A stretch of DNA of 56,423 nucleotides, taken from positions 1-56,423 of the forward strand of contig VERF01000010.1 in assembly GCA_018882895.1 (NCBI GenBank), given 5' to 3'. The stretch is from Candidatus Kapaibacterium sp. GTDB lineage: Bacteria; Bacteroidota; Ignavibacteria; Kapaibacteriales; Kapaibacteriaceae. This document shows, piece by piece, positions 1 to 56,423 of this stretch (positions within the stretch are counted from its first letter, which is position 1; each line of letters begins with the position of its first letter). Under the pieces are notes generated by a model. It was given only the letters and a program-made list of their open reading frames with translations. It had not been told where the DNA came from and made no database searches. The position numbers and the translations under genes were made by a program.

Positions 1-1155
1 GCCTACAACACGGCGTTGCACTTCACCTCCAATGGAGGTCAGACATGGCAGCAGCAAACCGGTATCAATGGGTTTATTATGGGGATTGAGGTGGACCCTG
101 TCACTCCGAGCAAGTACTATGTGGCAATCGGAGGTTTCTCGCAAGGTCAGAAGGTTATGATGGTGAGCAATGGTGTTGTATCTAATATCACCGGCACCGG
201 GCTTCCCAATGTTCCGTGCAACAGCTTGGTATATCAGCGAGGAACTCCGAATCGACTATTCGCCGGAACTGATATTGGAGTCTTTTTCATGGATGAGGGA
301 ACCGGGTTCTGGCAGTCATATGGTTCGGGTCTGCCTCCGGTGATCGTAACGGGTTTGCGACTTATCCCGTCGTCGAGTCTGCTACGAATATCAACCTATG
401 GTCGTGGTATATGGGAGATCGATGTCACGCAGTGTGCTGCAGCGACACCGACGATTACTGCAGCAACGCCGACCACTATCTGTGCTGGCGATTCGGTGGT
501 GCTAGAGGCAGCAACCGGATATTCATCATATAGGTGGTCGAATGGAGACACAACACGTAGGGTTGTTCTGAACAATGCCTCGCAAAGTGGAGCATACTTG
601 GTGGGAGTAGAGGATTCGAAGGGATGCCGCGCTACCTCAACGTCTATCAACGTTGTCATCAATAGGTTGCCATCAAAGCCCCTTGTCACGAAGATCGCGC
701 GCGATACGCTGCGCTCGTCAGCTTTTGGCGGAGTGACCAAATATCAATGGTTCAGGGATGGTGTTGAGATCTCCGGAGCGACCTCTCGGAACCTGCCAGT
801 CACGCAGAGCGGGTCGTACCTTGTTAAAGTGTTTGATGCAACATGCTCGAACACATCGGATGAGTTCGCATACACGTATGAACCGGCCGTGAGTGTCATC
901 GATGACAACGGCAGTGGCTGGCAGATCGCTGTCACGCCGAACCCGGTTGACGAGTCATTTGTGATCTCGCTACCTGGTACTTCAATGGCAACGCTGGTCG
1001 TCATGGACATCACCGGCAGGACGGTGTTTGAGACAACCTCGCAGTCTATGTCTACGTCGATGAGGGTCAATGCAGGCACTTGGACGCCAGGAATGTACCT
1101 TGCTCAGATCCGCGCCGGAAGCGGCGTGTGGACCGTGAGTTTTGTGAAGAACTGA
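1..1155 (+). CDS. T9SS-secreted BNR/Ig-like repeat protein, 3' part
   Basis: The reading frame is open from base 1, so the 5' end lies outside the window. The visible 384 residues start with a sialidase/sortilin-type BNR repeat (SNGGQTW) and further beta-propeller-like sequence. Two Ig/PKD-like modules follow (roughly residues 145-220 and 225-300), each with a paired cysteine and a YRWS or YQWF core. The last ~80 residues form a type A T9SS C-terminal sorting domain: VTPNPVDESF, then VMDITGRTVF, then PGMYLAQI and a basic end. In known T9SS bacteria this domain directs export across the outer membrane and is cut off or attached to A-LPS. I infer a large surface or secreted protein. The ligand or substrate is unknown. 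It is followed convergently by the acyltransferase gene. Confidence 0.85.
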   Translation, partial: AYNTALHFTSNGGQTWQQQTGINGFIMGIEVDPVTPSKYYVAIGGFSQGQKVMMVSNGVVSNITGTGLPNVPCNSLVYQRGTPNRLFAGTDIGVFFMDEGTGFWQSYGSGLPPVIVTGLRLIPSSSLLRISTYGRGIWEIDVTQCAAATPTITAATPTTICAGDSVVLEAATGYSSYRWSNGDTTRRVVLNNASQSGAYLVGVEDSKGCRATSTSINVVINRLPSKPLVTKIARDTLRSSAFGGVTKYQWFRDGVEISGATSRNLPVTQSGSYLVKVFDATCSNTSDEFAYTYEPAVSVIDDNGSGWQIAVTPNPVDESFVISLPGTSMATLVVMDITGRTVFETTSQSMSTSMRVNAGTWTPGMYLAQIRAGSGVWTVSFVKN

Positions 1156-1178
1156 CGGTTCTCGGCAGGTCGCCCGGT

Positions 1179-1928
1179 TCAGGGACGTCTACCCAGGAGT
1201 GCATCGAAGCGCTTTTCCATTGACAGAGGCCCCCTTACAAAGGTCTCATAATTTTGGTGTCTCTCGCTCATTGCGTCGGCCCTGAGTACATCTCGGACCG
1301 AGGTCAATGCCTCGGAACAAATCGCTTGAACGTGGCGAATCGGTGTGGAAGGTTCTATGACAAGGGGCTTGTCAAAGCGCACCCAGCACGCTGGCAGCTG
1401 TTCTCGGAGCATCTCGTAGCGCATTGCTACCGGAAGAATACGGCAAGGGCCGACCAGATGTGTCAGTATGCCTACGCCAGGTTCGCAATCGATTCGATCG
1501 ACATCTTGGTGGATTAGCTCTCCCTGTGGATACATCCACAGGATTCGGTTCGTGCCTCGAATGCGGCCTGCCGCGTATCGCAGAGACTTCATGGCACTCT
1601 TGGCATCCTCCCGGATGACGCTGAAGATGCCGAGGTGTGAAAAGAATCGATAGCGAGAAAGCTGGCGATACTCCATCATGCCATCCATGTCGAGACTGTG
1701 TCGGGAGAAGGCGATCGTGATTGCCGCAGCTGCATCCCACCAGGATCCGTGAGTGGAAACGATGATGGTCGGAATTCCGTCAACAGCGGCCTTGACCGAC
1801 TCCAGGTGCTCTTCGCCGGCGATGTAGCCTCGAGAAAAGTGACGTCGCAGGGTGAAGTTGAAGTAGCGACCCCAGAAGAATCGATCGAGGGCGCGCGGCT
1901 GTGCTTCGATGAACGGTTTGTCAGTCAT
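1179..1928 (-). CDS. PlsC-like lysophospholipid acyltransferase
   Basis: This 249-aa protein has the HX4D acyltransferase motif (HGSWWD, about residue 60), which is the catalytic His/Asp pair of the LPLAT/PlsC superfamily. A YPQGE block near residue 134 matches motif III, which binds the acyl-acceptor phosphate. The family moves acyl chains from acyl-CoA or acyl-ACP onto a lysophospholipid or similar acceptor at the inner membrane. The sequence does not show which acceptor is used. No clear transmembrane helix is visible, so it is probably a peripheral membrane protein. The gene stands alone: it converges with the T9SS gene and diverges from mnmA across only 36 bp. Ornithine-lipid or other glycerolipid acyltransferases are alternatives. 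Confidence 0.8.
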   Translation of the reverse strand: MTDKPFIEAQPRALDRFFWGRYFNFTLRRHFSRGYIAGEEHLESVKAAVDGIPTIIVSTHGSWWDAAAAITIAFSRHSLDMDGMMEYRQLSRYRFFSHLGIFSVIREDAKSAMKSLRYAAGRIRGTNRILWMYPQGELIHQDVDRIDCEPGVGILTHLVGPCRILPVAMRYEMLREQLPACWVRFDKPLVIEPSTPIRHVQAICSEALTSVRDVLRADAMSERHQNYETFVRGPLSMEKRFDALLGRRP

Positions 1929-1964
1929 GGTAAGTTTGCATCTCCAGTCAGAAAGCTACCACCA

Positions 1965-3077
1965 GTGGAACGGAATTCAAATCGTGTTATCGTCGGCATG
2001 TCCGGCGGAGTCGACTCCAGCGTTGCTGCCGGACTGCTCGTAGAGCAGGGTTTTGACGTGGTCGGCATCACCATCAAGACCTACAAGTATGAGGACGTCG
2101 GTGGCAATGTCGGAAATGATTCAACGTGCTGCTCGCTCGACGGCATCAACGATGCACGGCGTGTAGCTTTGGGTCTGGGCATTCCACATTACACCGTTGA
2201 CTTTACCGAGACGTTCAAAGATCAGGTCATCAACTACTTTGTTCAGGACTACCTCGAGGGTAACACACCGAATCCATGCGTTAAGTGTAACCGCCAGATC
2301 AAATGGGCCGAGATGCTTCGGAAGGCCGACTCGCTCGGTGCCGAATTCATCTCCACGGGTCACTATGCCAGTATAATGCACGACGAGACGAGCGGCCGCC
2401 GCTGGATACGCCGCAGTCTCGATCCTCAGAAGGATCAATCGTACATGCTCTGGAGTGTCCGACAAGAGCACCTGGCCCGTACCATCTTTCCGCTCTCAGG
2501 ATTTACCAAGCCACAATCGCGCGCCGAGAAGGAGCGCCTTGGGCTTGATCTGGCACCGAAACCGGAGTCGTACGAGATATGTTTCATTGCCGACAACGAC
2601 TACAGGCGGTTTCTGCGTGATGCCGTTAGCGACATCGACCAGAGGATCGGCACCGGGGACATCGTGCTCGACGGCCGTGTGATCGGTACGCATGAGGGTT
2701 ATCCGTTCTACACCGTTGGTCAGCGAAAGGGGCTGGGCATAGCCCACTCCGAGCCGCTGTATGTTTTGAACGTCCTTCCCGACACTAACACGGTCGTGGT
2801 TGGAACCGAGGAAAAGCTCGAGGCCACAACACTCACGGCACATAGCGTCAATCTGCAGAAGTACTCCGATCTGAATGATGAGCGGCGATTTCTCGTAAAG
2901 GTGCGCTACAAGGATGCCGGTGCCATGGCCACGTGCCGTACCGACGCGGCGGGGCGTCTGCACGTAACATTCGACGAGCCCCGACGTGCCATTGCACCTG
3001 GCCAGTCGGTAGTGATGTACGAGGGTGACGATGTAGTCGGTGGTGGGATCATTCAGCGTCCATCGGACGAGGTCTGA
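1965..3077 (+). CDS. mnmA: tRNA-specific 2-thiouridylase MnmA
   Basis: MnmA adds sulfur at C2 of wobble uridine 34 in tRNA-Lys, tRNA-Glu and tRNA-Gln, using ATP and a sulfur relay. The PP-loop SGGVDSS is at residues 13-19. The two catalytic cysteines are visible in NPCVKCN (about residue 107) and EICFIAD (about 205). The C-terminal beta-barrel ends with APGQSVVMYE and GGGII. I place the start at GTG 1965, which gives 370 aa, the usual family length. An ATG at 1998 would begin inside the PP-loop, and the open frame further upstream only overlaps the divergent acyltransferase. It is followed 3 bp later by tgt, another wobble-position modification enzyme, so the two are probably cotranscribed. 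Confidence 0.95.
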   Translation: MERNSNRVIVGMSGGVDSSVAAGLLVEQGFDVVGITIKTYKYEDVGGNVGNDSTCCSLDGINDARRVALGLGIPHYTVDFTETFKDQVINYFVQDYLEGNTPNPCVKCNRQIKWAEMLRKADSLGAEFISTGHYASIMHDETSGRRWIRRSLDPQKDQSYMLWSVRQEHLARTIFPLSGFTKPQSRAEKERLGLDLAPKPESYEICFIADNDYRRFLRDAVSDIDQRIGTGDIVLDGRVIGTHEGYPFYTVGQRKGLGIAHSEPLYVLNVLPDTNTVVVGTEEKLEATTLTAHSVNLQKYSDLNDERRFLVKVRYKDAGAMATCRTDAAGRLHVTFDEPRRAIAPGQSVVMYEGDDVVGGGIIQRPSDEV

Positions 3078-3080
3078 GCA

Positions 3081-4235
3081 GTGTTACCGCAATCTCCGGC
3101 CGACAACCCGTTTCGACTTCTGTCCTCGTGTCCCGACACCAATGCTCGGGTGGGTGAACTGCACACCGATCACGGCATCGTACCGACGCCGATCTTTATG
3201 CCTGTCGGAACGCAGGGTGCTCTCAAGGCCATGGCCCATCGTTCGCTTCTCGAACTGGATGTTCCGATCATCCTGGCCAACACATACCACCTATACCTGA
3301 GGCCCGGAGTTGACACGCTTTCTGCAATGGGCGGACTTCACAGATTCAGCACATGGGATCGTCCGATCCTTACCGACAGCGGCGGATTTCAGGTATTCTC
3401 GTTGCGTGAACTCCGAACAATGAGTCGAGAGGGCGTTGTGTTCCGTTCGCACCTCGACGGATCGAAACATCTGTTCACTCCGGAGAACGTCGTTGACACG
3501 CAACGTGCCATTGGGAGCGACATCTTCATGGTCCTGGACGAGTGTACTGCTTATCCGGCTGATCATGAACAGGCCCGCCGATCCATGGACCTGACCCTTC
3601 ACTGGGCCGAGAGGGGACGCGAACATCATCTCGGAAGCCCCTTTCGATACGGACATCGACAGTTTCAGTTCGGTATCGGCCAAGGTAGTGTCTATCCTGA
3701 CTTACGAAGAGTGTGCATGTCTCGGCTTGTTGACATTGGCTTCGATGGCTATGCGATCGGGGGATTGAGTGTCGGAGAGCCCGTTGAGAACATGTATGAG
3801 ATCGTGGCATGTTCCACCGAGGTCATACCCGTATCCTCGGCGCGCTATCTCATGGGCGTCGGCACACCTGAGAACATACTCCGATCGATCAGCATGGGTG
3901 TGGATATGTTCGACTGCGTCATGCCCACAAGGAACGCCAGGAACGGCACGATATACACGACCAAAGGTCGCGTAAATATCAAGAACGCGACATGGAAGCA
4001 ACGAGACGAGCCGATCGACGACGAGGTTGGCTCCCAAAGCAGTCGGAATTACTCCTTGGCGTATCTTCGCCATCTGTTCAATGCGGGTGAGATTCTCGGA
4101 CTTATGCTTGCAACGGAGCAGAACGTGGCCTTGTATCGCTGGCTTGTTCGCAGCGCACGCGAGAAAATCATCGAGGGCACGTTCCGTCAATGGGCGGCCG
4201 AGACCATTGAACGGCTGAATCAACCACGAGCTTGA
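3081..4235 (+). CDS. tgt: Queuine tRNA-ribosyltransferase (TGT), zinc site missing
   Basis: TGT exchanges guanine-34 for preQ1 in GUN-anticodon tRNAs during queuosine synthesis. The 384-aa protein keeps the catalytic parts: TDSGGFQVFSL (general acid/base Asp), the GIGQGS and GGLSVGE substrate-pocket motifs, and MFDCVMPTRNARNG with the nucleophilic Asp. The structural zinc site is different. Canonical bacterial enzymes have C-x-C-x2-C plus a downstream His. Here the aligned stretch reads EVGSQSSRNYS, with no cysteine, and the usual TIHNL reads TEQNV. All four ligands therefore appear replaced. Some Bacteroidetes enzymes, as I recall them, also lack the cysteines, so this may be a lineage trait and not a sign of inactivity. 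The start is GTG 3081, 3 bp after mnmA. Confidence 0.93.
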   Translation: MLPQSPADNPFRLLSSCPDTNARVGELHTDHGIVPTPIFMPVGTQGALKAMAHRSLLELDVPIILANTYHLYLRPGVDTLSAMGGLHRFSTWDRPILTDSGGFQVFSLRELRTMSREGVVFRSHLDGSKHLFTPENVVDTQRAIGSDIFMVLDECTAYPADHEQARRSMDLTLHWAERGREHHLGSPFRYGHRQFQFGIGQGSVYPDLRRVCMSRLVDIGFDGYAIGGLSVGEPVENMYEIVACSTEVIPVSSARYLMGVGTPENILRSISMGVDMFDCVMPTRNARNGTIYTTKGRVNIKNATWKQRDEPIDDEVGSQSSRNYSLAYLRHLFNAGEILGLMLATEQNVALYRWLVRSAREKIIEGTFRQWAAETIERLNQPRA

Positions 4236-4259
4236 CCATCATTCATTTAGGATCGAACT

Positions 4260-4574
4260 ATGTATTCAATGCTCCTCATGGCACCGCCCCCATCGGCCGG
4301 TGCCGACCCAACGGCTCAGCTCATGCAGACGCTATTCATGTTTGCAGCCGTGATCGGGATCTTCTACTTCATGATGATCCGTCCGCAGCAGAAGCGTGCA
4401 AAGGAGCATCAAAAGTTGCTATCTAGCGTCAAGAAGGGCGATGCGATCGTGACATCCTCGGGCATCCATGGTACAGTCCACGAGGTTGACGAGGCGACGA
4501 TCTCGGTGACCATTGCATCAGGATGCAATGTCAAGTTCGACAAGGCCTCAATCGCCACGGTCGTTCAGAAGTAA
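4260..4574 (+). CDS. yajC: Sec translocon accessory subunit YajC
   Basis: This 104-aa protein has one N-terminal transmembrane segment (about residues 24-40, [17 protein letters not shown]) followed by [10 protein letters not shown] and a cytosolic domain with [12 protein letters not shown]. This is the standard YajC architecture. YajC binds SecDF and supports protein export, although it is dispensable in E. coli. The order tgt-yajC is common in bacteria, where secD and secF often follow. Here secDF is absent and ribBA follows 17 bp later. ATG 4260 gives the expected length. Confidence 0.93.
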
Positions 4575-4591
4575 GCCGGCAAGCCCCCTTC

Positions 4592-5791
4592 ATGTTCAAT
4601 TCAATTGAGACTGCCCTTGATGCTCTCAAGGCGGGACGTTGCATCATTGTTGTTGATGACGAGGACCGCGAAAATGAGGGCGACCTGGTGTGTGCCGCCG
4701 AGCTTTGCTCGGAGGAGAACATCAATTTCATGGCCTCCCATGGCAAGGGGCTGATCTGCGTCAGTGTGACAGAGGATCGCGCCAAGCAGCTGGATCTGCC
4801 GCTCATGGTTCGCGATAACACCGCCTTGCACGGAACGCGGTTCACGGTCAGCGTCGACTACGTGCATGGTACGGCCAGCGGTATCTCGGTTAGCGACCGC
4901 ACGGCAACGGTCCTTGCAATGGCTGCAGAAGAGACGAAACCTGACGACCTTGCACGTCCCGGACACATCTTCCCTTTGATCGCCGTAAACGGGGGCGTTC
5001 TGCGCCGCGCCGGCCACACGGAAGCAGTTGTTGACCTCATGACGTTGGCCGGACTTAAGCCTGTTGGTGTGCTGTGTGAGATCCTCAAGGCGGACGGCTC
5101 AATGGCCCGAGTGCCAGATCTTCTTCAAATGGCCTCATCGCAGGATTTGCCGATCATCACCGTGCAGGAATTGATCGCCTATCGTCGCTCAAAGGAGATC
5201 CTGGTGAAGTTTGTGGCAGAGGCCAAACTTCCGAGTCAGTATGGTGACTTCGTCGTGAAGATCTTTGAGAACATCGTCGACGGCAAGGAGCATGTGGCGA
5301 TCGTCAAGGGCGACGTCTCGACCGAGCAGCCCGTGCTGGTGCGCGTCCACAGCGAGTGTCTTACGGGCGACATTTTCGGCTCACATCGATGTGATTGTGG
5401 ACCCCAGCTGCATGCCGCCCTCGATCTTATAGAGCACGAGGGACGGGGTGTGGTTCTTTACATGCGCCAGGAGGGAAGGGGCATCGGGCTTACCAACAAG
5501 ATCAAGGCATACGCTCTCCAAGAACAGGGACTTGATACTGTGGAGGCCAACGTCCACCTCGGATTTCCGGCTGACCCGAGAGACTATGGCATTGGTGCCC
5601 AGATTCTAAACGAGCTTGGGATACGGAAGATGCGACTTATGACCAATAACCCGAAAAAGAGGGTTGGACTGCAGTCGTATGGGCTGGAAGTCACCGAACT
5701 TGTAGCTCTCGAGTTACCGGCCACAGCAGAGAATCAGGCATATCTTGAGACGAAAAGAGATAAAATGGGACACATTCTACGGCATCTGTAG
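4592..5791 (+). CDS. ribBA: Bifunctional DHBP synthase / GTP cyclohydrolase II
   Basis: RibBA catalyses two entry steps of riboflavin synthesis. The N-terminal half (about 1-200) is 3,4-dihydroxy-2-butanone-4-phosphate synthase, with [21 protein letters not shown] and RPGHIFPL. The C-terminal half (about 205-399) is GTP cyclohydrolase II. It has the zinc ligands in SECLTGD and HRCDCGPQ, the RQEGRGIGL loop, and LMTNNPKK. Both halves look complete and active. The start is ATG 4592, which gives 399 aa, the normal length of a fused RibBA. An in-frame extension upstream would overlap yajC and adds nothing conserved. I see no FMN riboswitch in front of it. Transcription probably comes from the mnmA-tgt-yajC unit and ends at the hairpin at 5841-5871. 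Confidence 0.96.
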
Positions 5792-5840
5792 AGTCGCGGT
5801 TGCAGCAACGCAGCGTCCTGCGTAGATTCGGACTTAGACA

Positions 5841-5871
5841 AACAAAGCCCACGCCGGCTTTGTTTTTTTTT
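5841..5871 (+). terminator. Rho-independent terminator after ribBA
   Basis: An 8-bp stem (ACAAAGCC pairing with GGCTTTGT) is followed directly by a run of nine T residues. It lies 50 bp after the ribBA stop and closes the mnmA-tgt-yajC-ribBA unit before greA. Confidence 0.9.
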
Positions 5872-5912
5872 CAACAGAACCTCAACGTTGAGATTACATT
5901 CGGAGACCTCCC

Positions 5913-6389
5913 ATGGCAGGGGATGCCGTTTACGTCACGAAAGAATATCTACATCAGATCCAGGCTGAAGTGCTGGAATTGACCACCAATGGTAGACGCG
6001 ACATCGCCCAGAAGATCGCGGAGGCTCGCTCGCACGGTGATCTTTCGGAGAACGCCGACTACGATGCGGCCAAGCATGCACAGGAACTCTTGGAGATCCG
6101 GATTTCACGACTTCAGACCATGCTCTCCAAGGCACAGGTGATCGATGCCAAGGATTTCCCTGACGATAAGGTGTACATCCTGTCTCGTGTTGAGCTGCTT
6201 AATAAGAAGACCAACAAGAAGATTCAGTACCTGCTTGTGTCCCCGGAAGAGGCAGACTTTGAGCAGAATAAGCTCTCAGTTACCAGTCCCCTTGGTAAGG
6301 CTCTCCTCGGCAGGGTCGTAGGTGATGTCATCGAGACCAAGGTGCCGGCTGGCGTGATTCAGTATGAAGTCTTGAGCATCGGCAAGTGA
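5913..6389 (+). CDS. greA: Transcription elongation factor GreA
   Basis: GreA enters the RNA polymerase secondary channel and stimulates cleavage of backtracked RNA. The 158-aa protein has the N-terminal coiled coil with ARSHGDLSENADYDAAK; the acidic DxxxE tip residues that hold the catalytic magnesium are present. The C-terminal FKBP-like domain contains VTSPLGKALLGR, the Gre family signature region. Length and motifs are typical. It lies between a terminator and a candidate promoter, so it is probably its own transcription unit. Confidence 0.96.
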   Translation: MAGDAVYVTKEYLHQIQAEVLELTTNGRRDIAQKIAEARSHGDLSENADYDAAKHAQELLEIRISRLQTMLSKAQVIDAKDFPDDKVYILSRVELLNKKTNKKIQYLLVSPEEADFEQNKLSVTSPLGKALLGRVVGDVIETKVPAGVIQYEVLSIGK

Positions 6390-6410
6390 TCTGAAGTATA
6401 CGCCCGCATT

Positions 6411-6418
6411 TATCTTTG
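6411..6418 (+). promoter_or_regulatory. Candidate TAnnTTTG -7 element
   Basis: TATCTTTG matches the Bacteroidetes -7 consensus exactly and ends 4 bp before ATG 6423. No TTG -33 element is seen 17-23 bp upstream, so support is partial. If used, the transcript would have almost no leader. Confidence 0.4.
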
Positions 6419-6422
6419 GCGT

Positions 6423-8642
6423 ATGGGACACCTATTGCGCCGAACACCACACCTGTGTTTTTTCTTCGCCTTTGGAATGGCGCTGGCGGCACAGACGATG
6501 CCGTCGGGCTTGCGTCTGTGGCTGCGTGCTGATACACTGACCACGATCTCCAATGGCTCTGTGTCGAAATGGGGTTCTCTTGTTGGCGGACATGTCGCTG
6601 AGGCGCAGCCGGGTGCGGGACTGACGATTGACACCATTGGAAGGCGCGCTGCGATTCAGTTCGTCAATTCGGCGTTCTACAAAGCCCCCTCCATATTTCC
6701 CGTACAACGGGACTACACGATGTACATCGTGTTCAAATGGAACGGAGTCCATGCAGCGAACAACATGGTATCAGGTGACAACCGGGCGTTCTTTACCAGT
6801 GCTCCGGGTGTACCGACTGTGTTGCATAGTGGTGATTTCGCTCGATTGGGCGTGAGTTCACAAGCGGTAAGCGGACCAACAGTCATCCGCCTCAAGCACC
6901 AGGATTCCAGCGGTAAGACATCAATCGCACTGAATAACGTTAAAACCTCCGATGACGTGCTTCCTCGGAACATTGACTCGGTGATCTACATCGGTGCGTA
7001 TCAAAAGGGCAATGGACTCAATGGTTCGATCGCCGAGGTCTTGATCTTCGAACGACAGCTGACGGCAAGTGAGCAGCTACGTGTTGAGACGTACCTGCAT
7101 GATCGTTATACGATCGCTCGGGCTGCGGATCCACCAAATCCGGCAATCGCGTTTCTTGAAGCGCCACGTTCATTGGAAGTTGTCGATCCGGAAAAGGGGC
7201 TCGCCATTCGAGGGGTTGTTATCTCGGATAGTTTGAACGACGTTGCGATAGACGTCTTGCGAAATGGCAAAGCTATCGGTTCGCGGACATTCCCTAATCC
7301 CAAGCGTGGTGACACCATTGCGCTTTTCGTGCCCGTACAACAGGAACTTGATGCTTACACGGTCAGTGTGACGTGCCGGAAAGTGGGCAAGGCGCAAACC
7401 GATACGATGCTGAAGTCCACCGATATCGCCGCCGGAACAGTCTTTACGGTCACGGGGCAATCCAATTCGATTTTTGGTGATGGTAGCCTGCCCATTTCAT
7501 CATGGGCCCGCACGTATGGTGGCAATTTCAGCCAGAGCTCTGGTGACACGAACTATTCCCGAAGCACGGCCACGGGCAACGGAGGAGGCAACAACGTCGG
7601 AGCCTGGGCACTTGGACTGCAAAATGCCATGGCCGATCAGATGCGGATGCCAAGTCTCTGTATCAGCGGCGGGGTAGGTGGAACTCGTATCGAGCAACAC
7701 CTGCCGGACGTGAACAACCGAATGAACCTGGCAACAATCTATGGCAGCTGGTTGTACCGCATTATCAAGAGTGGAAGTCGTGAGCGGATACGATGGTTGT
7801 TCTGGTATCAGGGCGAGTCGAACAATGCCAACGACGATTACCTCTCGTTGTTCGACAAACTGCGGTCTGCATGGAAGCTGGACCTGCCGAACCTGACCTA
7901 CATCGTCGTCGTGCAGATACGTCCAGGTTGTGCCGGTCCCGGTCATGCAAAATTGCGCGACGAGATGCGTCAACTTGAATCGATCTACCCCGACGTGATC
8001 GTCCATGCTGCCAGCGGTTTGCCGGGTCATGACGGGTGTCACTACAACGGACACGGATACGCCACCCTTGGTCGGCAGCTGTTCGACATCTTTCGTCGCA
8101 ACGAACTTGGCATGCAGCCCGGCGTTTACCGCGCCGCACCGACGCTGGAAAAGGTAACGTCAAAGGGTAGTGACATTGAGGTACATTTTCACCGCGGCGA
8201 GGATCTCATCATGACCAGCGACATTATGAGTGGCACCTCGCAGCGTCGAGTCTCTGATGCCTGGTTTGCCAATGACAAATCAACGTTGCATCCGACATCG
8301 GTCACGGTCGACGGAAATATCGTCAGACTAACATTTGCCGAACCGGTCACCTCCGTCAGCTACGTACCCGACTATGCCTACGATGACGGAACGACGATCT
8401 TTCAAGGACCTTGGCTGACGACCAAAGACGGGGTCGGAGCAATCACTTTTCATAAGGCTCCAGTGATACCGGTCAGCGTTCACGACGACATTGCGAAGGG
8501 GGCTGACGAGACGATGTCGGAGATCACTGATCTTACAGGCAGACGCGTTGGCTGGGGCAGGGAAGACCTCTACGCTCTTCCGACGGGTCCGTATATCGTC
8601 CGCTTTGCTTCATACTCGCGCTGCATCATGTTGGTGCGGTAA
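6423..8642 (+). CDS. Secreted SGNH/sialate O-acetylesterase-like protein with LamG-type domain
   Basis: The 739-aa protein begins with a short basic stretch and a hydrophobic segment consistent with a signal peptide (ending near ALAAQT). Residues about 25-230 resemble a concanavalin/LamG fold (GLRLWLRADTLT, then YIGAYQKGNGLNGSIAEVLIFERQL). A linker leads to an SGNH hydrolase domain at about 340-560. It has GQSN (catalytic Ser block), FWYQGESNN, and a C-terminal DGCHYNGHGYATLG block that supplies the Asp and His. This is the carbohydrate esterase/sialate O-acetylesterase-like family, so deacetylation of a glycan is likely but the substrate is unknown. The C-terminal ~40 residues (ITDLTGRRV, then LPTGPYIVRF) look like a shortened T9SS sorting domain. 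Confidence 0.8.
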   Translation: MGHLLRRTPHLCFFFAFGMALAAQTMPSGLRLWLRADTLTTISNGSVSKWGSLVGGHVAEAQPGAGLTIDTIGRRAAIQFVNSAFYKAPSIFPVQRDYTMYIVFKWNGVHAANNMVSGDNRAFFTSAPGVPTVLHSGDFARLGVSSQAVSGPTVIRLKHQDSSGKTSIALNNVKTSDDVLPRNIDSVIYIGAYQKGNGLNGSIAEVLIFERQLTASEQLRVETYLHDRYTIARAADPPNPAIAFLEAPRSLEVVDPEKGLAIRGVVISDSLNDVAIDVLRNGKAIGSRTFPNPKRGDTIALFVPVQQELDAYTVSVTCRKVGKAQTDTMLKSTDIAAGTVFTVTGQSNSIFGDGSLPISSWARTYGGNFSQSSGDTNYSRSTATGNGGGNNVGAWALGLQNAMADQMRMPSLCISGGVGGTRIEQHLPDVNNRMNLATIYGSWLYRIIKSGSRERIRWLFWYQGESNNANDDYLSLFDKLRSAWKLDLPNLTYIVVVQIRPGCAGPGHAKLRDEMRQLESIYPDVIVHAASGLPGHDGCHYNGHGYATLGRQLFDIFRRNELGMQPGVYRAAPTLEKVTSKGSDIEVHFHRGEDLIMTSDIMSGTSQRRVSDAWFANDKSTLHPTSVTVDGNIVRLTFAEPVTSVSYVPDYAYDDGTTIFQGPWLTTKDGVGAITFHKAPVIPVSVHDDIAKGADETMSEITDLTGRRVGWGREDLYALPTGPYIVRFASYSRCIMLVR

Positions 8643-8679
8643 GCCCCCTACCAAGGCCGACAAGGTTCGCGGTTTTCCG

Positions 8680-8687
8680 TACTTTTG
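8680..8687 (+). promoter_or_regulatory. Candidate TAnnTTTG -7 element before accD
   Basis: TACTTTTG fits the -7 consensus and ends 3 bp before ATG 8691. No clear -33 TTG is present. A start site a few bases downstream would give a leaderless or nearly leaderless accD message. Confidence 0.4.
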
Positions 8688-8690
8688 TCA

Positions 8691-9542
8691 ATGGCTTGGT
8701 TCCTCCGCAAAAGCAAGAATATCACCACCGAGACGCAGGCTCGGGAGATGCCCGACGGACTCTGGACCAAGTGTCCGGAGTGCTCAAATGTGATCTATCG
8801 AAAAGAACTCGAAGATCACTCTTTCACCTGCCCATCGTGCGCGCACCATTTCCGAATCGGTAGTGCCAAATATGTCGGCATCCTGTTCGATGAGGGTACA
8901 TGGATCGAGACTGACTCTCGGGTACGATCGGCCGATCCTCTGGACTTTGTCGATACTCGCCCCTACAAGGCTCGTCTGAAAGAGGCTTACAGTAAGAGCG
9001 ACCTTCCGGACGCCGTTACTACGGGACTGGGTGCGGTGAACGGTCTGCCGATATCATTCGGGTGCATGAACTTCGGCTTCATCGGTGGCTCCATGGGGTC
9101 AGTCGTAGGCGAGAAGTTCCTCCGTGCCGGACGCCGCGCTCTCGAACAGAAGATCCCCTTCGTCTTCATTTCCGCCTCTGGTGGCGCGCGGATGCAGGAA
9201 GCGGCACTCTCTCTGATGCAGATGGCAAAGACAAGTGCGGTCCTGTCCGAACTGTCTGAAGCCGGACTGCCTTACATATCCATCCTTACGGACCCAACAA
9301 CAGGGGGCGTCTCGGCATCGTACGCCATGCTAGGCGACGTGATCATAGCCGAGCCCAAGGCTCTGATTGGGTTTGCCGGGCCGCGTGTGATAGAGCAGAC
9401 CATCCGCAAGAAGCTACCTGAAGGATTTCAGCGTTCAGAGTTTCTTCTTGAGAAGGGTTTTGTGGACTTGGTCGTTTCGCGGCGAGATCTGAAGAGAACG
9501 CTTTCGACCGTCCTGAGTCATTTGGTGAAGCAATCAGCCTAA
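8691..9542 (+). CDS. accD: Acetyl-CoA carboxylase carboxyltransferase subunit beta
   Basis: AccD pairs with AccA to transfer carboxyl from carboxybiotin to acetyl-CoA, the committed step of fatty acid synthesis. The N-terminal zinc ribbon is clear: CPECSNV and CPSCAHH, about residues 24-46. The crotonase-like core has FISASGGARMQE and DPTTGGVSASYA, which form the oxyanion holes and CoA site. I chose ATG 8691 (283 aa) over an in-frame TTG six bases upstream. accA, accB and accC are not in the window. Arginase follows 21 bp later on the same strand, so the two may be cotranscribed without an obvious metabolic link. Confidence 0.95.
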   Translation: MAWFLRKSKNITTETQAREMPDGLWTKCPECSNVIYRKELEDHSFTCPSCAHHFRIGSAKYVGILFDEGTWIETDSRVRSADPLDFVDTRPYKARLKEAYSKSDLPDAVTTGLGAVNGLPISFGCMNFGFIGGSMGSVVGEKFLRAGRRALEQKIPFVFISASGGARMQEAALSLMQMAKTSAVLSELSEAGLPYISILTDPTTGGVSASYAMLGDVIIAEPKALIGFAGPRVIEQTIRKKLPEGFQRSEFLLEKGFVDLVVSRRDLKRTLSTVLSHLVKQSA

Positions 9543-9563
9543 CACATTGCGAGCCTGATATTT

Positions 9564-10481
9564 ATGCGCAAGTCGAATACCGTTCGCGTTCTTGGTTTTC
9601 CCATCGATCTTGGAGCTGATCGCCGTGGTGTTGACATGGGTCCATCGGCCTTGCGGATTGCCGATGTCGACGTCAAACTCGAGACGCTTGGATATCGTGT
9701 TGTCGATGAAGGGGATATTCCTGTTCGCAACATTGAGGTACAGGAGCTCCAGGACGCAAAGCTGAAGTACCTTCCTGAGGTGGCGGCCATGAGTCAAATA
9801 CTGGCTGGTCGCGTCGAATCGATTCTCGATGATGGTGATTTCCCGTTACTCTTCGGCGGAGATCATTCGATGTCCGTGGGGTCGCTTGCTGGTATAGGAG
9901 CTCACTGTCGTAAGCACAATAAGACGTTGGGTGTGATCTGGATCGACGCCCACGCCGATATGAATACGGCCGAGACCACCCCGAGCGGGAACATTCACGG
10001 CATGCCCCTTGCCGTCGCCATGGGCATTGGCCACCCGACGCTTGTTAACGTAGGCATTGAGGGGGCTAAACTCGACCCTCGAAACCTGGCGATCATCGGA
10101 CTGCGGAGCATTGATCCCGGAGAACGTAAACTTATCCATGAACTGGGCGTGGCTGCCTACACCATGTTTGACATCGATCGGTTGGGCATGTATGAGATTG
10201 CCGCGAGGGTATTGGAAGACATGTCACGCAGCGTCGACCATCTGCATATCTCATTTGACGTTGACGGGGTCGACCCTGCGGTTGCGCCTGGCGTCGGCAC
10301 ACCCGTGCCGGGTGGGCTCACGTACCGCGAGGCACACGTCTTCATGGAAATGATCTCCCAGATCGACGCCTACGCGTCCTTGGAAGTGGCCGAAGTGAAT
10401 CCCATTCTGGACGATCGGAACAAAACGGCTGAGTTTGCCGCTGAGATCATTGCCTCGTCGATGGGCAAACGTATTCTCTGA
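9564..10481 (+). CDS. rocF: Arginase
   Basis: Arginase hydrolyses L-arginine to ornithine and urea using a two-manganese centre. All metal-binding blocks of the ureohydrolase family are visible in the 305-aa protein: GGDHS near residue 97, DAHADMNT near 130, and SFDVDGVDP near 230, followed by the conserved EVNP. The IHGMPLAVAMG loop is typical of true arginases as opposed to agmatinases. Formiminoglutamase is less likely. No urease or other arginine genes are nearby. It may serve ornithine supply or nitrogen release. A beta-barrel protein gene starts 12 bp after the stop. Confidence 0.92.
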   Translation: MRKSNTVRVLGFPIDLGADRRGVDMGPSALRIADVDVKLETLGYRVVDEGDIPVRNIEVQELQDAKLKYLPEVAAMSQILAGRVESILDDGDFPLLFGGDHSMSVGSLAGIGAHCRKHNKTLGVIWIDAHADMNTAETTPSGNIHGMPLAVAMGIGHPTLVNVGIEGAKLDPRNLAIIGLRSIDPGERKLIHELGVAAYTMFDIDRLGMYEIAARVLEDMSRSVDHLHISFDVDGVDPAVAPGVGTPVPGGLTYREAHVFMEMISQIDAYASLEVAEVNPILDDRNKTAEFAAEIIASSMGKRIL

Positions 10482-10493
10482 CCGGGTACTGAC

Positions 10494-11321
10494 GTGCACT
10501 GCCGTCTGAACAGATTCCTTTTCTGCTTATTCGTCGGCTTGCTTGCCGTCATAAATCATCGCACGATAGCTCAAACGACAGAAGCTGACCCAAGGGTGCG
10601 CTTCGAGGCAAGTGTGCTGTGGAACCTTGGAGTTCAGGCACCAGACTTCATCCGGGACTACCAGTCTGTGCTCGGAGGGCTGGCATCCAGCTTTGGCGTA
10701 CCAATCGGTGGTAGGGCATCGATCAATCAATACCTGACGGATGAGATTTCCATAGGCCTTTCAGGGGGGTACTTCAAGGCAGCAATCAGGGAGAACTACA
10801 CCTACGATGCCAAGCCCCCTTCACCCTCGTTAGGCCCGATTCAGAATGTGACGCAGAACATAGAAGTCGCCACCATCCCTGTAATGCTGACGCTTGATCT
10901 GTACCCGGCACGAAGACAATTCACAGGATACTTCGGGCTGGGACTCGGAGTCGCCTTCGGAAACATCCTCTGGAGTGAAGAAATCCAAACTTCACGGTTG
11001 CCGGGAGCACGAAAGAGCGGCACCCGTTATGAAGGTTCGCTGATAGCCCCACTGGCTCGGATACGCACGGGCGTCTCGCTCGGATTTGACGGATCGGCCG
11101 CGGCCAAGTCGGCAACTGGTATTCGCGTTGAAGTTGGTTACACTTTTGCCCCCTTTCGAGATACATTCTTTGCCGGACAGTTCGAGTCTTTCGCCGTGCC
11201 ACCCCCGGAGAGACTGCGGCAAGACTACGTGATTGATGCAGGGGGAGTGAGTATCGAAGTAGGAATCTCGCTTCTTCTTCGTCAAAGAACATCCAAGACC
11301 TCACCACGAAGTCAATTCTGA
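10494..11321 (+). CDS. Outer-membrane beta-barrel protein, uncharacterised
   Basis: The 275-aa product starts at GTG 10494 with an N-terminal signal peptide (basic HCRLNR, then LFCLFVGLLAV, cleavage near TIAQT). The mature part alternates polar and hydrophobic residues and is rich in glycine and aromatics: IGLSGGYFKAA, GYFGLGLGVAFG, IRVEVGYTFAPF. The last strand ends VSIEVGISLLL. This is the pattern of an OmpW/PorT-like outer-membrane barrel of about eight strands. No specific family is recognised. It follows arginase by 12 bp. The cargo or partner is unknown. Confidence 0.65.
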   Translation: MHCRLNRFLFCLFVGLLAVINHRTIAQTTEADPRVRFEASVLWNLGVQAPDFIRDYQSVLGGLASSFGVPIGGRASINQYLTDEISIGLSGGYFKAAIRENYTYDAKPPSPSLGPIQNVTQNIEVATIPVMLTLDLYPARRQFTGYFGLGLGVAFGNILWSEEIQTSRLPGARKSGTRYEGSLIAPLARIRTGVSLGFDGSAAAKSATGIRVEVGYTFAPFRDTFFAGQFESFAVPPPERLRQDYVIDAGGVSIEVGISLLLRQRTSKTSPRSQF

Positions 11322-11392
11322 CCGCGGCTTTGGTTATGTTCGGAGGTGGCGGTCGATACTCACTGATGCTTCACCATTTTTGGAGGGATCTC

Positions 11393-11686
11393 ATGGATAT
11401 TCACATCACAACACGTCATTGCGCCATAACCGACGCAGAGTACGAAAATGCCGTCACCGCTGCCAAGCGCTTCGAGAAGTTCCATCAGAACATCGTGCGC
11501 ACCGATATCATATTCGAAGAAGTTCCCCTCAAGAAGAGCTGCGAGATCACTTTGCGAATTCATGACCACCTGTTGGTGTCCAAGGAGATATCAACTGATT
11601 TCTCAAAGGCAGTTCATGACGCAGGACTTAAGATGGAGCGGCAACTCTCAAAACTGCACGATAAGTTTGCGACCGTTCGTCCGTGA
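11393..11686 (+). CDS. hpf: Ribosome hibernation-promoting factor (short HPF/YfiA type)
   Basis: The 97-aa protein begins MDIHITTRH and carries the beta-alpha-beta-beta-beta-alpha layout of the HPF/RaiA family. A Lys/Arg-rich C-terminal helix (GLKMERQLSKLHDKF) binds the decoding region of the 30S subunit. It lacks the extra C-terminal domain of long HPF, so dimerisation of ribosomes would need another factor. The start at 11393 is supported by a strong Shine-Dalgarno (GGAGG, 11382-11386). An upstream in-frame start would add a non-conserved leader. hprK follows 18 bp later. The hpf-hprK neighbourhood is known from rpoN-type operons of other Gram-negatives. Confidence 0.88.
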   Translation: MDIHITTRHCAITDAEYENAVTAAKRFEKFHQNIVRTDIIFEEVPLKKSCEITLRIHDHLLVSKEISTDFSKAVHDAGLKMERQLSKLHDKFATVRP

Positions 11687-11704
11687 CGTATCTGCAAAAA
11701 CCGC

Positions 11705-12712
11705 ATGCGCATTCCCGATCCGACTCGAAAAGAGTTCATCACCGTGCGAGAGCTTCTCGCCGGTCCGGTTCAGCTTCATTCTTTGACAGATGAGGTCGGA
11801 CTCGACAATCGTATCAGAGATAAGAGTCTCCATCGTCCTCAGCTGGCACTGACGGGATTCACCGAGTTGTTTACGTTTTCGCGTGTGCAGCTATTCGGCA
11901 ATACTGAGTTCTTCTACCTGAAAAGTTGTGAACCTCAGCAGCGGATGTCAATGTTCGCCAAGATGTGCTCATTCGACATTCCCGTCATCGTCTGCGCAAA
12001 CGGGCACGAGCTAGATGATGAACTTGTGGGCCACGCCCGCGAGCGTGGCATTGCCGTGTTCACAACGCCATTCGATACGACCAAGACCATCTATGTTCTG
12101 AGTGAGTTTCTTGACGATCAGTTTGGCGAACAGGTCACCATTCACGGCTCCTTTGTGGACGTCTATGGCGTGGGCATGCTGTTTGCCGGAGACAGTGGGA
12201 TCGGTAAGAGTGAGATCGCTTTGGACCTTGTTGAAAGGGGGCATCGACTGGTAGCCGATGATGCCACGATGCTGACCAAGAAGCGCGAGAGCATTCTCAT
12301 GGGAACCGGTTCTTCGCTGATCAAGCATCTAGTGGAGATCCGCGGTCTCGGACTGATCGACGTCCGGCAGATGTTTGGCATTCGTTCGATCAGGTTTCAG
12401 AAACGTCTCGAGATCGTTGTTGAACTCGAAGTGTATGACGAAGCCAAAGAGTACGACCGTTTAGGCCTCGATGAATCATCGATCAACATCATGGGCGTTG
12501 AGATACACGCCGTGAAGCTCCCGATCTTTCCCGGTAAGAACGTGACGGTTATCTCCGAGACGATCGCATTGAACTATCTGTTACGGACGTACGGTTATCA
12601 CGCCTCACGTGTTTTTTCCGACAATCTGAACACGCACCTCAAGAACGCACATGACCCCAGCAAATCCCGCGACCTTCGCAACGTTTCATATTTCCAAAGC
12701 GATGATGAATAA
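11705..12712 (+). CDS. hprK: HPr kinase/phosphorylase
   Basis: HprK phosphorylates or dephosphorylates a serine on the PTS carrier HPr or a paralogue, linking carbon state to regulation. The 335-aa protein has the typical N-terminal DRTGG-like domain. The catalytic domain carries the Walker A loop GDSGIGKS (residues 162-169), VADDATML, and the RGLGLIDVRQMFG signature. No ptsH, ptsI or EII gene is in the window, so the target protein cannot be seen. The stop codon overlaps the start of the next gene, a peptide-binding lipoprotein, within ATGATGAATAA, which suggests translational coupling. Confidence 0.93.
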   Translation: MRIPDPTRKEFITVRELLAGPVQLHSLTDEVGLDNRIRDKSLHRPQLALTGFTELFTFSRVQLFGNTEFFYLKSCEPQQRMSMFAKMCSFDIPVIVCANGHELDDELVGHARERGIAVFTTPFDTTKTIYVLSEFLDDQFGEQVTIHGSFVDVYGVGMLFAGDSGIGKSEIALDLVERGHRLVADDATMLTKKRESILMGTGSSLIKHLVEIRGLGLIDVRQMFGIRSIRFQKRLEIVVELEVYDEAKEYDRLGLDESSINIMGVEIHAVKLPIFPGKNVTVISETIALNYLLRTYGYHASRVFSDNLNTHLKNAHDPSKSRDLRNVSYFQSDDE

Positions 12713-14507
12713 CACCCGTTCGTCCCTTCTGCTGCTGCTTCAACGTCCACTGCTGGCAGCTCTTTCAATGAGTTTCATAGGGCTGTCGTTGCTATCCTGT
12801 TCTGGTGGTGACGGTGGATCGGCATCGTCCGATGATGCAATTCCTGTGAAGGGGGACTGGATCGTTGTTCACCTCCTGTCAGATCCGGAAGGCCTCAATC
12901 CTCTTGTAACGAACGACGCCTCATCGAGTGCGATCTTCAATCATGTGTACCAGAAACTTCTTGACTTTGATTTTGCTACGACGGACCTCTATCCGGTCAT
13001 AGCAGAGGAACGTCCCACAGTTTCGGCCGATCACCTCACCTATACGTTCAAGATCCGCAAAGACGTGAAGTTTAGTGATGGTAAGCCCCTTTCCGCAAAG
13101 GACGTGGTCTTCACGTTCAAGGCCGTCAAGAACCCGCTCATCACAGACGCCGCAGCACTTAGAAACTACTACGAGTCGATGTCGGACATCACGGCTACCG
13201 ATGACCACACGGTCGTGATCACCATGTCGAAGCCATACTTCCTGGCAGAGCATTTCCTTGGTGGAATATGGATCCTACCGAAGCATAAGTTCGACAAGGA
13301 AAACCTCACCGATGGATATACCATTGCCGAGACCAACGACATGACCAAGGCTCAGGCAAATGCATCGATGAAGAAGTTTGCCACTTGGTACAACTCGCCC
13401 GACGTTAAGCGTGATCCATCATTGAATGTGGGTTCAGGACCATATCGTTACGACGAATGGAAGACGGGAGAAAGCGTTTCCATCATCAGGAACGAGAACT
13501 TTTGGAATGCAGGAAAGGATACATGGAATCCATCCTACGCTGACAAGATCGTCTACAAGGTCGTCAACGATCGCAGCTCCGCTGTCGTTGGGGTCAAGAA
13601 CGGGGAAATTGACTTCATGGAGGCCGTTCCGGCGGCCAAGTTCGTCGAAGAGGTCGACACTGTTGCCACACCTCACCTGTCGAAGGCAACCTACACGATG
13701 CAGGTGTACAGCTACATCGGTATGAACTGCCAGAATCCGATCTTAACTGACAAGAACGTACGTCGCGCACTTGCACACTGTCTCGATCGTGACGCGCTGA
13801 TCAAGCAAGTCGCCAGGGGGCTTGCTACGCCTGTCAATTCACCCGTCTACAGTGATCGGAAAGAGTACGACCAGTCGATACAGCCTGTGGTATATGATCC
13901 TGCTAAGGCAAAGGAGATCCTGGCCAAGGCAGGGTGGTCGGACGTCAATGGTGACGGTGTGCTTGACAAGAGCATTAATGGCCGGATGACGCCATTCGTC
14001 GTTTCGATTCTCGTTAATGCCGGCAATGAGTCACGTGAGGCCATTGCGGTGGCATTCTCGGATGAGCTTCGGAAAGTTGGTGTCAAGCTTGACGTGCGCA
14101 AGCTAGAGTGGAGTGTCTTCCTTGAGAATCTTCGGACCCGCAAGTTTGACATATCGATCGGTGCGTGGGTGAACGATCCGCTTCCGAGTGACCCATATCA
14201 GATCTGGCACTCAAGTCAGATCGGCAATAAGGGCAGCAACTATGCAGGTTTCTCGTCACCACGAGCAGACCAACTTCTCGAAATGAACCGGGTGGAGTTT
14301 GATGAGAACAAGCGCATCAGCTACATGCAGGAGTTTCAGAAGATCGTAGCCGATGAACAGCCGTATATCTTTTTGTGGAGTCCTCAGTATCCGGCCGTTT
14401 ACAACAAGCGACTGCACGGAGTAAAGTTCAGCCGAGTGCGCCCTGGATACAGTCCAACGCAGTGGTGGATTCCTGCCTCACAGTGGAAATACTCCCAGGC
14501 CCAGTAA
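12702..14507 (+). CDS. Oligopeptide ABC transporter substrate-binding lipoprotein
   Basis: This belongs to the SBP_bac_5 (DppA/OppA) family. The start is ATG 12702 or 12705, overlapping the hprK stop. A hydrophobic signal ending in the lipobox LLSC (about residues 34-37) predicts a lipoprotein. The body has the family pattern: LNPLVTNDASS, then YTFKIRKDVKFSDGKPLSAKD, then VRRALAHCLDRD, with a C-terminal YIFLWSPQYPAVYNK. At about 601 aa it is a typical length. It should bind peptides or another small ligand in the periplasm. No permease or ATPase genes of the transporter are next to it, so partners must be elsewhere. Confidence 0.9.
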   Translation: MMNNTRSSLLLLLQRPLLAALSMSFIGLSLLSCSGGDGGSASSDDAIPVKGDWIVVHLLSDPEGLNPLVTNDASSSAIFNHVYQKLLDFDFATTDLYPVIAEERPTVSADHLTYTFKIRKDVKFSDGKPLSAKDVVFTFKAVKNPLITDAAALRNYYESMSDITATDDHTVVITMSKPYFLAEHFLGGIWILPKHKFDKENLTDGYTIAETNDMTKAQANASMKKFATWYNSPDVKRDPSLNVGSGPYRYDEWKTGESVSIIRNENFWNAGKDTWNPSYADKIVYKVVNDRSSAVVGVKNGEIDFMEAVPAAKFVEEVDTVATPHLSKATYTMQVYSYIGMNCQNPILTDKNVRRALAHCLDRDALIKQVARGLATPVNSPVYSDRKEYDQSIQPVVYDPAKAKEILAKAGWSDVNGDGVLDKSINGRMTPFVVSILVNAGNESREAIAVAFSDELRKVGVKLDVRKLEWSVFLENLRTRKFDISIGAWVNDPLPSDPYQIWHSSQIGNKGSNYAGFSSPRADQLLEMNRVEFDENKRISYMQEFQKIVADEQPYIFLWSPQYPAVYNKRLHGVKFSRVRPGYSPTQWWIPASQWKYSQAQ

Positions 14508-14527
14508 CACAACACACCATCAACACG

Positions 14528-14542
14528 TCCGGCATAGCCGGA
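14528..14542 (+). other. Short hairpin between lipoprotein and AlbA-type gene
   Basis: TCCGGC-ata-GCCGGA forms a 6-bp stem with a 3-base loop, 5 bp before ATG 14548. It has no T-tract, so it is not a good terminator. It would occupy the ribosome-binding region of the next gene and could weaken its translation. It may be chance. Confidence 0.3.
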
Positions 14543-14547
14543 ATCCC

Positions 14548-15195
14548 ATGAGACGCAACGAATTGCGCGAGCTTATCGGCTCCGGCGAGTCGTCCACACT
14601 TGAGTTCAAGCGCAAGTTCACAACATCGGAAAAGATCGCCCGTGAGATCATTGCCTTCGCCAATACAACGGGTGGACGGCTGATCATTGGCGTGGATGAT
14701 AGTGGCAGGATCATCGGAGTTGATTCCGAGAAGGAACAGATCGATCAGCTTCTTGTAGCGTTAAGCACAATAGATCCTCCAATAGAGCATTACATCGAGG
14801 TCGTGGAGATCGACTACAAGGATCTGATCGTACTGACCGTTCCGGCCAGCACGAAGAGGCCACATCACTTCGTTCATCCTGACGTTCCTACGCGGCCCCA
14901 TGATCGGCCGGTGTTTATCCGTGACGGCGAGCAATCTGTCCAGGCCAGTCGGGAAATGGCAAAGATCCTCAGAGGTATGAACCCTGACTCGCCCCCAATG
15001 ACTCTGTCGATCGGAGATCGCGAACAACGTTTGTTCTCTTACCTCGAGCGTCACCAGCGGGCAAGTGTAGCCGACTTTGCCCGGCTCGTGAACATCTCTC
15101 GACGCCGTGCATCCCAGATCCTGGTCAAACTGGTTCGCGCCGGCGTCCTGCAGATTCGACATGATAACGGACACGACTTCTATTCGCTTGTCTGA
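14548..15195 (+). CDS. AlbA_2/Schlafen-type ATP-binding domain protein with winged helix
   Basis: The 215-aa protein opens with ELIGSGESSTLEFKRKF and AREIIAFANTTGGRLIIGVDD, which are hallmark strands of the AlbA_2 (Schlafen AlbA-2) domain at about residues 1-120. The C-terminal part (about 150-215) looks like a winged helix: ASVADFARLVNISRRRASQILVKLVRAGVLQ. Many such proteins are transcription regulators, but the AlbA_2 role is not well defined. It is shorter than relatives that carry an ATPase-like HATPase_c_4 domain in the middle. Its last 16 bp overlap the 3' end of the convergent 501-aa gene. Confidence 0.75.
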   Translation: MRRNELRELIGSGESSTLEFKRKFTTSEKIAREIIAFANTTGGRLIIGVDDSGRIIGVDSEKEQIDQLLVALSTIDPPIEHYIEVVEIDYKDLIVLTVPASTKRPHHFVHPDVPTRPHDRPVFIRDGEQSVQASREMAKILRGMNPDSPPMTLSIGDREQRLFSYLERHQRASVADFARLVNISRRRASQILVKLVRAGVLQIRHDNGHDFYSLV

Positions 15196-16685
15196 TCTGT
15201 TTGGCTTTCAATCAATCGCAGCAGCGCCGAGGCCAAATGGCTCAGAGGTATCGGGCACAGGCTGTTTATGGGGATTTCTCCTTGGTCCGGTTCCATGCGT
15301 CGTATGTGCCGATGAACCCTTTTACGAACGGCTGGATCGGCCAGTTCATAATGGGTGATGACGCGCAGGAATGTGATGAATGCCCGAACAGGTCCAGATG
15401 AGGCCGATCGTAGGTTGCGAGAGGCATTCACGCTCAAATTGAAGACCTTGCGGTTTGCTTCATCCATCTTGCCTTGCAGCAGAAGATGAATGATCTCGTA
15501 GATCATGACGTAGACGTGAAGTCCGGTCCTGTCGGGCTCGAGCAGGGATACTGAGTTCAGAAATGATGAAAGCCGCGGAGTGCGGCCAATCGCAGCTTCG
15601 GTATGGATGCCCAGTTGATGAAAGGATGACCATAGAACTGTCAACAGCAGGCAGCGTTGCCCTTCAAGCTCATCCTCTTCATCCACAAGACAGGTGTTGA
15701 GTACCTGTGCCTCAATCCATGCGTCATTCCAAGCCGCGCGTCTCATATGCGTCATTACGCAAAGTCGATGCCGCTCGAGCCGGATGTACCCGGGAATGCC
15801 TGCATTCAATGGCCTTGAGACGATAGCATTCAGCGCTCCCTCGGTGTCACCCGAGGCAAGATGTGCTCCGATGAGGACATTCGTCTTCCAATCAGTGAGC
15901 ATCCTCTCAAGATCTCCACTGCCGACGGACTTGCGCTTGGTCTGCCGTTGAAGTGTTGCGATGATATGTTTGTTTTCGCCACGGAGCTGCGCTAGCCGAA
16001 GGCCCGTGATCTCTTCAACCATATCCTTCCATGCGTTGGTAGGGGGCGGAACCAGCGACAGATGCTCCGTAAGCTTCCGGCTAAGGACCACAACTTCCTC
16101 CGGGCCTTTATTGCGTCCCTGATCGAGCAGGTCCGTTAAGAAACACTCAACCGCTCGTTTGTGAAATGCGAACTCACTCCATCTTCGCACATAGTGTTCG
16201 TGACGATGACGCTGTCTTTCGTTCCAATTGTGTGCGGCTATTCTCTCGATCAACCCACAAGCGTGAAGTACGATCATCGACTCCTCGAGTTGAGACGCTC
16301 TCAGGCATGCCCTCTGTGCGATCGTTAAAGCATGTTTCTCGAAACCCTTAGCATGAAGTCGAGTGGCCATGATCAGGTCGTGAAGACAGTCAACGAGGGG
16401 GTCATCTACGTCCAGTGCTGATGCGTGTGCTGGATGCACCGAAGCTGCTTCTCTACGCAAACGCTCGTTCAAGCGCGATACGCGCGTGCGCACACGGTGA
16501 TACGTGCGTAACTCCTCTGCAAGCGTGTCGCGTTTGGCCGAAGGGGTCGATGGACGCCTTGGACGTCTCCATATCTGAGGGTCGTCAACGTCCCTCATCA
16601 GAGCTGATATTACATCTTCAGCCGTTCTACCTGTAAGGCCTGAAATGACCTGAGCTAACGCATCGTGCAATTCTATCATTGGCAT
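15180..16685 (-). CDS. Uncharacterised 501-aa all-helical protein
   Basis: I do not recognise this protein. It has no signal peptide or transmembrane helix, so it should be cytosolic. It is strongly helical and rich in Arg, Leu and His, with repeated patterns such as ALTIAQRACLRASQLEE and GDTEGALNAIVSRPLNAG that resemble degenerate TPR-like helical repeats. An RR-rich stretch (about residues 38-58) lies near the N-terminus. No enzymatic motif is visible. ATG 16685 and ATG 16679 are both possible starts. It is transcribed alone, upstream-insulated by the terminator at 16751-16795, and converges with the AlbA-type regulator with a 16-bp overlap. Confidence 0.7.
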   Translation of the reverse strand: MPMIELHDALAQVISGLTGRTAEDVISALMRDVDDPQIWRRPRRPSTPSAKRDTLAEELRTYHRVRTRVSRLNERLRREAASVHPAHASALDVDDPLVDCLHDLIMATRLHAKGFEKHALTIAQRACLRASQLEESMIVLHACGLIERIAAHNWNERQRHRHEHYVRRWSEFAFHKRAVECFLTDLLDQGRNKGPEEVVVLSRKLTEHLSLVPPPTNAWKDMVEEITGLRLAQLRGENKHIIATLQRQTKRKSVGSGDLERMLTDWKTNVLIGAHLASGDTEGALNAIVSRPLNAGIPGYIRLERHRLCVMTHMRRAAWNDAWIEAQVLNTCLVDEEDELEGQRCLLLTVLWSSFHQLGIHTEAAIGRTPRLSSFLNSVSLLEPDRTGLHVYVMIYEIIHLLLQGKMDEANRKVFNLSVNASRNLRSASSGPVRAFITFLRVITHYELADPAVRKRVHRHIRRMEPDQGEIPINSLCPIPLSHLASALLRLIESQTDQTSE

Positions 16686-16750
16686 AAATCAATCGAGGGT
16701 AACGAATACTCTTGACAACGAATCTATATGACAGAATCTGACACACCAAT

Positions 16751-16795
16751 CAAAAAATAGAAAAAGGGGCAATTCAGTACATGAATTGCCCCTTT
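16751..16795 (-). terminator. Strong rho-independent terminator after the CAP-domain gene
   Basis: A perfect 14-bp stem (16763-16776 with 16782-16795) has a 5-base loop. On the minus strand it is followed by TTTTTCTATTTTTTG. It ends the pyrG-SDR-CAP operon, 25 bp past the CAP gene stop. Confidence 0.9.
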
Positions 16796-16819
16796 GGGTA
16801 TGCGAACTGGGAAAATTTG

Positions 16820-18601
16820 TTAGCGCTTGACCATCGGAAGGGTGACTGAACCACCGGAAGACGAAGCGATCTGAATTGTGTAGAGACCGGGAGCCAGATC
16901 TGCAACGTCTGCGAAAACGAGGTGATTACGTCCGGCGCTGACCATTTGGCGCAAGTTGAAGATTCGACGCCCGTCAACACCCGACAGACGGATGTCGACC
17001 ATCTCATCAGTTGCACTTTGAACGATAAGATTCAGCGCATCGCCTACGGGCTGTGGAGCGACAATTGCATCGAATGTCTCGTTATCAAGCTCATCGACGC
17101 TTGTGACCGACAATGCAAATTGCAGTGGGGTAGACCATCCACTCATACCACAGGCATTCTTCGGACGGACCTCCCAGGTGAAGCTACCGCTGCCGAACAC
17201 GCTTGCCTTGACGTTTCGGCTGGTACCGGTTGCCGCGGTATCCTCGAATACGACGCCGAATGGGGAAGCCCCCTGCTTGATACGCAGATGATATGACGTC
17301 GCTTCGCTGGCAGCAGACCAGATAAACGTTATGTTATCATTGGAGCCTGCCAGGGCCGAACCCTTCGGTGACGTACCGCTTGAGGATGTTGGCATCTTTC
17401 CTCCCGTTGTAAAGGAGAAGATCGACGACCACGCTCCGTTACCGACATCATTCGAACCCCGGACGCGCCAGTAGTAGCGGGTGTTGCACGCTGGCATGGT
17501 CACAGTAGCTGAGCGCGTTGGCGTCTCACTTTCGGAGATGATACCAGCCGCTGTGAATTGTTGATCCTTCGAAACCTGGTAGGTGTACTTGCTTGCCTGT
17601 GCAGCCGCAGACCACTCGAGCGTAACGGTCGGCGTTACGTTGGCAGCATTATTTGCAGGCTTGGATAATGTGACGACGCCCGGACCGGCCGATGCCGGCA
17701 CAAAGTCGACCTTCACATTCTGTCCAGAAAGATCTGCTGTCTTGCTCATTGCTGCCGGCAGACCACCACCGGATGCTGAGAGTGTGACCGATCCGGTTCC
17801 CGTGTAGGGGATGGCATATCCTCCGGAGGCGCTCGATACGGCGTAGTATGATCCTCTGGAAGGTGTGATCTTCACACCCTCGACACCCTCACCGATGTCG
17901 TAAAATCCGTTGTTATTCTTATCAAGGTACACAACGCCGAGAATGTACCTCTGCGATCTCATTCCGAAGTTCTGCGTCACTACGTAGGGGCCGACCCAGC
18001 CCTGCATCAAACCCTTTCCGTTGTATGTGATGCCAATGCCGATCTCGGTATAGACTGCGCCACCTTCATAATTCATGATGTTTCTGCGGTGACCCAGAAC
18101 ACGCTGGTTTTCTTCTCCCCAGTCAACATTCAGGCCGCAGTGTCCGTGCCAGACAGATTCGCTGTAGGCAGCAACATTCTCTCCGTACTGTCCCATCGAA
18201 GCATAACCAACCTTCACATAGCGCTGTCCAAGTTCGTCTCCGTTAGAACTGGTATGGCCCTGGAAGTTCTTCTCGTCCATGTCCTTGGTATGGTTGCGAG
18301 ACGATTCGATGAGAAGCGGATGGAAAGCAAGGGGCGGCCTTTCCGGGTATCCGGCAAATGCCTGCTTCGTCTTAACAGCATCTATCTTAAAGTAACTGTA
18401 TGCCCCCTGAACGGCCTGATCTTTCGTGTCGAGAAGCCGCACACCCTCCTCCGCTGGATTGGCGCGAGCTCGGTTGATGTACTCAAGCATCAGCTGTTCT
18501 TCCGGCGTTGGATCGCCGTGGCTGTATACCTGATTCGGTTGGGCCAGTAACTGCATAGATAGCAGGCATGTACCGGCAAAAAGTGCGAAAACAGTCTTCA
18601 T
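16820..18601 (-). CDS. Secreted CAP/SCP-domain protein with Fn3-like modules and T9SS tail
   Basis: The 593-aa protein has a signal peptide (KTVFALFAGTCLLSMQLLAQ) and a CAP (SCP/PR-1) domain at about 30-210. The CAP cavity residues are visible: GHTSSNGDE, YGENVA and LGHRRNIMN, with the His/Glu set. A short SdrD-B-like beta domain follows (YLDKNNNGFYDIGEGVEGVKI). Two fibronectin-III-like modules come next (about 310-400 and 410-500), then a full T9SS sorting domain (VAPQPVGDALNL, then LAPGLYTIQI and a basic end). It should be exported to the cell surface. The function of bacterial CAP proteins is largely unknown. Its ATG overlaps the TAA of the SDR gene (TAATG), with AGGAG just upstream, so translation is coupled. 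Confidence 0.88.
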   Translation of the reverse strand: MKTVFALFAGTCLLSMQLLAQPNQVYSHGDPTPEEQLMLEYINRARANPAEEGVRLLDTKDQAVQGAYSYFKIDAVKTKQAFAGYPERPPLAFHPLLIESSRNHTKDMDEKNFQGHTSSNGDELGQRYVKVGYASMGQYGENVAAYSESVWHGHCGLNVDWGEENQRVLGHRRNIMNYEGGAVYTEIGIGITYNGKGLMQGWVGPYVVTQNFGMRSQRYILGVVYLDKNNNGFYDIGEGVEGVKITPSRGSYYAVSSASGGYAIPYTGTGSVTLSASGGGLPAAMSKTADLSGQNVKVDFVPASAGPGVVTLSKPANNAANVTPTVTLEWSAAAQASKYTYQVSKDQQFTAAGIISESETPTRSATVTMPACNTRYYWRVRGSNDVGNGAWSSIFSFTTGGKMPTSSSGTSPKGSALAGSNDNITFIWSAASEATSYHLRIKQGASPFGVVFEDTAATGTSRNVKASVFGSGSFTWEVRPKNACGMSGWSTPLQFALSVTSVDELDNETFDAIVAPQPVGDALNLIVQSATDEMVDIRLSGVDGRRIFNLRQMVSAGRNHLVFADVADLAPGLYTIQIASSSGGSVTLPMVKR

Positions 18602-19311
18602 TAAAGGTCTCCTAACTGGGGTCGTATAGTCAACTCTTCGACCATCATGGTCGCGTGGCTGCGGCGTAAAATTACGTCTTTCATAACATTGGCAACATCA
18701 TTCGGCTGCATCATCCGGCTCTGATGTGCTTCCAGCATATCCGCCGACCAGATCGGCGTTGCTGTGGCTCCAACAATCAGATCCACAACCTTCACTCCGC
18801 TGGAGCGAACCTCTTTGCGAAGCCCCCGTGTATAGGCAAGCAATCCTGCCTTGCTGGCTGCATACGACGTACAGTTCTCAAAGACAGTCACGGCGGCAAC
18901 GGAATTCAATGTCATGATCATACCGCTACCACGTTCGACCATGCCAGGCAATACAGACTGAATGCAGCGTATAACGCCCAGCAGATTGATGTTGAGTTGT
19001 TGATGGGTATTCTGGATCGTGGTCGAGAGGGCCGAATCAAAAGATGCTATACCAGCTCCGTTGACCAAGACATCCACCGGACCAAACTGCTTCACAATGC
19101 GCTCATGGGCCTGGCGAACCGAGTCGTCGTCTGCTACGTCGCAAGGAACAACAAAGCCACGCTCTTGGCCGATCGCCACCATCGCTTCGTCAAGGTGGCC
19201 TGCACGGCGTCCCGAAAGCGAGATGTTGAACTCAGGTCCGAGGCAATGTGCAAGGGCGGCCCCGAGGCCGGATCCTGCACCTGTGATCCAGACGTGTGTC
19301 TTCTCAGGCAT
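18601..19311 (-). CDS. SDR-family oxidoreductase
   Basis: This classical short-chain dehydrogenase has the Rossmann motif TGAGSGLG near residue 10, NGAG at about 81, a catalytic Ser in TLNSVAAV and the YAASK Tyr/Lys pair near 148. The enzyme would use NAD(P)H on an alcohol or ketone, and the substrate cannot be read from the sequence. I placed the start at ATG 19311 (236 aa), because five extra upstream codons would overlap the previous gene further. It overlaps the 3' end of the GlmU-like gene by 8 bp and is coupled to the CAP gene downstream. Context hints at a role in sugar or envelope metabolism, but this is only inference. Confidence 0.85.
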   Translation of the reverse strand: MPEKTHVWITGAGSGLGAALAHCLGPEFNISLSGRRAGHLDEAMVAIGQERGFVVPCDVADDDSVRQAHERIVKQFGPVDVLVNGAGIASFDSALSTTIQNTHQQLNINLLGVIRCIQSVLPGMVERGSGMIMTLNSVAAVTVFENCTSYAASKAGLLAYTRGLRKEVRSSGVKVVDLIVGATATPIWSADMLEAHQSRMMQPNDVANVMKDVILRRSHATMMVEELTIRPQLGDL

Positions 19312-20461
19312 CGCGTTCTCGCACATCGTCGAGCACTTGGCGATGCAACTGTGTCAGCTCACGTCCGCGACGCTTCATCATCGTGTCGCAGGTTTCGAAG
19401 GCCTTATCTCGGTCGTAGACGACTCCGTCCGACCAAACGAACGATTGTTGTGTCGAGGCAGAAAGGCCCGACCCCATGACGTGCGTACAAACGCCGTAGA
19501 CCCCACCGGTCGGCAAAAGAGTGCCGATGGCCGTTCGGGTGAAATCCCCAATGATCGACCCAAGAAACAGCCGACCGGAGGCCTCTCGACCCCACGGCAT
19601 GTTCGGGCGCACATCATGGTAGGTGTTCTTCAGATTCGACGTCGTGGTGCCCGCACCAAGGTTCACCCATTCTCCGATGACGCTGTGGCCAAGGAAACCA
19701 TAGTGCTGTTTGTTGGAGAAACCATGCAGGACCGACACCGAAACCTCGCCACCTACCTTGCAGTAGGGACCGATCACTGAGTGAGTGACGTGGGCAAGGG
19801 GCTTTACCACCGCATGGGCGCCGATGCTGCAGGGACCTTGCAGTACCGAGAGGGGGCCAATGACGGCGTCCTCATCGATGATGACCGGACCCTCAGATTC
19901 GTCGATCACCGCCGTCGGATGGATCCTAGCCGATCCTGCAATTCGTGTCCCAACCAGCGAGGCGTCCCATGCAACTCCATCGGCTATCGCATCCAGAACG
20001 TCCCAAGCGCGACGCACGGTCACTCCGTCAACTGAGACCAGGTCAACGTCTTCGGAAGGAACAGCATCGATCGCCGCAACGATCTCATTGACGTGATTCG
20101 GTGTCGTCGGCAGAATCGCCCCGACTGTGGCAGATCCGCTAACAATGATGCATGGCCGCCGGGCATCTGTAGCCCGCTCAGCAAGTTGTCTCATGCTCGA
20201 CGGAGACAGTATCAACGTCGACAACACAACCAGCAGAGGTAGTCTATCATCCAACACAGGGGTTGGAGAATCAACCTCGTAAAGCTGCTGATGAAGTGAT
20301 CGGTGACTATGCACGCCAACCTTAGCATCACGTAAGCTTGCACGCCATCGCTCGACGATGGTGTAGCGACCGGTGCGCAACTGCCATGAGTTCGACGTCA
20401 ACGACAACGGATAGAGCTCATCGACGGCATCATCCTCGATCAAGATGACGTTGAGGGACAT
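19304..20461 (-). CDS. GlmU-like sugar nucleotidyltransferase/acetyltransferase (alternative Bacteroidetes type)
   Basis: The protein begins MSLNVILIEDDAVDELYPLS and has LRTGRYTIVERW, which match the N-terminal half of the putative Bacteroidetes GlmU replacement family (TIGR03991, recalled from memory). The C-terminal half is a left-handed beta-helix with hexapeptide repeats: ARIHPTAVIDES, AVIGPLSVLQGPCSIG, VNLGAGTTTSNLKN. The GAGT motif and the asparagine-rich turn are the acetyl-CoA region of GlmU. It would make UDP-GlcNAc for peptidoglycan and LPS. The N-terminal domain is divergent from E. coli GlmU, so substrate assignment is inferred. The start is ATG 20461, one base after the pyrG stop; a longer frame would overlap pyrG. 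Confidence 0.85.
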   Translation of the reverse strand: MSLNVILIEDDAVDELYPLSLTSNSWQLRTGRYTIVERWRASLRDAKVGVHSHRSLHQQLYEVDSPTPVLDDRLPLLVVLSTLILSPSSMRQLAERATDARRPCIIVSGSATVGAILPTTPNHVNEIVAAIDAVPSEDVDLVSVDGVTVRRAWDVLDAIADGVAWDASLVGTRIAGSARIHPTAVIDESEGPVIIDEDAVIGPLSVLQGPCSIGAHAVVKPLAHVTHSVIGPYCKVGGEVSVSVLHGFSNKQHYGFLGHSVIGEWVNLGAGTTTSNLKNTYHDVRPNMPWGREASGRLFLGSIIGDFTRTAIGTLLPTGGVYGVCTHVMGSGLSASTQQSFVWSDGVVYDRDKAFETCDTMMKRRGRELTQLHRQVLDDVRERDA

Positions 20462-20462
20462 C

Positions 20463-22073
20463 TCAGAGTTTCTCCAGTGCGAATGACTTGGCGGCCTTGA
20501 CAAAGGCAACGAACAGTGGATGTCCTGTAACGGCGCGGGACTTCAACTCCGGATGGAACTGGACGCCGACGAACCATCGATGATTCGGAACCTCAATGAT
20601 CTCTACCAATCGGCCATCAGGCGATGTTCCTGATATCTTCAAACCGGCAGATGTGAAGGCTTCGCGGAATTCGTTGTTGAACTCGTAGCGGTGACGATGA
20701 CGTTCGCTGATGTGCTCAGACTTATATGCGCTGAAGGCCCGACTCTTCTTTTCGAGGTGACATGGATAGGCCCCGAGCCGCATCGTACCACCTTTGTCGG
20801 TGATGGTCCTTTGCTCGGGCAACAAATCGATAACGCTGAACTTGTTGCGGCGGAACTCCGATGAATTGGCAAGCGGCATTCCCACAACATTGCGAGCAAA
20901 CTCAATCACCGCACATTGCATTCCAAGGCAGATTCCGAAGAACGGCACATCATTGGTTCTGGCCCACTGAATGCTGGCGATCTTACCTTCGATACCTCGA
21001 TGACCAAAACCAGGCGCCACCAGGATGCCACCGACACCGTGAAGCATATCAGCCACATTAGAAGACGTGACCTGTTCGGAATCGATCCAACGAATGATCA
21101 CCCTAGTGTCGTTGATGGCTCCTGCGTGCGTAAGTGCCTCGAGTATGGACTTATAGCTATCAGGGTACTTGTTGTACTTACCAACAAAACCGATCTCGAC
21201 GACGTGGCGAGGTGACTTGATTCGATGGACAAACCGCGACCACGTTTCCATGTCTCGCTTTGAGCGTTTTAGCTTGAGCTTCTCGCAAATGATCGTGTCA
21301 AGATCATGCCGTGCAAACATCATTGGCACTTCATAGATGGTCGGGGCATCCAGTGCTTCAATGACGGAGCGTTCTTCAACATTGCAGAAGAGCGCGATCT
21401 TCGAACGAATATCTTTTCCGAGTTTCTGCTCCGATCTGCACAGCAACACGTCGGGCGTGATACCAAACTCCATCAGCGTCTTGACCGAGTGCTGTGTTGG
21501 CTTCGTCTTTAGTTCGTTGGCGCTTTTGATGAACGGCACGTACGTCAGATGAATGTCCATGGCATTGCCACTTCCAACCTCCCTGCGCATCTGACGACAT
21601 GCCTCAAGAAAGGGGAGCGATTCAATATCACCAACCGTGCCGCCGATCTCAATGATCACCACATCATACTTGCCATCGAATGCGCGCATCCGATGCTTGA
21701 TCTCGTCCGTGATGTGCGGAATGACCTGCACGGTCTTTCCCAGGTAGGCCCCCTGACGTTCACGCATGATCACATCGTAGTAGACCTGGCCGGCTGATGC
21801 CGTGTTGGCCTTCGACATGTTCTCGTCGAGATAGCGCTCGTAGTGCCCGAGATCAAGGTCAGTCTCAGCACCATCATCTGTGACGTACACTTCGCCGTGC
21901 TGATAGGGATTCATCGTCCCTGGGTCGACGTTGATATAGGGATCCATCTTCTGCACGGTCACGGAGAAACCGCGCTGGCGAAGGAGCAATCCAATGGAAG
22001 ATGAAGCAATGCCCTTACCTAGAGAGGAAAGGACGCCGCCCGTGATGAAGATGTACTTGGACGTCTTCGGCAC
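20463..22073 (-). CDS. pyrG: CTP synthase
   Basis: PyrG aminates UTP to CTP using glutamine and ATP. The 536-aa protein has the N-terminal synthase domain ([15 protein letters not shown], then [15 protein letters not shown], then [11 protein letters not shown]). The C-terminal class I glutamine amidotransferase has the nucleophile in FFGICLGMQ and a C-terminal HPEL with the catalytic His/Glu. Length and motifs are normal. The start codon is GTG 22073. It heads a minus-strand operon with the GlmU-like enzyme, an SDR and the CAP protein, which groups nucleotide and nucleotide-sugar supply with an envelope protein. Confidence 0.97.
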
Positions 22074-22149
22074 ACGACACCCGCTTGTTGATCAGAAATC
22101 AGTTCGGTGCTGCGCCGCCGTCCCATGGGGTCGGCTGCCAGGACGGGCT

Positions 22150-22157
22150 CAAAACTA
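22150..22157 (-). promoter_or_regulatory. Candidate TAnnTTTG -7 element for pyrG
   Basis: On the minus strand this reads TAGTTTTG, an exact -7 match. The nearest upstream TTG is only 14 bp away, shorter than the usual 17-23 bp. It lies in the 130-bp gap between the divergent pyrG and the sugar-binding protein gene. Confidence 0.4.
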
Positions 22158-22203
22158 CGCACAAAGACGGACAATCGAGCGGGCCGTTCCGTAGTTTCGA
22201 AGG

Positions 22204-23433
22204 ATGCTTACGTATTACTGCAAACTAGCCGTCACACTTTTACTGTCTGTTCTGGCCATCGGCTTCATGGGCGGCTGTCAGAACGGCGAGAAGCTCGACG
22301 ATGGCAAGGCCACGATACGCTTCTGGCATTTTTGGAGCGAGCCGGGACAAAAGGCCGCCTTGAGGGAACTCGTCAACGAATTCGAAAAAGCCTCAGGATG
22401 CCGAGTCGAACTCACAGAGCTGAGCTGGAATGACGGCAAGGCCAAGCTTCAGGCAGCCTTTAACTCAGGGGCGCCCCCTGACGTGGTCGAACTCGGATCA
22501 GACTGGGTGGCCCAGTTCTCCGGCGCCGGTGTCCTTTCGCCGCTGACAACGATAGATACGTCTGCACTGATCAATTATACTCTTGCACCCGGCCGCTTCC
22601 GTGGTGCGCTTTATGCTGCACCGTGGGTTGTGGATACACGAGTTCTCTACGTGAATCAGAATCTTGTTTCAGCAAGTGGTGTGGATTCTATTGCCAAGAT
22701 CGAAGACCTGCAGAACGCGGCAGAATTTGTTCGTTCCAAGGGCCAGTTTGGATGGGGCTCGAATGGTGCAGACGCGCACCGCTTGTACAAGAAGATCCTG
22801 CCGTTTTTGTGGACCTATGGAGGGGATGTTCTGGACGCTTCGGGCAGGTGTGTCCTCTACTCACCGGCAAACGTTCGAGCTCTGACGTGTTATGCTGAAC
22901 TTTCTCGGACCGGCATCGTAGAGACGCAGCGACAACTTGATGCGACCTTCCTTCAAGGTCGACTCGGCATCTGGAATTCGGGATCGTGGTTGATAAAGAA
23001 GATTCGCGCCAACAACAGCCTGTCGGTCAAGGCAATAGCTTTCCCCGGAATTGATGGGCGTCCGGGAGTATCCTTCGCAGGGGGCGAATACCTCGCAGTA
23101 TCGGCTTCAAGCAAGCAGGTTGGTCTGTCTGAACGTCTCGTAGCATACCTGATCGCCCCCTCGTCGGCCAAATCGTTCTGTTCAAAGATCCCCGAAGCGG
23201 GCTTTCCCGCGGCCACGTCGGCCTATGACGATCCGTCGTTGCAAGCCGATCCGTTCAAGTCGGTGTTTGCCAAACAATTGCGTCACGCTCGCATGACGCC
23301 GGTCCATCCCAAGTGGCTCGACATCGAAGCGGTACTCGAAAGCGCCGTCGTTCGCGTGCTGCTTGGTGAAGCCACCGCAGACAAGGCACTTCGGGAAGCA
23401 CACGATGAGGTCATTGAGATCATCGGTTCCTGA
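22204..23433 (+). CDS. Sugar ABC transporter substrate-binding lipoprotein (SBP family 1)
   Basis: The 409-aa protein has a signal peptide and a lipobox MGGC (cysteine about residue 22), so it is a lipoprotein. The body matches extracellular solute-binding protein family 1: IRFWHFWSEPGQKAALRELV, then PPDVVELGSDWVAQF, then the LYAAPWVVDTRVLYVN hinge region. Relatives bind maltose, glycerol-3-phosphate or other sugars in the periplasm. No permease or ATPase is adjacent. A matching MalG-type permease is encoded 26 kb away (49304-50134), and the two could belong to one transporter. A DUF5686 gene starts 4 bp after its stop. Confidence 0.87.
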   Translation: MLTYYCKLAVTLLLSVLAIGFMGGCQNGEKLDDGKATIRFWHFWSEPGQKAALRELVNEFEKASGCRVELTELSWNDGKAKLQAAFNSGAPPDVVELGSDWVAQFSGAGVLSPLTTIDTSALINYTLAPGRFRGALYAAPWVVDTRVLYVNQNLVSASGVDSIAKIEDLQNAAEFVRSKGQFGWGSNGADAHRLYKKILPFLWTYGGDVLDASGRCVLYSPANVRALTCYAELSRTGIVETQRQLDATFLQGRLGIWNSGSWLIKKIRANNSLSVKAIAFPGIDGRPGVSFAGGEYLAVSASSKQVGLSERLVAYLIAPSSAKSFCSKIPEAGFPAATSAYDDPSLQADPFKSVFAKQLRHARMTPVHPKWLDIEAVLESAVVRVLLGEATADKALREAHDEVIEIIGS

Positions 23434-23437
23434 ACCG

Positions 23438-25855
23438 ATGCGCCTTATATCGGTCTTGATCGCCGTGATAACGGCATTCGCGTGCGCCTCTGCTCAAAGC
23501 GATGTGACCATCCGAGGGACTGTATATGGCGGGGTTCCGTCTGAGCCCCTCCGCTTTGTGACCGTTTCGGAGCTGTCTACACGTCAGCGCGTGATGACCG
23601 ATCGCAAGGGCAACTTCTCCCTTAATCTGCGTCGGAGTCGAATTGACTCCGCAGAAGCGCTGAATCTGAAGCTGGTCTTTTCATGCATTGGATTCGAACC
23701 GGATACGATCCTTCTGCCGATTGCAGATTCAACCATCATTCGAAAACTCTCCGAAAGACCTGTCTCCGGTCGGGAGATCGTCGTCACTGCAGAGGATCCG
23801 GCGGTAACGATCATGCGCCGCGTCATTGCCCGCAAACAACGGCAGCTGGAGAAACTTAGAGCCTATACCTATACTCTCTACACCAAGTTCATCGCCATGA
23901 CCGATACGACAACGGCAATGCGAAGCTCCGGAAGGGGAGACACGACAGTCAACAGTATCCTGGAGTCCTTTTCCACCGGCTATGTCGAACTGCCTGACAG
24001 ATTTCATAATGAGATCTTTCAGAAGAGACAGACAGCCAACGTACCACCGGAGGCAAACTTCGTCTCGTTCGGTACAAACCTGAATATCTATGACGACGTC
24101 GTTACGATCCTAGGCCAGGAGATCGCATCTCCACTTTCGATCGATGCAGTGGACATCTATGACTACGTGCTGCTCAACAGTCTGGATGAGGACACGGTCA
24201 AGCTCTCAGTGAAGACCAAATCTTCCTTGAGAAGGGGCTTTGAAGGAACGATGTATGTCGACCAGCGTCGAAACGTACCAATCGAAGTTCAATTCACGCC
24301 AAACAAGGCTGTCAATCTTCTTTTCGATGCACGGCTGTCGTATCGACAAAATCTCACGATCGTTGATTCAATGATCCTACCCGAGGCCTTGTCAATAAGC
24401 AGTACTCTGGAGGCATCCATCTTGTATGTCGTAGCGCCACGCCTAGATATCGAGATCGAGACGTTCTGCTACGACTATTCAATCAATCCTGATCTACCAA
24501 AGGGAGTGTTCGATCGACGTCGCGTTGAGACCACACAGGCAGCGGCGGCCTTTGACTCCGCCTATTGGCAGAACAACCTCAAGCTTCCGCTTCGGCCGGA
24601 AGAGCAACGTGCCTACCGCGAGATCGAGATGATCCTTGAGAATCCGGATAGTCTTCAGAACTCTATGTTCGAACAGATCCTAGGTCCGGTGTCTAGGTTC
24701 CTGCAACGCCTGGCGCGGCGTCCGTTCACTGGATTCGAAGACATCTTCAGATACAACCTCATCCATGGTCCATATCTCGGCGTCGGACTCAGAGATCGTC
24801 CCGACACATCTCTGCTATTGGCCTCACAGATCGGCTTTGGCTTTGCAGATGGTCGCATCTACGGAGTCGGGTCCGCAACATGGTTTCCGGACTTCGATCA
24901 ACGCTGGAGCCTTGAAATTGGACTCGGAAGAACACTTCAACGCCGGGATAATCCCAATGTCGTCAAGACATCATTCATCACGATCACATCGCTTTTCTCG
25001 GGTGCCGACTATGGAGATTATTACCTCAGCAGTGGCGGACATCTGGCGGTAGGATACTCATGGGGTCAGCTTCAGTTTGTTCGAAATGACCTGTGGACTC
25101 GCCCCAATAGCATTCGGCTGACGTGGCGCCGCTCGGCTGACGAAACCGTGACGCAAAGCACCAACTGGTCACTCTTTCGTCCAAGTCTGCCGCCACGCGG
25201 CAATCCAGCGATCACCGACGGCCAGATGAGCTCTCTGACGCTTGACGCATTCCTGTCATACTCTCCGCTTCGTCGGGTGTCACGCACAGGAATGGCATTG
25301 TCGATAGAAGCGGCCAAGAGTGATCTTCTCGGGGGTGACTTTGACTTTGCCTGGGCTTCATGGATGGGTACCACACGCATGAGGACCTTGCCATTGTGGA
25401 CGCTGGATCTGACCGCATCGGTGCGATGGAGCTGGGGAAGTGTCCCGGGCCAACGGTTCATCTCCACCGAGTCCGGCTTTGGCGGTCTGGTTGTCGGATC
25501 GGCCTTCCGCGGGATGCGGATCAAGGAGTTCTATGGCGACCGTAGTGCGGCCCTGCAATTCAGTCACAACTTCGGCGAAGTCATTCCCGGTGTACTGCGC
25601 ATTCCAAACATCGCCTCGTTTGGAATTGAGTTCCTGCTCTTTGGCGGTGTCCAGTGGACGTCGTTCAGTCCACAGACAATGCAGGAGTTTCCGACATCGC
25701 TCCCAAGCACAGACGTCACCGGCGACAGAACATACTACGAGCTCGGCTTAGGCATCAACAGGATATTGCTCTTCTTGCGGCTTGACTTCAACGCTCGGCT
25801 TTCACAAAGGGATGCGCCGGAGTTTCGGATAACCCTTACAAACGCCACTTTCTGA
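23438..25855 (+). CDS. DUF5686 family outer-membrane protein with carboxypeptidase-regulatory-like domain
   Basis: The 805-aa protein starts with a signal peptide (MRLISVLIAVITAFACASAQ). A carboxypeptidase-regulatory-like beta-sandwich follows (about 25-115: TIRGTVYGGVPSEPLRFVTV, GNFSLNLR). Then comes the alpha/beta region typical of DUF5686 (AVTIMRRVIARKQRQLEKLRAYTYTLYTKF). The second half is a predicted beta-barrel with GYSWGQLQF, LDFNARLSQRD and many alternating aromatic strands. The family is specific to Bacteroidetes and relatives, and its job is not known. ATG 23438 is preferred over ATG 23405, which would overlap the sugar-binding protein gene but is also possible. Confidence 0.8.
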   Translation: MRLISVLIAVITAFACASAQSDVTIRGTVYGGVPSEPLRFVTVSELSTRQRVMTDRKGNFSLNLRRSRIDSAEALNLKLVFSCIGFEPDTILLPIADSTIIRKLSERPVSGREIVVTAEDPAVTIMRRVIARKQRQLEKLRAYTYTLYTKFIAMTDTTTAMRSSGRGDTTVNSILESFSTGYVELPDRFHNEIFQKRQTANVPPEANFVSFGTNLNIYDDVVTILGQEIASPLSIDAVDIYDYVLLNSLDEDTVKLSVKTKSSLRRGFEGTMYVDQRRNVPIEVQFTPNKAVNLLFDARLSYRQNLTIVDSMILPEALSISSTLEASILYVVAPRLDIEIETFCYDYSINPDLPKGVFDRRRVETTQAAAAFDSAYWQNNLKLPLRPEEQRAYREIEMILENPDSLQNSMFEQILGPVSRFLQRLARRPFTGFEDIFRYNLIHGPYLGVGLRDRPDTSLLLASQIGFGFADGRIYGVGSATWFPDFDQRWSLEIGLGRTLQRRDNPNVVKTSFITITSLFSGADYGDYYLSSGGHLAVGYSWGQLQFVRNDLWTRPNSIRLTWRRSADETVTQSTNWSLFRPSLPPRGNPAITDGQMSSLTLDAFLSYSPLRRVSRTGMALSIEAAKSDLLGGDFDFAWASWMGTTRMRTLPLWTLDLTASVRWSWGSVPGQRFISTESGFGGLVVGSAFRGMRIKEFYGDRSAALQFSHNFGEVIPGVLRIPNIASFGIEFLLFGGVQWTSFSPQTMQEFPTSLPSTDVTGDRTYYELGLGINRILLFLRLDFNARLSQRDAPEFRITLTNATF

Positions 25856-25861
25856 GACCGT

Positions 25862-27052
25862 CTAGTGCTCGGGTCCCTTGCCTGAAACCACACGGACACA
25901 ATCGGCGATCGTCTTGGCGTGAGCCCGGAGCGAGTCGATGTCAGCATCCGGTGCACCGTTCGATAAGGCAACTCCCATTCGTCTATACCGCCGAGTGGTT
26001 GGCTTTCCGAAGATGCGCACCTCACTATCGGGCAGAGCAAGAGCCAGTTCGACTCCATCGTACGAAGGAGGCAGGGGGCTTTCCTCATCGGCAAGGATCA
26101 CGGCAGAAGCCCCTGCGCGTACAAGATCGATGGCTGGAATTGGATATCCCAAGACGGCTCGAGCATGGAGTTCGAACTCTGACAGCCGCGTCGTTCCGGC
26201 AAGGGTCACCATCCCGGTGTCATGCGGACGAGGGGATAGTTCGCTGAAATACACATTGTCGCGCGTCAGGAAGAACTCGACACCCCAGATGCCGGCGCCC
26301 GTGAGGGCTTCGGTTACCGTTGCGGCCATCTTTTGTGCCTGTTGGAGAAGCTCCGGGCGCACATTATGCGGCATCCAGGACTCCTGATAGTCGCCACGCT
26401 CTTGACGATGGCCGATGGGCGGACAAAAAAGCGTCGGACCATTCAGCTGCGTCACCGTTAGCAGTGTAATCTCGCTCTCAAAAGGTATGAACTCTTCAAT
26501 GATCACTTCGCGCAGGTCTCCACGGCTTCCCTCGATCGCATAGGACCAAGAGCGCTCGATATCCTCGACACTCTTTACGGTGCTCTGCCCCTTGCCACTG
26601 GATGACATGAGAGGTTTGACAACGCAGGGAATACCGATCGCATTGACTGCTTGACGAAACTCCTCGGCCGTGGTGGCGTAGCGGTATCTTGCCGTCAGAA
26701 GACCCAACTCCTGCGAAGCAAGGTCACGGATGGCCTTGCGATTCATGGTCATGTTAGCGGCCCTGGCGCTTGGCACAACATGAATGCCTCGGCTCTCGTA
26801 GTCAAAGAACCGTTCAGTTCGAATTGCTTCTACCTCGGGAACGATCATGTCAGGCCTGATCTCATCCACGATGCGATCAAGTGCATCACCATCAAGCATG
26901 GATATCACCCGACGATCATCGGCAACCTGCATGGCAGGCGCATCCTCATAGGAATCGATCGCGATTACGGTGTGGCCATAGCGTTTGACGGCGATTACGA
27001 ACTCCTTTCCGAGTTCTCCGGAACCAAGCAGCAGGATCTTCTTAGTGGACAT
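25862..27052 (-). CDS. purT: Formate-dependent phosphoribosylglycinamide formyltransferase
   Basis: PurT makes formyl-GAR in purine synthesis from formate, ATP and GAR. The 396-aa protein is an ATP-grasp enzyme. Its N-terminal Rossmann-like part has [12 protein letters not shown]. The ATP-grasp core has [14 protein letters not shown] (about residues 149-162), [17 protein letters not shown], and the metal-binding [14 protein letters not shown]. The alternative purN route is folate-dependent and not seen here. It is 81 bp downstream of priA on the same strand, and no terminator separates them. It converges with the DUF5686 gene with only a 6-bp gap. Confidence 0.95.
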
Positions 27053-27133
27053 TCTGTGGACTCCTCAATGCAAATAGATCAGTGCGAACCTATCATTTTT
27101 CGAATCGTTCAGACTTTGCCGTGGAAAAGTACC

Positions 27134-29641
27134 TCAGAGACTTCCGCTGGCATCGATATCAATCGATACGCGAACGTCACTTGAAGCATACTTGGCATAG
27201 TAGGTGTCAAGAACTGAACGAAGCAACGAGCGGACCTTCTGTCCGGATGGATCCTGCGACTTGTCGTTGCGGACGACAATCACACGTCGGTAATGATTGC
27301 GGACTCTGCCCACCGCAGGCGTCACAACGGTCGAGCGACTGTGATAAGCCGTACTCTGAGGCAGCAGGGCACCGAGAATCGCTGCATGTCGCTCGGCATG
27401 CTCGAGGTCCATTGAGGAAACTTCGATCACGATAAAGCGCGTAAACGGTGGGTAGCCAACCTCAGCTCGGACAGACATCTCAGCGTCGATCCATTCCGTC
27501 ACCATTCCATGGAGTCGCTCACCATCAGATACGACTCCAATAACCGGATGCTCCGGTGTTGAGGTCTGCACGATCACCTCACCGTGCAGAGACGCCGCTC
27601 GGCCTGCACGGCCGGCTACCTGGGTCAGCAGTTGATATGTGCGTTCACTTGCACGGAAATCACTCATGTGAAGTGACTGATCGGCATTGACAACCACCAC
27701 CAGGGTGACACGGGAGATATCAAGCCCCTTTGCGATCATTTGGGTGCCGACGAGTACGTCAAGATCACCTTTTTCAAATGCCTTCAGGGTTGTTCTCAGC
27801 ATGCCGCGCCGCGATGTGGTATCGGCATCAACACGAGCGATACGAGCCGTCAGGCCGCACCGTTCCTGTAGGGCTTCCTGCAGTTCGGCCTCAACTCGTT
27901 GCGTACCCGAACCGAGTTCAGCCACGTCCACAGAGCCGCATTCAACACAGCTTTTTACAAGCTGAGTAGCATATCCACAGTAATGACACCGAAGCGACGA
28001 AGGGACCTGATGAAACGTCAGCGACACGTCGCAATTGGGGCAGTGCGGTGTGTGTCCGCAGTCGCGACATTGCAACTCACTCGAAAATCCTCTCCTGTTG
28101 AGAAAAATAATTGTTCCCATGCCATCGCGTATTCGGGCTGCGATAGCGTCGATCGCATCGTGACTGAAGGAGCCGTAGACTGTCTTCAGTTTGTGGTTCC
28201 GGCGCATATCCACCACGCGGATCGCTGGAGAAGTGGCCCCATCTGCGCGCGTGGGGATCTCAGCAACGGCGAACCGTCCGAGTCGTACGTTCTGAATGGT
28301 CTCAAACGATGGAGTGGCCGAACCGAGAACAATCGGACAGGAATTGATCTTTGCACGCATCATCGCCACATCTCGGCCATGGTATCTCGGCGACGGATCG
28401 TCCTGCTTGTACGATGGTTCATGTTCCTCGTCCACGACAATTAGACGCAGGCGAGGAATTGAGCAGAAGATCGCCGAGCGCGGACCGATCACAACAGAAA
28501 CATCACCCTTTGAAATTCGGTCGAGTTGATGCAAGCGTTCAGCATCCGTCAGGCGTGAATGCAGAATGGCAACCCGATCACCAAATGCAGAAACGAAACG
28601 ATCACCGAGTTGTGGTGTAAGTGAGATCTCCGGGACAAGCACGATCGCCGCTGCACCCTCATCAATGATGTGCCGAAGGGCATGCTGATACACAAGGGTC
28701 TTGCCAGAACCGGTCACCCCATGAAGCAGGATCGGGTCGAACCGGCGTTCATTGAGCCCCTTGATGATCCGCTCAAGCGCCGCTTGCTGGGCGGGCGTCA
28801 TGTCCAGCATAGTTTCATCGGCTCGTGTCGCTTCGGCCTGCGACAAGTCGACCGCCTCGTGACTGAGCTCAACGGCTCCACGTTCGATGAGGGAATCAAC
28901 CACCGAAGCTGACACACCGGATCGCTGAAGCACCTCCGTTATCGCTACCGGCCGGGCACTGCCACCGGTGACCATCCAAATGGTTGCCAGAGCCAGTGAC
29001 TGTTTCGGGGCGCGGCGGTCGAGCAGATCGAACAGCTCACGCAGTGCAGATTCATCGCTTCGGTACCCTTCGGCAACACACACTGAGCGGACAGTGCGCC
29101 GGGTAGGGGGTACGGCGGCACGCGTGATCAGCGTGATGAACCCGTCGCGCACCAATGCATGTAACTGATCTGAGACAGATGATGTGCGCAGACGCTTTTG
29201 CAGGTATGACAGCGAGACATCGCCGCGCACATCATCGATAACTTCCAGCAGTGCTGCTCGACGCGGTGCGCGGCGCTTCATTTCGCTCAGTTCGGTGCTT
29301 GAAACGGCTCTTAGCCGGTGGATACGAATCGTTGACGAGGGTCTCTGCCACGACGGCAGGGCGGCTGAAAGAACTTCACCCCAGCCGGCCATATAGTAAT
29401 CGGCTACCTTCCGTGTGAGCTCAAGCATTTCCTCCGAGAACGTGGGCGTCTCATCCAGAACCTCGAGAATCGGCTTCATGCCGTCAACTCCGGTAGCATC
29501 CGTGTCGACCACTGTGCCGGCGAGCGTTCGGCTTCCTACTGGCACGAGAACGCGCATTCCGCACATCACCGAGAGCCCCGCAGGAAGGTCATAGGTAAGG
29601 GGCTCCAGACGCGGGATTGGCACGGCTACACGGATCGGCAT
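27134..29641 (-). CDS. priA: Primosomal replication helicase PriA
   Basis: PriA restarts stalled forks by binding branched DNA and loading DnaB through the primosome. The 835-aa protein has the N-terminal 3'-end binding domain (VAVPIPRLEPLTYDLP), then helicase motifs: Walker A GVTGSGKTLVY, Walker B DEEHEPSYKQ, and VLGSATPS. The two zinc-binding modules are clear (CRDCGHTPHCPNCD and CHYCGYA with CVECGS), followed by motif VI (QVAGRAGRA). The start is ATG 29641, which aligns with the family N-terminus. A longer frame would run into the divergent htrA gene. It is divergent from htrA with a 63-bp gap. Confidence 0.96.
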   Translation of the reverse strand: MPIRVAVPIPRLEPLTYDLPAGLSVMCGMRVLVPVGSRTLAGTVVDTDATGVDGMKPILEVLDETPTFSEEMLELTRKVADYYMAGWGEVLSAALPSWQRPSSTIRIHRLRAVSSTELSEMKRRAPRRAALLEVIDDVRGDVSLSYLQKRLRTSSVSDQLHALVRDGFITLITRAAVPPTRRTVRSVCVAEGYRSDESALRELFDLLDRRAPKQSLALATIWMVTGGSARPVAITEVLQRSGVSASVVDSLIERGAVELSHEAVDLSQAEATRADETMLDMTPAQQAALERIIKGLNERRFDPILLHGVTGSGKTLVYQHALRHIIDEGAAAIVLVPEISLTPQLGDRFVSAFGDRVAILHSRLTDAERLHQLDRISKGDVSVVIGPRSAIFCSIPRLRLIVVDEEHEPSYKQDDPSPRYHGRDVAMMRAKINSCPIVLGSATPSFETIQNVRLGRFAVAEIPTRADGATSPAIRVVDMRRNHKLKTVYGSFSHDAIDAIAARIRDGMGTIIFLNRRGFSSELQCRDCGHTPHCPNCDVSLTFHQVPSSLRCHYCGYATQLVKSCVECGSVDVAELGSGTQRVEAELQEALQERCGLTARIARVDADTTSRRGMLRTTLKAFEKGDLDVLVGTQMIAKGLDISRVTLVVVVNADQSLHMSDFRASERTYQLLTQVAGRAGRAASLHGEVIVQTSTPEHPVIGVVSDGERLHGMVTEWIDAEMSVRAEVGYPPFTRFIVIEVSSMDLEHAERHAAILGALLPQSTAYHSRSTVVTPAVGRVRNHYRRVIVVRNDKSQDPSGQKVRSLLRSVLDTYYAKYASSDVRVSIDIDASGSL

Positions 29642-29704
29642 ACGGCAATTTACCCAGCCGGATTCGCAATAAATTGCGGTTCGATTCGACGAATGAGCCG
29701 TCCT

Positions 29705-30904
29705 ATGAAGCGAAATCATTTCAAATCCGTTCTCTCAGCCATTGTGCTGTGCCTGGCGGCTCATCCGGCCACGATGTTTGCCGCCCCAGAGCCCCCTACC
29801 TCGATACTGATCCAGCAGGATGATGTTGGACAGAGTCGTCGTAATGCCATCACGCGAGCCGTTTCTCAGTGTTCGCCGGCCATCGTCGGCATCAATGTGA
29901 CCGAGACACGCACGCAGGTCTATCGCGATCCATTCGAGGGGTTCTTTTCTGATCCATTCTTCGATCAGTTTTTCGGCAATCGATCCCGAGGCTATGCACG
30001 CGACTATGAGGTACGCTCGCTTGGCTCCGGCTTTCTGATCAGCAAGGACGGATACATCGTCACCAACGATCATGTCGCTGGCGGGGCCACGAAGATCGTC
30101 GTGACGCTTACCGATGGCTCGAAGCACGACGCCAAGATCGTCGGCACGGACGTGGTGACCGATGTCACCGTGCTCAAGATCGAAGGCACGGGCTTCCCGT
30201 TTTTGAAGCTCTCAAACAGCGATGACATCGCCGTCGGTGAGTGGGCAATAGCATTCGGTAATCCATTCGGCCTGTTCGATAACAATGCAAAGCCAACCGT
30301 TACGGTAGGTGTGGTTTCCAACTACGGAGTGAGCTTCACGCAACCGGCCGATGATGGTCAAGTGCGCGTGTATAGGAACATGATCCAGACCGATGCCGCC
30401 ATCTCTTCAGGAAATTCCGGTGGCCCGTTGGTCAACTCAAATGGCGAGGTGATCGGCGTCAACACCGTAATCTATTCCACCGCTAACAGCTCACGAGGTT
30501 CGGGCAGCATCGGGATCGGCTTTGCCATACCGATCAACCGCGTCAAGCGTATCGTCGAGCGGCTCAAGGGTGGGGGCTCAATCGACAGGGACTTTTGGAC
30601 AGGCATGAAGCTTGAGCAGATATCCGAGAAGATGAAGAAGTACTTTCAGCTCGAAACAAGCGAAGGTGTACTTGTCTACCAGGTCACGGCAGATAGTCCG
30701 GCGGATCAGGCAGGAATTGAACCCGGGGACGTTATCATTGCCATCGATGGTGCGCCGACGACTCGAGACGAGGATGTCGAATTGGCCATCCTTGATGGTG
30801 AGGTCAATCAGAAGCTTTCCGTGAAGGTACTTCGCGGTCAGCAGCAAAAGGCGCTCACGCTGACCCTGAAGAAACGTCCACGGAGTGGTGGTGTCCGAAA
30901 CTGA
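29705..30904 (+). CDS. HtrA/Deg-family periplasmic serine protease
   Basis: This trypsin-like protease has a signal peptide ([16 protein letters not shown], cleavage near MFAAP), so it acts in the periplasm on misfolded envelope proteins. The catalytic triad is visible: His123 in NDHVAGG, Asp153 in [10 protein letters not shown], and Ser238 in [12 protein letters not shown] single PDZ domain follows (about 300-390, [27 protein letters not shown] is its core, given here only as the short DSPADQAG). At 399 aa with one PDZ it is closer to DegS than to two-PDZ DegP, but it is signal-peptide led instead of membrane anchored. ATG 29693 is an alternative start four codons upstream. lptB overlaps its end by 20 bp. 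Confidence 0.93.
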
Positions 30905-31640
30905 ATCAAAGAGCGTTCTTACGGCTGTTGCCTTGCGAAAGGCCTACAAGGGCCGTGTCGTGGTCAAGGGCAGTTCACTTGATGTCCACCAGGGCGAATG
31001 CGTTGGACTGCTCGGTCCGAACGGTGCCGGTAAGACGACAACGTTCTACATGATCACCGGAATGGTTCCGCCTGATTCCGGACAGGTCATGTTCGATTCG
31101 ATTGACATCACGACCATGCCCATGTATAAACGCGCACGGCTTGGCCTGGCCTACCTTCCGCAGGAGCCATCGATCTTTCGCAAACTCAGCGTCGAAGAGA
31201 ATATCATGGCGATCCTCGAAACACGTTCTCTGAAACGTTCTGAGCGGCAGGCGCGGCTTGAGGAGCTCCTCGAAGAGTTCGGTATCGGTCACATCCGCAA
31301 GAGCAAAGGATACATGCTCTCAGGGGGCGAGCGGCGCCGCTGCGAGATCGCACGCGCGCTGGCCACGGACCCGAAATTCATTCTGCTCGACGAGCCGTTT
31401 GCAGGTATCGACCCGATCGCAGTGGAAGACATCATGGAGATCGTGCAGAAGCTCAAGCACAAAGGGATTGGCGTTCTCATAACCGACCACAATGTTCACG
31501 AGACGCTCAGCATCACCGACCGCTCGTACATCCTCATTGACGGGTCGATGTTCGTCAGCGGCACAGCCGAGCAGATCGCCGCCAACGAAGAGGTCCGCAA
31601 GCGCTACCTCGGAGAGTCGTTCTCTCTTGAGCGTTACTGA
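30885..31640 (+). CDS. lptB: LPS export ABC transporter ATP-binding protein LptB
   Basis: LptB drives lipopolysaccharide extraction from the inner membrane with LptFG. The 251-aa protein has Walker [14 protein letters not shown], the LptB-typical [15 protein letters not shown], the signature [15 protein letters not shown], Walker [14 protein letters not shown], and the TDHNVHETL switch His. The LptB-specific Q-loop and C-terminal RYLGESF are present. The start is one of three tandem GTG codons (30885, 30888, 30891), preceded by CGGAG. It overlaps the protease gene by 20 bp, so envelope quality control and LPS export are cotranscribed. The other lpt genes are not in the window. Confidence 0.95.
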
Positions 31641-31648
31641 TTCGCCCC

Positions 31649-33868
31649 TTAGCGATACTCCGCCTGAAACAGAACCGCCCGTGTCGGTCCAAGGTTGCCG
31701 ATTGACTCCGTGTAGGCATAGTTGGCAAGATTCCTGCCGATGAGGCCAAGACGGATCTTCTGTGATACATCAACGAACACCCTCGCGTCGACGATATGAA
31801 GCGGGACGCGGATATCGGCATCTGTGATGAACAGACTCAGCCGATCATCGATGGCCTCGACGCGATCCTGGTACCGGTATTCAAGCTGAATGCTGACGGA
31901 TGAAATTGGCGACCACATCATGCGTGAGTACCACAGCACACGGTTTCGGTACTTCAGAATGCTCTCCAGCGTCAGATCCTTCGGATCCATCAGAGTGATC
32001 CCGGTTTCAGCCATTAACGCTTCTGAAGCAGCAACACGTAGGGTCGCCTCAAGGCCAAGAATGCGCGCGCGGGTGATGTTTTTGAAGACGATCGGGATAT
32101 CCGGCTCCGTTAGATCGAAGGTCGGTTCGATAAGACTGAAAAGCTCGTTGTCGAATACCGCCACGTCCAGCTCGAACGGTATCAGGCTCGTGTTTCGCCA
32201 TGATGCGCCGATTTCGCTAGACCATGCACTCTCGGCAAGTACACTCGGATTGGGTCGAACGCGAAACGGACCATACTGGGTGTTGGCGTACCTCTCGGCA
32301 ACCGTGGGTGCACGAAAACCACGTCCAATTGAACCGCGCAACGAAACCTCATCAGTGACGGGCCAAGAGACCCCAAGCTTCGGGGAAAGCTCGAGGTGCG
32401 GCTCAAGCGTGAGCGTCTCCTCACGATCCATTCGAAGACCAGCGGTAACAATCGCACCAGAGCCGATGTTCAGCTCGGCCTGAGTGAACGCACTGAAGAT
32501 CGTCTGAAGTGTCTGCTCAAAGATCGGACTCGTTACCGAGTTGATTCGCGCCGACAAACCGGTGGTCAAGGCCAGGTCACTCATGATCGAAGCCGTATGC
32601 TGCACATCAACGGAATGAGCCAAAGCGATCGACTTATCAGGGGGCGCGTCGACGTTCACGAAGGTGTTGGCAAACATCGTACGGAAGACACCGTATCGGA
32701 CGATAAGTGAGGATACATCCGACAAGATGGACGTGTACTCGAGTCCAACGGCCGTCTTAGAAGTGATGACGCGCTCATTGACATCCTGCACCGCGGGAGG
32801 GCGGGTGGCCTCATCGAGGCTCTTCCAGTAGAGAAAGTTCTGACGCTGATCCTCAGCATGAAAGAGGTTCAATTTCAGCGAGGTCAGATCGCTCAGTGAA
32901 TATGTGATCTTGCCGAAACCAAAGCCCCGCACCGTTCGATCGAAGGCACGAAATCCCTGGTCATAGCGAAAGCCACCACTGAGGCTGTATGACAGATCAC
33001 CCAGGCGCTGTCCCATACGCACGTCCGCTCCACCAAGCACAGGAAAGCCGTTCATGTATTCCCACTGCGGATACGGCTGACCCGTGTACAGTCCCGAGTA
33101 CAGTCTGGCCGAGGCAGAGAAGTCTTCGGTCGGCTGCTTTGTAAGGATGCTGATCACGCCACCAAGAGCGCCGGTGCCGTACAATGCCGAGCCAGCTCCC
33201 TTGATGACCTCGATTCGCTCAATGTCGGCCACCGGCATGACGTCGAACTTGATATCGCCATTGTCACCCGAGATCAGCGGAAATCCATCCATCAAGACCA
33301 TGGCGCGACTTCCAACGCCAAGTGCGAAGCCCGATGCGCCGCGGATGTTGACCTGGTCGCGGGCAATGCTAATGCCCGATACATACCGAAGCGCCTCATC
33401 AAGGCGCACAATGCCACGCTGCTGCAGATCGTCGCTCTTAACGATCGATACGCTTATCGGCACGTCCTGCGCGGCCTGCACACGCTTGTTGGCCGAGACG
33501 ATGACCTCTTGCTGACGACCTGATGCTTGCTTTAAGCCGATAGGGGGCAACTGCATTCCGTCGGACGGATTATCGATCCCGACCACTTCCGGCTCGTAGC
33601 CAACGAAGGACACTCGCACGGCGATTGTGTCTTTGCGCTGAAGTCGCACACGAAACAGTCCACTGAGATTGGTAAGCCCACCTCGATTTGCCCCGATCTG
33701 TTGGACTGTAGCTCCGCGAAGCACCTCACCGGTCTTTGCATCCTTGACAGTGCCAGAGACAGTGATGAGATCATCGCGAGACGTTGCCGGGCGCTGTGCC
33801 GGCGTCGCATGGCTGCCCAGCAAAAGCATCGCTGCCAGGAGAATACCACACAGGTAGGGAGGCATCAT
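31649..33868 (-). CDS. TonB-dependent outer-membrane receptor
   Basis: The 739-aa protein has a signal peptide (LCGILLAAMLLLGSHATPAQ). A carboxypeptidase-regulatory-like domain follows (about 35-110: VSGTVKDAKTGEVLRGATVQ, YEPEVVGID). The plug domain (about 120-230) has DVPISVSIVKSDD, GIVRLDEALRYVSGIS, IERIEVIKGAGSALYG and LGGVISI, all standard plug motifs. The barrel ends with LGPTRAVLFQAEYR, a usual C-terminal aromatic strand. It should import a siderophore, cobalamin, a glycan or metal complex with TonB energy. The substrate cannot be read. Its ATG overlaps the stop of a small lipoprotein gene by ATGA, so the two are coupled. Confidence 0.92.
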   Translation of the reverse strand: MMPPYLCGILLAAMLLLGSHATPAQRPATSRDDLITVSGTVKDAKTGEVLRGATVQQIGANRGGLTNLSGLFRVRLQRKDTIAVRVSFVGYEPEVVGIDNPSDGMQLPPIGLKQASGRQQEVIVSANKRVQAAQDVPISVSIVKSDDLQQRGIVRLDEALRYVSGISIARDQVNIRGASGFALGVGSRAMVLMDGFPLISGDNGDIKFDVMPVADIERIEVIKGAGSALYGTGALGGVISILTKQPTEDFSASARLYSGLYTGQPYPQWEYMNGFPVLGGADVRMGQRLGDLSYSLSGGFRYDQGFRAFDRTVRGFGFGKITYSLSDLTSLKLNLFHAEDQRQNFLYWKSLDEATRPPAVQDVNERVITSKTAVGLEYTSILSDVSSLIVRYGVFRTMFANTFVNVDAPPDKSIALAHSVDVQHTASIMSDLALTTGLSARINSVTSPIFEQTLQTIFSAFTQAELNIGSGAIVTAGLRMDREETLTLEPHLELSPKLGVSWPVTDEVSLRGSIGRGFRAPTVAERYANTQYGPFRVRPNPSVLAESAWSSEIGASWRNTSLIPFELDVAVFDNELFSLIEPTFDLTEPDIPIVFKNITRARILGLEATLRVAASEALMAETGITLMDPKDLTLESILKYRNRVLWYSRMMWSPISSVSIQLEYRYQDRVEAIDDRLSLFITDADIRVPLHIVDARVFVDVSQKIRLGLIGRNLANYAYTESIGNLGPTRAVLFQAEYR

Positions 33869-34380
33869 GGGAATGGCTGCGGAGGAAGATTCTTGAAATC
33901 GACTCGGAAGTCCAACTCAATGATGCCGGCCGACGGAACGACAATACGACCCGGAACCGATGGATCTCCGGATGGCGAATACACATCAAGCATGAGCCAG
34001 TCCTTTAGGAAATCAGGACCGCTTTGCAGGGCAACGACAACGTATTCGAACGTTCGCGGCGTTGCCAAAACCTCGAGAACGTAGGGCGTCGAATCCTGGT
34101 ACGTTGGCAGCATCTGTGGACTGAAGGCAGCCGTCTGCTGAACAATAGCCGCCAGAACATCCTCTGGAATCTGTGGCTTCCGTTCAAACGCAACGACGCG
34201 CAGATCATAAATCGTGTCCGTCGGCCATGCGCCGCTGCCACCGACGTACCGAATCGTACCACGTATGCCGGAGAATGGCCGCACAACGTCCGGATCGATG
34301 CCACCACAGCCAGCGACAAAAAGCGCCAGGAGCAGGGCAGAGAAGAATCGCCGAAAGTATCGGCCACGTGCGATTGTCAT
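33865..34380 (-). CDS. Uncharacterised lipoprotein coupled to the TonB receptor
   Basis: I do not recognise this 171-aa protein. It starts MTIARGRYFRR with a hydrophobic stretch ending in the lipobox VAGC (cysteine at about residue 25), so it is a lipoprotein. The mature part looks mostly beta (SGIRGTIRYVGG, IYDLRVVAFERK, YVLEVLATPRTFEYVVVAL, ending IELDFRVDFKNLPPQ). A beta-sandwich is likely. Its stop overlaps the receptor start (ATGA), so it is translated together with the TonB receptor and may work with it at the outer membrane. I chose the start at 34380 because the longer frame adds 12 residues before a signal peptide. Confidence 0.75.
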   Translation of the reverse strand: MTIARGRYFRRFFSALLLALFVAGCGGIDPDVVRPFSGIRGTIRYVGGSGAWPTDTIYDLRVVAFERKPQIPEDVLAAIVQQTAAFSPQMLPTYQDSTPYVLEVLATPRTFEYVVVALQSGPDFLKDWLMLDVYSPSGDPSVPGRIVVPSAGIIELDFRVDFKNLPPQPFP

Positions 34381-34448
34381 GCGGCGAACATACTGCGCAT
34401 GTGTGTCATCCTGCAACCTACCCCGTCTGGGGGCTATATTACTTGACG

Positions 34449-35975
34449 ATGATCAAGATGTTCTCCCCTCAGGCCTCACGCAGTCTTGATGCTGAATGCA
34501 TCGCGGCGGGTATGACCGAGGGCGATCTTATAACCATTGCTTCATCGTGCGCTGCGTCGATCATCACGCAGATCATTGCGTCGAAGTTTCCTGATCGAAG
34601 TACTTTGAAGATCATCGTCGCATGTGGACCCGGTAACAACGGCGCCGATGGGTTGATGATTGCCTCGGAACTCAGTTTGCGGCACCGCGTGATCGTGCTC
34701 TGCCCGCCCCCTGACCTGCATGTTTCCCCGGGCAACGCCTATGCACGTTCCCGACTATCATCAGCGGTGAGCCTCTATGGTTATGACCACCAATCGGACC
34801 TCGAGATGGATGGCATCGATGTTATCATCGACGCATTACTTGGCTCGGGATCGAGGCTTCCGCTGAATGACACGATCTCGGCGCTTGCAGCGCGGCTTCA
34901 CGTTTCTTCGGCTCTGAAGATTGCCATTGACATTCCAACCGGGCTAGATGCATTGACCGGCTCTGTCGATCCCAACGTCATGCGCTGCAATCACACCATT
35001 GCCATGGAGGGCTACAAGCCGGGGCACATCAGAGCCTCAGGACCCGATGTGTGTGGACAAATTCACGTGGCTGCCATCGGTGCTCCTGCCAAGCTGAGCG
35101 AGGCTCACAGCGACGGATCAATCCTTGAGGAATCCGACATCGGTCAAATGTTACCGCGGCGCCATCGCAGATCATCAAAGTTCGATTTCGGCCATGTCTT
35201 GGTCATCGGCGGAACACTCGGCATGCGCGGCGCACCGTCAATGTCGGCCCATGCTGCACTTGCCATTGGAGCCGGCCTGGTAGATCTGGCCACACCGTCT
35301 GTCCATCCTTTGACGCCGCGTGAGATCATGACCACGAGCCTGGCGCACCATGACGATGGGACCATCGCCTCCGAATCCGTAGACGTGATAATGCAAAGGA
35401 TGCAACGCGCGGGTGTTATCGCGCTGGGGCCCGGAATGGGCTCGAATCCCCGTACGATCGCAATCATGGCTCAGATCATCGAGACGATGACGCCTGAACA
35501 AACTCTCGTGTTGGACGCCGATGGACTTCGGTGTCTTCCGCTATTGCGACATCGTGCGTGCGAGCTGATCATCACTCCACACTTGGGTGAGCTGGCTCGC
35601 TTGTTGGAGCTCGACAGGGATGTGATCACGGCAAACTATGCCGAGTATGCAGCTCAGGTTGCGCAACAGCATGGCTGTGTTGTGCACGCGAAACAGGTCC
35701 CAGCTGCCACCGTGTATCGCGATCATACCACCTATCTTACCCGGGGTAACCCTGCAATGGCAACAGCCGGCGCAGGAGATGTGCTCACAGGAATCATCGC
35801 CGGCCTACGTGCTCAGGGTATGACGATATATGACGCTACACGCGTCGGTGCATGGATTCATGCCGTAGCCGGAGATGAGCAGATCGCACGCACAGGGTCC
35901 GCAACAATGATGGCCACGGATCTTATCGGAGCTGCAGCCAGGATTCGAGGAAACCTTACGGCCGATCTGACTTGA
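34449..35975 (+). CDS. nnr: Bifunctional NAD(P)HX epimerase/dehydratase
   Basis: Nnr repairs hydrated NADH and NADPH. The N-terminal epimerase domain (about 1-210) has ACGPGNNGADGLMIASEL and IIDALLGSG, with DIPTGLDALTG. The C-terminal ADP/ATP-dependent dehydratase domain has LVIGGTLGMRGAPS, LGPGMGSNP, LDADGLRCL, ITPHLGELARLL and the catalytic GNPAMATAGAGDVLTG. At 508 aa it is the usual fused length. The start is ATG 34449. A longer open frame upstream overlaps the divergent lipoprotein gene and is not conserved. It overlaps the convergent dacB gene by 20 bp. Confidence 0.95.
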   Translation: MIKMFSPQASRSLDAECIAAGMTEGDLITIASSCAASIITQIIASKFPDRSTLKIIVACGPGNNGADGLMIASELSLRHRVIVLCPPPDLHVSPGNAYARSRLSSAVSLYGYDHQSDLEMDGIDVIIDALLGSGSRLPLNDTISALAARLHVSSALKIAIDIPTGLDALTGSVDPNVMRCNHTIAMEGYKPGHIRASGPDVCGQIHVAAIGAPAKLSEAHSDGSILEESDIGQMLPRRHRRSSKFDFGHVLVIGGTLGMRGAPSMSAHAALAIGAGLVDLATPSVHPLTPREIMTTSLAHHDDGTIASESVDVIMQRMQRAGVIALGPGMGSNPRTIAIMAQIIETMTPEQTLVLDADGLRCLPLLRHRACELIITPHLGELARLLELDRDVITANYAEYAAQVAQQHGCVVHAKQVPAATVYRDHTTYLTRGNPAMATAGAGDVLTGIIAGLRAQGMTIYDATRVGAWIHAVAGDEQIARTGSATMMATDLIGAAARIRGNLTADLT

Positions 35976-37647
35976 CCTTGTCCTGCAAACTGTCGCGTTT
36001 GGTCGGTGCAGGAGATATGATAAGGGGCTGACCCGGCTTCCAAGTGAATGAGGCAAGGGCAATGGCTGCCGCATCTTCAGCGGCTTTGTACGACGAGACG
36101 GAGCTGCCATTGCTGATGAACGAAAAGGCAAGGGGCTCAGCGTCACGGGTCGAGACATAGCCCGACAGAGAACTCACATTTCGGAGTGTGCCAGTCTTGG
36201 CATGCACATTCTGCATCGCAGGTGTACCGATCATTCGACGCCGAATCGATCCATCGACGCCAGCAATAGCCAGCGAGCTGTGCCACTCACTGCTCCACGA
36301 TTGTCTGTCACATGCACGAAGCAGATCCACCTGCGTAGAGGCCGAAACAACATTGCGTCGTGAAAGACCACTGCCATCATTCAGAGTCATTCCCGTTCGG
36401 TTCACTCCCAGAGAATCGATCGCACGAGCGATTGCGCGGCGGGCAACCTCGGCTGTCGAAACCGCTGCGCCAGTCTGAAGACCGCACATCTTGAAGGCGT
36501 GCTCGGCAAGAAAGTTGTCACTTCTCTTATTGATAACGCTTGTGAATTCGAGCAGGGGGCGACCCGTGGCAGCAACGCGCGCGGAGCCAGGCGGACAGGG
36601 CTTCTCGGCCACATTTGTCGAAACGGCCACCCCTCCTGCACGCAGTCTCTGGCTCAGAACTCCTGCCAGCAACAGCGCCGGGCGAGGGGTCTGAGCATAG
36701 ACTGTGGCGGTACTGCCTACAGAGATGCTTCCGGTTACGACAAAACGCAGTTGCCCGGACTTTGCCACGGGCAGCTGCTCAACTCGAATTCGGGCCACAG
36801 AGTGTCGCACGCGACGGGGTGGCTCGGGAGCATCGCCATTACGCCGAACAGATGTGCGCCGCCGTTTTGCTGGTCTGCCCGCTGAACCACGATTTACGGG
36901 TGCGCCCCGGCGAACACGTCCAGGCGAACGGCGCCGTGGGGCGATCACTCGTACTCTGGACTCAACCGTGAAGGCATCCGAAGACGGAATCGCTTGAACG
37001 CTTGCAATGCCTGAGCGGCTGGCGCTGACGAGAAACGCGATCGATCCCCGTTGGACATTCAGCGCAGTGATCGATCCAGTTGCTTCCACGTCCTCATGAT
37101 CACCCGAATAGATGGCTCGGTTCGTGACCGCGTCGAAACGCGAACCGTCTCCAATCACCGCGCCACTGATGCGCCGCACGCCGCTGGCGATGACTCGGTC
37201 GGCTAGGTCTTCGATATCGCCAACAGTGAGCATGGCATCACCGCATCCAACCAAGTATAGATTCCCGTTCAGCGTTCCATCCGACGTCAGCGTTCCATCA
37301 GTACGTGCTTCCGTAAGAAGACGCGCTTCCGGTCCCATGTAAGCGTGCAGCGCGGCCGTTGTAAAGAGCTTTGTCGTTGATGCGGGGGTAAGGGGAAGGT
37401 CAGGATTACGTTCATACAACACTCGCCCCGTGCGAAGGGAGACCACTTTGGCAGAGATGCCATTGGGCCGATAGCCACCTGAGGTAAAAATCCTGTCAAG
37501 ACGCTGCTGCAGAGTCAGCAGTGCCGCAGCACTGTCCTCTTGAGTGAAGGCCGAGACGGGCACGCGCATGTCTGTTGGTGCGCTTCTGCCGTTGTGAGCT
37601 GGCGATAGTATGGCCAGCGAAATGATTGTCAGTAGTGTCCTAGTCAT
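35956..37647 (-). CDS. dacB: D-alanyl-D-alanine carboxypeptidase/endopeptidase, PBP4 type, with Arg-rich insert
   Basis: Family S13 (PBP4) enzymes trim or cut peptidoglycan peptide cross-links in the periplasm. A signal peptide (RTLLTIISLAILSPAH) is present. The active site is complete: S90-x-x-K93 (PASTTKL), S376-D-N (RSDNFLAEH) and K484-T-G (AKTGTLRN). Within the non-catalytic insert domain, residues 237-286 form an arginine-rich low-complexity stretch, about 17 Arg in 50 residues (PRRRSPGRVRRG, then KRRRTSVRR). Such a basic segment is not part of the standard family and may contact peptidoglycan, LPS or wall anions. I chose ATG 37647 (563 aa), which overlaps the miaA stop by 8 bp. It is the last gene of the phoH-cdaA-pcm-miaA-dacB operon. 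Confidence 0.93.
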   Translation of the reverse strand: MTRTLLTIISLAILSPAHNGRSAPTDMRVPVSAFTQEDSAAALLTLQQRLDRIFTSGGYRPNGISAKVVSLRTGRVLYERNPDLPLTPASTTKLFTTAALHAYMGPEARLLTEARTDGTLTSDGTLNGNLYLVGCGDAMLTVGDIEDLADRVIASGVRRISGAVIGDGSRFDAVTNRAIYSGDHEDVEATGSITALNVQRGSIAFLVSASRSGIASVQAIPSSDAFTVESRVRVIAPRRRSPGRVRRGAPVNRGSAGRPAKRRRTSVRRNGDAPEPPRRVRHSVARIRVEQLPVAKSGQLRFVVTGSISVGSTATVYAQTPRPALLLAGVLSQRLRAGGVAVSTNVAEKPCPPGSARVAATGRPLLEFTSVINKRSDNFLAEHAFKMCGLQTGAAVSTAEVARRAIARAIDSLGVNRTGMTLNDGSGLSRRNVVSASTQVDLLRACDRQSWSSEWHSSLAIAGVDGSIRRRMIGTPAMQNVHAKTGTLRNVSSLSGYVSTRDAEPLAFSFISNGSSVSSYKAAEDAAAIALASFTWKPGQPLIISPAPTKRDSLQDKVKSDRP

Positions 37648-38566
37648 CAATCCAGTTCCGTTCTCTCAGCATTGACCATATCGTTCGGGCATTCGATTGT
37701 GGATCCGAAGCGAGCCATGCGTAGCGCAAATCTCGTGTAAACCACGTCAATTGCCGCTTGGCATACTGCCACGTCATCACTTTCAGACGTTCCATCGCAT
37801 CGTCAAGCGATCGTTCACCCAGAACCACCTCGGCCGCCTGTCGGTATCCGACCGACTGCATTGATTGTGCTGATGGCTTGACGCCTGATGCCAGCAGCTG
37901 GGCTACTTCTTCCAGAAATCCATCGTTCCACATGGCTTCGCAGCGATCGTCAATGCGCCTCTTCAATTCATCGCGCTCGCACGTGATCCCGATGTAGATC
38001 GCTTCGTACGGAGGGGCCTCTGGTGGGAGTTTCCAGAACTCCGAGATCGGCTTTCCCGTTGCTCTGAACACCTCCAGAGCCCTTGTGATGCGCCTCGGAT
38101 TCTTGTCACTGTAAAGTTCAGCGGCTGTCGGATCGACGCGGCGCAGTTCGTCATAGAGTTCATCTCTGCCGCGCTGGTGTAACTCCAACTGCAGCTTCTC
38201 TCGGATGGACTCATCAACGTCTGTGATGACAGGGGAAAGACCATCCAGAGTCGCAGAGATATACAGACCCGATCCCCCGACCAACATTGGGAGAGTTGTA
38301 ATGGATGTTTCCTTGATGGCGGATCTGGCGCGCTGTGCATACTCGGCCGCATTGATTGTCTCATGGGGCTCAAGAATATCGAACAGGCGATGTGGAATAC
38401 GCGCGCGTTCGTCTGCCGTTGGCTTGGCCGTTCCGATATCAAGACGACGATACAATTGCCGTGCATCTGCGCAGATAATCTCACAGGGAATCAACTTTCC
38501 CAACTCCAACGACGTAGCCGTCTTACCGGCTGCCGTCGGTCCACCGATGACCAGCACGCGACGCAT
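37640..38566 (-). CDS. miaA: tRNA dimethylallyltransferase
   Basis: MiaA adds a dimethylallyl group to A37 in tRNAs that read UNN codons. The 308-aa protein has the P-loop GPTAAGKTATSLELG, the DARQLYRRLDIGTAKP motif with catalytic Asp/Thr, and the DNA/RNA-binding patch ending YAKRQLTWFTRD. The SDKNPRRITRALEV stretch is typical. ATG 38566 overlaps the upstream pcm stop (ATGA), and its own stop overlaps dacB, so the operon is translationally coupled throughout. MiaB is not in the window. Confidence 0.95.
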   Translation of the reverse strand: MRRVLVIGGPTAAGKTATSLELGKLIPCEIICADARQLYRRLDIGTAKPTADERARIPHRLFDILEPHETINAAEYAQRARSAIKETSITTLPMLVGGSGLYISATLDGLSPVITDVDESIREKLQLELHQRGRDELYDELRRVDPTAAELYSDKNPRRITRALEVFRATGKPISEFWKLPPEAPPYEAIYIGITCERDELKRRIDDRCEAMWNDGFLEEVAQLLASGVKPSAQSMQSVGYRQAAEVVLGERSLDDAMERLKVMTWQYAKRQLTWFTRDLRYAWLASDPQSNARTIWSMLRERNWIDD

Positions 38567-39246
38567 CACGAACGACCTGTTGTTTCATCCCATCCAGAGC
38601 GACCAATCAGCGGCACGAACTTGGCCTGACCCAGTGGTTCGGCCTTCCAGGATTCTTCTGCTGTGCGCACCACACGGTAAAGTTCCTGCTGTACTAAGGT
38701 TCCCACGGGGATGACCATCTTACCGCCTATTGTCAGCTGTCGGGCCAGGATCTCCGGCACATCCGGAGCGCCGGCCGTAACGATGATCCCATCGTAGGGC
38801 CCCCCTTCACGATATCCAATGGTACCGTCTCCAATGCGGCAAACAACATCGAAACCGAGAAGATGCAGGGTTGTGCGCGCTCTTTGTGAAAGAGCCGCGT
38901 GACGTTCGATCGAGACCACCTTGTGTCCCATGGCGGCCAACACGGCTGCCTGATATCCGCTGCCGGTGCCGATCTCTAAAACACGACTCGGCGAGCTGAG
39001 ATCCAAAGTCTGCGTCATGATCGCAACAGTGTAAGGCTGAGAGATCGTTTGCTTCTTCTCGATCGGGAGAGCCGAATCCTCATAGGCCCGCATGGCCAAT
39101 GCTTCCGGCACAAATGCTTCTCGAGGTACGGCGTACATGGCACGCAGCACGTCCTCATTTTGAATGCCTCGCCCCCTCAGTGATTCGATGAGAGATCGAC
39201 GTTGAAGTTCAAAAGGGGTGGCCTGACGTTGTGGGTTCTTGTTCAT
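38566..39246 (-). CDS. pcm: Protein-L-isoaspartate O-methyltransferase
   Basis: Pcm methylates isoaspartyl residues so damaged proteins can be repaired. The 226-aa protein begins MNKNPQRQ and has the SAM-binding VLEIGTGSGYQAAVLAAMG and the family-specific TISQPYTVAIMTQTLDL. The downstream DGTIGYREGGPYDGIIVTAGAPDVP completes the Rossmann methyltransferase core. The start at ATG 39246 avoids a 30-residue leader that would overlap cdaA. It is in the middle of the operon, 22 bp after cdaA. Confidence 0.95.
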   Translation of the reverse strand: MNKNPQRQATPFELQRRSLIESLRGRGIQNEDVLRAMYAVPREAFVPEALAMRAYEDSALPIEKKQTISQPYTVAIMTQTLDLSSPSRVLEIGTGSGYQAAVLAAMGHKVVSIERHAALSQRARTTLHLLGFDVVCRIGDGTIGYREGGPYDGIIVTAGAPDVPEILARQLTIGGKMVIPVGTLVQQELYRVVRTAEESWKAEPLGQAKFVPLIGRSGWDETTGRS

Positions 39247-39268
39247 TCGATAGCGAGAGATGACGACG

Positions 39269-40048
39269 TTATGCTGCAAGGATCGACGTGATGCGCTGCT
39301 GGAGCGCGTTTCGCACCATCGGCAAGGGGATATCAAGTTCGAGCTCGCCGCCGTAGGCCAAGCTTACCGAACCGCGCTCTTCAGAAACGATCACCACCAC
39401 AGCGTCTGCTTGCTCCGAAAGTCCTAAGCCGGCTCGGTGGCGCGTGCCCAGCGTACGCGAACCTACCCGTTGCGTAGTACTCAGCGGCAAAACGCATCGT
39501 GCAGCAACGATCTGTTGACCATCGATGACTATTGCGCCGTCATGAAGAGGGGACCGAGGATTGAAGATCGATGAAATGAGCTCGGATGACGCACTTGCAT
39601 TGAGTCGCACACCCGTGTCTACTGTTACCTTGACATGATCAGCACGGGAGAAAACGATCAACGCTCCAATGTGTGATGATGAAAGATCTTCGATCGCATC
39701 GGACACGATGTCGATCACCTCACTGGATCGAGACCGAAGGAACAGTCGAAACACCCGCCCCCTGGTCAGAAGCAAGACCAGACGTCTGAGTTCAGGCTGA
39801 AACAATACCACGAAGGCGATCAGGCCGATATCACCAAGGCGTCGAAGGATCCAGTTGACCGTTTCGAGTCCCAGAGCCTCTGTGAAGAAGCTCAAGACAA
39901 GTAGTATCGACAGCAGGAATAACACCTGCAAAGCCAGAGTATCGCGCAGGCTTCGGTAGACGAACCAAAATGCAATGGCCACGATCCCGATGTCGACCAG
40001 GTCGAGCCATGAGATCGACAGAAACCCTAACTGAATGACATCGTTCAT
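39269..40048 (-). CDS. cdaA: Diadenylate cyclase CdaA
   Basis: CdaA makes cyclic di-AMP from two ATP. Three transmembrane helices occupy about residues 10-95 (VDIGIVAIAFWFVY, LQVLFLLSILLVLSFF, IGLIAFVVLFQPEL). The DAC domain has the DGA motif in SPLHDGAIVI and the RHR motif in GTRHRAGLGLSE, both needed for catalysis. The FQPELRRL linker is standard. The 259-aa length is normal. cdaA overlaps the phoH stop by ATGA. The usual partner CdaR and glmM are not adjacent. c-di-AMP often controls potassium and cell-wall balance, which fits the downstream dacB. Confidence 0.96.
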   Translation of the reverse strand: MNDVIQLGFLSISWLDLVDIGIVAIAFWFVYRSLRDTLALQVLFLLSILLVLSFFTEALGLETVNWILRRLGDIGLIAFVVLFQPELRRLVLLLTRGRVFRLFLRSRSSEVIDIVSDAIEDLSSSHIGALIVFSRADHVKVTVDTGVRLNASASSELISSIFNPRSPLHDGAIVIDGQQIVAARCVLPLSTTQRVGSRTLGTRHRAGLGLSEQADAVVVIVSEERGSVSLAYGGELELDIPLPMVRNALQQRITSILAA

Positions 40049-41046
40049 TGACGAGTAAATGCCTTCTCAGTCGTTGAAGCCAGTGCTTCGGCACGCTCGT
40101 AGGCAGAGACGATCTCCGCCACCAGTCGGTGGCGCACGACGTCGGCCTTGTCAAAATGAACGAAATCAATGCCACGAATACCGCTGAAGAGACGCTCTGC
40201 GTCGGGTAGGCCCGACTCGTGCTTCTTCGGCAGATCCGTCTGCGTAACGTCACCGGTGACGATTGCCTTGGAGTTACGCCCGAGCCTTGTCAGGAACATC
40301 TTCATCTGAGTGCGTGTGGCGTTCTGTGCTTCGTCGAGTATGATGAACGAGTTGTTGAGCGTGCGGCCGCGCATATAGGCAAGAGGAACGATCTCTACGA
40401 TTCTCTTCTCAAGCATGCCCTTAAGCTTATCCGGGCTGACCATGTCGCTGAGGGCATCAAGTAAGGGGCGAAGGTAGGGGTCGACCTTCTCGGAAATATC
40501 ACCGGGAAGAAAGCCGAGCGATTCGCCGGCTTCAACCGCTGGGCGCGAAAGTATAATTCTGCTCACCTCATTGGCACGCAGAGCAGCAAGAGCCATTGCA
40601 ACGGCCAGGAATGTCTTGCCAGTTCCTGCAGGGCCAATGCAAAACACCAGATCGTTTGAACGAACCTTCGTGTAGTATTCCATCTGACGCGGTGTCCGAG
40701 CGCGGATCATTTCGCGCTTACCCCAGAGTATCACCGAATCGAGCTCTTCCTTGCTCATTGAACTTGGGACAGCCGCCGCACGATCGCTCTCAACAAGGTC
40801 CGTGATCATTGACACGTCGGCAAGCTGCAGACGACCCGTGCGTTTGAGCGTGTGCATCAATTCAGTGAAGATCTGCTCGATCTTCCGCACTTCGACAGGT
40901 TCACCACGGAGGGTAACCACATCGCCCCTGACCGTGATAGAGGTATCGAATTTGTTCTCGATCAACTGCAGGTGTTGCTCGTTCGGACCCAGCAACTCAA
41001 CAGGGTTGACATCGGAGAGTTTGACTTTCTTTTCTACGATATGCAT
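40045..41046 (-). CDS. phoH: PhoH-like ATPase
   Basis: This is the chromosomally conserved PhoH/YbeZ family, a P-loop ATPase linked to RNA metabolism and ribosome maturation (often next to ybeY). The 333-aa protein has an N-terminal KH-like region (VELLGPNEQHLQLIENKF), Walker A GPAGTGKTFLAVAMAL, Walker B FIILDEAQNAT and the sensor GRNSKAIVTGDVTQTDLP. The start is ATG 41046. The reading frame upstream crosses the 31-bp palindrome and is not conserved. It is the first gene of the phoH-cdaA-pcm-miaA-dacB operon, and overlaps cdaA by ATGA. No ybeY follows it here. Confidence 0.93.
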   Translation of the reverse strand: MHIVEKKVKLSDVNPVELLGPNEQHLQLIENKFDTSITVRGDVVTLRGEPVEVRKIEQIFTELMHTLKRTGRLQLADVSMITDLVESDRAAAVPSSMSKEELDSVILWGKREMIRARTPRQMEYYTKVRSNDLVFCIGPAGTGKTFLAVAMALAALRANEVSRIILSRPAVEAGESLGFLPGDISEKVDPYLRPLLDALSDMVSPDKLKGMLEKRIVEIVPLAYMRGRTLNNSFIILDEAQNATRTQMKMFLTRLGRNSKAIVTGDVTQTDLPKKHESGLPDAERLFSGIRGIDFVHFDKADVVRHRLVAEIVSAYERAEALASTTEKAFTRQ

Positions 41047-41064
41047 GGCGTCGTGAAAATACAA

Positions 41065-41095
41065 CAAGGGCCGATCACACTGTGATCGGCCCTTG
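41065..41095 (-). terminator. Perfect 31-bp palindrome between LysM gene and phoH
   Basis: Two exact 15-bp arms flank a single central base, CAAGGGCCGATCACA and its complement. It lies 28 bp after the LysM gene stop and 18 bp before phoH ATG. The minus-strand tail TTGTATTTTC has only a weak U-tract. It could be a terminator or attenuator, or a symmetric operator. I call it a terminator with moderate confidence. Confidence 0.6.
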
Positions 41096-41123
41096 CATGT
41101 GAGTCATAATAGGGAAGTGGGCT

Positions 41124-41927
41124 TTACTTCGATGATCCCGAAGCTGCTGGAGCAGTCGCACCGCTTGCCGGTTGCGCTTCCATGGCTCGCTTCTTGCGCC
41201 AGTAGGAACGCTCGGCCTTCATCTCCTCGGATGTCTTTGGACCTGCCTGAGGGACAGTCAGGACCCAGCCTGGCTGGATGAGGTCAGGGTTCTTGATCTG
41301 ATTGGTGTTTGCCTGCCAGATCTTCGGCCACATGAACGGATCGGCGTATATCTCCGTGCGTCCGGCGATGTTCCAGAGACAGTCACGGTTCTCAGCCCAT
41401 GTTCCAACCGTGTACCCCTTGATGCGCTTCTCACGATACAGCCCCTTGATGTTCCGACGCAGCGCAGTGATGCGGTCATAGAACTCAGGGATCATTGCCA
41501 TCTGCTGGCGAGCAAGTTCGTTGAGCGAGCGCTGAAGCTGCTTGACTTCATCCTGACGATCGGCCAGAGCGTCATCGCTGAGGCGCTGCATTTCACGCAC
41601 GCGTCCTTCGAGGCGTCCGATCTTTTCGCGATAAGCTGCAACGTCAGCATCAGTGGCACCAACCAACGTGTTGATCTGATCGCCACACTTCTTAAGTGCC
41701 TCAACGGAGTTGGCAATGTCCGCTTCAAACTTCTTGACGTCGCCCTGCAGGCTGGCCAACTTCTTCTTTTGCGAGTCCAAGTCACCTTGAAGCTGCTTGA
41801 TGCGAGCGTCTGCCTCATCGCATGTCAGCAATTCATCGGCCTTGCTTACCGGTGGTGGTGGTACCTCTTGCGCCAAGGCAGGCACGAACCAGGCACACAC
41901 GATCAAAATTGCGAGTGTCGTCTTCAT
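41124..41927 (-). CDS. Secreted coiled-coil protein with C-terminal LysM domain
   Basis: The 267-aa protein has a signal peptide (KTTLAILIVCAWFVPALAQ). A long charged coiled coil follows (about 35-165: ADARIKQLQGDLDSQKKKLASL and onward). A LysM domain lies at about 180-240: YTVGTWAENRDCLWNIAG, then MWPKIWQANTNQIKNPDLI, then PGWVLTVP. LysM binds N-acetylglucosamine glycans, so a peptidoglycan-associated role in the periplasm is likely. The tail is rich in Ala, Pro and Ser. It is 21 bp downstream of a small lipoprotein with similar Glu/Lys-rich sequence, and the pair likely share a promoter. The exact function is unknown. Confidence 0.82.
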   Translation of the reverse strand: MKTTLAILIVCAWFVPALAQEVPPPPVSKADELLTCDEADARIKQLQGDLDSQKKKLASLQGDVKKFEADIANSVEALKKCGDQINTLVGATDADVAAYREKIGRLEGRVREMQRLSDDALADRQDEVKQLQRSLNELARQQMAMIPEFYDRITALRRNIKGLYREKRIKGYTVGTWAENRDCLWNIAGRTEIYADPFMWPKIWQANTNQIKNPDLIQPGWVLTVPQAGPKTSEEMKAERSYWRKKRAMEAQPASGATAPAASGSSK

Positions 41928-41948
41928 GTTCTGGGTTCCTTTCTTGGC

Positions 41949-42293
41949 TTACTTCTTCTTTGGTTGGGTAGCAGGTGCCGGAGCTGGTTCGACCTCTGGA
42001 GCGTTCGGATCCCAATCACCCCAGATGTTCGGCCATTGGGCCTTCTTCTGTTGGATGAATGACAGCCTGTCGTTGCAGGTGCGAACTTCCGACTGACGGG
42101 AGGCGAGCTCGCCGGAGGCGCGTGCCTTTTCCGATTCGGTCTTGGAAATCTCGGCAGCTGTTTCTTTGTCCTGCGTGCGGATCTGGCGGATCTGGGAAAG
42201 CTGCTCTTCCTTGATCTTGCAGGTGCATGACGCAAGCACGATCGCGACCCCGAAAAGCGCGACCGGCAGGAATGCCCTAAACCGTGTTGTCAT
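41949..42293 (-). CDS. Small coiled-coil lipoprotein
   Basis: The 114-aa product has a signal ending in lipobox LASC (cysteine about residue 23). The rest is highly charged and helical (EEQLSQIRQIRTQDKETAAEI, EKARASGELASRQSEVRT), ending in a Pro/Ala-rich segment and KKK. No family is recognised. It precedes the LysM protein by 21 bp, and the two probably form a lipoprotein plus peptidoglycan-binding pair spanning the outer membrane and cell wall. The divergent valS gene starts 202 bp upstream. Confidence 0.7.
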   Translation of the reverse strand: MTTRFRAFLPVALFGVAIVLASCTCKIKEEQLSQIRQIRTQDKETAAEISKTESEKARASGELASRQSEVRTCNDRLSFIQQKKAQWPNIWGDWDPNAPEVEPAPAPATQPKKK

Positions 42294-42378
42294 GTCGAAC
42301 TCCTGAATGACGTTCTGCGGATGAATACTGCATTGTATGATGCTACCATGCGATGCTGCTGCAACAACGCATGAAGCG

Positions 42379-42386
42379 CAAATATA
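42379..42386 (-). promoter_or_regulatory. Candidate TAnnTTTG -7 element for lipoprotein-LysM pair
   Basis: On the minus strand this reads TATATTTG, an exact -7 match. It sits 85 bp before ATG 42293. No clear TTG is seen 17-23 bp upstream. The 202-bp gap to valS holds this and a plus-strand candidate. Confidence 0.45.
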
Positions 42387-42454
42387 TTAGTGTGTAAGGT
42401 TTTTCGCACCATGTCGATTGATTACGTATTTACAACCTCGGCCACGATATGGGT

Positions 42455-42462
42455 TATCTTTG
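42455..42462 (+). promoter_or_regulatory. Candidate TAnnTTTG -7 element for valS
   Basis: TATCTTTG matches the -7 consensus, 33 bp before ATG 42496. A TTTAC rather than TTTG lies about 23 bp upstream, so the -33 match is weak. Confidence 0.45.
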
Positions 42463-42495
42463 AGCTCTTCTCTGGACCGAATATCACCTCAGACC

Positions 42496-45198
42496 ATGCC
42501 AAACACTCTCGAAAAGACCTACTCTCCGTCCGGTGCCGAACGACGCTGGTATGCTCAATGGCAACAGGACGGCATCTATCACTCATCACCCTCTGAGCGC
42601 ACACCATATTCGGTGCTGATGCCCCCTCCCAATGTCACTGGGATCCTGCACTTCGGACATGTTCTCAACAACACGATTCAGGACATTTACATCCGTTGGG
42701 CACGGCTCAATGGGCGCGAGACCTGCTGGTTCCCGGGACTTGATCATGCGGGGATTGCGACTCAGACAAAGGTAGAGAAGGAGTTGAAATCACAGGGCTT
42801 ACGTCGTCACGACCTTGGACGTGAAGCCTTCATTGGCCGTGTCTGGGAATGGAAGAATACCTATGGTGGGATCATTCTCGAGCAGCTTCGCACCCTGGGC
42901 GTTTCGGCCGATTGGGAGCGTACGCTATTTACAATGGACGAATCGGCCAGCAGGGCCGTTGCCGAGGTCTTTGTACGACTCTTTGACGAGGGGCTGATAT
43001 ACCGTGGCAAGCGGATCATTAACTGGTCGCCGGTGGCCCAGAGTGCTCTCTCGGACGAAGAGGTGATCTTTCGGGAGGTCCGCGAGCATCTTTATACGCT
43101 TCGGTACAATCTCGAAAACGGTCAGGGGGCTCTTCTGGTGGCCACCGTGCGTCCGGAGACGATCTTTGCTGACGTCGCAGTGGCAGTGAATCCAAACGAC
43201 GAGCGATATCGTCATCTGATCGGGTCGAATGTTATCGTTCCACTGACGGGTCGGAGCGTTCCTATCATTGCAGATGATTATGCTGATCCCGCTTTCGGAA
43301 CCGGATGTGTAAAGATCACTCCGGCGCACGATCCGAATGACTTTGAGATCGGTCAGCGCCACAATCTTCCCATCCTCCAGTGTATCAGTGCGGATGCAAC
43401 ACTGAATGAACTGGCCGGTGAGTTCAACGGTCTGGACCGCTTTGTAGCTCGCAAAAAGGTCGTCGCTCGTCTCGAAGACGAAGGCCTATTGGAACTCAAG
43501 GAAGACTACACACACAATGTCGGCTTCAGCGAACGCGGCGAAGAAGCTGTCGAACCGTACCTGAGCGATCAGTGGTTTGTGCGCATGAAGCCCCTTGCCG
43601 AACCTGCGTTGGAAGCTGTTCGGGATGGCCGAATAACGTTCTATCCCGGACACTGGGTGCGGACGTACGAGCATTGGATGTCGAACGTGCGGGATTGGTG
43701 CATATCGCGCCAACTCTGGTGGGGCCACCGAATCCCGGTTTACTACGCAGAGGATGGGCGATTTACAGCTGCTCTATCGGAAGCGGAAGCCAGACATAAG
43801 CTTGGCCTGTCTGCGACGGATGTTGTGGTTCAGGATCCTGACGTTCTCGATACATGGTTCTCATCCTGGCTCTGGCCGATGACCACCATGGGCTGGCAGG
43901 GTCCGTTTTCTGATGAAAAGTCCCCGAGCCGGCAAGCTCAAGAACTCATGAGCTACTATCTGCCAACAAACTTGCTCGTCACCGGGCCGGACATCATCTT
44001 CTTCTGGGTAGCCCGAATGATCATGGCGAGCCTGAAGTTCAAGGGTGAGATTCCGTTCCGTGATGTGTACTTCACGTCGATCATTCGAGATGTGAAGGGT
44101 CGCAAGCTTTCGAAATCTCTCGGCAATTCGCCCGATCCTCTCAACATCATTGAGAAGTACGGTTCCGATGCCGTGCGATTCACAATGATTTACCTTGCTC
44201 CGCTTGGAATGGACGTTCGTCTGGATATCGATGAGAAGTCGCAAGACATCGCATCGATGGAACTGGGCAGAAACTTCGCCAATAAGGTCTGGAACGCATG
44301 CCGATTCCTTCAGATCAAGAGGCAGGAACTCTCAGAGGGAGCTACGGCAAGTGCATCGTATCAGTTAACGACGGCCGACCGGTGGATCCGATCACGATAT
44401 GCGTCAACCGTAAAAGCAGCATCTGCTGCCCTGAAGGAGTATCGCATCACTGAGTATGCGAAGATCCTCTATGATTTCATCTGGCGAGACTTCTGCGACT
44501 GGTATGTAGAAGTTGTCAAGGTCCAGCTTTCGAAGGCAGCCGACGACAATGATCGAGTTGCGATCCTCAACAATGCCTTCGAGATCATTGACGGAACACT
44601 GCATCTGCTGCATCCGGTGATGCCATTCATCACTGAAGAACTATGGCATGGACTGTTCGGCCATGCGGCCGATGATTCAATATCAACTTCGGTCGCACCC
44701 GTGTGCCGGGAAGGTGACATTGACGTTGAGACCGAAGAACGCTTCGCAACTCTGCAGTTGATGGTAGAGGCTCTTCGCCGTCAGCGTGCCGAAATGGGAA
44801 TTCCCCCCGGTGAACGCCTTGATGTCTACATCCGTGTGCGTCCCGAAGAGAAGGCGTTTTACACATCGCAAGGGGCGATCATTTCCGCACTTGCTCGCTG
44901 CGCAGAGCTCGTCATCGACAGTGATCTTGATAAGCCGTCCGGCTCAGTTGCTGATGTCGTCCGTGGCAATGAGATCTATCTGGTTGTTGCCGGAAAGATC
45001 GACTTCGACAAAGAAAGGTCACGTATCTCAAAGGAGATCGAGCGCCTCACGGCAGCGCTTTCCGGCGTTGATAAGAAGCTCTCCAATCCAAACTTTGTAG
45101 CCAATGCCAAGCCCGAGATCATTGAGATTGAACGCCAAAAGAAGGCCGATTGGACGGATGCACTTGCGAAGCTTCAGAGAAATCGTGCTTCGATCTGA
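42496..45198 (+). CDS. valS: Valyl-tRNA synthetase
   Basis: ValS charges tRNA-Val. The 900-aa class I synthetase has the HIGH motif as HFGH (residues 52-55, after PPPNVTGIL), the editing (CP1) domain with TVRPETIFADVAVAV and GTGCVKITPAHDPNDF, and the KMSKS motif as KLSKS (GRKLSKSLGNSPD). An anticodon-binding domain and the C-terminal coiled coil typical of ValS follow (about 835-900). All domains look complete. ATG 42496 gives the usual N-terminus; a longer frame would cover the candidate promoter. The thiolase gene starts 63 bp later. Confidence 0.97.
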   Translation: MPNTLEKTYSPSGAERRWYAQWQQDGIYHSSPSERTPYSVLMPPPNVTGILHFGHVLNNTIQDIYIRWARLNGRETCWFPGLDHAGIATQTKVEKELKSQGLRRHDLGREAFIGRVWEWKNTYGGIILEQLRTLGVSADWERTLFTMDESASRAVAEVFVRLFDEGLIYRGKRIINWSPVAQSALSDEEVIFREVREHLYTLRYNLENGQGALLVATVRPETIFADVAVAVNPNDERYRHLIGSNVIVPLTGRSVPIIADDYADPAFGTGCVKITPAHDPNDFEIGQRHNLPILQCISADATLNELAGEFNGLDRFVARKKVVARLEDEGLLELKEDYTHNVGFSERGEEAVEPYLSDQWFVRMKPLAEPALEAVRDGRITFYPGHWVRTYEHWMSNVRDWCISRQLWWGHRIPVYYAEDGRFTAALSEAEARHKLGLSATDVVVQDPDVLDTWFSSWLWPMTTMGWQGPFSDEKSPSRQAQELMSYYLPTNLLVTGPDIIFFWVARMIMASLKFKGEIPFRDVYFTSIIRDVKGRKLSKSLGNSPDPLNIIEKYGSDAVRFTMIYLAPLGMDVRLDIDEKSQDIASMELGRNFANKVWNACRFLQIKRQELSEGATASASYQLTTADRWIRSRYASTVKAASAALKEYRITEYAKILYDFIWRDFCDWYVEVVKVQLSKAADDNDRVAILNNAFEIIDGTLHLLHPVMPFITEELWHGLFGHAADDSISTSVAPVCREGDIDVETEERFATLQLMVEALRRQRAEMGIPPGERLDVYIRVRPEEKAFYTSQGAIISALARCAELVIDSDLDKPSGSVADVVRGNEIYLVVAGKIDFDKERSRISKEIERLTAALSGVDKKLSNPNFVANAKPEIIEIERQKKADWTDALAKLQRNRASI

Positions 45199-45261
45199 TC
45201 TCTGTCTCGCTTGGAGTTCTTCCAGGCACCTCTTGAACCAACTGTCAACGATGGCACCAGC

Positions 45262-46482
45262 ATGAAACCAGTCTACATTCTTGAACCCCTTCGAACTCCT
45301 GTCGGACGCTACGGAGGCGCTCTCTCGGCAGTCAGACCCGACGACATGGCCGGCGATCTTATTGCCGCACTCGTTGATCGAGTTTCGCTCGACCCTTCGT
45401 CAATCGATGACGTCATCATTGGATGTGCCAATCAGGCCGGGGAAGATAATCGGAACATCGCCCGCATGGCTGTTCTCCTTTCGGGGCTTCCGAAGACTGT
45501 TCCCGGAGTCACCGTCAACCGATTGTGCGCCTCATCATTGGAAGCGGTGATCCAGGGAATGCGTGGCATCGCCAGTGGGGAAAACCATCTGGTCATCGCC
45601 GGCGGTGTCGAGAGCATGTCCAGGGCCCCGTACAGCCTTCCTAAAAACGTCTCGGGCGGGGCAATGTTTGGCAATATCACCGCCTACGACACGGCACTTG
45701 GATGGCGCTATCCGAATGTGCGCCTTGAGAAGATCATCCCATTGGAAACAATGGGCGAGACGGCCGAGAATATCGCTGAGCGCTGGGGAATCACACGAGA
45801 AGATCAGGATCAGTTTGCACTCAGGAGTCACGCACGCGCATGTCAGGCTCGTGACGCCGGGATCCATGCCGAGGAGATCGTTCCGGTTCGGATACCACAG
45901 AAAAAGGGTGAAGCGATCATTGTTGAACACGATGAGCAGCCACGGCGGGACACATCTCTTGAGCGTCTTGCCACGCTCGGCGCAGCTTTCCGAAAGGGAG
46001 GAACTGTCACTGCTGGGAACTCATCCACGCTCAACGACGGTGCAGGCATGATGATCCTTGCCAGCGAGGAAGCGCTCGAGCGTCAGCCGCAGCTTCGTGC
46101 GTATGTGTATGGACGCGTCATGGCATCCGGAGCCGTCGGTGTCGATCCGCGCATTATGGGCATCGGACCAGTTGGTGCTATCCAACAGGCCTGCTCGCGA
46201 GCTGGGATAAGTGTTGAGGACCTTGGCCTTATCGAGATCAATGAGGCGTTTGCCGCCCAAGCCATCGCCTGCATTCGCAACCTTGGACTTGATGCTGACA
46301 GCGTCAACGTCAACGGCGGTGCCATCGCTATCGGTCATCCTCTGGGAATGAGCGGGGCGCGCATCCTCGGAAGCCTTGTCAGGCAGATGAGACGCGGTGA
46401 GGTTCGATTCGGTGCCGCAGCACTCTGCATCGGTGTCGGCCAGGGTCTGGCCGTTGTCGTCGAATCAGTCCGCATGCAATGA
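45262..46482 (+). CDS. Acetyl-CoA C-acyltransferase (thiolase)
   Basis: Thiolases condense two acyl-CoA molecules or cleave 3-ketoacyl-CoA. The 406-aa protein has the nucleophilic cysteine in VNRLCASSLEAV (about residue 90), the GGVESMSRAPY loop, INEAFAAQA, GGAIAIGHPLGMSGARI (catalytic His) and the second cysteine in ALCIGVGQG. It could serve beta-oxidation (FadA-like) or acetoacetyl-CoA formation; the presence of a long loop fits a PaaJ/PcaF-like degradative thiolase, but I cannot decide. ATG 45262 is preferred over a TTG 17 codons upstream. There are no other fatty-acid oxidation genes nearby. Confidence 0.93.
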   Translation: MKPVYILEPLRTPVGRYGGALSAVRPDDMAGDLIAALVDRVSLDPSSIDDVIIGCANQAGEDNRNIARMAVLLSGLPKTVPGVTVNRLCASSLEAVIQGMRGIASGENHLVIAGGVESMSRAPYSLPKNVSGGAMFGNITAYDTALGWRYPNVRLEKIIPLETMGETAENIAERWGITREDQDQFALRSHARACQARDAGIHAEEIVPVRIPQKKGEAIIVEHDEQPRRDTSLERLATLGAAFRKGGTVTAGNSSTLNDGAGMMILASEEALERQPQLRAYVYGRVMASGAVGVDPRIMGIGPVGAIQQACSRAGISVEDLGLIEINEAFAAQAIACIRNLGLDADSVNVNGGAIAIGHPLGMSGARILGSLVRQMRRGEVRFGAAALCIGVGQGLAVVVESVRMQ

Positions 46483-46505
46483 TTCGGCCTCGTTGCCCGG
46501 CACGT

Positions 46506-46513
46506 TATATTTG
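46506..46513 (+). promoter_or_regulatory. Candidate TAnnTTTG -7 element for nuoF
   Basis: TATATTTG is an exact -7 match located 14 bp before ATG 46528. A TTG is found only 10 bp upstream, too close for a typical -33 element. Confidence 0.45.
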
Positions 46514-46527
46514 CCATCATTTTCAGG

Positions 46528-47865
46528 ATGCACATGTACACCGCTCCACATCTCGTCCTTCCGAAGATCGCCGACCTGCACAAGGCTGATGTCTACATTG
46601 CCAACGGGGGCTACAATGCCTACCGCAAGGTCCTGTCGATGACGCCTGACGCCGTCATCGATGAGGTAAAGCGCTCCGGTCTGAGAGGGCGTGGAGGTGC
46701 GTGTTTCCCGACCGGTCTGAAGTGGTCCTTTATGCCGAAGGGCGACGAAAAGCCGAAGTACCTCGCGATCAATGGCGACGAATCAGAGCCTGGCTCGTTC
46801 AAGGACCGTCAGATCTTTGAGTACAATCCTCATCAGCTCATCGAAGGGATTCTCATTGCCGGTTATGCAATGGGCATCAAGATGGCCTTCATCTATATCC
46901 GCGGTGAGTACCACGCATGGGTCGATATGATGCAGGCGGCCGTAGATGAGGCCTATGCCAAGGGGCTCATCGGCGAGGGAATGAAGAAGACATTCGGCGG
47001 AGACTACACGATCGACATCGTTGTGCACAAGGGTGCCGGTGCCTACATCTGCGGCGAAGAAACATCGCTGATGAACTCCCTGGAAGGAGATCGGGCATAC
47101 CCACGCTACAAGCCCCCTTTCCCTGCAAACAAGGGTCTATGGGGCATGCCCACCACTATTAACAATGTCGAGACCATCGCCACTGTTCCTCCGATCATTG
47201 CCATGGGTGCCGACGCCTATGCAGCCATCGGTGCCCCCGGTCACTCCGGTACGATCCTCTTTGGCGTAAGCGGACACGTCAACAAGCCCGGCGTCTACGA
47301 ACTACCGACAGGCACGCTCCTAACGGACATCATCGACAACGTCTGCGGAGGCGTCCCAGGCAATAAGAAGGTCAAGGCCATTATCCCCGGCGGCTCCTCA
47401 ATGCCACCGATGCGTGGAGACGAGATCGAAGGAGTTCGGATGGACGAAGAGTCACTCAAGAAGCTTGGCACGCACATCGGTACGGCCGGGATCATGGTGA
47501 TGGATGAGGATACGGATGTGGTGGCTGTGACTCTTCGCATTGCCAGGTTCTACCATCACGAGTCATGTGGTCAGTGTACACCCTGCCGCGAGGGTTGCGG
47601 CTGGATGGAAAAGGTGCTGCATCGAATCGAGCATGGCGACGCGACTGCTTCAGACATTGATCTGCTTTACAGCGTTGCATCGAACATCGAAGGCAACACC
47701 ATCTGCGCCCTTGGTGATGCAGCAGCCTGGCCTGTCAAGGGCTTCATTGAGAAGTTCCGGGATGAATTCGAAGCACGTTGCCGCCCGAACCGTTCGATGG
47801 TCTCGTTGAACGTCGTCCACGGACGTCGTGCAACCGCATCGACACTGGTCAAGACATTGGCCTGA
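46528..47865 (+). CDS. nuoF: NADH-quinone oxidoreductase subunit F
   Basis: NuoF is the NADH-oxidising subunit of respiratory complex I. The 445-aa protein has the FMN/NADH site GRGGACFPTGLKW (about residues 52-64) and GAYICGEETSLMNSLEG. The N3 iron-sulfur ligands are in SCGQCTPCREG with the distant CALGD cysteine. All four are present. The gene is isolated: nuoE and nuoG, its usual neighbours, are not seen. It could be complex I dispersed in the genome, or the NADH module of another enzyme such as an NAD-linked hydrogenase or formate dehydrogenase. It is followed one base later by a ZIP transporter. Confidence 0.92.
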   Translation: MHMYTAPHLVLPKIADLHKADVYIANGGYNAYRKVLSMTPDAVIDEVKRSGLRGRGGACFPTGLKWSFMPKGDEKPKYLAINGDESEPGSFKDRQIFEYNPHQLIEGILIAGYAMGIKMAFIYIRGEYHAWVDMMQAAVDEAYAKGLIGEGMKKTFGGDYTIDIVVHKGAGAYICGEETSLMNSLEGDRAYPRYKPPFPANKGLWGMPTTINNVETIATVPPIIAMGADAYAAIGAPGHSGTILFGVSGHVNKPGVYELPTGTLLTDIIDNVCGGVPGNKKVKAIIPGGSSMPPMRGDEIEGVRMDEESLKKLGTHIGTAGIMVMDEDTDVVAVTLRIARFYHHESCGQCTPCREGCGWMEKVLHRIEHGDATASDIDLLYSVASNIEGNTICALGDAAAWPVKGFIEKFRDEFEARCRPNRSMVSLNVVHGRRATASTLVKTLA

Positions 47866-47866
47866 T

Positions 47867-48688
47867 ATGGATATGCATGCCGTTGGCTACGCCTTTGCGC
47901 TCACGCTTCTGGCGGGGCTAGCAACGGGCGTTGGCTCGGCCATGGCTTTTTTCACGAAGAGAACCAGCACCAAGACACTGTCTCTGTCGCTCGGATTCTC
48001 GGCAGGCGTGATGATCTATGTCTCATTTGTTGAGATCCTCAACAAGTCTGTCGTCGCCCTGACAGAGTCCTTCGGGTCTGTGAAGGGACACTGGTATGCA
48101 GTTGCCTCATTTTTCGGCGGCATCGCGCTTATAGCGATCATCGACAAACTCGTGCCCACGTACGAAAACCCGCACGAGAACATGAGCGTTGAGTACATGG
48201 ATGATCCGGAACGCAGCGCCGAGTACAAGAAGCGCAACATGCTCATGCGCGTAGGGATCATGACTGCGTTGGCCATAGGCATCCACAATTTCCCCGAGGG
48301 GTTGGCCACGTTTGTCAGCGCACTGCATGATCCGAGTCTTGGTCTTGCCATTGCCATTGCCATCGCGATCCACAACATCCCAGAGGGTATTGCCGTGAGT
48401 ATCCCGGTGTACTACGCAACCAATGATCGTCGGCAAGCCTTCTTCTGGTCGTTTCTGTCAGGTTTGGCCGAGCCAGTCGGAGCTGTCATTGGCTACCTTC
48501 TTCTGCTTCCTATCATGAGCCCGCTCGTCATGGGGATTCTGTTTGGTATGGTGGCCGGAATCATGGTCTTCATTTCAATCGATGAGCTCCTGCCTGCAGC
48601 ACGCGACTACGGAGAACACCATCTTAGCGTGTACGGAATGATCGCCGGTATGGCTGTTATGGCCTCATCATTGTTGCTGTTGCAGTAG
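47867..48688 (+). CDS. zupT: ZIP-family metal transporter (ZupT type)
   Basis: This inner-membrane protein has about eight transmembrane helices in 273 aa. The metal-binding signatures are HNFPEGLATF (helix IV) and HNIPEGIAVS (helix V), the ZIP-defining His-Asn-x-Pro-Glu-Gly pair. It should import zinc, iron or manganese. The stretch AIAIAIAIHNIPEG is coded by near-identical GCCATT repeats. The start is ATG 47867, one base after the nuoF stop; an in-frame start upstream would overlap nuoF. It may share the nuoF promoter. Confidence 0.93.
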   Translation: MDMHAVGYAFALTLLAGLATGVGSAMAFFTKRTSTKTLSLSLGFSAGVMIYVSFVEILNKSVVALTESFGSVKGHWYAVASFFGGIALIAIIDKLVPTYENPHENMSVEYMDDPERSAEYKKRNMLMRVGIMTALAIGIHNFPEGLATFVSALHDPSLGLAIAIAIAIHNIPEGIAVSIPVYYATNDRRQAFFWSFLSGLAEPVGAVIGYLLLLPIMSPLVMGILFGMVAGIMVFISIDELLPAARDYGEHHLSVYGMIAGMAVMASSLLLLQ

Positions 48689-48701
48689 TTCAGGTACAAT
48701 C

Positions 48702-49307
48702 ATGCGCATCGGAATCATTGGTGGGTCGTTCAATCCGATTCACATCGCACACCTGATCATCGCAGATCGCTTTGTTGATCAACTCGATCTGGATCGTTGT
48801 TACTTCGTTCCAACGGCCAAGTCGCCCTTTAAGATCGATGATCCGATGCTGGCCTCGGCGACCGAGCGCCTCGAGATGGTACGTCTTGCTACCGAGCAGC
48901 ACCCGATGTTCCACGTCAGTGATGTTGAGGTCCAACGCGGCGGCGTTTCATACACGATCGACACCGTGGCCTCAATGCAGGCCGAGCACCCTGGTTCCGA
49001 ACTCTTCATCCTCATCGGAAGCGATCAGGCCGTGGAGTTCGTCAGATGGCATCGTTGGCAGGAACTGTTGCGGGCTGCTCAGTTATGCGTCGTGCGGCGC
49101 CCCTTCCTGTTGACCCCGGAAATGGAAGAGCGGCTCACCGAGAATTTAACCGTGGAAGGCAGATCGCCGATCTGGATCAATGCGCCACTGTTGGAGATTT
49201 CCTCGACCGACATTCGACTTCGCGTGCGACAGCACAAGAGCATCAACTACCTTACCACGAAAGCCGTGCGCGACTTTATCGGCCTACACGGCCTGTATCG
49301 CAGATGA
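48702..49307 (+). CDS. nadD: Nicotinate-nucleotide adenylyltransferase
   Basis: NadD converts NaMN and ATP to deamido-NAD, late in NAD synthesis. The 201-aa protein has GGSFNPIHIAHL (nucleotidyltransferase GxFxPxHxGH-like motif), VPTAKSPFK, and the C-terminal SSTDIRLRV with ISSTxIR-type residues. The length is normal. The stop overlaps the next start (ATGA), coupling it to the sugar permease gene. With nnr in the same window, two NAD(P) maintenance genes are present but not linked. Confidence 0.95.
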   Translation: MRIGIIGGSFNPIHIAHLIIADRFVDQLDLDRCYFVPTAKSPFKIDDPMLASATERLEMVRLATEQHPMFHVSDVEVQRGGVSYTIDTVASMQAEHPGSELFILIGSDQAVEFVRWHRWQELLRAAQLCVVRRPFLLTPEMEERLTENLTVEGRSPIWINAPLLEISSTDIRLRVRQHKSINYLTTKAVRDFIGLHGLYRR

Positions 49308-50134
49308 TGCGCAATCGGCTCACCATTGGGCGCATGCTCACGATAGGACTTCTGGTGGTGGTGTCCTTTGGAATGATCGCCCCCATGGCCTGGATGATCC
49401 TTGTCTCGCTGCGGTCCTCGCCGGAACAGTACACGTCACTTGGCCAGATGATCGCAGCGCCGACCGTTGCGATCAACTATGCAGACGCGTGGACGTCGGA
49501 CAACTTTCTCGGCTACTTTATCAATTCGCTGTTGGTGGCATCGGTCGTTACGGCCGGCAACGTCGTCTTCTGTCTATGGGCGGGATATGCCTTTGCACGC
49601 CGACGTTTTGCGGGTAAGGGGCTTTTGTTTGCCTCAATCCTTGGCGTTCTTGCCGTCCCACAGCAGGTGATCATGATCCCGCTCTACCGGCTTGTTGCGA
49701 GCTTCGACTGGATAAACACATACGCAGCTCTGATCGTACCGTGGCTAGTGACACCATTCGGCATCTTTCTTGTGCGCCAGTACATCGAATCGATGCCTGC
49801 AGAACTGGAAGATGCCGCACGCATTGATGGAGCCGGCGAGTGGTACATTCTCACCAAGATCGTAGCGCCCCTTTGCAGACCTGTTCTGACAGTTCTGGCC
49901 ATCTACACCTTTCTGTCGAACTGGAACTCTTTCCTGTTTCCATTCTTGTTCACCAACGACGAAGCACATAGAACTCTTCCGGTCGGTCTTGCATTCTACC
50001 TTGGCAAACAATCGATCGACTGGGGGCATCTGATGGCAGGTGCAAGCATCGCCGCAGCGCCGATCATCGTTCTATTCGTGATGTTTCAACGACGCATCAT
50101 TGAAGGACTGACAGCCGGTGCCTTGAAGGAATGA
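49304..50134 (+). CDS. Sugar ABC transporter permease, MalG/UgpE type, orphan
   Basis: The 276-aa protein has six predicted transmembrane helices and the EAA loop that contacts the ATPase (EDAARIDGAGEWYILTKIVAP, core DAARIDGAG, about residues 168-176). This is the second permease of a carbohydrate uptake-1 transporter. The normal partners (MalF-type permease, binding protein and MalK-type ATPase) are not adjacent. A family-1 sugar-binding lipoprotein lies 26 kb away and could be part of the same system. The ATG overlaps the nadD stop by four bases. Confidence 0.9.
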   Translation: MMRNRLTIGRMLTIGLLVVVSFGMIAPMAWMILVSLRSSPEQYTSLGQMIAAPTVAINYADAWTSDNFLGYFINSLLVASVVTAGNVVFCLWAGYAFARRRFAGKGLLFASILGVLAVPQQVIMIPLYRLVASFDWINTYAALIVPWLVTPFGIFLVRQYIESMPAELEDAARIDGAGEWYILTKIVAPLCRPVLTVLAIYTFLSNWNSFLFPFLFTNDEAHRTLPVGLAFYLGKQSIDWGHLMAGASIAAAPIIVLFVMFQRRIIEGLTAGALKE

Positions 50135-50167
50135 TGAGAGTGCATCTTTATTCACATTTTTGCGCCC

Positions 50168-50728
50168 ATGAACAACACACAACCAACAACCCTCGATCTG
50201 CGACGCATTGCCGATTCGCAGACTGTTCTTCTGTCTCTTTCGGGCATTGTCGCAATCATGCTTTGCACTCAGGTGCGCGTGCCGCTTCCGTTCACACCCG
50301 TGCCTATAACCGGACAGACCTTCGCCGTTATCGCCTGGCCTCTTCTGTTTGGATATAGAGCCGGCCTAGGTGCCGTAGGCGGATACCTTGCGCTTGGCGC
50401 ACTCGGTGCGCCGGTCTTTGCAGGTTTTGAGTCGCTCACAGCGCTTTGGGGTCCAACCTCGGGCTACCTTGTCGGGTTCGCACTCGCGGCAGCTCTTACT
50501 GGCCGTCTGCGGGATGCAGGCGCAACCAGTAGCGCGGCTGGTCTCTTTCTGACGATCATCTCGGCTCAGGCACTCATTCTGGTGTGTGGCGCTGCTGTTC
50601 TTTCGTTGTTTGTCGGAACCGATAACAGCTTGATGATGGGTGTGGCCCCGTTTTTAGCGGGCGATGCGATCAAGACCGCTCTTCTGTTCACCATGACACG
50701 GCTAAGCAGATGGAACGCGACGAACTGA
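50168..50728 (+). CDS. bioY: Biotin transporter substrate-specific subunit BioY
   Basis: BioY is the S component of the biotin ECF transporter. The 186-aa protein has about six helices and the family core: TQVRVPLPFTPVPITGQTF, GGYLALGALGAPVFAG and GPTSGYLVGFALAA. The energising units BioM and BioN (or EcfA/T) are not next to it. Solitary BioY can work alone in some bacteria, or use a shared ECF module. The window also has biotin-dependent accD but no biotin synthesis genes. The next gene starts inside its 3' end (19-bp overlap). Confidence 0.94.
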   Translation: MNNTQPTTLDLRRIADSQTVLLSLSGIVAIMLCTQVRVPLPFTPVPITGQTFAVIAWPLLFGYRAGLGAVGGYLALGALGAPVFAGFESLTALWGPTSGYLVGFALAAALTGRLRDAGATSSAAGLFLTIISAQALILVCGAAVLSLFVGTDNSLMMGVAPFLAGDAIKTALLFTMTRLSRWNATN

Positions 50729-51060
50729 AACTTCTTGCTCAGATGGTCGCTCGCGAGCTCGAACAGACGGCACGCGTCGAGGTTGCCCCACGGTGGCAAC
50801 ACGGAACCATGATTTTCAAACCCTCTGACGATCGCCTGAAGCAGCATGAGATGTCGATCGAACGCTTCATGCACAAGATCGTGATGATGCGCGATAACCT
50901 GCGCGTTCTCGAGCAGCAGATCAATTCCAATAAAAGTCTTGAAGTGGGTGAAAAGATCAAGCTGCAGAGCTACATCACTCGCATCTACGGTTCCATGACG
51001 TCGTTCAACCTTTTCTTCGCCGATGAAGAGGACGCGTTCAAGGGATCGGGAGGTGGGTGA
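50710..51060 (+). CDS. Small uncharacterised protein with helical content
   Basis: I do not recognise this 116-aa protein. It starts MERDELKLLAQMVARELEQTAR and is mostly helical. The middle (EMSIERFMHKIVMMRDNLRVLEQQINSN) looks like a coiled coil. There is no signal peptide or membrane segment, so it is cytosolic. The tail is glycine-rich. ATG 50710 overlaps bioY by 19 bp, which argues for a cotranscribed, genuine gene. It is the last plus-strand gene before the tRNA pair, and the terminator at 51103-51138 serves the opposite strand. Confidence 0.7.
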   Translation: MERDELKLLAQMVARELEQTARVEVAPRWQHGTMIFKPSDDRLKQHEMSIERFMHKIVMMRDNLRVLEQQINSNKSLEVGEKIKLQSYITRIYGSMTSFNLFFADEEDAFKGSGGG

Positions 51061-51102
51061 CTGATTCAGGCCGTCGTTCCCGAGAATGCGGGTTTGCATA
51101 GC

Positions 51103-51138
51103 AAAAAAAAACGTCCACCCTTTAAGAGGGTGGACGTT
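51103..51138 (-). terminator. Rho-independent terminator of the tRNA operon
   Basis: An 11-bp stem (AACGTCCACCC with GGGTGGACGTT) and 7-base loop are followed on the minus strand by eight more T residues. It lies 17 bp past the 3' end of tRNA-Asp. It may also act weakly for the plus-strand gene ending at 51060. Confidence 0.92.
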
Positions 51139-51155
51139 GTTCCCGGAAGATGGAG

Positions 51156-51230
51156 CGGGACCGACGGGGCTCGAACCCGCGACCTCCGCCTTGACAGGGC
51201 GGCGCTCTAACCAAGCTGAGCTACGATCCC
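51156..51230 (-). tRNA. tRNA-Asp(GUC)
   Basis: A 75-nt cloverleaf on the minus strand: acceptor GGGATCG/CGGTCCC with discriminator G, D-arm GCTC/GAGC, anticodon stem CCGCC/GGCGG with loop CTGTCAA (anticodon GTC), and T-arm with TTCGAGC. CCA is not encoded. It is second in a tandem pair after tRNA-Ala. The U33-G34-U35 sequence is the recognition site of Tgt, which is encoded in this window. Confidence 0.97.
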
Positions 51231-51246
51231 ATCTACCGACGTTGTG

Positions 51247-51319
51247 TGGACCCAAGCGGGATCGAACCGCTGACCTCTTCAATGCCATTGAAGCGCTCTC
51301 CCAGCTGAGCTATGGGCCC
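51247..51319 (-). tRNA. tRNA-Ala(GGC)
   Basis: A 73-nt cloverleaf on the minus strand: acceptor GGGCCCA/TGGGTCC with discriminator A, D-arm GCTC/GAGC, anticodon stem CTTCA/TGAAG with loop ATGGCAT (anticodon GGC), and T-arm AGCGG/CCGCT. CCA is not encoded. It is the first of the pair, 16 bp before tRNA-Asp, both transcribed from the promoter at 51339-51368. Confidence 0.97.
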
Positions 51320-51338
51320 GTTTCTTAAAAACGGAGTG

Positions 51339-51368
51339 CAAATATAAATCCTCTTCGAGGATTAACAA
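51339..51368 (-). promoter_or_regulatory. Bacteroidetes-type promoter of the tRNA-Ala/tRNA-Asp operon
   Basis: On the minus strand, TTG (51366-51368), a 19-bp spacer and TATATTTG (51339-51346) give a full match to TTG-N17-23-TAnnTTTG. It lies 19 bp before the tRNA-Ala 5' end. This is the best promoter in the window and supports the lineage call. Confidence 0.8.
51347..51363 (-). terminator. Hairpin after ABC exporter gene, inside tRNA promoter spacer
   Basis: AATCCTC-ttc-GAGGATT makes a 7-bp stem with a 3-base loop, followed on the minus strand by TATATTTG. It is 13 bp past the ABC exporter stop. The hairpin occupies 17 of the 19 spacer bases between the -33 and -7 elements. The T-tract is weak, so termination may be partial. 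Confidence 0.55.
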
Positions 51369-51376
51369 GGGGCTAA

Positions 51377-53098
51377 TCAACGAATGAATTGAAGATCGCA
51401 CCAATGACTGTAGAGACCGCCGATACGCAGCAATTCATCATGCGTGCCAGACTCGATGACTGACCCTGCTGAAAAGACGAAGATCCTATCGCATGTACGC
51501 ACGGTGCTCAACCGGTGAGCAATGATCACCGTCGTGCGGTCTGCCATGAGTCGCTCGAGAGCATCTTGAATCAGATGCTCGCTTTCGGCATCCAGTGAGC
51601 TGGTCGCCTCGTCAAGGATGAGGATCGACGGATTCTTGAGAAGTGCGCGAGCAATTGCAACACGCTGTCGTTGTCCGCCGCTGAGCTTTAGACCACGTTC
51701 GCCAACTAGAGTGCCAAATCCTTCTGGGAAGCGCTCAATGAAATCGAGTGCATTTGCATCAGCAGCTGCCTTTCGCACGTCTTCAAAAGATGCTTCCGGA
51801 CGCCCATATCGTATGTTCTCCTCGATGGTTCCACCAAAGAGCACAATGTCCTGCGGCACGACGCCAACGCTGCGTCTGACCTGAGCGCGAGAATATGACG
51901 CTGCATCAAATCCGTTGTAACGGATCGTACCTAGCGTGGGATCATACAGCCTCTGCAGCAGGGCAGCCGTGGTTGACTTTCCGGAGCCGCTCTCACCAAC
52001 GAAGGCAACGCGTTCACCGGCCTTAATGTTAATGCTGATGCTGTTCACCACCAGCATGTCCTGACGATCCGGATATCGGAAAGACACGCTGTCGAGTTCA
52101 ATCGACGACAACCTCACGGCCGGCTGATCACAGCCAACTTCCTCGGTCGGCTCAGCCATGATTTCTCTTATCCGAACAGCCGAACCTAGTGATTTCTGGA
52201 TCTGGCCATAGAGTTCCGCGAATGATCCCAGAGCGCCTCCGACGAACATCGCGTACATAAGGAACGACAACAGCTCACCCAGCCTCAGATCGCCAGACTC
52301 GACAAGGCGGGCTCCGTATAGGATAACGGCGGCAATGCCACCGAAGACGGTAAAGATGATGAACGTCACAAATCCTGCACGAAGGCGAGCCCCCTTCACG
52401 GCAAGGCCAACATACTCCCCGAGAGAATCAGAGTAGCGCCGTATCTCATGGGGCTCCTGCACATACGACTTCACGGCCGAGATGCTCTGCAGCGACTCCT
52501 CGATGATCGTGGAAGTACGCGCCAATGCGTCCTGCGTGCGCGTACTGAGCTTACGCAAACGTCGCCCAATCAAAACACCGGCACCCACGATAATCGGCAT
52601 TCCAATGATGATCGGCATCGTGAGCCGAACGCTCGTTGCAAGGATCAAAACGATGGAGCCGACGAGGAAGATCGATTGCCGAACAAGTTGAAGCAGAGAA
52701 AACGAAAAAGTCTCCTGGATCTGCGTCATGTCACTCGACAGACGCGATGACAATTCACCCACGCGGTGTCCGGACATTCGAGAAAGGGGCAGCCGGACGA
52801 TATGCTCGTAGAGATCCGATCGTATCGAGGCGATCACTCGCTCGGTCGTGCGCGAGAGTGTCACCGAGACAACGTAACCGACGATGGCCTGTGCCGTAAG
52901 CAGTCCAAGGAACAAACCACCGGTATTCATCAGTGATGTTGCCTCACTGTTGGCCAGGATCTGATCGATGATGTTGCCCGTCAGCATGGGAAAGAGCAGG
53001 CTAACGCCACTGCTCGGAACCATGAAGGTGAGCGCAAGGATCATCGACCAGCGATAGGGCCGATAGTAGCGGAGCAGAAAACCAAAGGTCGATCGCAT
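51377..53098 (-). CDS. ABC-type multidrug/lipid exporter (MsbA-like), fused TMD-NBD
   Basis: The 573-aa half-exporter has six transmembrane helices (about residues 1-305) and a C-terminal nucleotide-binding domain. The NBD has Walker A GESGSGKSTTAALL, the Q-loop GVVPQDIVLFGG, the signature LSGGQRQRVAIARAL, Walker B ILILDEATSSLD and the H-loop IAHRLSTVR. All are intact. The family exports lipids, drugs or peptides as a homodimer; MsbA-like lipid flipping is a possibility. ATG 53098 is the conserved start. GTG 53125, which overlaps the SDR stop as GTGA, is an alternative. The gene is downstream of an SDR gene. Confidence 0.9.
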   Translation of the reverse strand: MRSTFGFLLRYYRPYRWSMILALTFMVPSSGVSLLFPMLTGNIIDQILANSEATSLMNTGGLFLGLLTAQAIVGYVVSVTLSRTTERVIASIRSDLYEHIVRLPLSRMSGHRVGELSSRLSSDMTQIQETFSFSLLQLVRQSIFLVGSIVLILATSVRLTMPIIIGMPIIVGAGVLIGRRLRKLSTRTQDALARTSTIIEESLQSISAVKSYVQEPHEIRRYSDSLGEYVGLAVKGARLRAGFVTFIIFTVFGGIAAVILYGARLVESGDLRLGELLSFLMYAMFVGGALGSFAELYGQIQKSLGSAVRIREIMAEPTEEVGCDQPAVRLSSIELDSVSFRYPDRQDMLVVNSISINIKAGERVAFVGESGSGKSTTAALLQRLYDPTLGTIRYNGFDAASYSRAQVRRSVGVVPQDIVLFGGTIEENIRYGRPEASFEDVRKAAADANALDFIERFPEGFGTLVGERGLKLSGGQRQRVAIARALLKNPSILILDEATSSLDAESEHLIQDALERLMADRTTVIIAHRLSTVRTCDRIFVFSAGSVIESGTHDELLRIGGLYSHWCDLQFIR

Positions 53099-53121
53099 CT
53101 GCCCCTTCTCTTGTTGCTCTT

Positions 53122-53757
53122 TCACGTGCTGCCCCGGGTAGTCTTGAACATTGGGATCACAGCCGCACTGATTGCGCACGTAGGCTGAATGAGATCATAG
53201 ATCACCGAGGCGATCTCTGACGGATCGACCCACGTGCGCGACTGCTCCGGTGTGCCCCATTCGAGATTGGCAGGCGTACGGATCACATCAGGAATGATGC
53301 AGTTGGCACGGATGCCATGCTCACGGCCTTCTTCAGCCGCAGAAAGCGTCAACGACACAACGGCAGCCTTTGCCGCAGCGTAGGCGGCACGATTGGCTTC
53401 GGGTTGCAGGACGGCCTTGGCTCCTACGGTGACGATGCTACCGCCGCCATTGGAAATGAGCTGACGAATGGCAGCGCGCAACACATTGAATGTTGTGATG
53501 AAATTCAAGTCCATCATTGCTGCGACGTCATCCGGCGACGTCTCGGCAATGGCCTGGCCAGCACGAATGCCACCAACGAGATGCACGACGGCATGTATCG
53601 ATGAAGCGTGATCATGAACGAAGCGCTCACAATCAGCAGGATTCGACAGATCAACGCGGTCGCGGTCTGCAGCGATCACATCGATTGATCGCTCGGTCAG
53701 ATACGCTGCGACAACCTGTCCAAGTTGGCCACCGGCACCGGTCAGTAATACGGTCAT
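53122..53757 (-). CDS. SDR-family oxidoreductase, second copy
   Basis: The 211-aa short-chain dehydrogenase has the Rossmann GAGGQLGQVVA (near residue 8), a loop with VHLVGGIRAG in place of the usual NAG, and the catalytic YAAAKAAVVS (Tyr/Lys near 150). SIVTVGAK supplies the preceding position where a Ser is expected, and here the aligned residue is Gly or Ala rather than a clear catalytic Ser, so activity is less certain. The start is ATG 53757 because the longer frame overlaps the protease gene. It is short for an SDR but seems complete. The next gene, an ABC exporter, starts within or just after its stop. Confidence 0.83.
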   Translation of the reverse strand: MTVLLTGAGGQLGQVVAAYLTERSIDVIAADRDRVDLSNPADCERFVHDHASSIHAVVHLVGGIRAGQAIAETSPDDVAAMMDLNFITTFNVLRAAIRQLISNGGGSIVTVGAKAVLQPEANRAAYAAAKAAVVSLTLSAAEEGREHGIRANCIIPDVIRTPANLEWGTPEQSRTWVDPSEIASVIYDLIQPTCAISAAVIPMFKTTRGST

Positions 53758-53762
53758 TGTGC

Positions 53763-55754
53763 TTAGAGTACCAGCAATGGTAGGTGAAGGACCGAACCGT
53801 TCATGTGACATTCCAGGAACCATGTACCGGTCGGAAGGGACATTGCGGCGATGACGGACGTCGACCCCGCGTCGTGTCGTGCAATACTGCATGGCACAGA
53901 CATACCGGTGACAGCATGAACGAGTCGAACCGATAAGGGGGCTTCACGTAATCCATGCACGACAAGCTCACGTACGTCGGCCGACAGGGGAACTCCTGCT
54001 ACCGTAGCATGTGATGATGCAATCAGATCATCGTTCACGGACACGATCGTTGATGGTAGGCGCATACCACAGGGCACTGAGACGAAGTTGCGTTGGACTC
54101 GCATCGTTTCTGCTCCTACGGGATAAGCAAACGTTCTTCCCGTGACCTTACTCGAGACGACGATCCTGACGTGAGACACATCAGCTGTGAATAGCTCGTC
54201 CCGCAGAGTAAACGCATACCAGTCGCCCGACACATGCACGCCGTTGATGGCGATCTCGGCCGCATCTGTGCGCGGACGTTGATAGAGAACAGGCTCAACC
54301 GTATCCGGAGAGAATATAGGTGCAAGGATGACCATCTTTCCGCTTACAACCACGACTGCGGGCTCGGGAACTGAGGGGCCCAGAAGCCGCGCAGCCCGAG
54401 CAACATCAATCGCGCCGTGTCCGAGAACCGAATCGGTATTCACGCCATAGCTCGATGCCTGCACCATGGCCTGCCGCAGAAAGCTAGGATGTGCACTCGG
54501 ATACAGCTGACGCAGCAAGGCAACCTGTGCGGCTGCATACGGCGTGGCAAGGGAGGTGCCGGAGGCGCGGCCCACCGCTCCATTGAGCTGCTGCACCGGT
54601 ACACGCTGCCCGGGAGCGGCGAACTCGGGCTTTTGACGACCTTTTGGCGTCGGACCAAAGGACGAGTTGCTCCATGCCGTGACGCCGTCAAGCGAAATCG
54701 CCCCAATAGCCAGCGCACTGTCGGCATCAGCTGGCGTGATGATCGATTGCGAGGACGGTCCGCTGTTACCGGCAGCCGTCAGACAGATAACTCCTCGCTT
54801 GGAGGCCAGGTTGATGGCACGAGCCGGAAAGGTTGTCGACCCATCAAGCAGATCATACGGTGTCGACGACTCCGTTGAGTCGAACGTACGGTAACCGAGT
54901 GATGAACTCGAGATGTCAACTCCACTGCGTTCAAGCCACCAGAGCGCCTCGACGTAGAGGTCTTCCTCAATGCGTCGCTCATAGCGCATGTCCTCTGACT
55001 TGGCAAGCAGGTAGGTGCCGAATGGAGCCACACCCATGACCGAGTCGCGATGCCATGCCGCAGCTACTGACATTATGATGCTGCCGTGCTCATCCTGGCC
55101 TGCTACGTCATTCGATTGATTCGCAGTAGTCGGACGTCGATAGATGAAGTCATACTCAGATTCGACGTTGACGTGAGACAGACTACTCATTGTCTTCCAA
55201 CGGAATCCGTTGTCGATAAGGCCGATGCGAGCCCCCTGACCAAACACTCCCGCATCATGCAGCTCGTCGACTTTGCCCACTCTAAGCATGTCGTACTGGT
55301 AATTCACCGGAACCGGCGAACAGTCTTCAGGCTTGCTGAAACGATACATGATCGAGTTGGCAGCAGCAAGGCCCTTGACGCAATCAAGTGCCTTGACGCG
55401 ATCGACTTCGTCCGGTGTCAGTCCAACCACCGCATAGTTGAACCAGGGATTCGACGTCAGCAAGCTGTCGCTTATGCTTAGGATCTGCCCGAGATAGCCT
55501 CTGTCAATGGGTCGGTCCATCGCATCAAGCAGGGGGTTCATTCCGGCCAGGGCTCGTCGCTCCAACGCGTGCGGATGATACTGCGCCAGGGTGGAGTCAT
55601 ACAGGGGGCTGCCGGGGACAAAGGAATCAGCACCTTTATCGACAAAGAAAACCCGATATGGCGAACGCTGCGCCGATCCTCCAACGCTGGCCAGCATCAG
55701 CACGAGGGCCACCGTCAGGAGGGAAAGCGTTTCGTAGGTTTGCAGTCGTTTCAT
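53763..55754 (-). CDS. Secreted subtilisin-like serine protease (S8)
   Basis: The 663-aa protein has a signal peptide (TYETLSLLTVALVLMLASVGGSAQ). The S8 catalytic domain (about 170-470) has the Asp in ARIGLIDNGF, the His in QDEHGSIIMSVAAA, the Asn-type CLTAAGNSGPSSQS oxyanion residue and the Ser in ASGTSLATPYAAAQ. The triad is complete. A beta-rich region follows. The C-terminus (SLPTGTWFLECHMNGSVL) looks like a shortened sorting-type domain, without the usual PNP motif, so secretion by T9SS is uncertain. The start is ATG 55754. The divergent YgfZ-like gene starts only 9 bp away. Confidence 0.9.
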   Translation of the reverse strand: MKRLQTYETLSLLTVALVLMLASVGGSAQRSPYRVFFVDKGADSFVPGSPLYDSTLAQYHPHALERRALAGMNPLLDAMDRPIDRGYLGQILSISDSLLTSNPWFNYAVVGLTPDEVDRVKALDCVKGLAAANSIMYRFSKPEDCSPVPVNYQYDMLRVGKVDELHDAGVFGQGARIGLIDNGFRWKTMSSLSHVNVESEYDFIYRRPTTANQSNDVAGQDEHGSIIMSVAAAWHRDSVMGVAPFGTYLLAKSEDMRYERRIEEDLYVEALWWLERSGVDISSSSLGYRTFDSTESSTPYDLLDGSTTFPARAINLASKRGVICLTAAGNSGPSSQSIITPADADSALAIGAISLDGVTAWSNSSFGPTPKGRQKPEFAAPGQRVPVQQLNGAVGRASGTSLATPYAAAQVALLRQLYPSAHPSFLRQAMVQASSYGVNTDSVLGHGAIDVARAARLLGPSVPEPAVVVVSGKMVILAPIFSPDTVEPVLYQRPRTDAAEIAINGVHVSGDWYAFTLRDELFTADVSHVRIVVSSKVTGRTFAYPVGAETMRVQRNFVSVPCGMRLPSTIVSVNDDLIASSHATVAGVPLSADVRELVVHGLREAPLSVRLVHAVTGMSVPCSIARHDAGSTSVIAAMSLPTGTWFLECHMNGSVLHLPLLVL

Positions 55755-55763
55755 AGCAAAATC

Positions 55764-56423
55764 ATGACAATGACCCCGGACAAACACGATAGAATCAGAC
55801 GCGTTACCCTTTGCCGCCAACAGGCCGCATGGGTCATGCGGCCACGTCGCAGTGTCATACGCATGACAGGAGCTGATCGTATCGATCTACTCCACCGCCT
55901 CACCACCAATGACATGCGCTCGGTTGCACCAGGAAGCGGTCGGCAGACTGTCCTACTGACGGAAAAGGCGCGGATCATTGACGTTGTGACAGTTCTTCAG
56001 GACACTGATGATGCGCTACTTATTGGCTCCGCGGACACGTCATCGGACATCCTGTCGTGGATACGAAAGTACGTCATCATGGATGATGTACGCCTCAAGG
56101 ATCTTACAGATCAGATGTCCATGATAGAGATCATGGGACCACGTGCCGCCGATGTGACGGGTGATATCGTTGGCATAGACGTCTCCGATCTGGGAATGTC
56201 GCAATGGCGCAAAGTACCGTCCGCGGAAGGGATGCTCGTGGTTCGCACTGCATCGCCGAGCGAACTGTCGTACCTGATCATTGCTCCAAATGACAATGTC
56301 GAGGCAATCGTAGAGGAACTGCAAAAGCATAGCGCTGAGTTGCCCGAATTGGATGAAGAGCTTGATGAATACGTTCGGGTACTTGCCGGAATGGGGCTGC
56401 ATGGAAAGGAATGGACTCTTTCA
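55764..56423 (+). CDS. YgfZ/GcvT-domain protein, 5' part
   Basis: The frame is open from ATG 55764 to the window end (220 codons, no stop). The N-terminus has MTGADRIDLLHRLTTNDMRSV and LLTEKARIIDVVTVL, which match the folate-binding GcvT/YgfZ fold (RLTTND is conserved). EIMGPRAADVTGDIV is also typical. The YgfZ signature K-G-C-Y-x-G-Q-E would lie past the window. YgfZ assists iron-sulfur cluster repair, while GcvT is an aminomethyltransferase. The weak match to the GcvT metal and folate residues favours YgfZ. It diverges from the subtilase gene across a 9-bp gap. Confidence 0.8.
   Translation, partial: MTMTPDKHDRIRRVTLCRQQAAWVMRPRRSVIRMTGADRIDLLHRLTTNDMRSVAPGSGRQTVLLTEKARIIDVVTVLQDTDDALLIGSADTSSDILSWIRKYVIMDDVRLKDLTDQMSMIEIMGPRAADVTGDIVGIDVSDLGMSQWRKVPSAEGMLVVRTASPSELSYLIIAPNDNVEAIVEELQKHSAELPELDEELDEYVRVLAGMGLHGKEWTLS

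Follow-up and report, generated by a model that had tools for sequence, protein, structure and literature searches.

The window, i.e., the whole stretch of DNA analysed here (56,423 nucleotides of contig VERF01000010.1 of Candidatus Kapaibacterium sp.), carries a tgt gene whose neighbours are mnmA, yajC, ribBA and greA; the adjacency of tgt and yajC is likewise present in E. coli. The features considered below are as follows:

3081..4235, forward strand: tgt, tRNA-guanosine(34) transglycosylase (Tgt), 384 aa (TIGR00430, PF01702)
3375..3377, forward strand: Asp99, aligned with catalytic Asp102
3537..3539, forward strand: Asp153, aligned with Asp156 of the base pocket
3912..3914, forward strand: Asp278, aligned with the nucleophile Asp280 (role from PMC3660597)
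4026..4043, forward strand: loop VGSQSS at the former zinc site, residues 316-321, with V316, S318 and S321 at the positions of Zymomonas Cys318, Cys320 and Cys323 (ungapped alignments)
4119..4121, forward strand: Gln347 (CAG), aligned without gaps with zinc ligand His349
51155..51230, reverse strand: tRNA-Asp(GUC), an expected substrate of Tgt (ARAGORN and reading of the sequence)

The tgt frame begins with GTG and is intact, with no internal stop codons. Its product matches TIGR00430 with 449.2 bits (curated cut-off, 306.75) and PF01702 with an E value of 9.5e-143. The gene is present in a single copy and encodes the only Tgt found in the assembly; a second, zinc-bearing copy was considered, and the assembly contains none. 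The tRNA-Asp(GUC) that an earlier note on this DNA had placed in the same window was located, and its loop reads U33-G34-U35. The upstream mnmA frame (1698-3077) extends about 92 residues beyond the conserved domain, and the true start of mnmA probably lies near residue 90.

The catalytic and substrate-binding residues of Tgt are retained, as the same note had stated. In addition to the three Asp residues listed above, the preQ1 pocket preserves Gln201, Gly228, Leu229, Val231, Met258 and Cys155, with one exchange of Tyr106 to Phe103, a position occupied by Phe in 78 and by Tyr in 116 of the sampled sequences. The dimer hot spot is also preserved in the alignment (Phe89, Tyr328, His331 and Tyr324, the latter in place of Trp326); the roles of the residues in the base pocket and the dimer interface have been described (PMC3660597, PMC5395182). 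The genome further encodes QueC, QueF, QueA and QueG, each above its family cut-off. A pair of QueA-type genes occurs in this genome (C28:25250-26293 and C8:10670-11842), as in all of the relatives that were searched. The second gene shows greater divergence, exceeds the cut-off only after its two pieces have been combined, and is here located about 2.3 kb away from queF.

The zinc signature, CxCxxC plus His, is absent. In a HMMER alignment that is free of gaps across the zinc region, Zymomonas Tgt reads PLDSECHCAVCQKWSRAY...TEHN and the window Tgt reads PIDDEVGSQSSRNYSLAY...TEQN, such that C318 is replaced by V316 (4026-4028), C320 by S318 (4032-4034), C323 by S321 (4041-4043) and H349 by Q347. 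The loss of all four ligands, which the earlier note had proposed, is thus borne out as V-S-S-Q at the four positions. That note had also named two ways in which the loss might prove illusory, namely a shift of the ligands to nearby Cys or His residues and a sequencing error. The ligands were lost rather than displaced, because the Cys residues of the protein (17, 155, 212, 244 and 279) end well before the site and the only His beyond residue 192 is H331, which matches the dimer-interface His333 of Zymomonas, a residue kept in all 196 sequences examined. An error is contradicted by L002-L004, from three independently assembled genomes of this genus: their proteins, which are 86-87% identical, show the same V-S-S-Q. 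Within the genus pN/pS across tgt ranges from 0.11 to 0.24, a rough measure with synonymous sites near saturation, and this comparison of coding sequences clearly points to purifying selection.

The distribution of the zinc site was assessed in 196 sequences, comprising Zymomonas Tgt and 195 from Bacteroidota; the latter include named genomes (Flavobacterium, Phocaeicola, Chitinophaga and Hymenobacter), which are intermixed with the remainder on the tree. A complete Cys3His site is present in 21 of the 196, Zymomonas included, and the other 175 have either a single Cys of the triad or none. Apart from Zymomonas, L117 (Bacteroidetes bacterium) and a family from another part of the phylum (f24, L060), the proteins with a complete site belong to other families of the window's class. 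No complete site was found among the 51 sequences sampled from the window's own order, 42 of which have no Cys at these positions and 9 of which have one. Judged from these sequences, loss of the zinc site is the normal state in most of the phylum Bacteroidota and not an isolated event. The earlier note's statement that some Bacteroidetes lack the cysteines is borne out as a trait of Bacteroidota, whereas the loss of the His, on which it had placed more emphasis, is not exceptional: the His position is occupied by His in 131 sequences and by Gln in 65, with no other residue, and Gln is found in many lineages and in each of the 23 sequences from the window's family. No Tgt match was detected in four genomes of genus g134, family f45 (G196, G240, G244 and G377), which are 99% complete, and loss of queuosine in this genus is possible.

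The four positions differ in their variability. The third Cys position contains Ser (83 sequences), Asp (67), Cys (34) or a few other residues. Asp at this position is paired with His in 65 of 67 cases, and Ser-Gln is the most frequent combination that involves Gln (49). The commonest replacement pairs, Ser-Gln, Ser-His and Asp-His, are all able to form hydrogen bonds. The second position varies freely (Ser, Thr, Asn, Ala, Gly and Leu, among others), and some variation is seen at the first as well; two sequences, L159 and L178, show deletions in the loop.

On a quick IQ-TREE tree of 194 rows, the zinc and zinc-less states are separated by 4 changes, one of which is forced by well-supported branches, and His and Gln by 18 changes, at least 10 of which are so forced. 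Since only His and Gln occur over these forced switches, the position seems, at the level of sequence, to be constrained to a side chain with a specific role. Two of the eight single-base amino-acid changes from a His codon give Gln, and the chance that ten independent replacements would all be Gln is about 1e-6, a figure that is only indicative in view of reversals and errors in the tree. Coupling of the third (or first) position with His/Gln was not significant in a test of independent pairs and is confounded by descent. Elsewhere in the protein, the zinc and Ser-Gln groups differ most at W305 (Tyr or Phe in the zinc forms), T294, L326 and G336; as candidate compensating residues, these are inseparable from descent, given that the zinc state changes about 4 times on the tree.

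AlphaFold2, supplied with a 48-sequence alignment, produced a model with a mean pLDDT of 89.2 and values of 91-95 for the residue blocks in 301-350. The model aligns with 1q2r by VIA-align (Z 51.1, 1.9 A over 373 residues), with Foldseek TM scores of about 0.91-0.94, and shows the TIM-barrel fold with its C-terminal subdomain, including the former zinc part. When L117, a relative that possesses Cys3His, was modelled as a control, the helices around the site were the same and lay in an unchanged register. AlphaFold2 often builds the folds of metal sites without the metal, and its confidence at the former zinc site is for this reason weak evidence; the predicted fold shows compatibility with a zinc-free state and not proof of its stability.

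From the ligand loss and its distribution in the sequences, together with the predicted fold, we infer with a probability of roughly 75% that the window encodes a functional Tgt that would be free of zinc, its zinc knot being replaced by contacts between side chains. Such an enzyme would insert preQ1 at G34 of GUN tRNAs without a structural zinc. Where zinc is present, a single ion is coordinated by both the third Cys and the His, whose side chains consequently face each other. The C-terminal subdomain, formerly wrapped around zinc, would here be held by direct contacts. In the window's lineage a hydrophobic residue has taken over from the first Cys; the positions of the third Cys and of the His now carry residues capable of direct hydrogen bonding, probably between Ser321 and Gln347 in this protein, with Asp and His as an equivalent pair in Bacteroidales and Flavobacteriales. 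The resulting packed, hydrogen-bonded plug would substitute for zinc and maintain the shape of the subdomain and thereby of the homodimer; the retained interface residues suggest that the homodimer is probably preserved. The earlier note had envisaged a zinc-free enzyme held together in another way. The four-ligand loss on which that idea rested has stood, and such an enzyme is, on the sequences and the model, the best-supported reading of it. Mutants in the zinc ligands of E. coli Tgt have reportedly lost activity. A report that, to judge from its title, identifies E. coli Tgt as a zinc metalloprotein together with its ligands (Chong 1995, as cited in PMC9508795) counts against the zinc-free reading.

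Among the other explanations, the most serious, although still improbable, is that the site is simply dispensable, such that zinc was lost, nothing specific took its place and the residues drift under relaxed constraint. The free second position, the varied first position and the loop deletions would fit this explanation, but drift predicts more letters than the His or Gln of the fourth position and the Ser, Asp or Cys that prevail at the third. That a metal is still bound through other residues is considerably less likely: Asp313 and Glu315 are nearby and some lineages keep a lone Cys, but there is no Cys past residue 279, H331 serves the dimer interface, and the family shows no conserved new set of ligands. 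We consider it very unlikely that the protein is degenerate or has changed its function. Tgt is regarded as a zinc metalloenzyme, and its zinc domain has been called a hallmark (PMC6165067); loss of this site might speak for such a change. Against this, the catalytic and pocket residues are kept, the gene is the sole tgt beside a queuosine pathway, and selection on it is purifying. A sequencing or assembly error, for which the division of the assembly into 131 contigs could be invoked, is negligible, since the frame is open and related species, assembled independently, have these residues too.

Outside Bacteroidota, 12 of 16 sampled records contain Cys3His (E. coli, Xanthomonas, Acinetobacter, Magnetococcus, Sphingomonas, Paracoccus, Listeria, Paenibacillus, Acetoanaerobium, Monoglobus, Collinsella and Arthrobacter). 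In Hyphomicrobiales the site reads S-C-T-N in Sinorhizobium meliloti Ak57, where one of the four ligands is left, S-C-T-S in Sinorhizobium sp. K101 and S-C-A-N in Methylobacterium bullatum (L208, L213 and L215); since this lineage is distant, its loss is independent. Mutants of tgt in S. meliloti 1021 display phenotypes of the queuosine pathway; preQ1 rescues the queC and queF mutants but not those of tgt (PMC3568095). If the residues of strain 1021 are those of Ak57, these mutants would provide genetic evidence that Tgt can work although its zinc site is broken. A plasmid gene of Tsukamurella tyrosinosolvens annotated as tgt (L214) lacks the three zinc Cys residues and has Ala in place of Asp156; on its sequence, this homologue is probably a non-working Tgt or serves another role.

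Other translation proteins bear on the wider pattern. In the genome of the window, bL36 (L220:1501-1614) is free of Cys and bL31 (L221) is missing its usual zinc Cys pairs, each being present in one copy. In a set of 30 other genomes, bL36 is of the zinc type wherever Tgt has Cys3His (17 genomes), whereas in the 13 with a zinc-less Tgt the bL36 motif is lost in 8 and kept in 5 (counts that ignore kinship); direct reading of the sequences shows the motif to be kept in G187 and G164. The reverse combination, a lost bL36 motif with a retained Tgt site, occurs in none of the 30, and the two zinc sites tend to disappear in the same lineages. These observations are compatible with a loss of zinc first in Tgt, with several translation proteins of the phylum losing their zinc sites. 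As a tentative extension, Bacteroidota may have shed structural zinc stepwise (Tgt first, then bL36 and bL31), with a Ser-Gln or Asp-His pair replacing the metal in Tgt, and the Hyphomicrobiales Tgt may have lost the site again; if stepwise shedding were true, Tgt would represent a natural series for evolving out of metal dependence.

We found no publication on a zinc-free Tgt in Bacteroidota in the open-access literature that was searched. Most Tgt proteins of a phylum lack the site, which implies that its zinc is replaceable, and zinc should not be annotated as a cofactor of every Tgt; the known function of the enzyme is unchanged by this loss. The states observed, Cys3His, a lone Cys, Ser or Asp with His, and Ser with Gln, form a graded natural series that offers a test of the exchange of a metal for side chains.

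Like the Tgt proteins of Zymomonas mobilis and E. coli (EC 2.4.2.29, TIGR00430), that of the window shares the full-length fold, the catalytic Asp residues, the preQ1 pocket and the dimer hot spot, but it contains none of the four ligands of their Cys3His structural zinc site. Like other Bacteroidota Tgt proteins (Flavobacterium, Phocaeicola and Chitinophaga), it has lost the Cys triad; in many of these the His persists, frequently accompanied by Asp in the third position, whereas the window's family combines Gln with Ser, or with a third Cys lost otherwise. The Hyphomicrobiales enzymes (Sinorhizobium, Methylobacterium) likewise have a broken site, with one Cys left, but Asn or Ser rather than Gln in place of His. 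The non-catalytic subunit of the QTRT2 type is the opposite case, in that it has lost the catalytic Asp, keeps the zinc ligands and acts beside a separate catalytic subunit (PMC6165067), whereas the window Tgt is the sole copy. Zinc-free forms are known of bacterial GluRS, in which the dispensability of zinc was tested experimentally (PMC4381286), and non-zinc forms of ribosomal protein S4 (PMC3087516); in these different translation-related proteins, a structural zinc site has been lost in some lineages with the function kept, and the window Tgt would be a comparable case. It is an ordinary representative of a zinc-less Tgt variant that is widespread, and not a new kind of system.

Follow-up and report, generated by a model that had tools for sequence, protein, structure and literature searches.

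The window analysed here, a stretch of 56,423 nucleotides, carries on its minus strand an ABC exporter gene followed by a tRNA operon, and the spacer of the tRNA promoter between them can fold into a short, perfect hairpin. An earlier note on this DNA had read this hairpin as a nested element that could stop read-through from the exporter and at the same time set the geometry of the promoter, which raises the question of whether the same bases serve both purposes. Our analysis indicated that the sequence and the promoter are real, and it did not support the nested terminator/promoter-geometry switch. We consider it quite probable that the site is an ordinary sigma-A-type tRNA promoter and that its 7-bp hairpin arose as a dyad peculiar to this species, in a spacer under little constraint.

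The promoter of the tRNA operon is conserved among relatives

The genome assembly comprises 2.57 Mb in 131 contigs. The exporter gene (51377–53080, minus strand; ABC_membrane and ABC_tran according to Pfam) is the co-directional gene upstream of tRNA-Ala; its mechanical ORF extends back to 53179, and its stop codon occupies positions 51379–51377, with 13 nt between the stop and the spacer stem. Further along the minus strand, direct reading of the sequence places the TTG of the −33 element at 51366–51368, the N19 spacer at 51365–51347, and the −7 element TATATTTG at 51339–51346, both promoter elements being also found at the tRNA-Ala loci of relatives. tRNA detection located tRNA-Ala (GGC) at 51246–51319 and tRNA-Asp (GTC) at 51155–51230 of the same strand. 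Counting the window, 12 of 48 related loci have the exporter as the co-directional upstream neighbour of tRNA-Ala; 49 loci were examined, of which one (L123) gave no tRNA-Ala row, its tRNA match lying at a contig end. When plasmids were searched for similar DNA, the best 5 of 507 records all proved to be ABC ATPase matches, none spanning more than 27% of the query.

The proposed tRNA promoter, TTG-N19-TATATTTG at 51368–51339 (minus strand), proved exact and was strongly backed by the comparison of relatives. In family f1, 103 tRNA promoters share the arrangement TTG-N18/19/20-TAnnTTYG, with parsed spacers of N19 in 54 cases, N20 in 44, and N18 in 5. The tRNA-anchored pattern, which detects only tRNAs with TAGCTCAG, had matches in 52 of 60 relatives, against 2 matches altogether for the reversed-pattern control, which gave zero in nearly every genome. 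Searched genome-wide without the anchor, the exact TTG-N19-TAnnTTTG pattern gave 12 matches versus 9 for the reversed control, which is not significant. Among the tRNA-Ala loci, a TAnnTTYG box with a readable spacer was present within 60 nt of the tRNA in 42 of 48, and a TTG preceded the −7 box by 18–21 nt in 36 of these 42. All spacer and leader counts given below for tRNA-Ala are based on these 42 loci, L018, L026, L031, L112, L113, and L118 having been left out for want of a usable box and spacer; at L018, the −7 box is visible by eye and the contig ends inside the spacer.

The consensus of the Bacteroidota primary sigma factor (sigma-ABfr/sigma-A) is given in a passage of PMC7366714 as TTTG (−33) and TAnnTTTG (−7), and an excerpt of PMC9723704 places the −7 box of Flavobacterium psychrophilum at −12 to −5. 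The promoters studied here resemble Bacteroidota sigma-A promoters in their identical −7 box, the TTG at −33, and a spacer of 18–20 nt; they differ from the published consensus in that the variant TAnnTTCG is also frequent, and their start sites are predicted ones. The 19-nt leader between the −7 box and tRNA-Ala is compatible with a predicted start a few nucleotides past the box, so that RNA synthesis would begin at or near 51334. By the comparison of relatives, positions 51368–51339 are well supported as an ordinary Bacteroidota-type housekeeping promoter of the tRNA-Ala-GGC/tRNA-Asp-GTC operon, presumably used by sigma-A. As a separate observation, many tRNA leaders of the family carry TCC or comparable pyrimidines roughly 4 nt past the −7 box, and several leaders of the GCGGGAA tRNA group have GTTCTTTG in common.

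The spacer hairpin is not conserved among relatives

The hairpin itself is as the earlier note described it: a stem of 7 perfect pairs with a loop of 3 (AATCCTC and GAGGATT around GAA; 51363–51347, minus strand) takes up 17 of the 19 spacer bases, shortly past the exporter stop. Based on sequence and comparison, it is particular to this species. The probability of a perfect stem of at least 7 bp (loop 3–8) is approximately 0.0003–0.0005 in a random 19-mer and 0.001 in shuffles of the spacer's own letters. At odds of about 1 in 1000–3000, such a stem is unusual for a site fixed beforehand and counts against a chance origin, but this site was chosen post hoc. Throughout the window, 44 stem registrations of this kind were counted versus 25.8 ± 5.9 in shuffles, some single hairpins being counted repeatedly at different loop lengths, and terminator-like sites sought at looser settings in 48000–56423 showed no excess (6 versus 6.4 in shuffles).

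Among the 42 tRNA-Ala promoters a 7-bp spacer stem was seen once, as it was among the 103 promoters of the family, and both times the case was the window's own. Shorter stems of at least 5 bp (19-nt spacer) occurred at 5 of the 42 tRNA-Ala loci, where mononucleotide shuffles gave a mean of 1.3 (p 0.005), and stems of at least 5 bp in 4 of the 103 family promoters. The nearest relatives (G005, G008, and G009) encode an exporter 86–90% identical to that of the window, with its stop 52–60 nt before the tRNA, and they retain the N19 spacing; their spacers contain perfect stems of only 3–4 bp and no 7-bp stem. Likewise, the 7-bp stem is lacking at all 11 remaining loci that have the exporter upstream (different weak stems were seen in 2 of them), and sequence comparison found no hairpin arms common to the relatives. 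Because the nearest relatives retain the exporter, the spacing, and the promoter but not the stem, the hairpin does not set the promoter geometry, a role that is ruled out by the occurrence of N19 spacing without hairpins. The hairpin therefore looks like a quirk of one species rather than a shared switch, since relatives keep the start site and not the hairpin.

Mechanistically, RNA polymerase would recognise the TTG and TAnnTTTG elements while the spacer is double-stranded DNA, so that spacer length would matter and hairpin potential would not.

Termination between the exporter and the tRNA operon

Like Rho-independent (intrinsic) terminators, the spacer hairpin lies past a stop codon and has a stem followed by T-rich sequence. 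It departs from them in a tail with A at positions 2 and 4 and in its lack of conservation, and it seems to do so in the low stability of the stem, which has 7 bp with 3 G-C pairs and folds at −6.3 kcal/mol alone (−7.8 to −9.6 kcal/mol with context). The z-score of the fold was −2.7 to −2.8 in short context and −1.25 in 61 nt. Directly past the stem, the sequence is TATATTTG and not an uninterrupted U-run. By a terminator scoring formula, the hairpin scored −42.5 and ranked 28th when the 88 stem-strands of the window were compared, with repeats counted. The canonical terminator is the operon's own, approximately 210 nt further on (51110–51138, minus strand), where a 12-bp stem of −20.4 kcal/mol is followed by a T-run; it ranked first in the window by the same score (+40.7 to +54.3, depending on the basal pairs counted). 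Rescoring of 10 downstream terminators by this formula gave 9 positive values and 1 negative value under the trimming used.

This downstream terminator is conserved. A terminator-like structure follows tRNA-Asp at 34 of 48 loci, including the window (−12.7 to −28.8 kcal/mol), and the same scan applied to the 110 nt before tRNA-Ala found one at 8 of 48 (−4.3 to −12.4 kcal/mol). At the 12 loci with an exporter upstream, the exporter stop is situated 42–129 nt before the tRNA, and no consistent stem was found between the two. The dual role as terminator and geometry element was accordingly not borne out: the stem is missing from all examined relatives that retain the promoter and the exporter neighbour, and its tail is poor. 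The −7 box, written as RNA (UAnnUUUG), resembles a U-tract, so that a stem in such a spacer would mimic a terminator. A chance stem in the spacer of a Bacteroidota promoter with TAnnTTTG can thus imitate a nested terminator, which calls for caution when such sites are read.

On the reading of an ordinary promoter, the hairpin may cause slight pausing or termination at most when it is transcribed from the exporter, and transcripts reading through would probably continue into the tRNA operon, stop at the 51110–51138 terminator, and be processed at the tRNA ends. Tolerated read-through that ends at the downstream terminator is the simplest inference. Along the region from the exporter stop to the tRNA (51377–51320, minus strand; 12 of 48 loci), the 3' end of the exporter mRNA may come from tRNA processing or from the tRNA-operon terminator, as no consistent terminator lies between exporter and tRNA.

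An alternative that we regard as unlikely is that the hairpin works as a weak intrinsic terminator, trimming read-through from the exporter with the T-rich −7 box serving as tail, and that relatives substitute other weak stems at this place. A stem and a T-rich tail are indeed present, different stems take the same position in G008 (imperfect, −8.0 kcal/mol, and running up to the −7 box as here) and G005 (−4.5 kcal/mol), and a mild excess of structure is seen across the genus. This explanation is weakened by the poor tail and low stability, and by two loci of the genus (L008 and L013) that have spacer dyads with no exporter upstream, the longest upstream ORF being on the opposite strand. Structure linked to the exporter was likewise not significant, the 11 other exporter-upstream loci showing no clear excess (mean z −0.56 ± 0.52).

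The genus-level excess was quantified as spacer self-complementarity, which summed to 38 versus 27.9 ± 2.4 in dinucleotide shuffles (n = 10, reached by 0/1000) and, after removal of the window, to 31 versus 24.2 ± 2.2 (n = 9, 7/1000). Over all 42 loci the sum was 134 versus 116.9 ± 4.7 (0/1000 shuffles), or 127 versus 113.2 ± 4.5 with the window removed (n = 41, 2/1000), and in sliding windows the mean best stem was highest at the spacer. Fold energy over the 34 nt that precede the −7 box gave a mean z of −1.3 ± 0.5 in the genus (n = 10) and no excess over all loci (−0.09 ± 0.20, n = 42). A general dyad excess across tRNA promoter spacers was rejected as a candidate, being not significant outside tRNA-Ala: the other 83 family tRNA promoters summed to 222 versus 213.8 ± 6.0 (55/500 shuffles). 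Since the species are related and few, we regard the excess in the genus as a hint and not a demonstration; being mild but present, it leaves room for a weak role of the spacer dyad. Recurrent, sequence-independent selection for self-complementary tRNA-Ala spacers in the genus, for example through a response to supercoiling or through nascent read-through RNA, would account for an excess that persists without the window, but it appears very improbable given the small sample (9–10 related species) and the lack of signal both in the other 83 family promoters and in the mean fold energy of all 42 loci.

MerR-type regulators recognise dyads placed at the middle of a 19-bp spacer, and the dyad here is, by direct reading, nearly centred in its N19; a protein operator of this kind is nevertheless scarcely credible, as its arms are unconserved among relatives and N19 is the normal spacing of this promoter class.

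The tRNA-Ala leader and tRNA-Lys

A second hairpin, identified by folding and covariation, lies past the promoter at 51318–51334 (minus strand; CCGTTT-loop-AAAC+GG) and takes in nucleotides 1–2 of mature tRNA-Ala. In the predicted transcript from about 51334, CCGUUU-loop-AAAC would be followed by the GGG of the tRNA, so that the stem CCGUUU/AAACGG uses the first two tRNA nucleotides. Counting contiguous Watson–Crick stems only, stems spanning the mature 5' end summed to 151 over all 42 loci versus 103.9 ± 6.1 in leader shuffles (0/1000); the excess held outside the genus (32 loci, 97 versus 79.9 ± 5.5, 3/1000 shuffles) and was absent outside the family (22 loci, 56 versus 53.8 ± 4.4, 337/1000 shuffles). 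The 20 distinct leaders from the family show pairing in 87.5% of cells, and their covariation score of 0.351 exceeded both the shuffles (0.195 ± 0.029, 0/500), which ignore relatedness, and every slid version. Pairs changed on both sides numbered 3 versus 1.6, a value reached by 52 of 500 shuffles.

Leader structure was strongest at tRNA-Ala (mean z −2.71, n = 20), with the next largest tRNA groups at +0.39 (n = 11), −0.22 (n = 7), and +0.33 (n = 6); two leaders of a GGGCAGT tRNA had a mean z of −1.88, and G012, G014, G019, and G021 gave no such leader signal. In the 12 full precursors that were folded, the minimum-energy structure usually retains the acceptor stem and, directly abutting it, a short stem in the leader, the exceptions being L011 (no leader stem), L005 (leader stem not flush), and L023 and L030, which fold otherwise. 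Conserved and covarying within the family, the leader hairpin is on these alignments and predicted folds a better-supported RNA element than the spacer hairpin.

The RNase P protein touches leader positions −8 to −3, according to a section of PMC11143913, so a leader stem could slow or time cleavage. One tentative proposal, which we hold possible though rather doubtful, is that the leader hairpin gates the folding or maturation of this one tRNA, and that the spacers of the genus have in addition repeatedly gained unrelated stems which weakly attenuate read-through. Since the 3' arm of the hairpin runs into tRNA nucleotides 1–2, it would hide the RNase P site until displaced by the acceptor stem. 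The leader hairpin is the more promising target of the two, offering a claim on tRNA maturation that can be put to the test, in a lineage represented here by metagenome assemblies alone.

As an observation on another tRNA, at L033 in the genome of the window (C18:20927–20974) and in relatives, tRNA-Lys starts exactly 3 nt past TAnnTTTG. No leader shorter than 3 nt was found among the 103 family promoters. The 3-nt pattern had matches in 20 of 99 genomes of the order, and 20 of the 21 matches resemble tRNA-Lys by their acceptor strand, the anticodon (CTT) having been read in the window's genome only. This distance from the −7 box suggests that the tRNA-Lys transcript begins at the mature 5' end or directly beside it, despite the presence of RNase P RNA in the genome.
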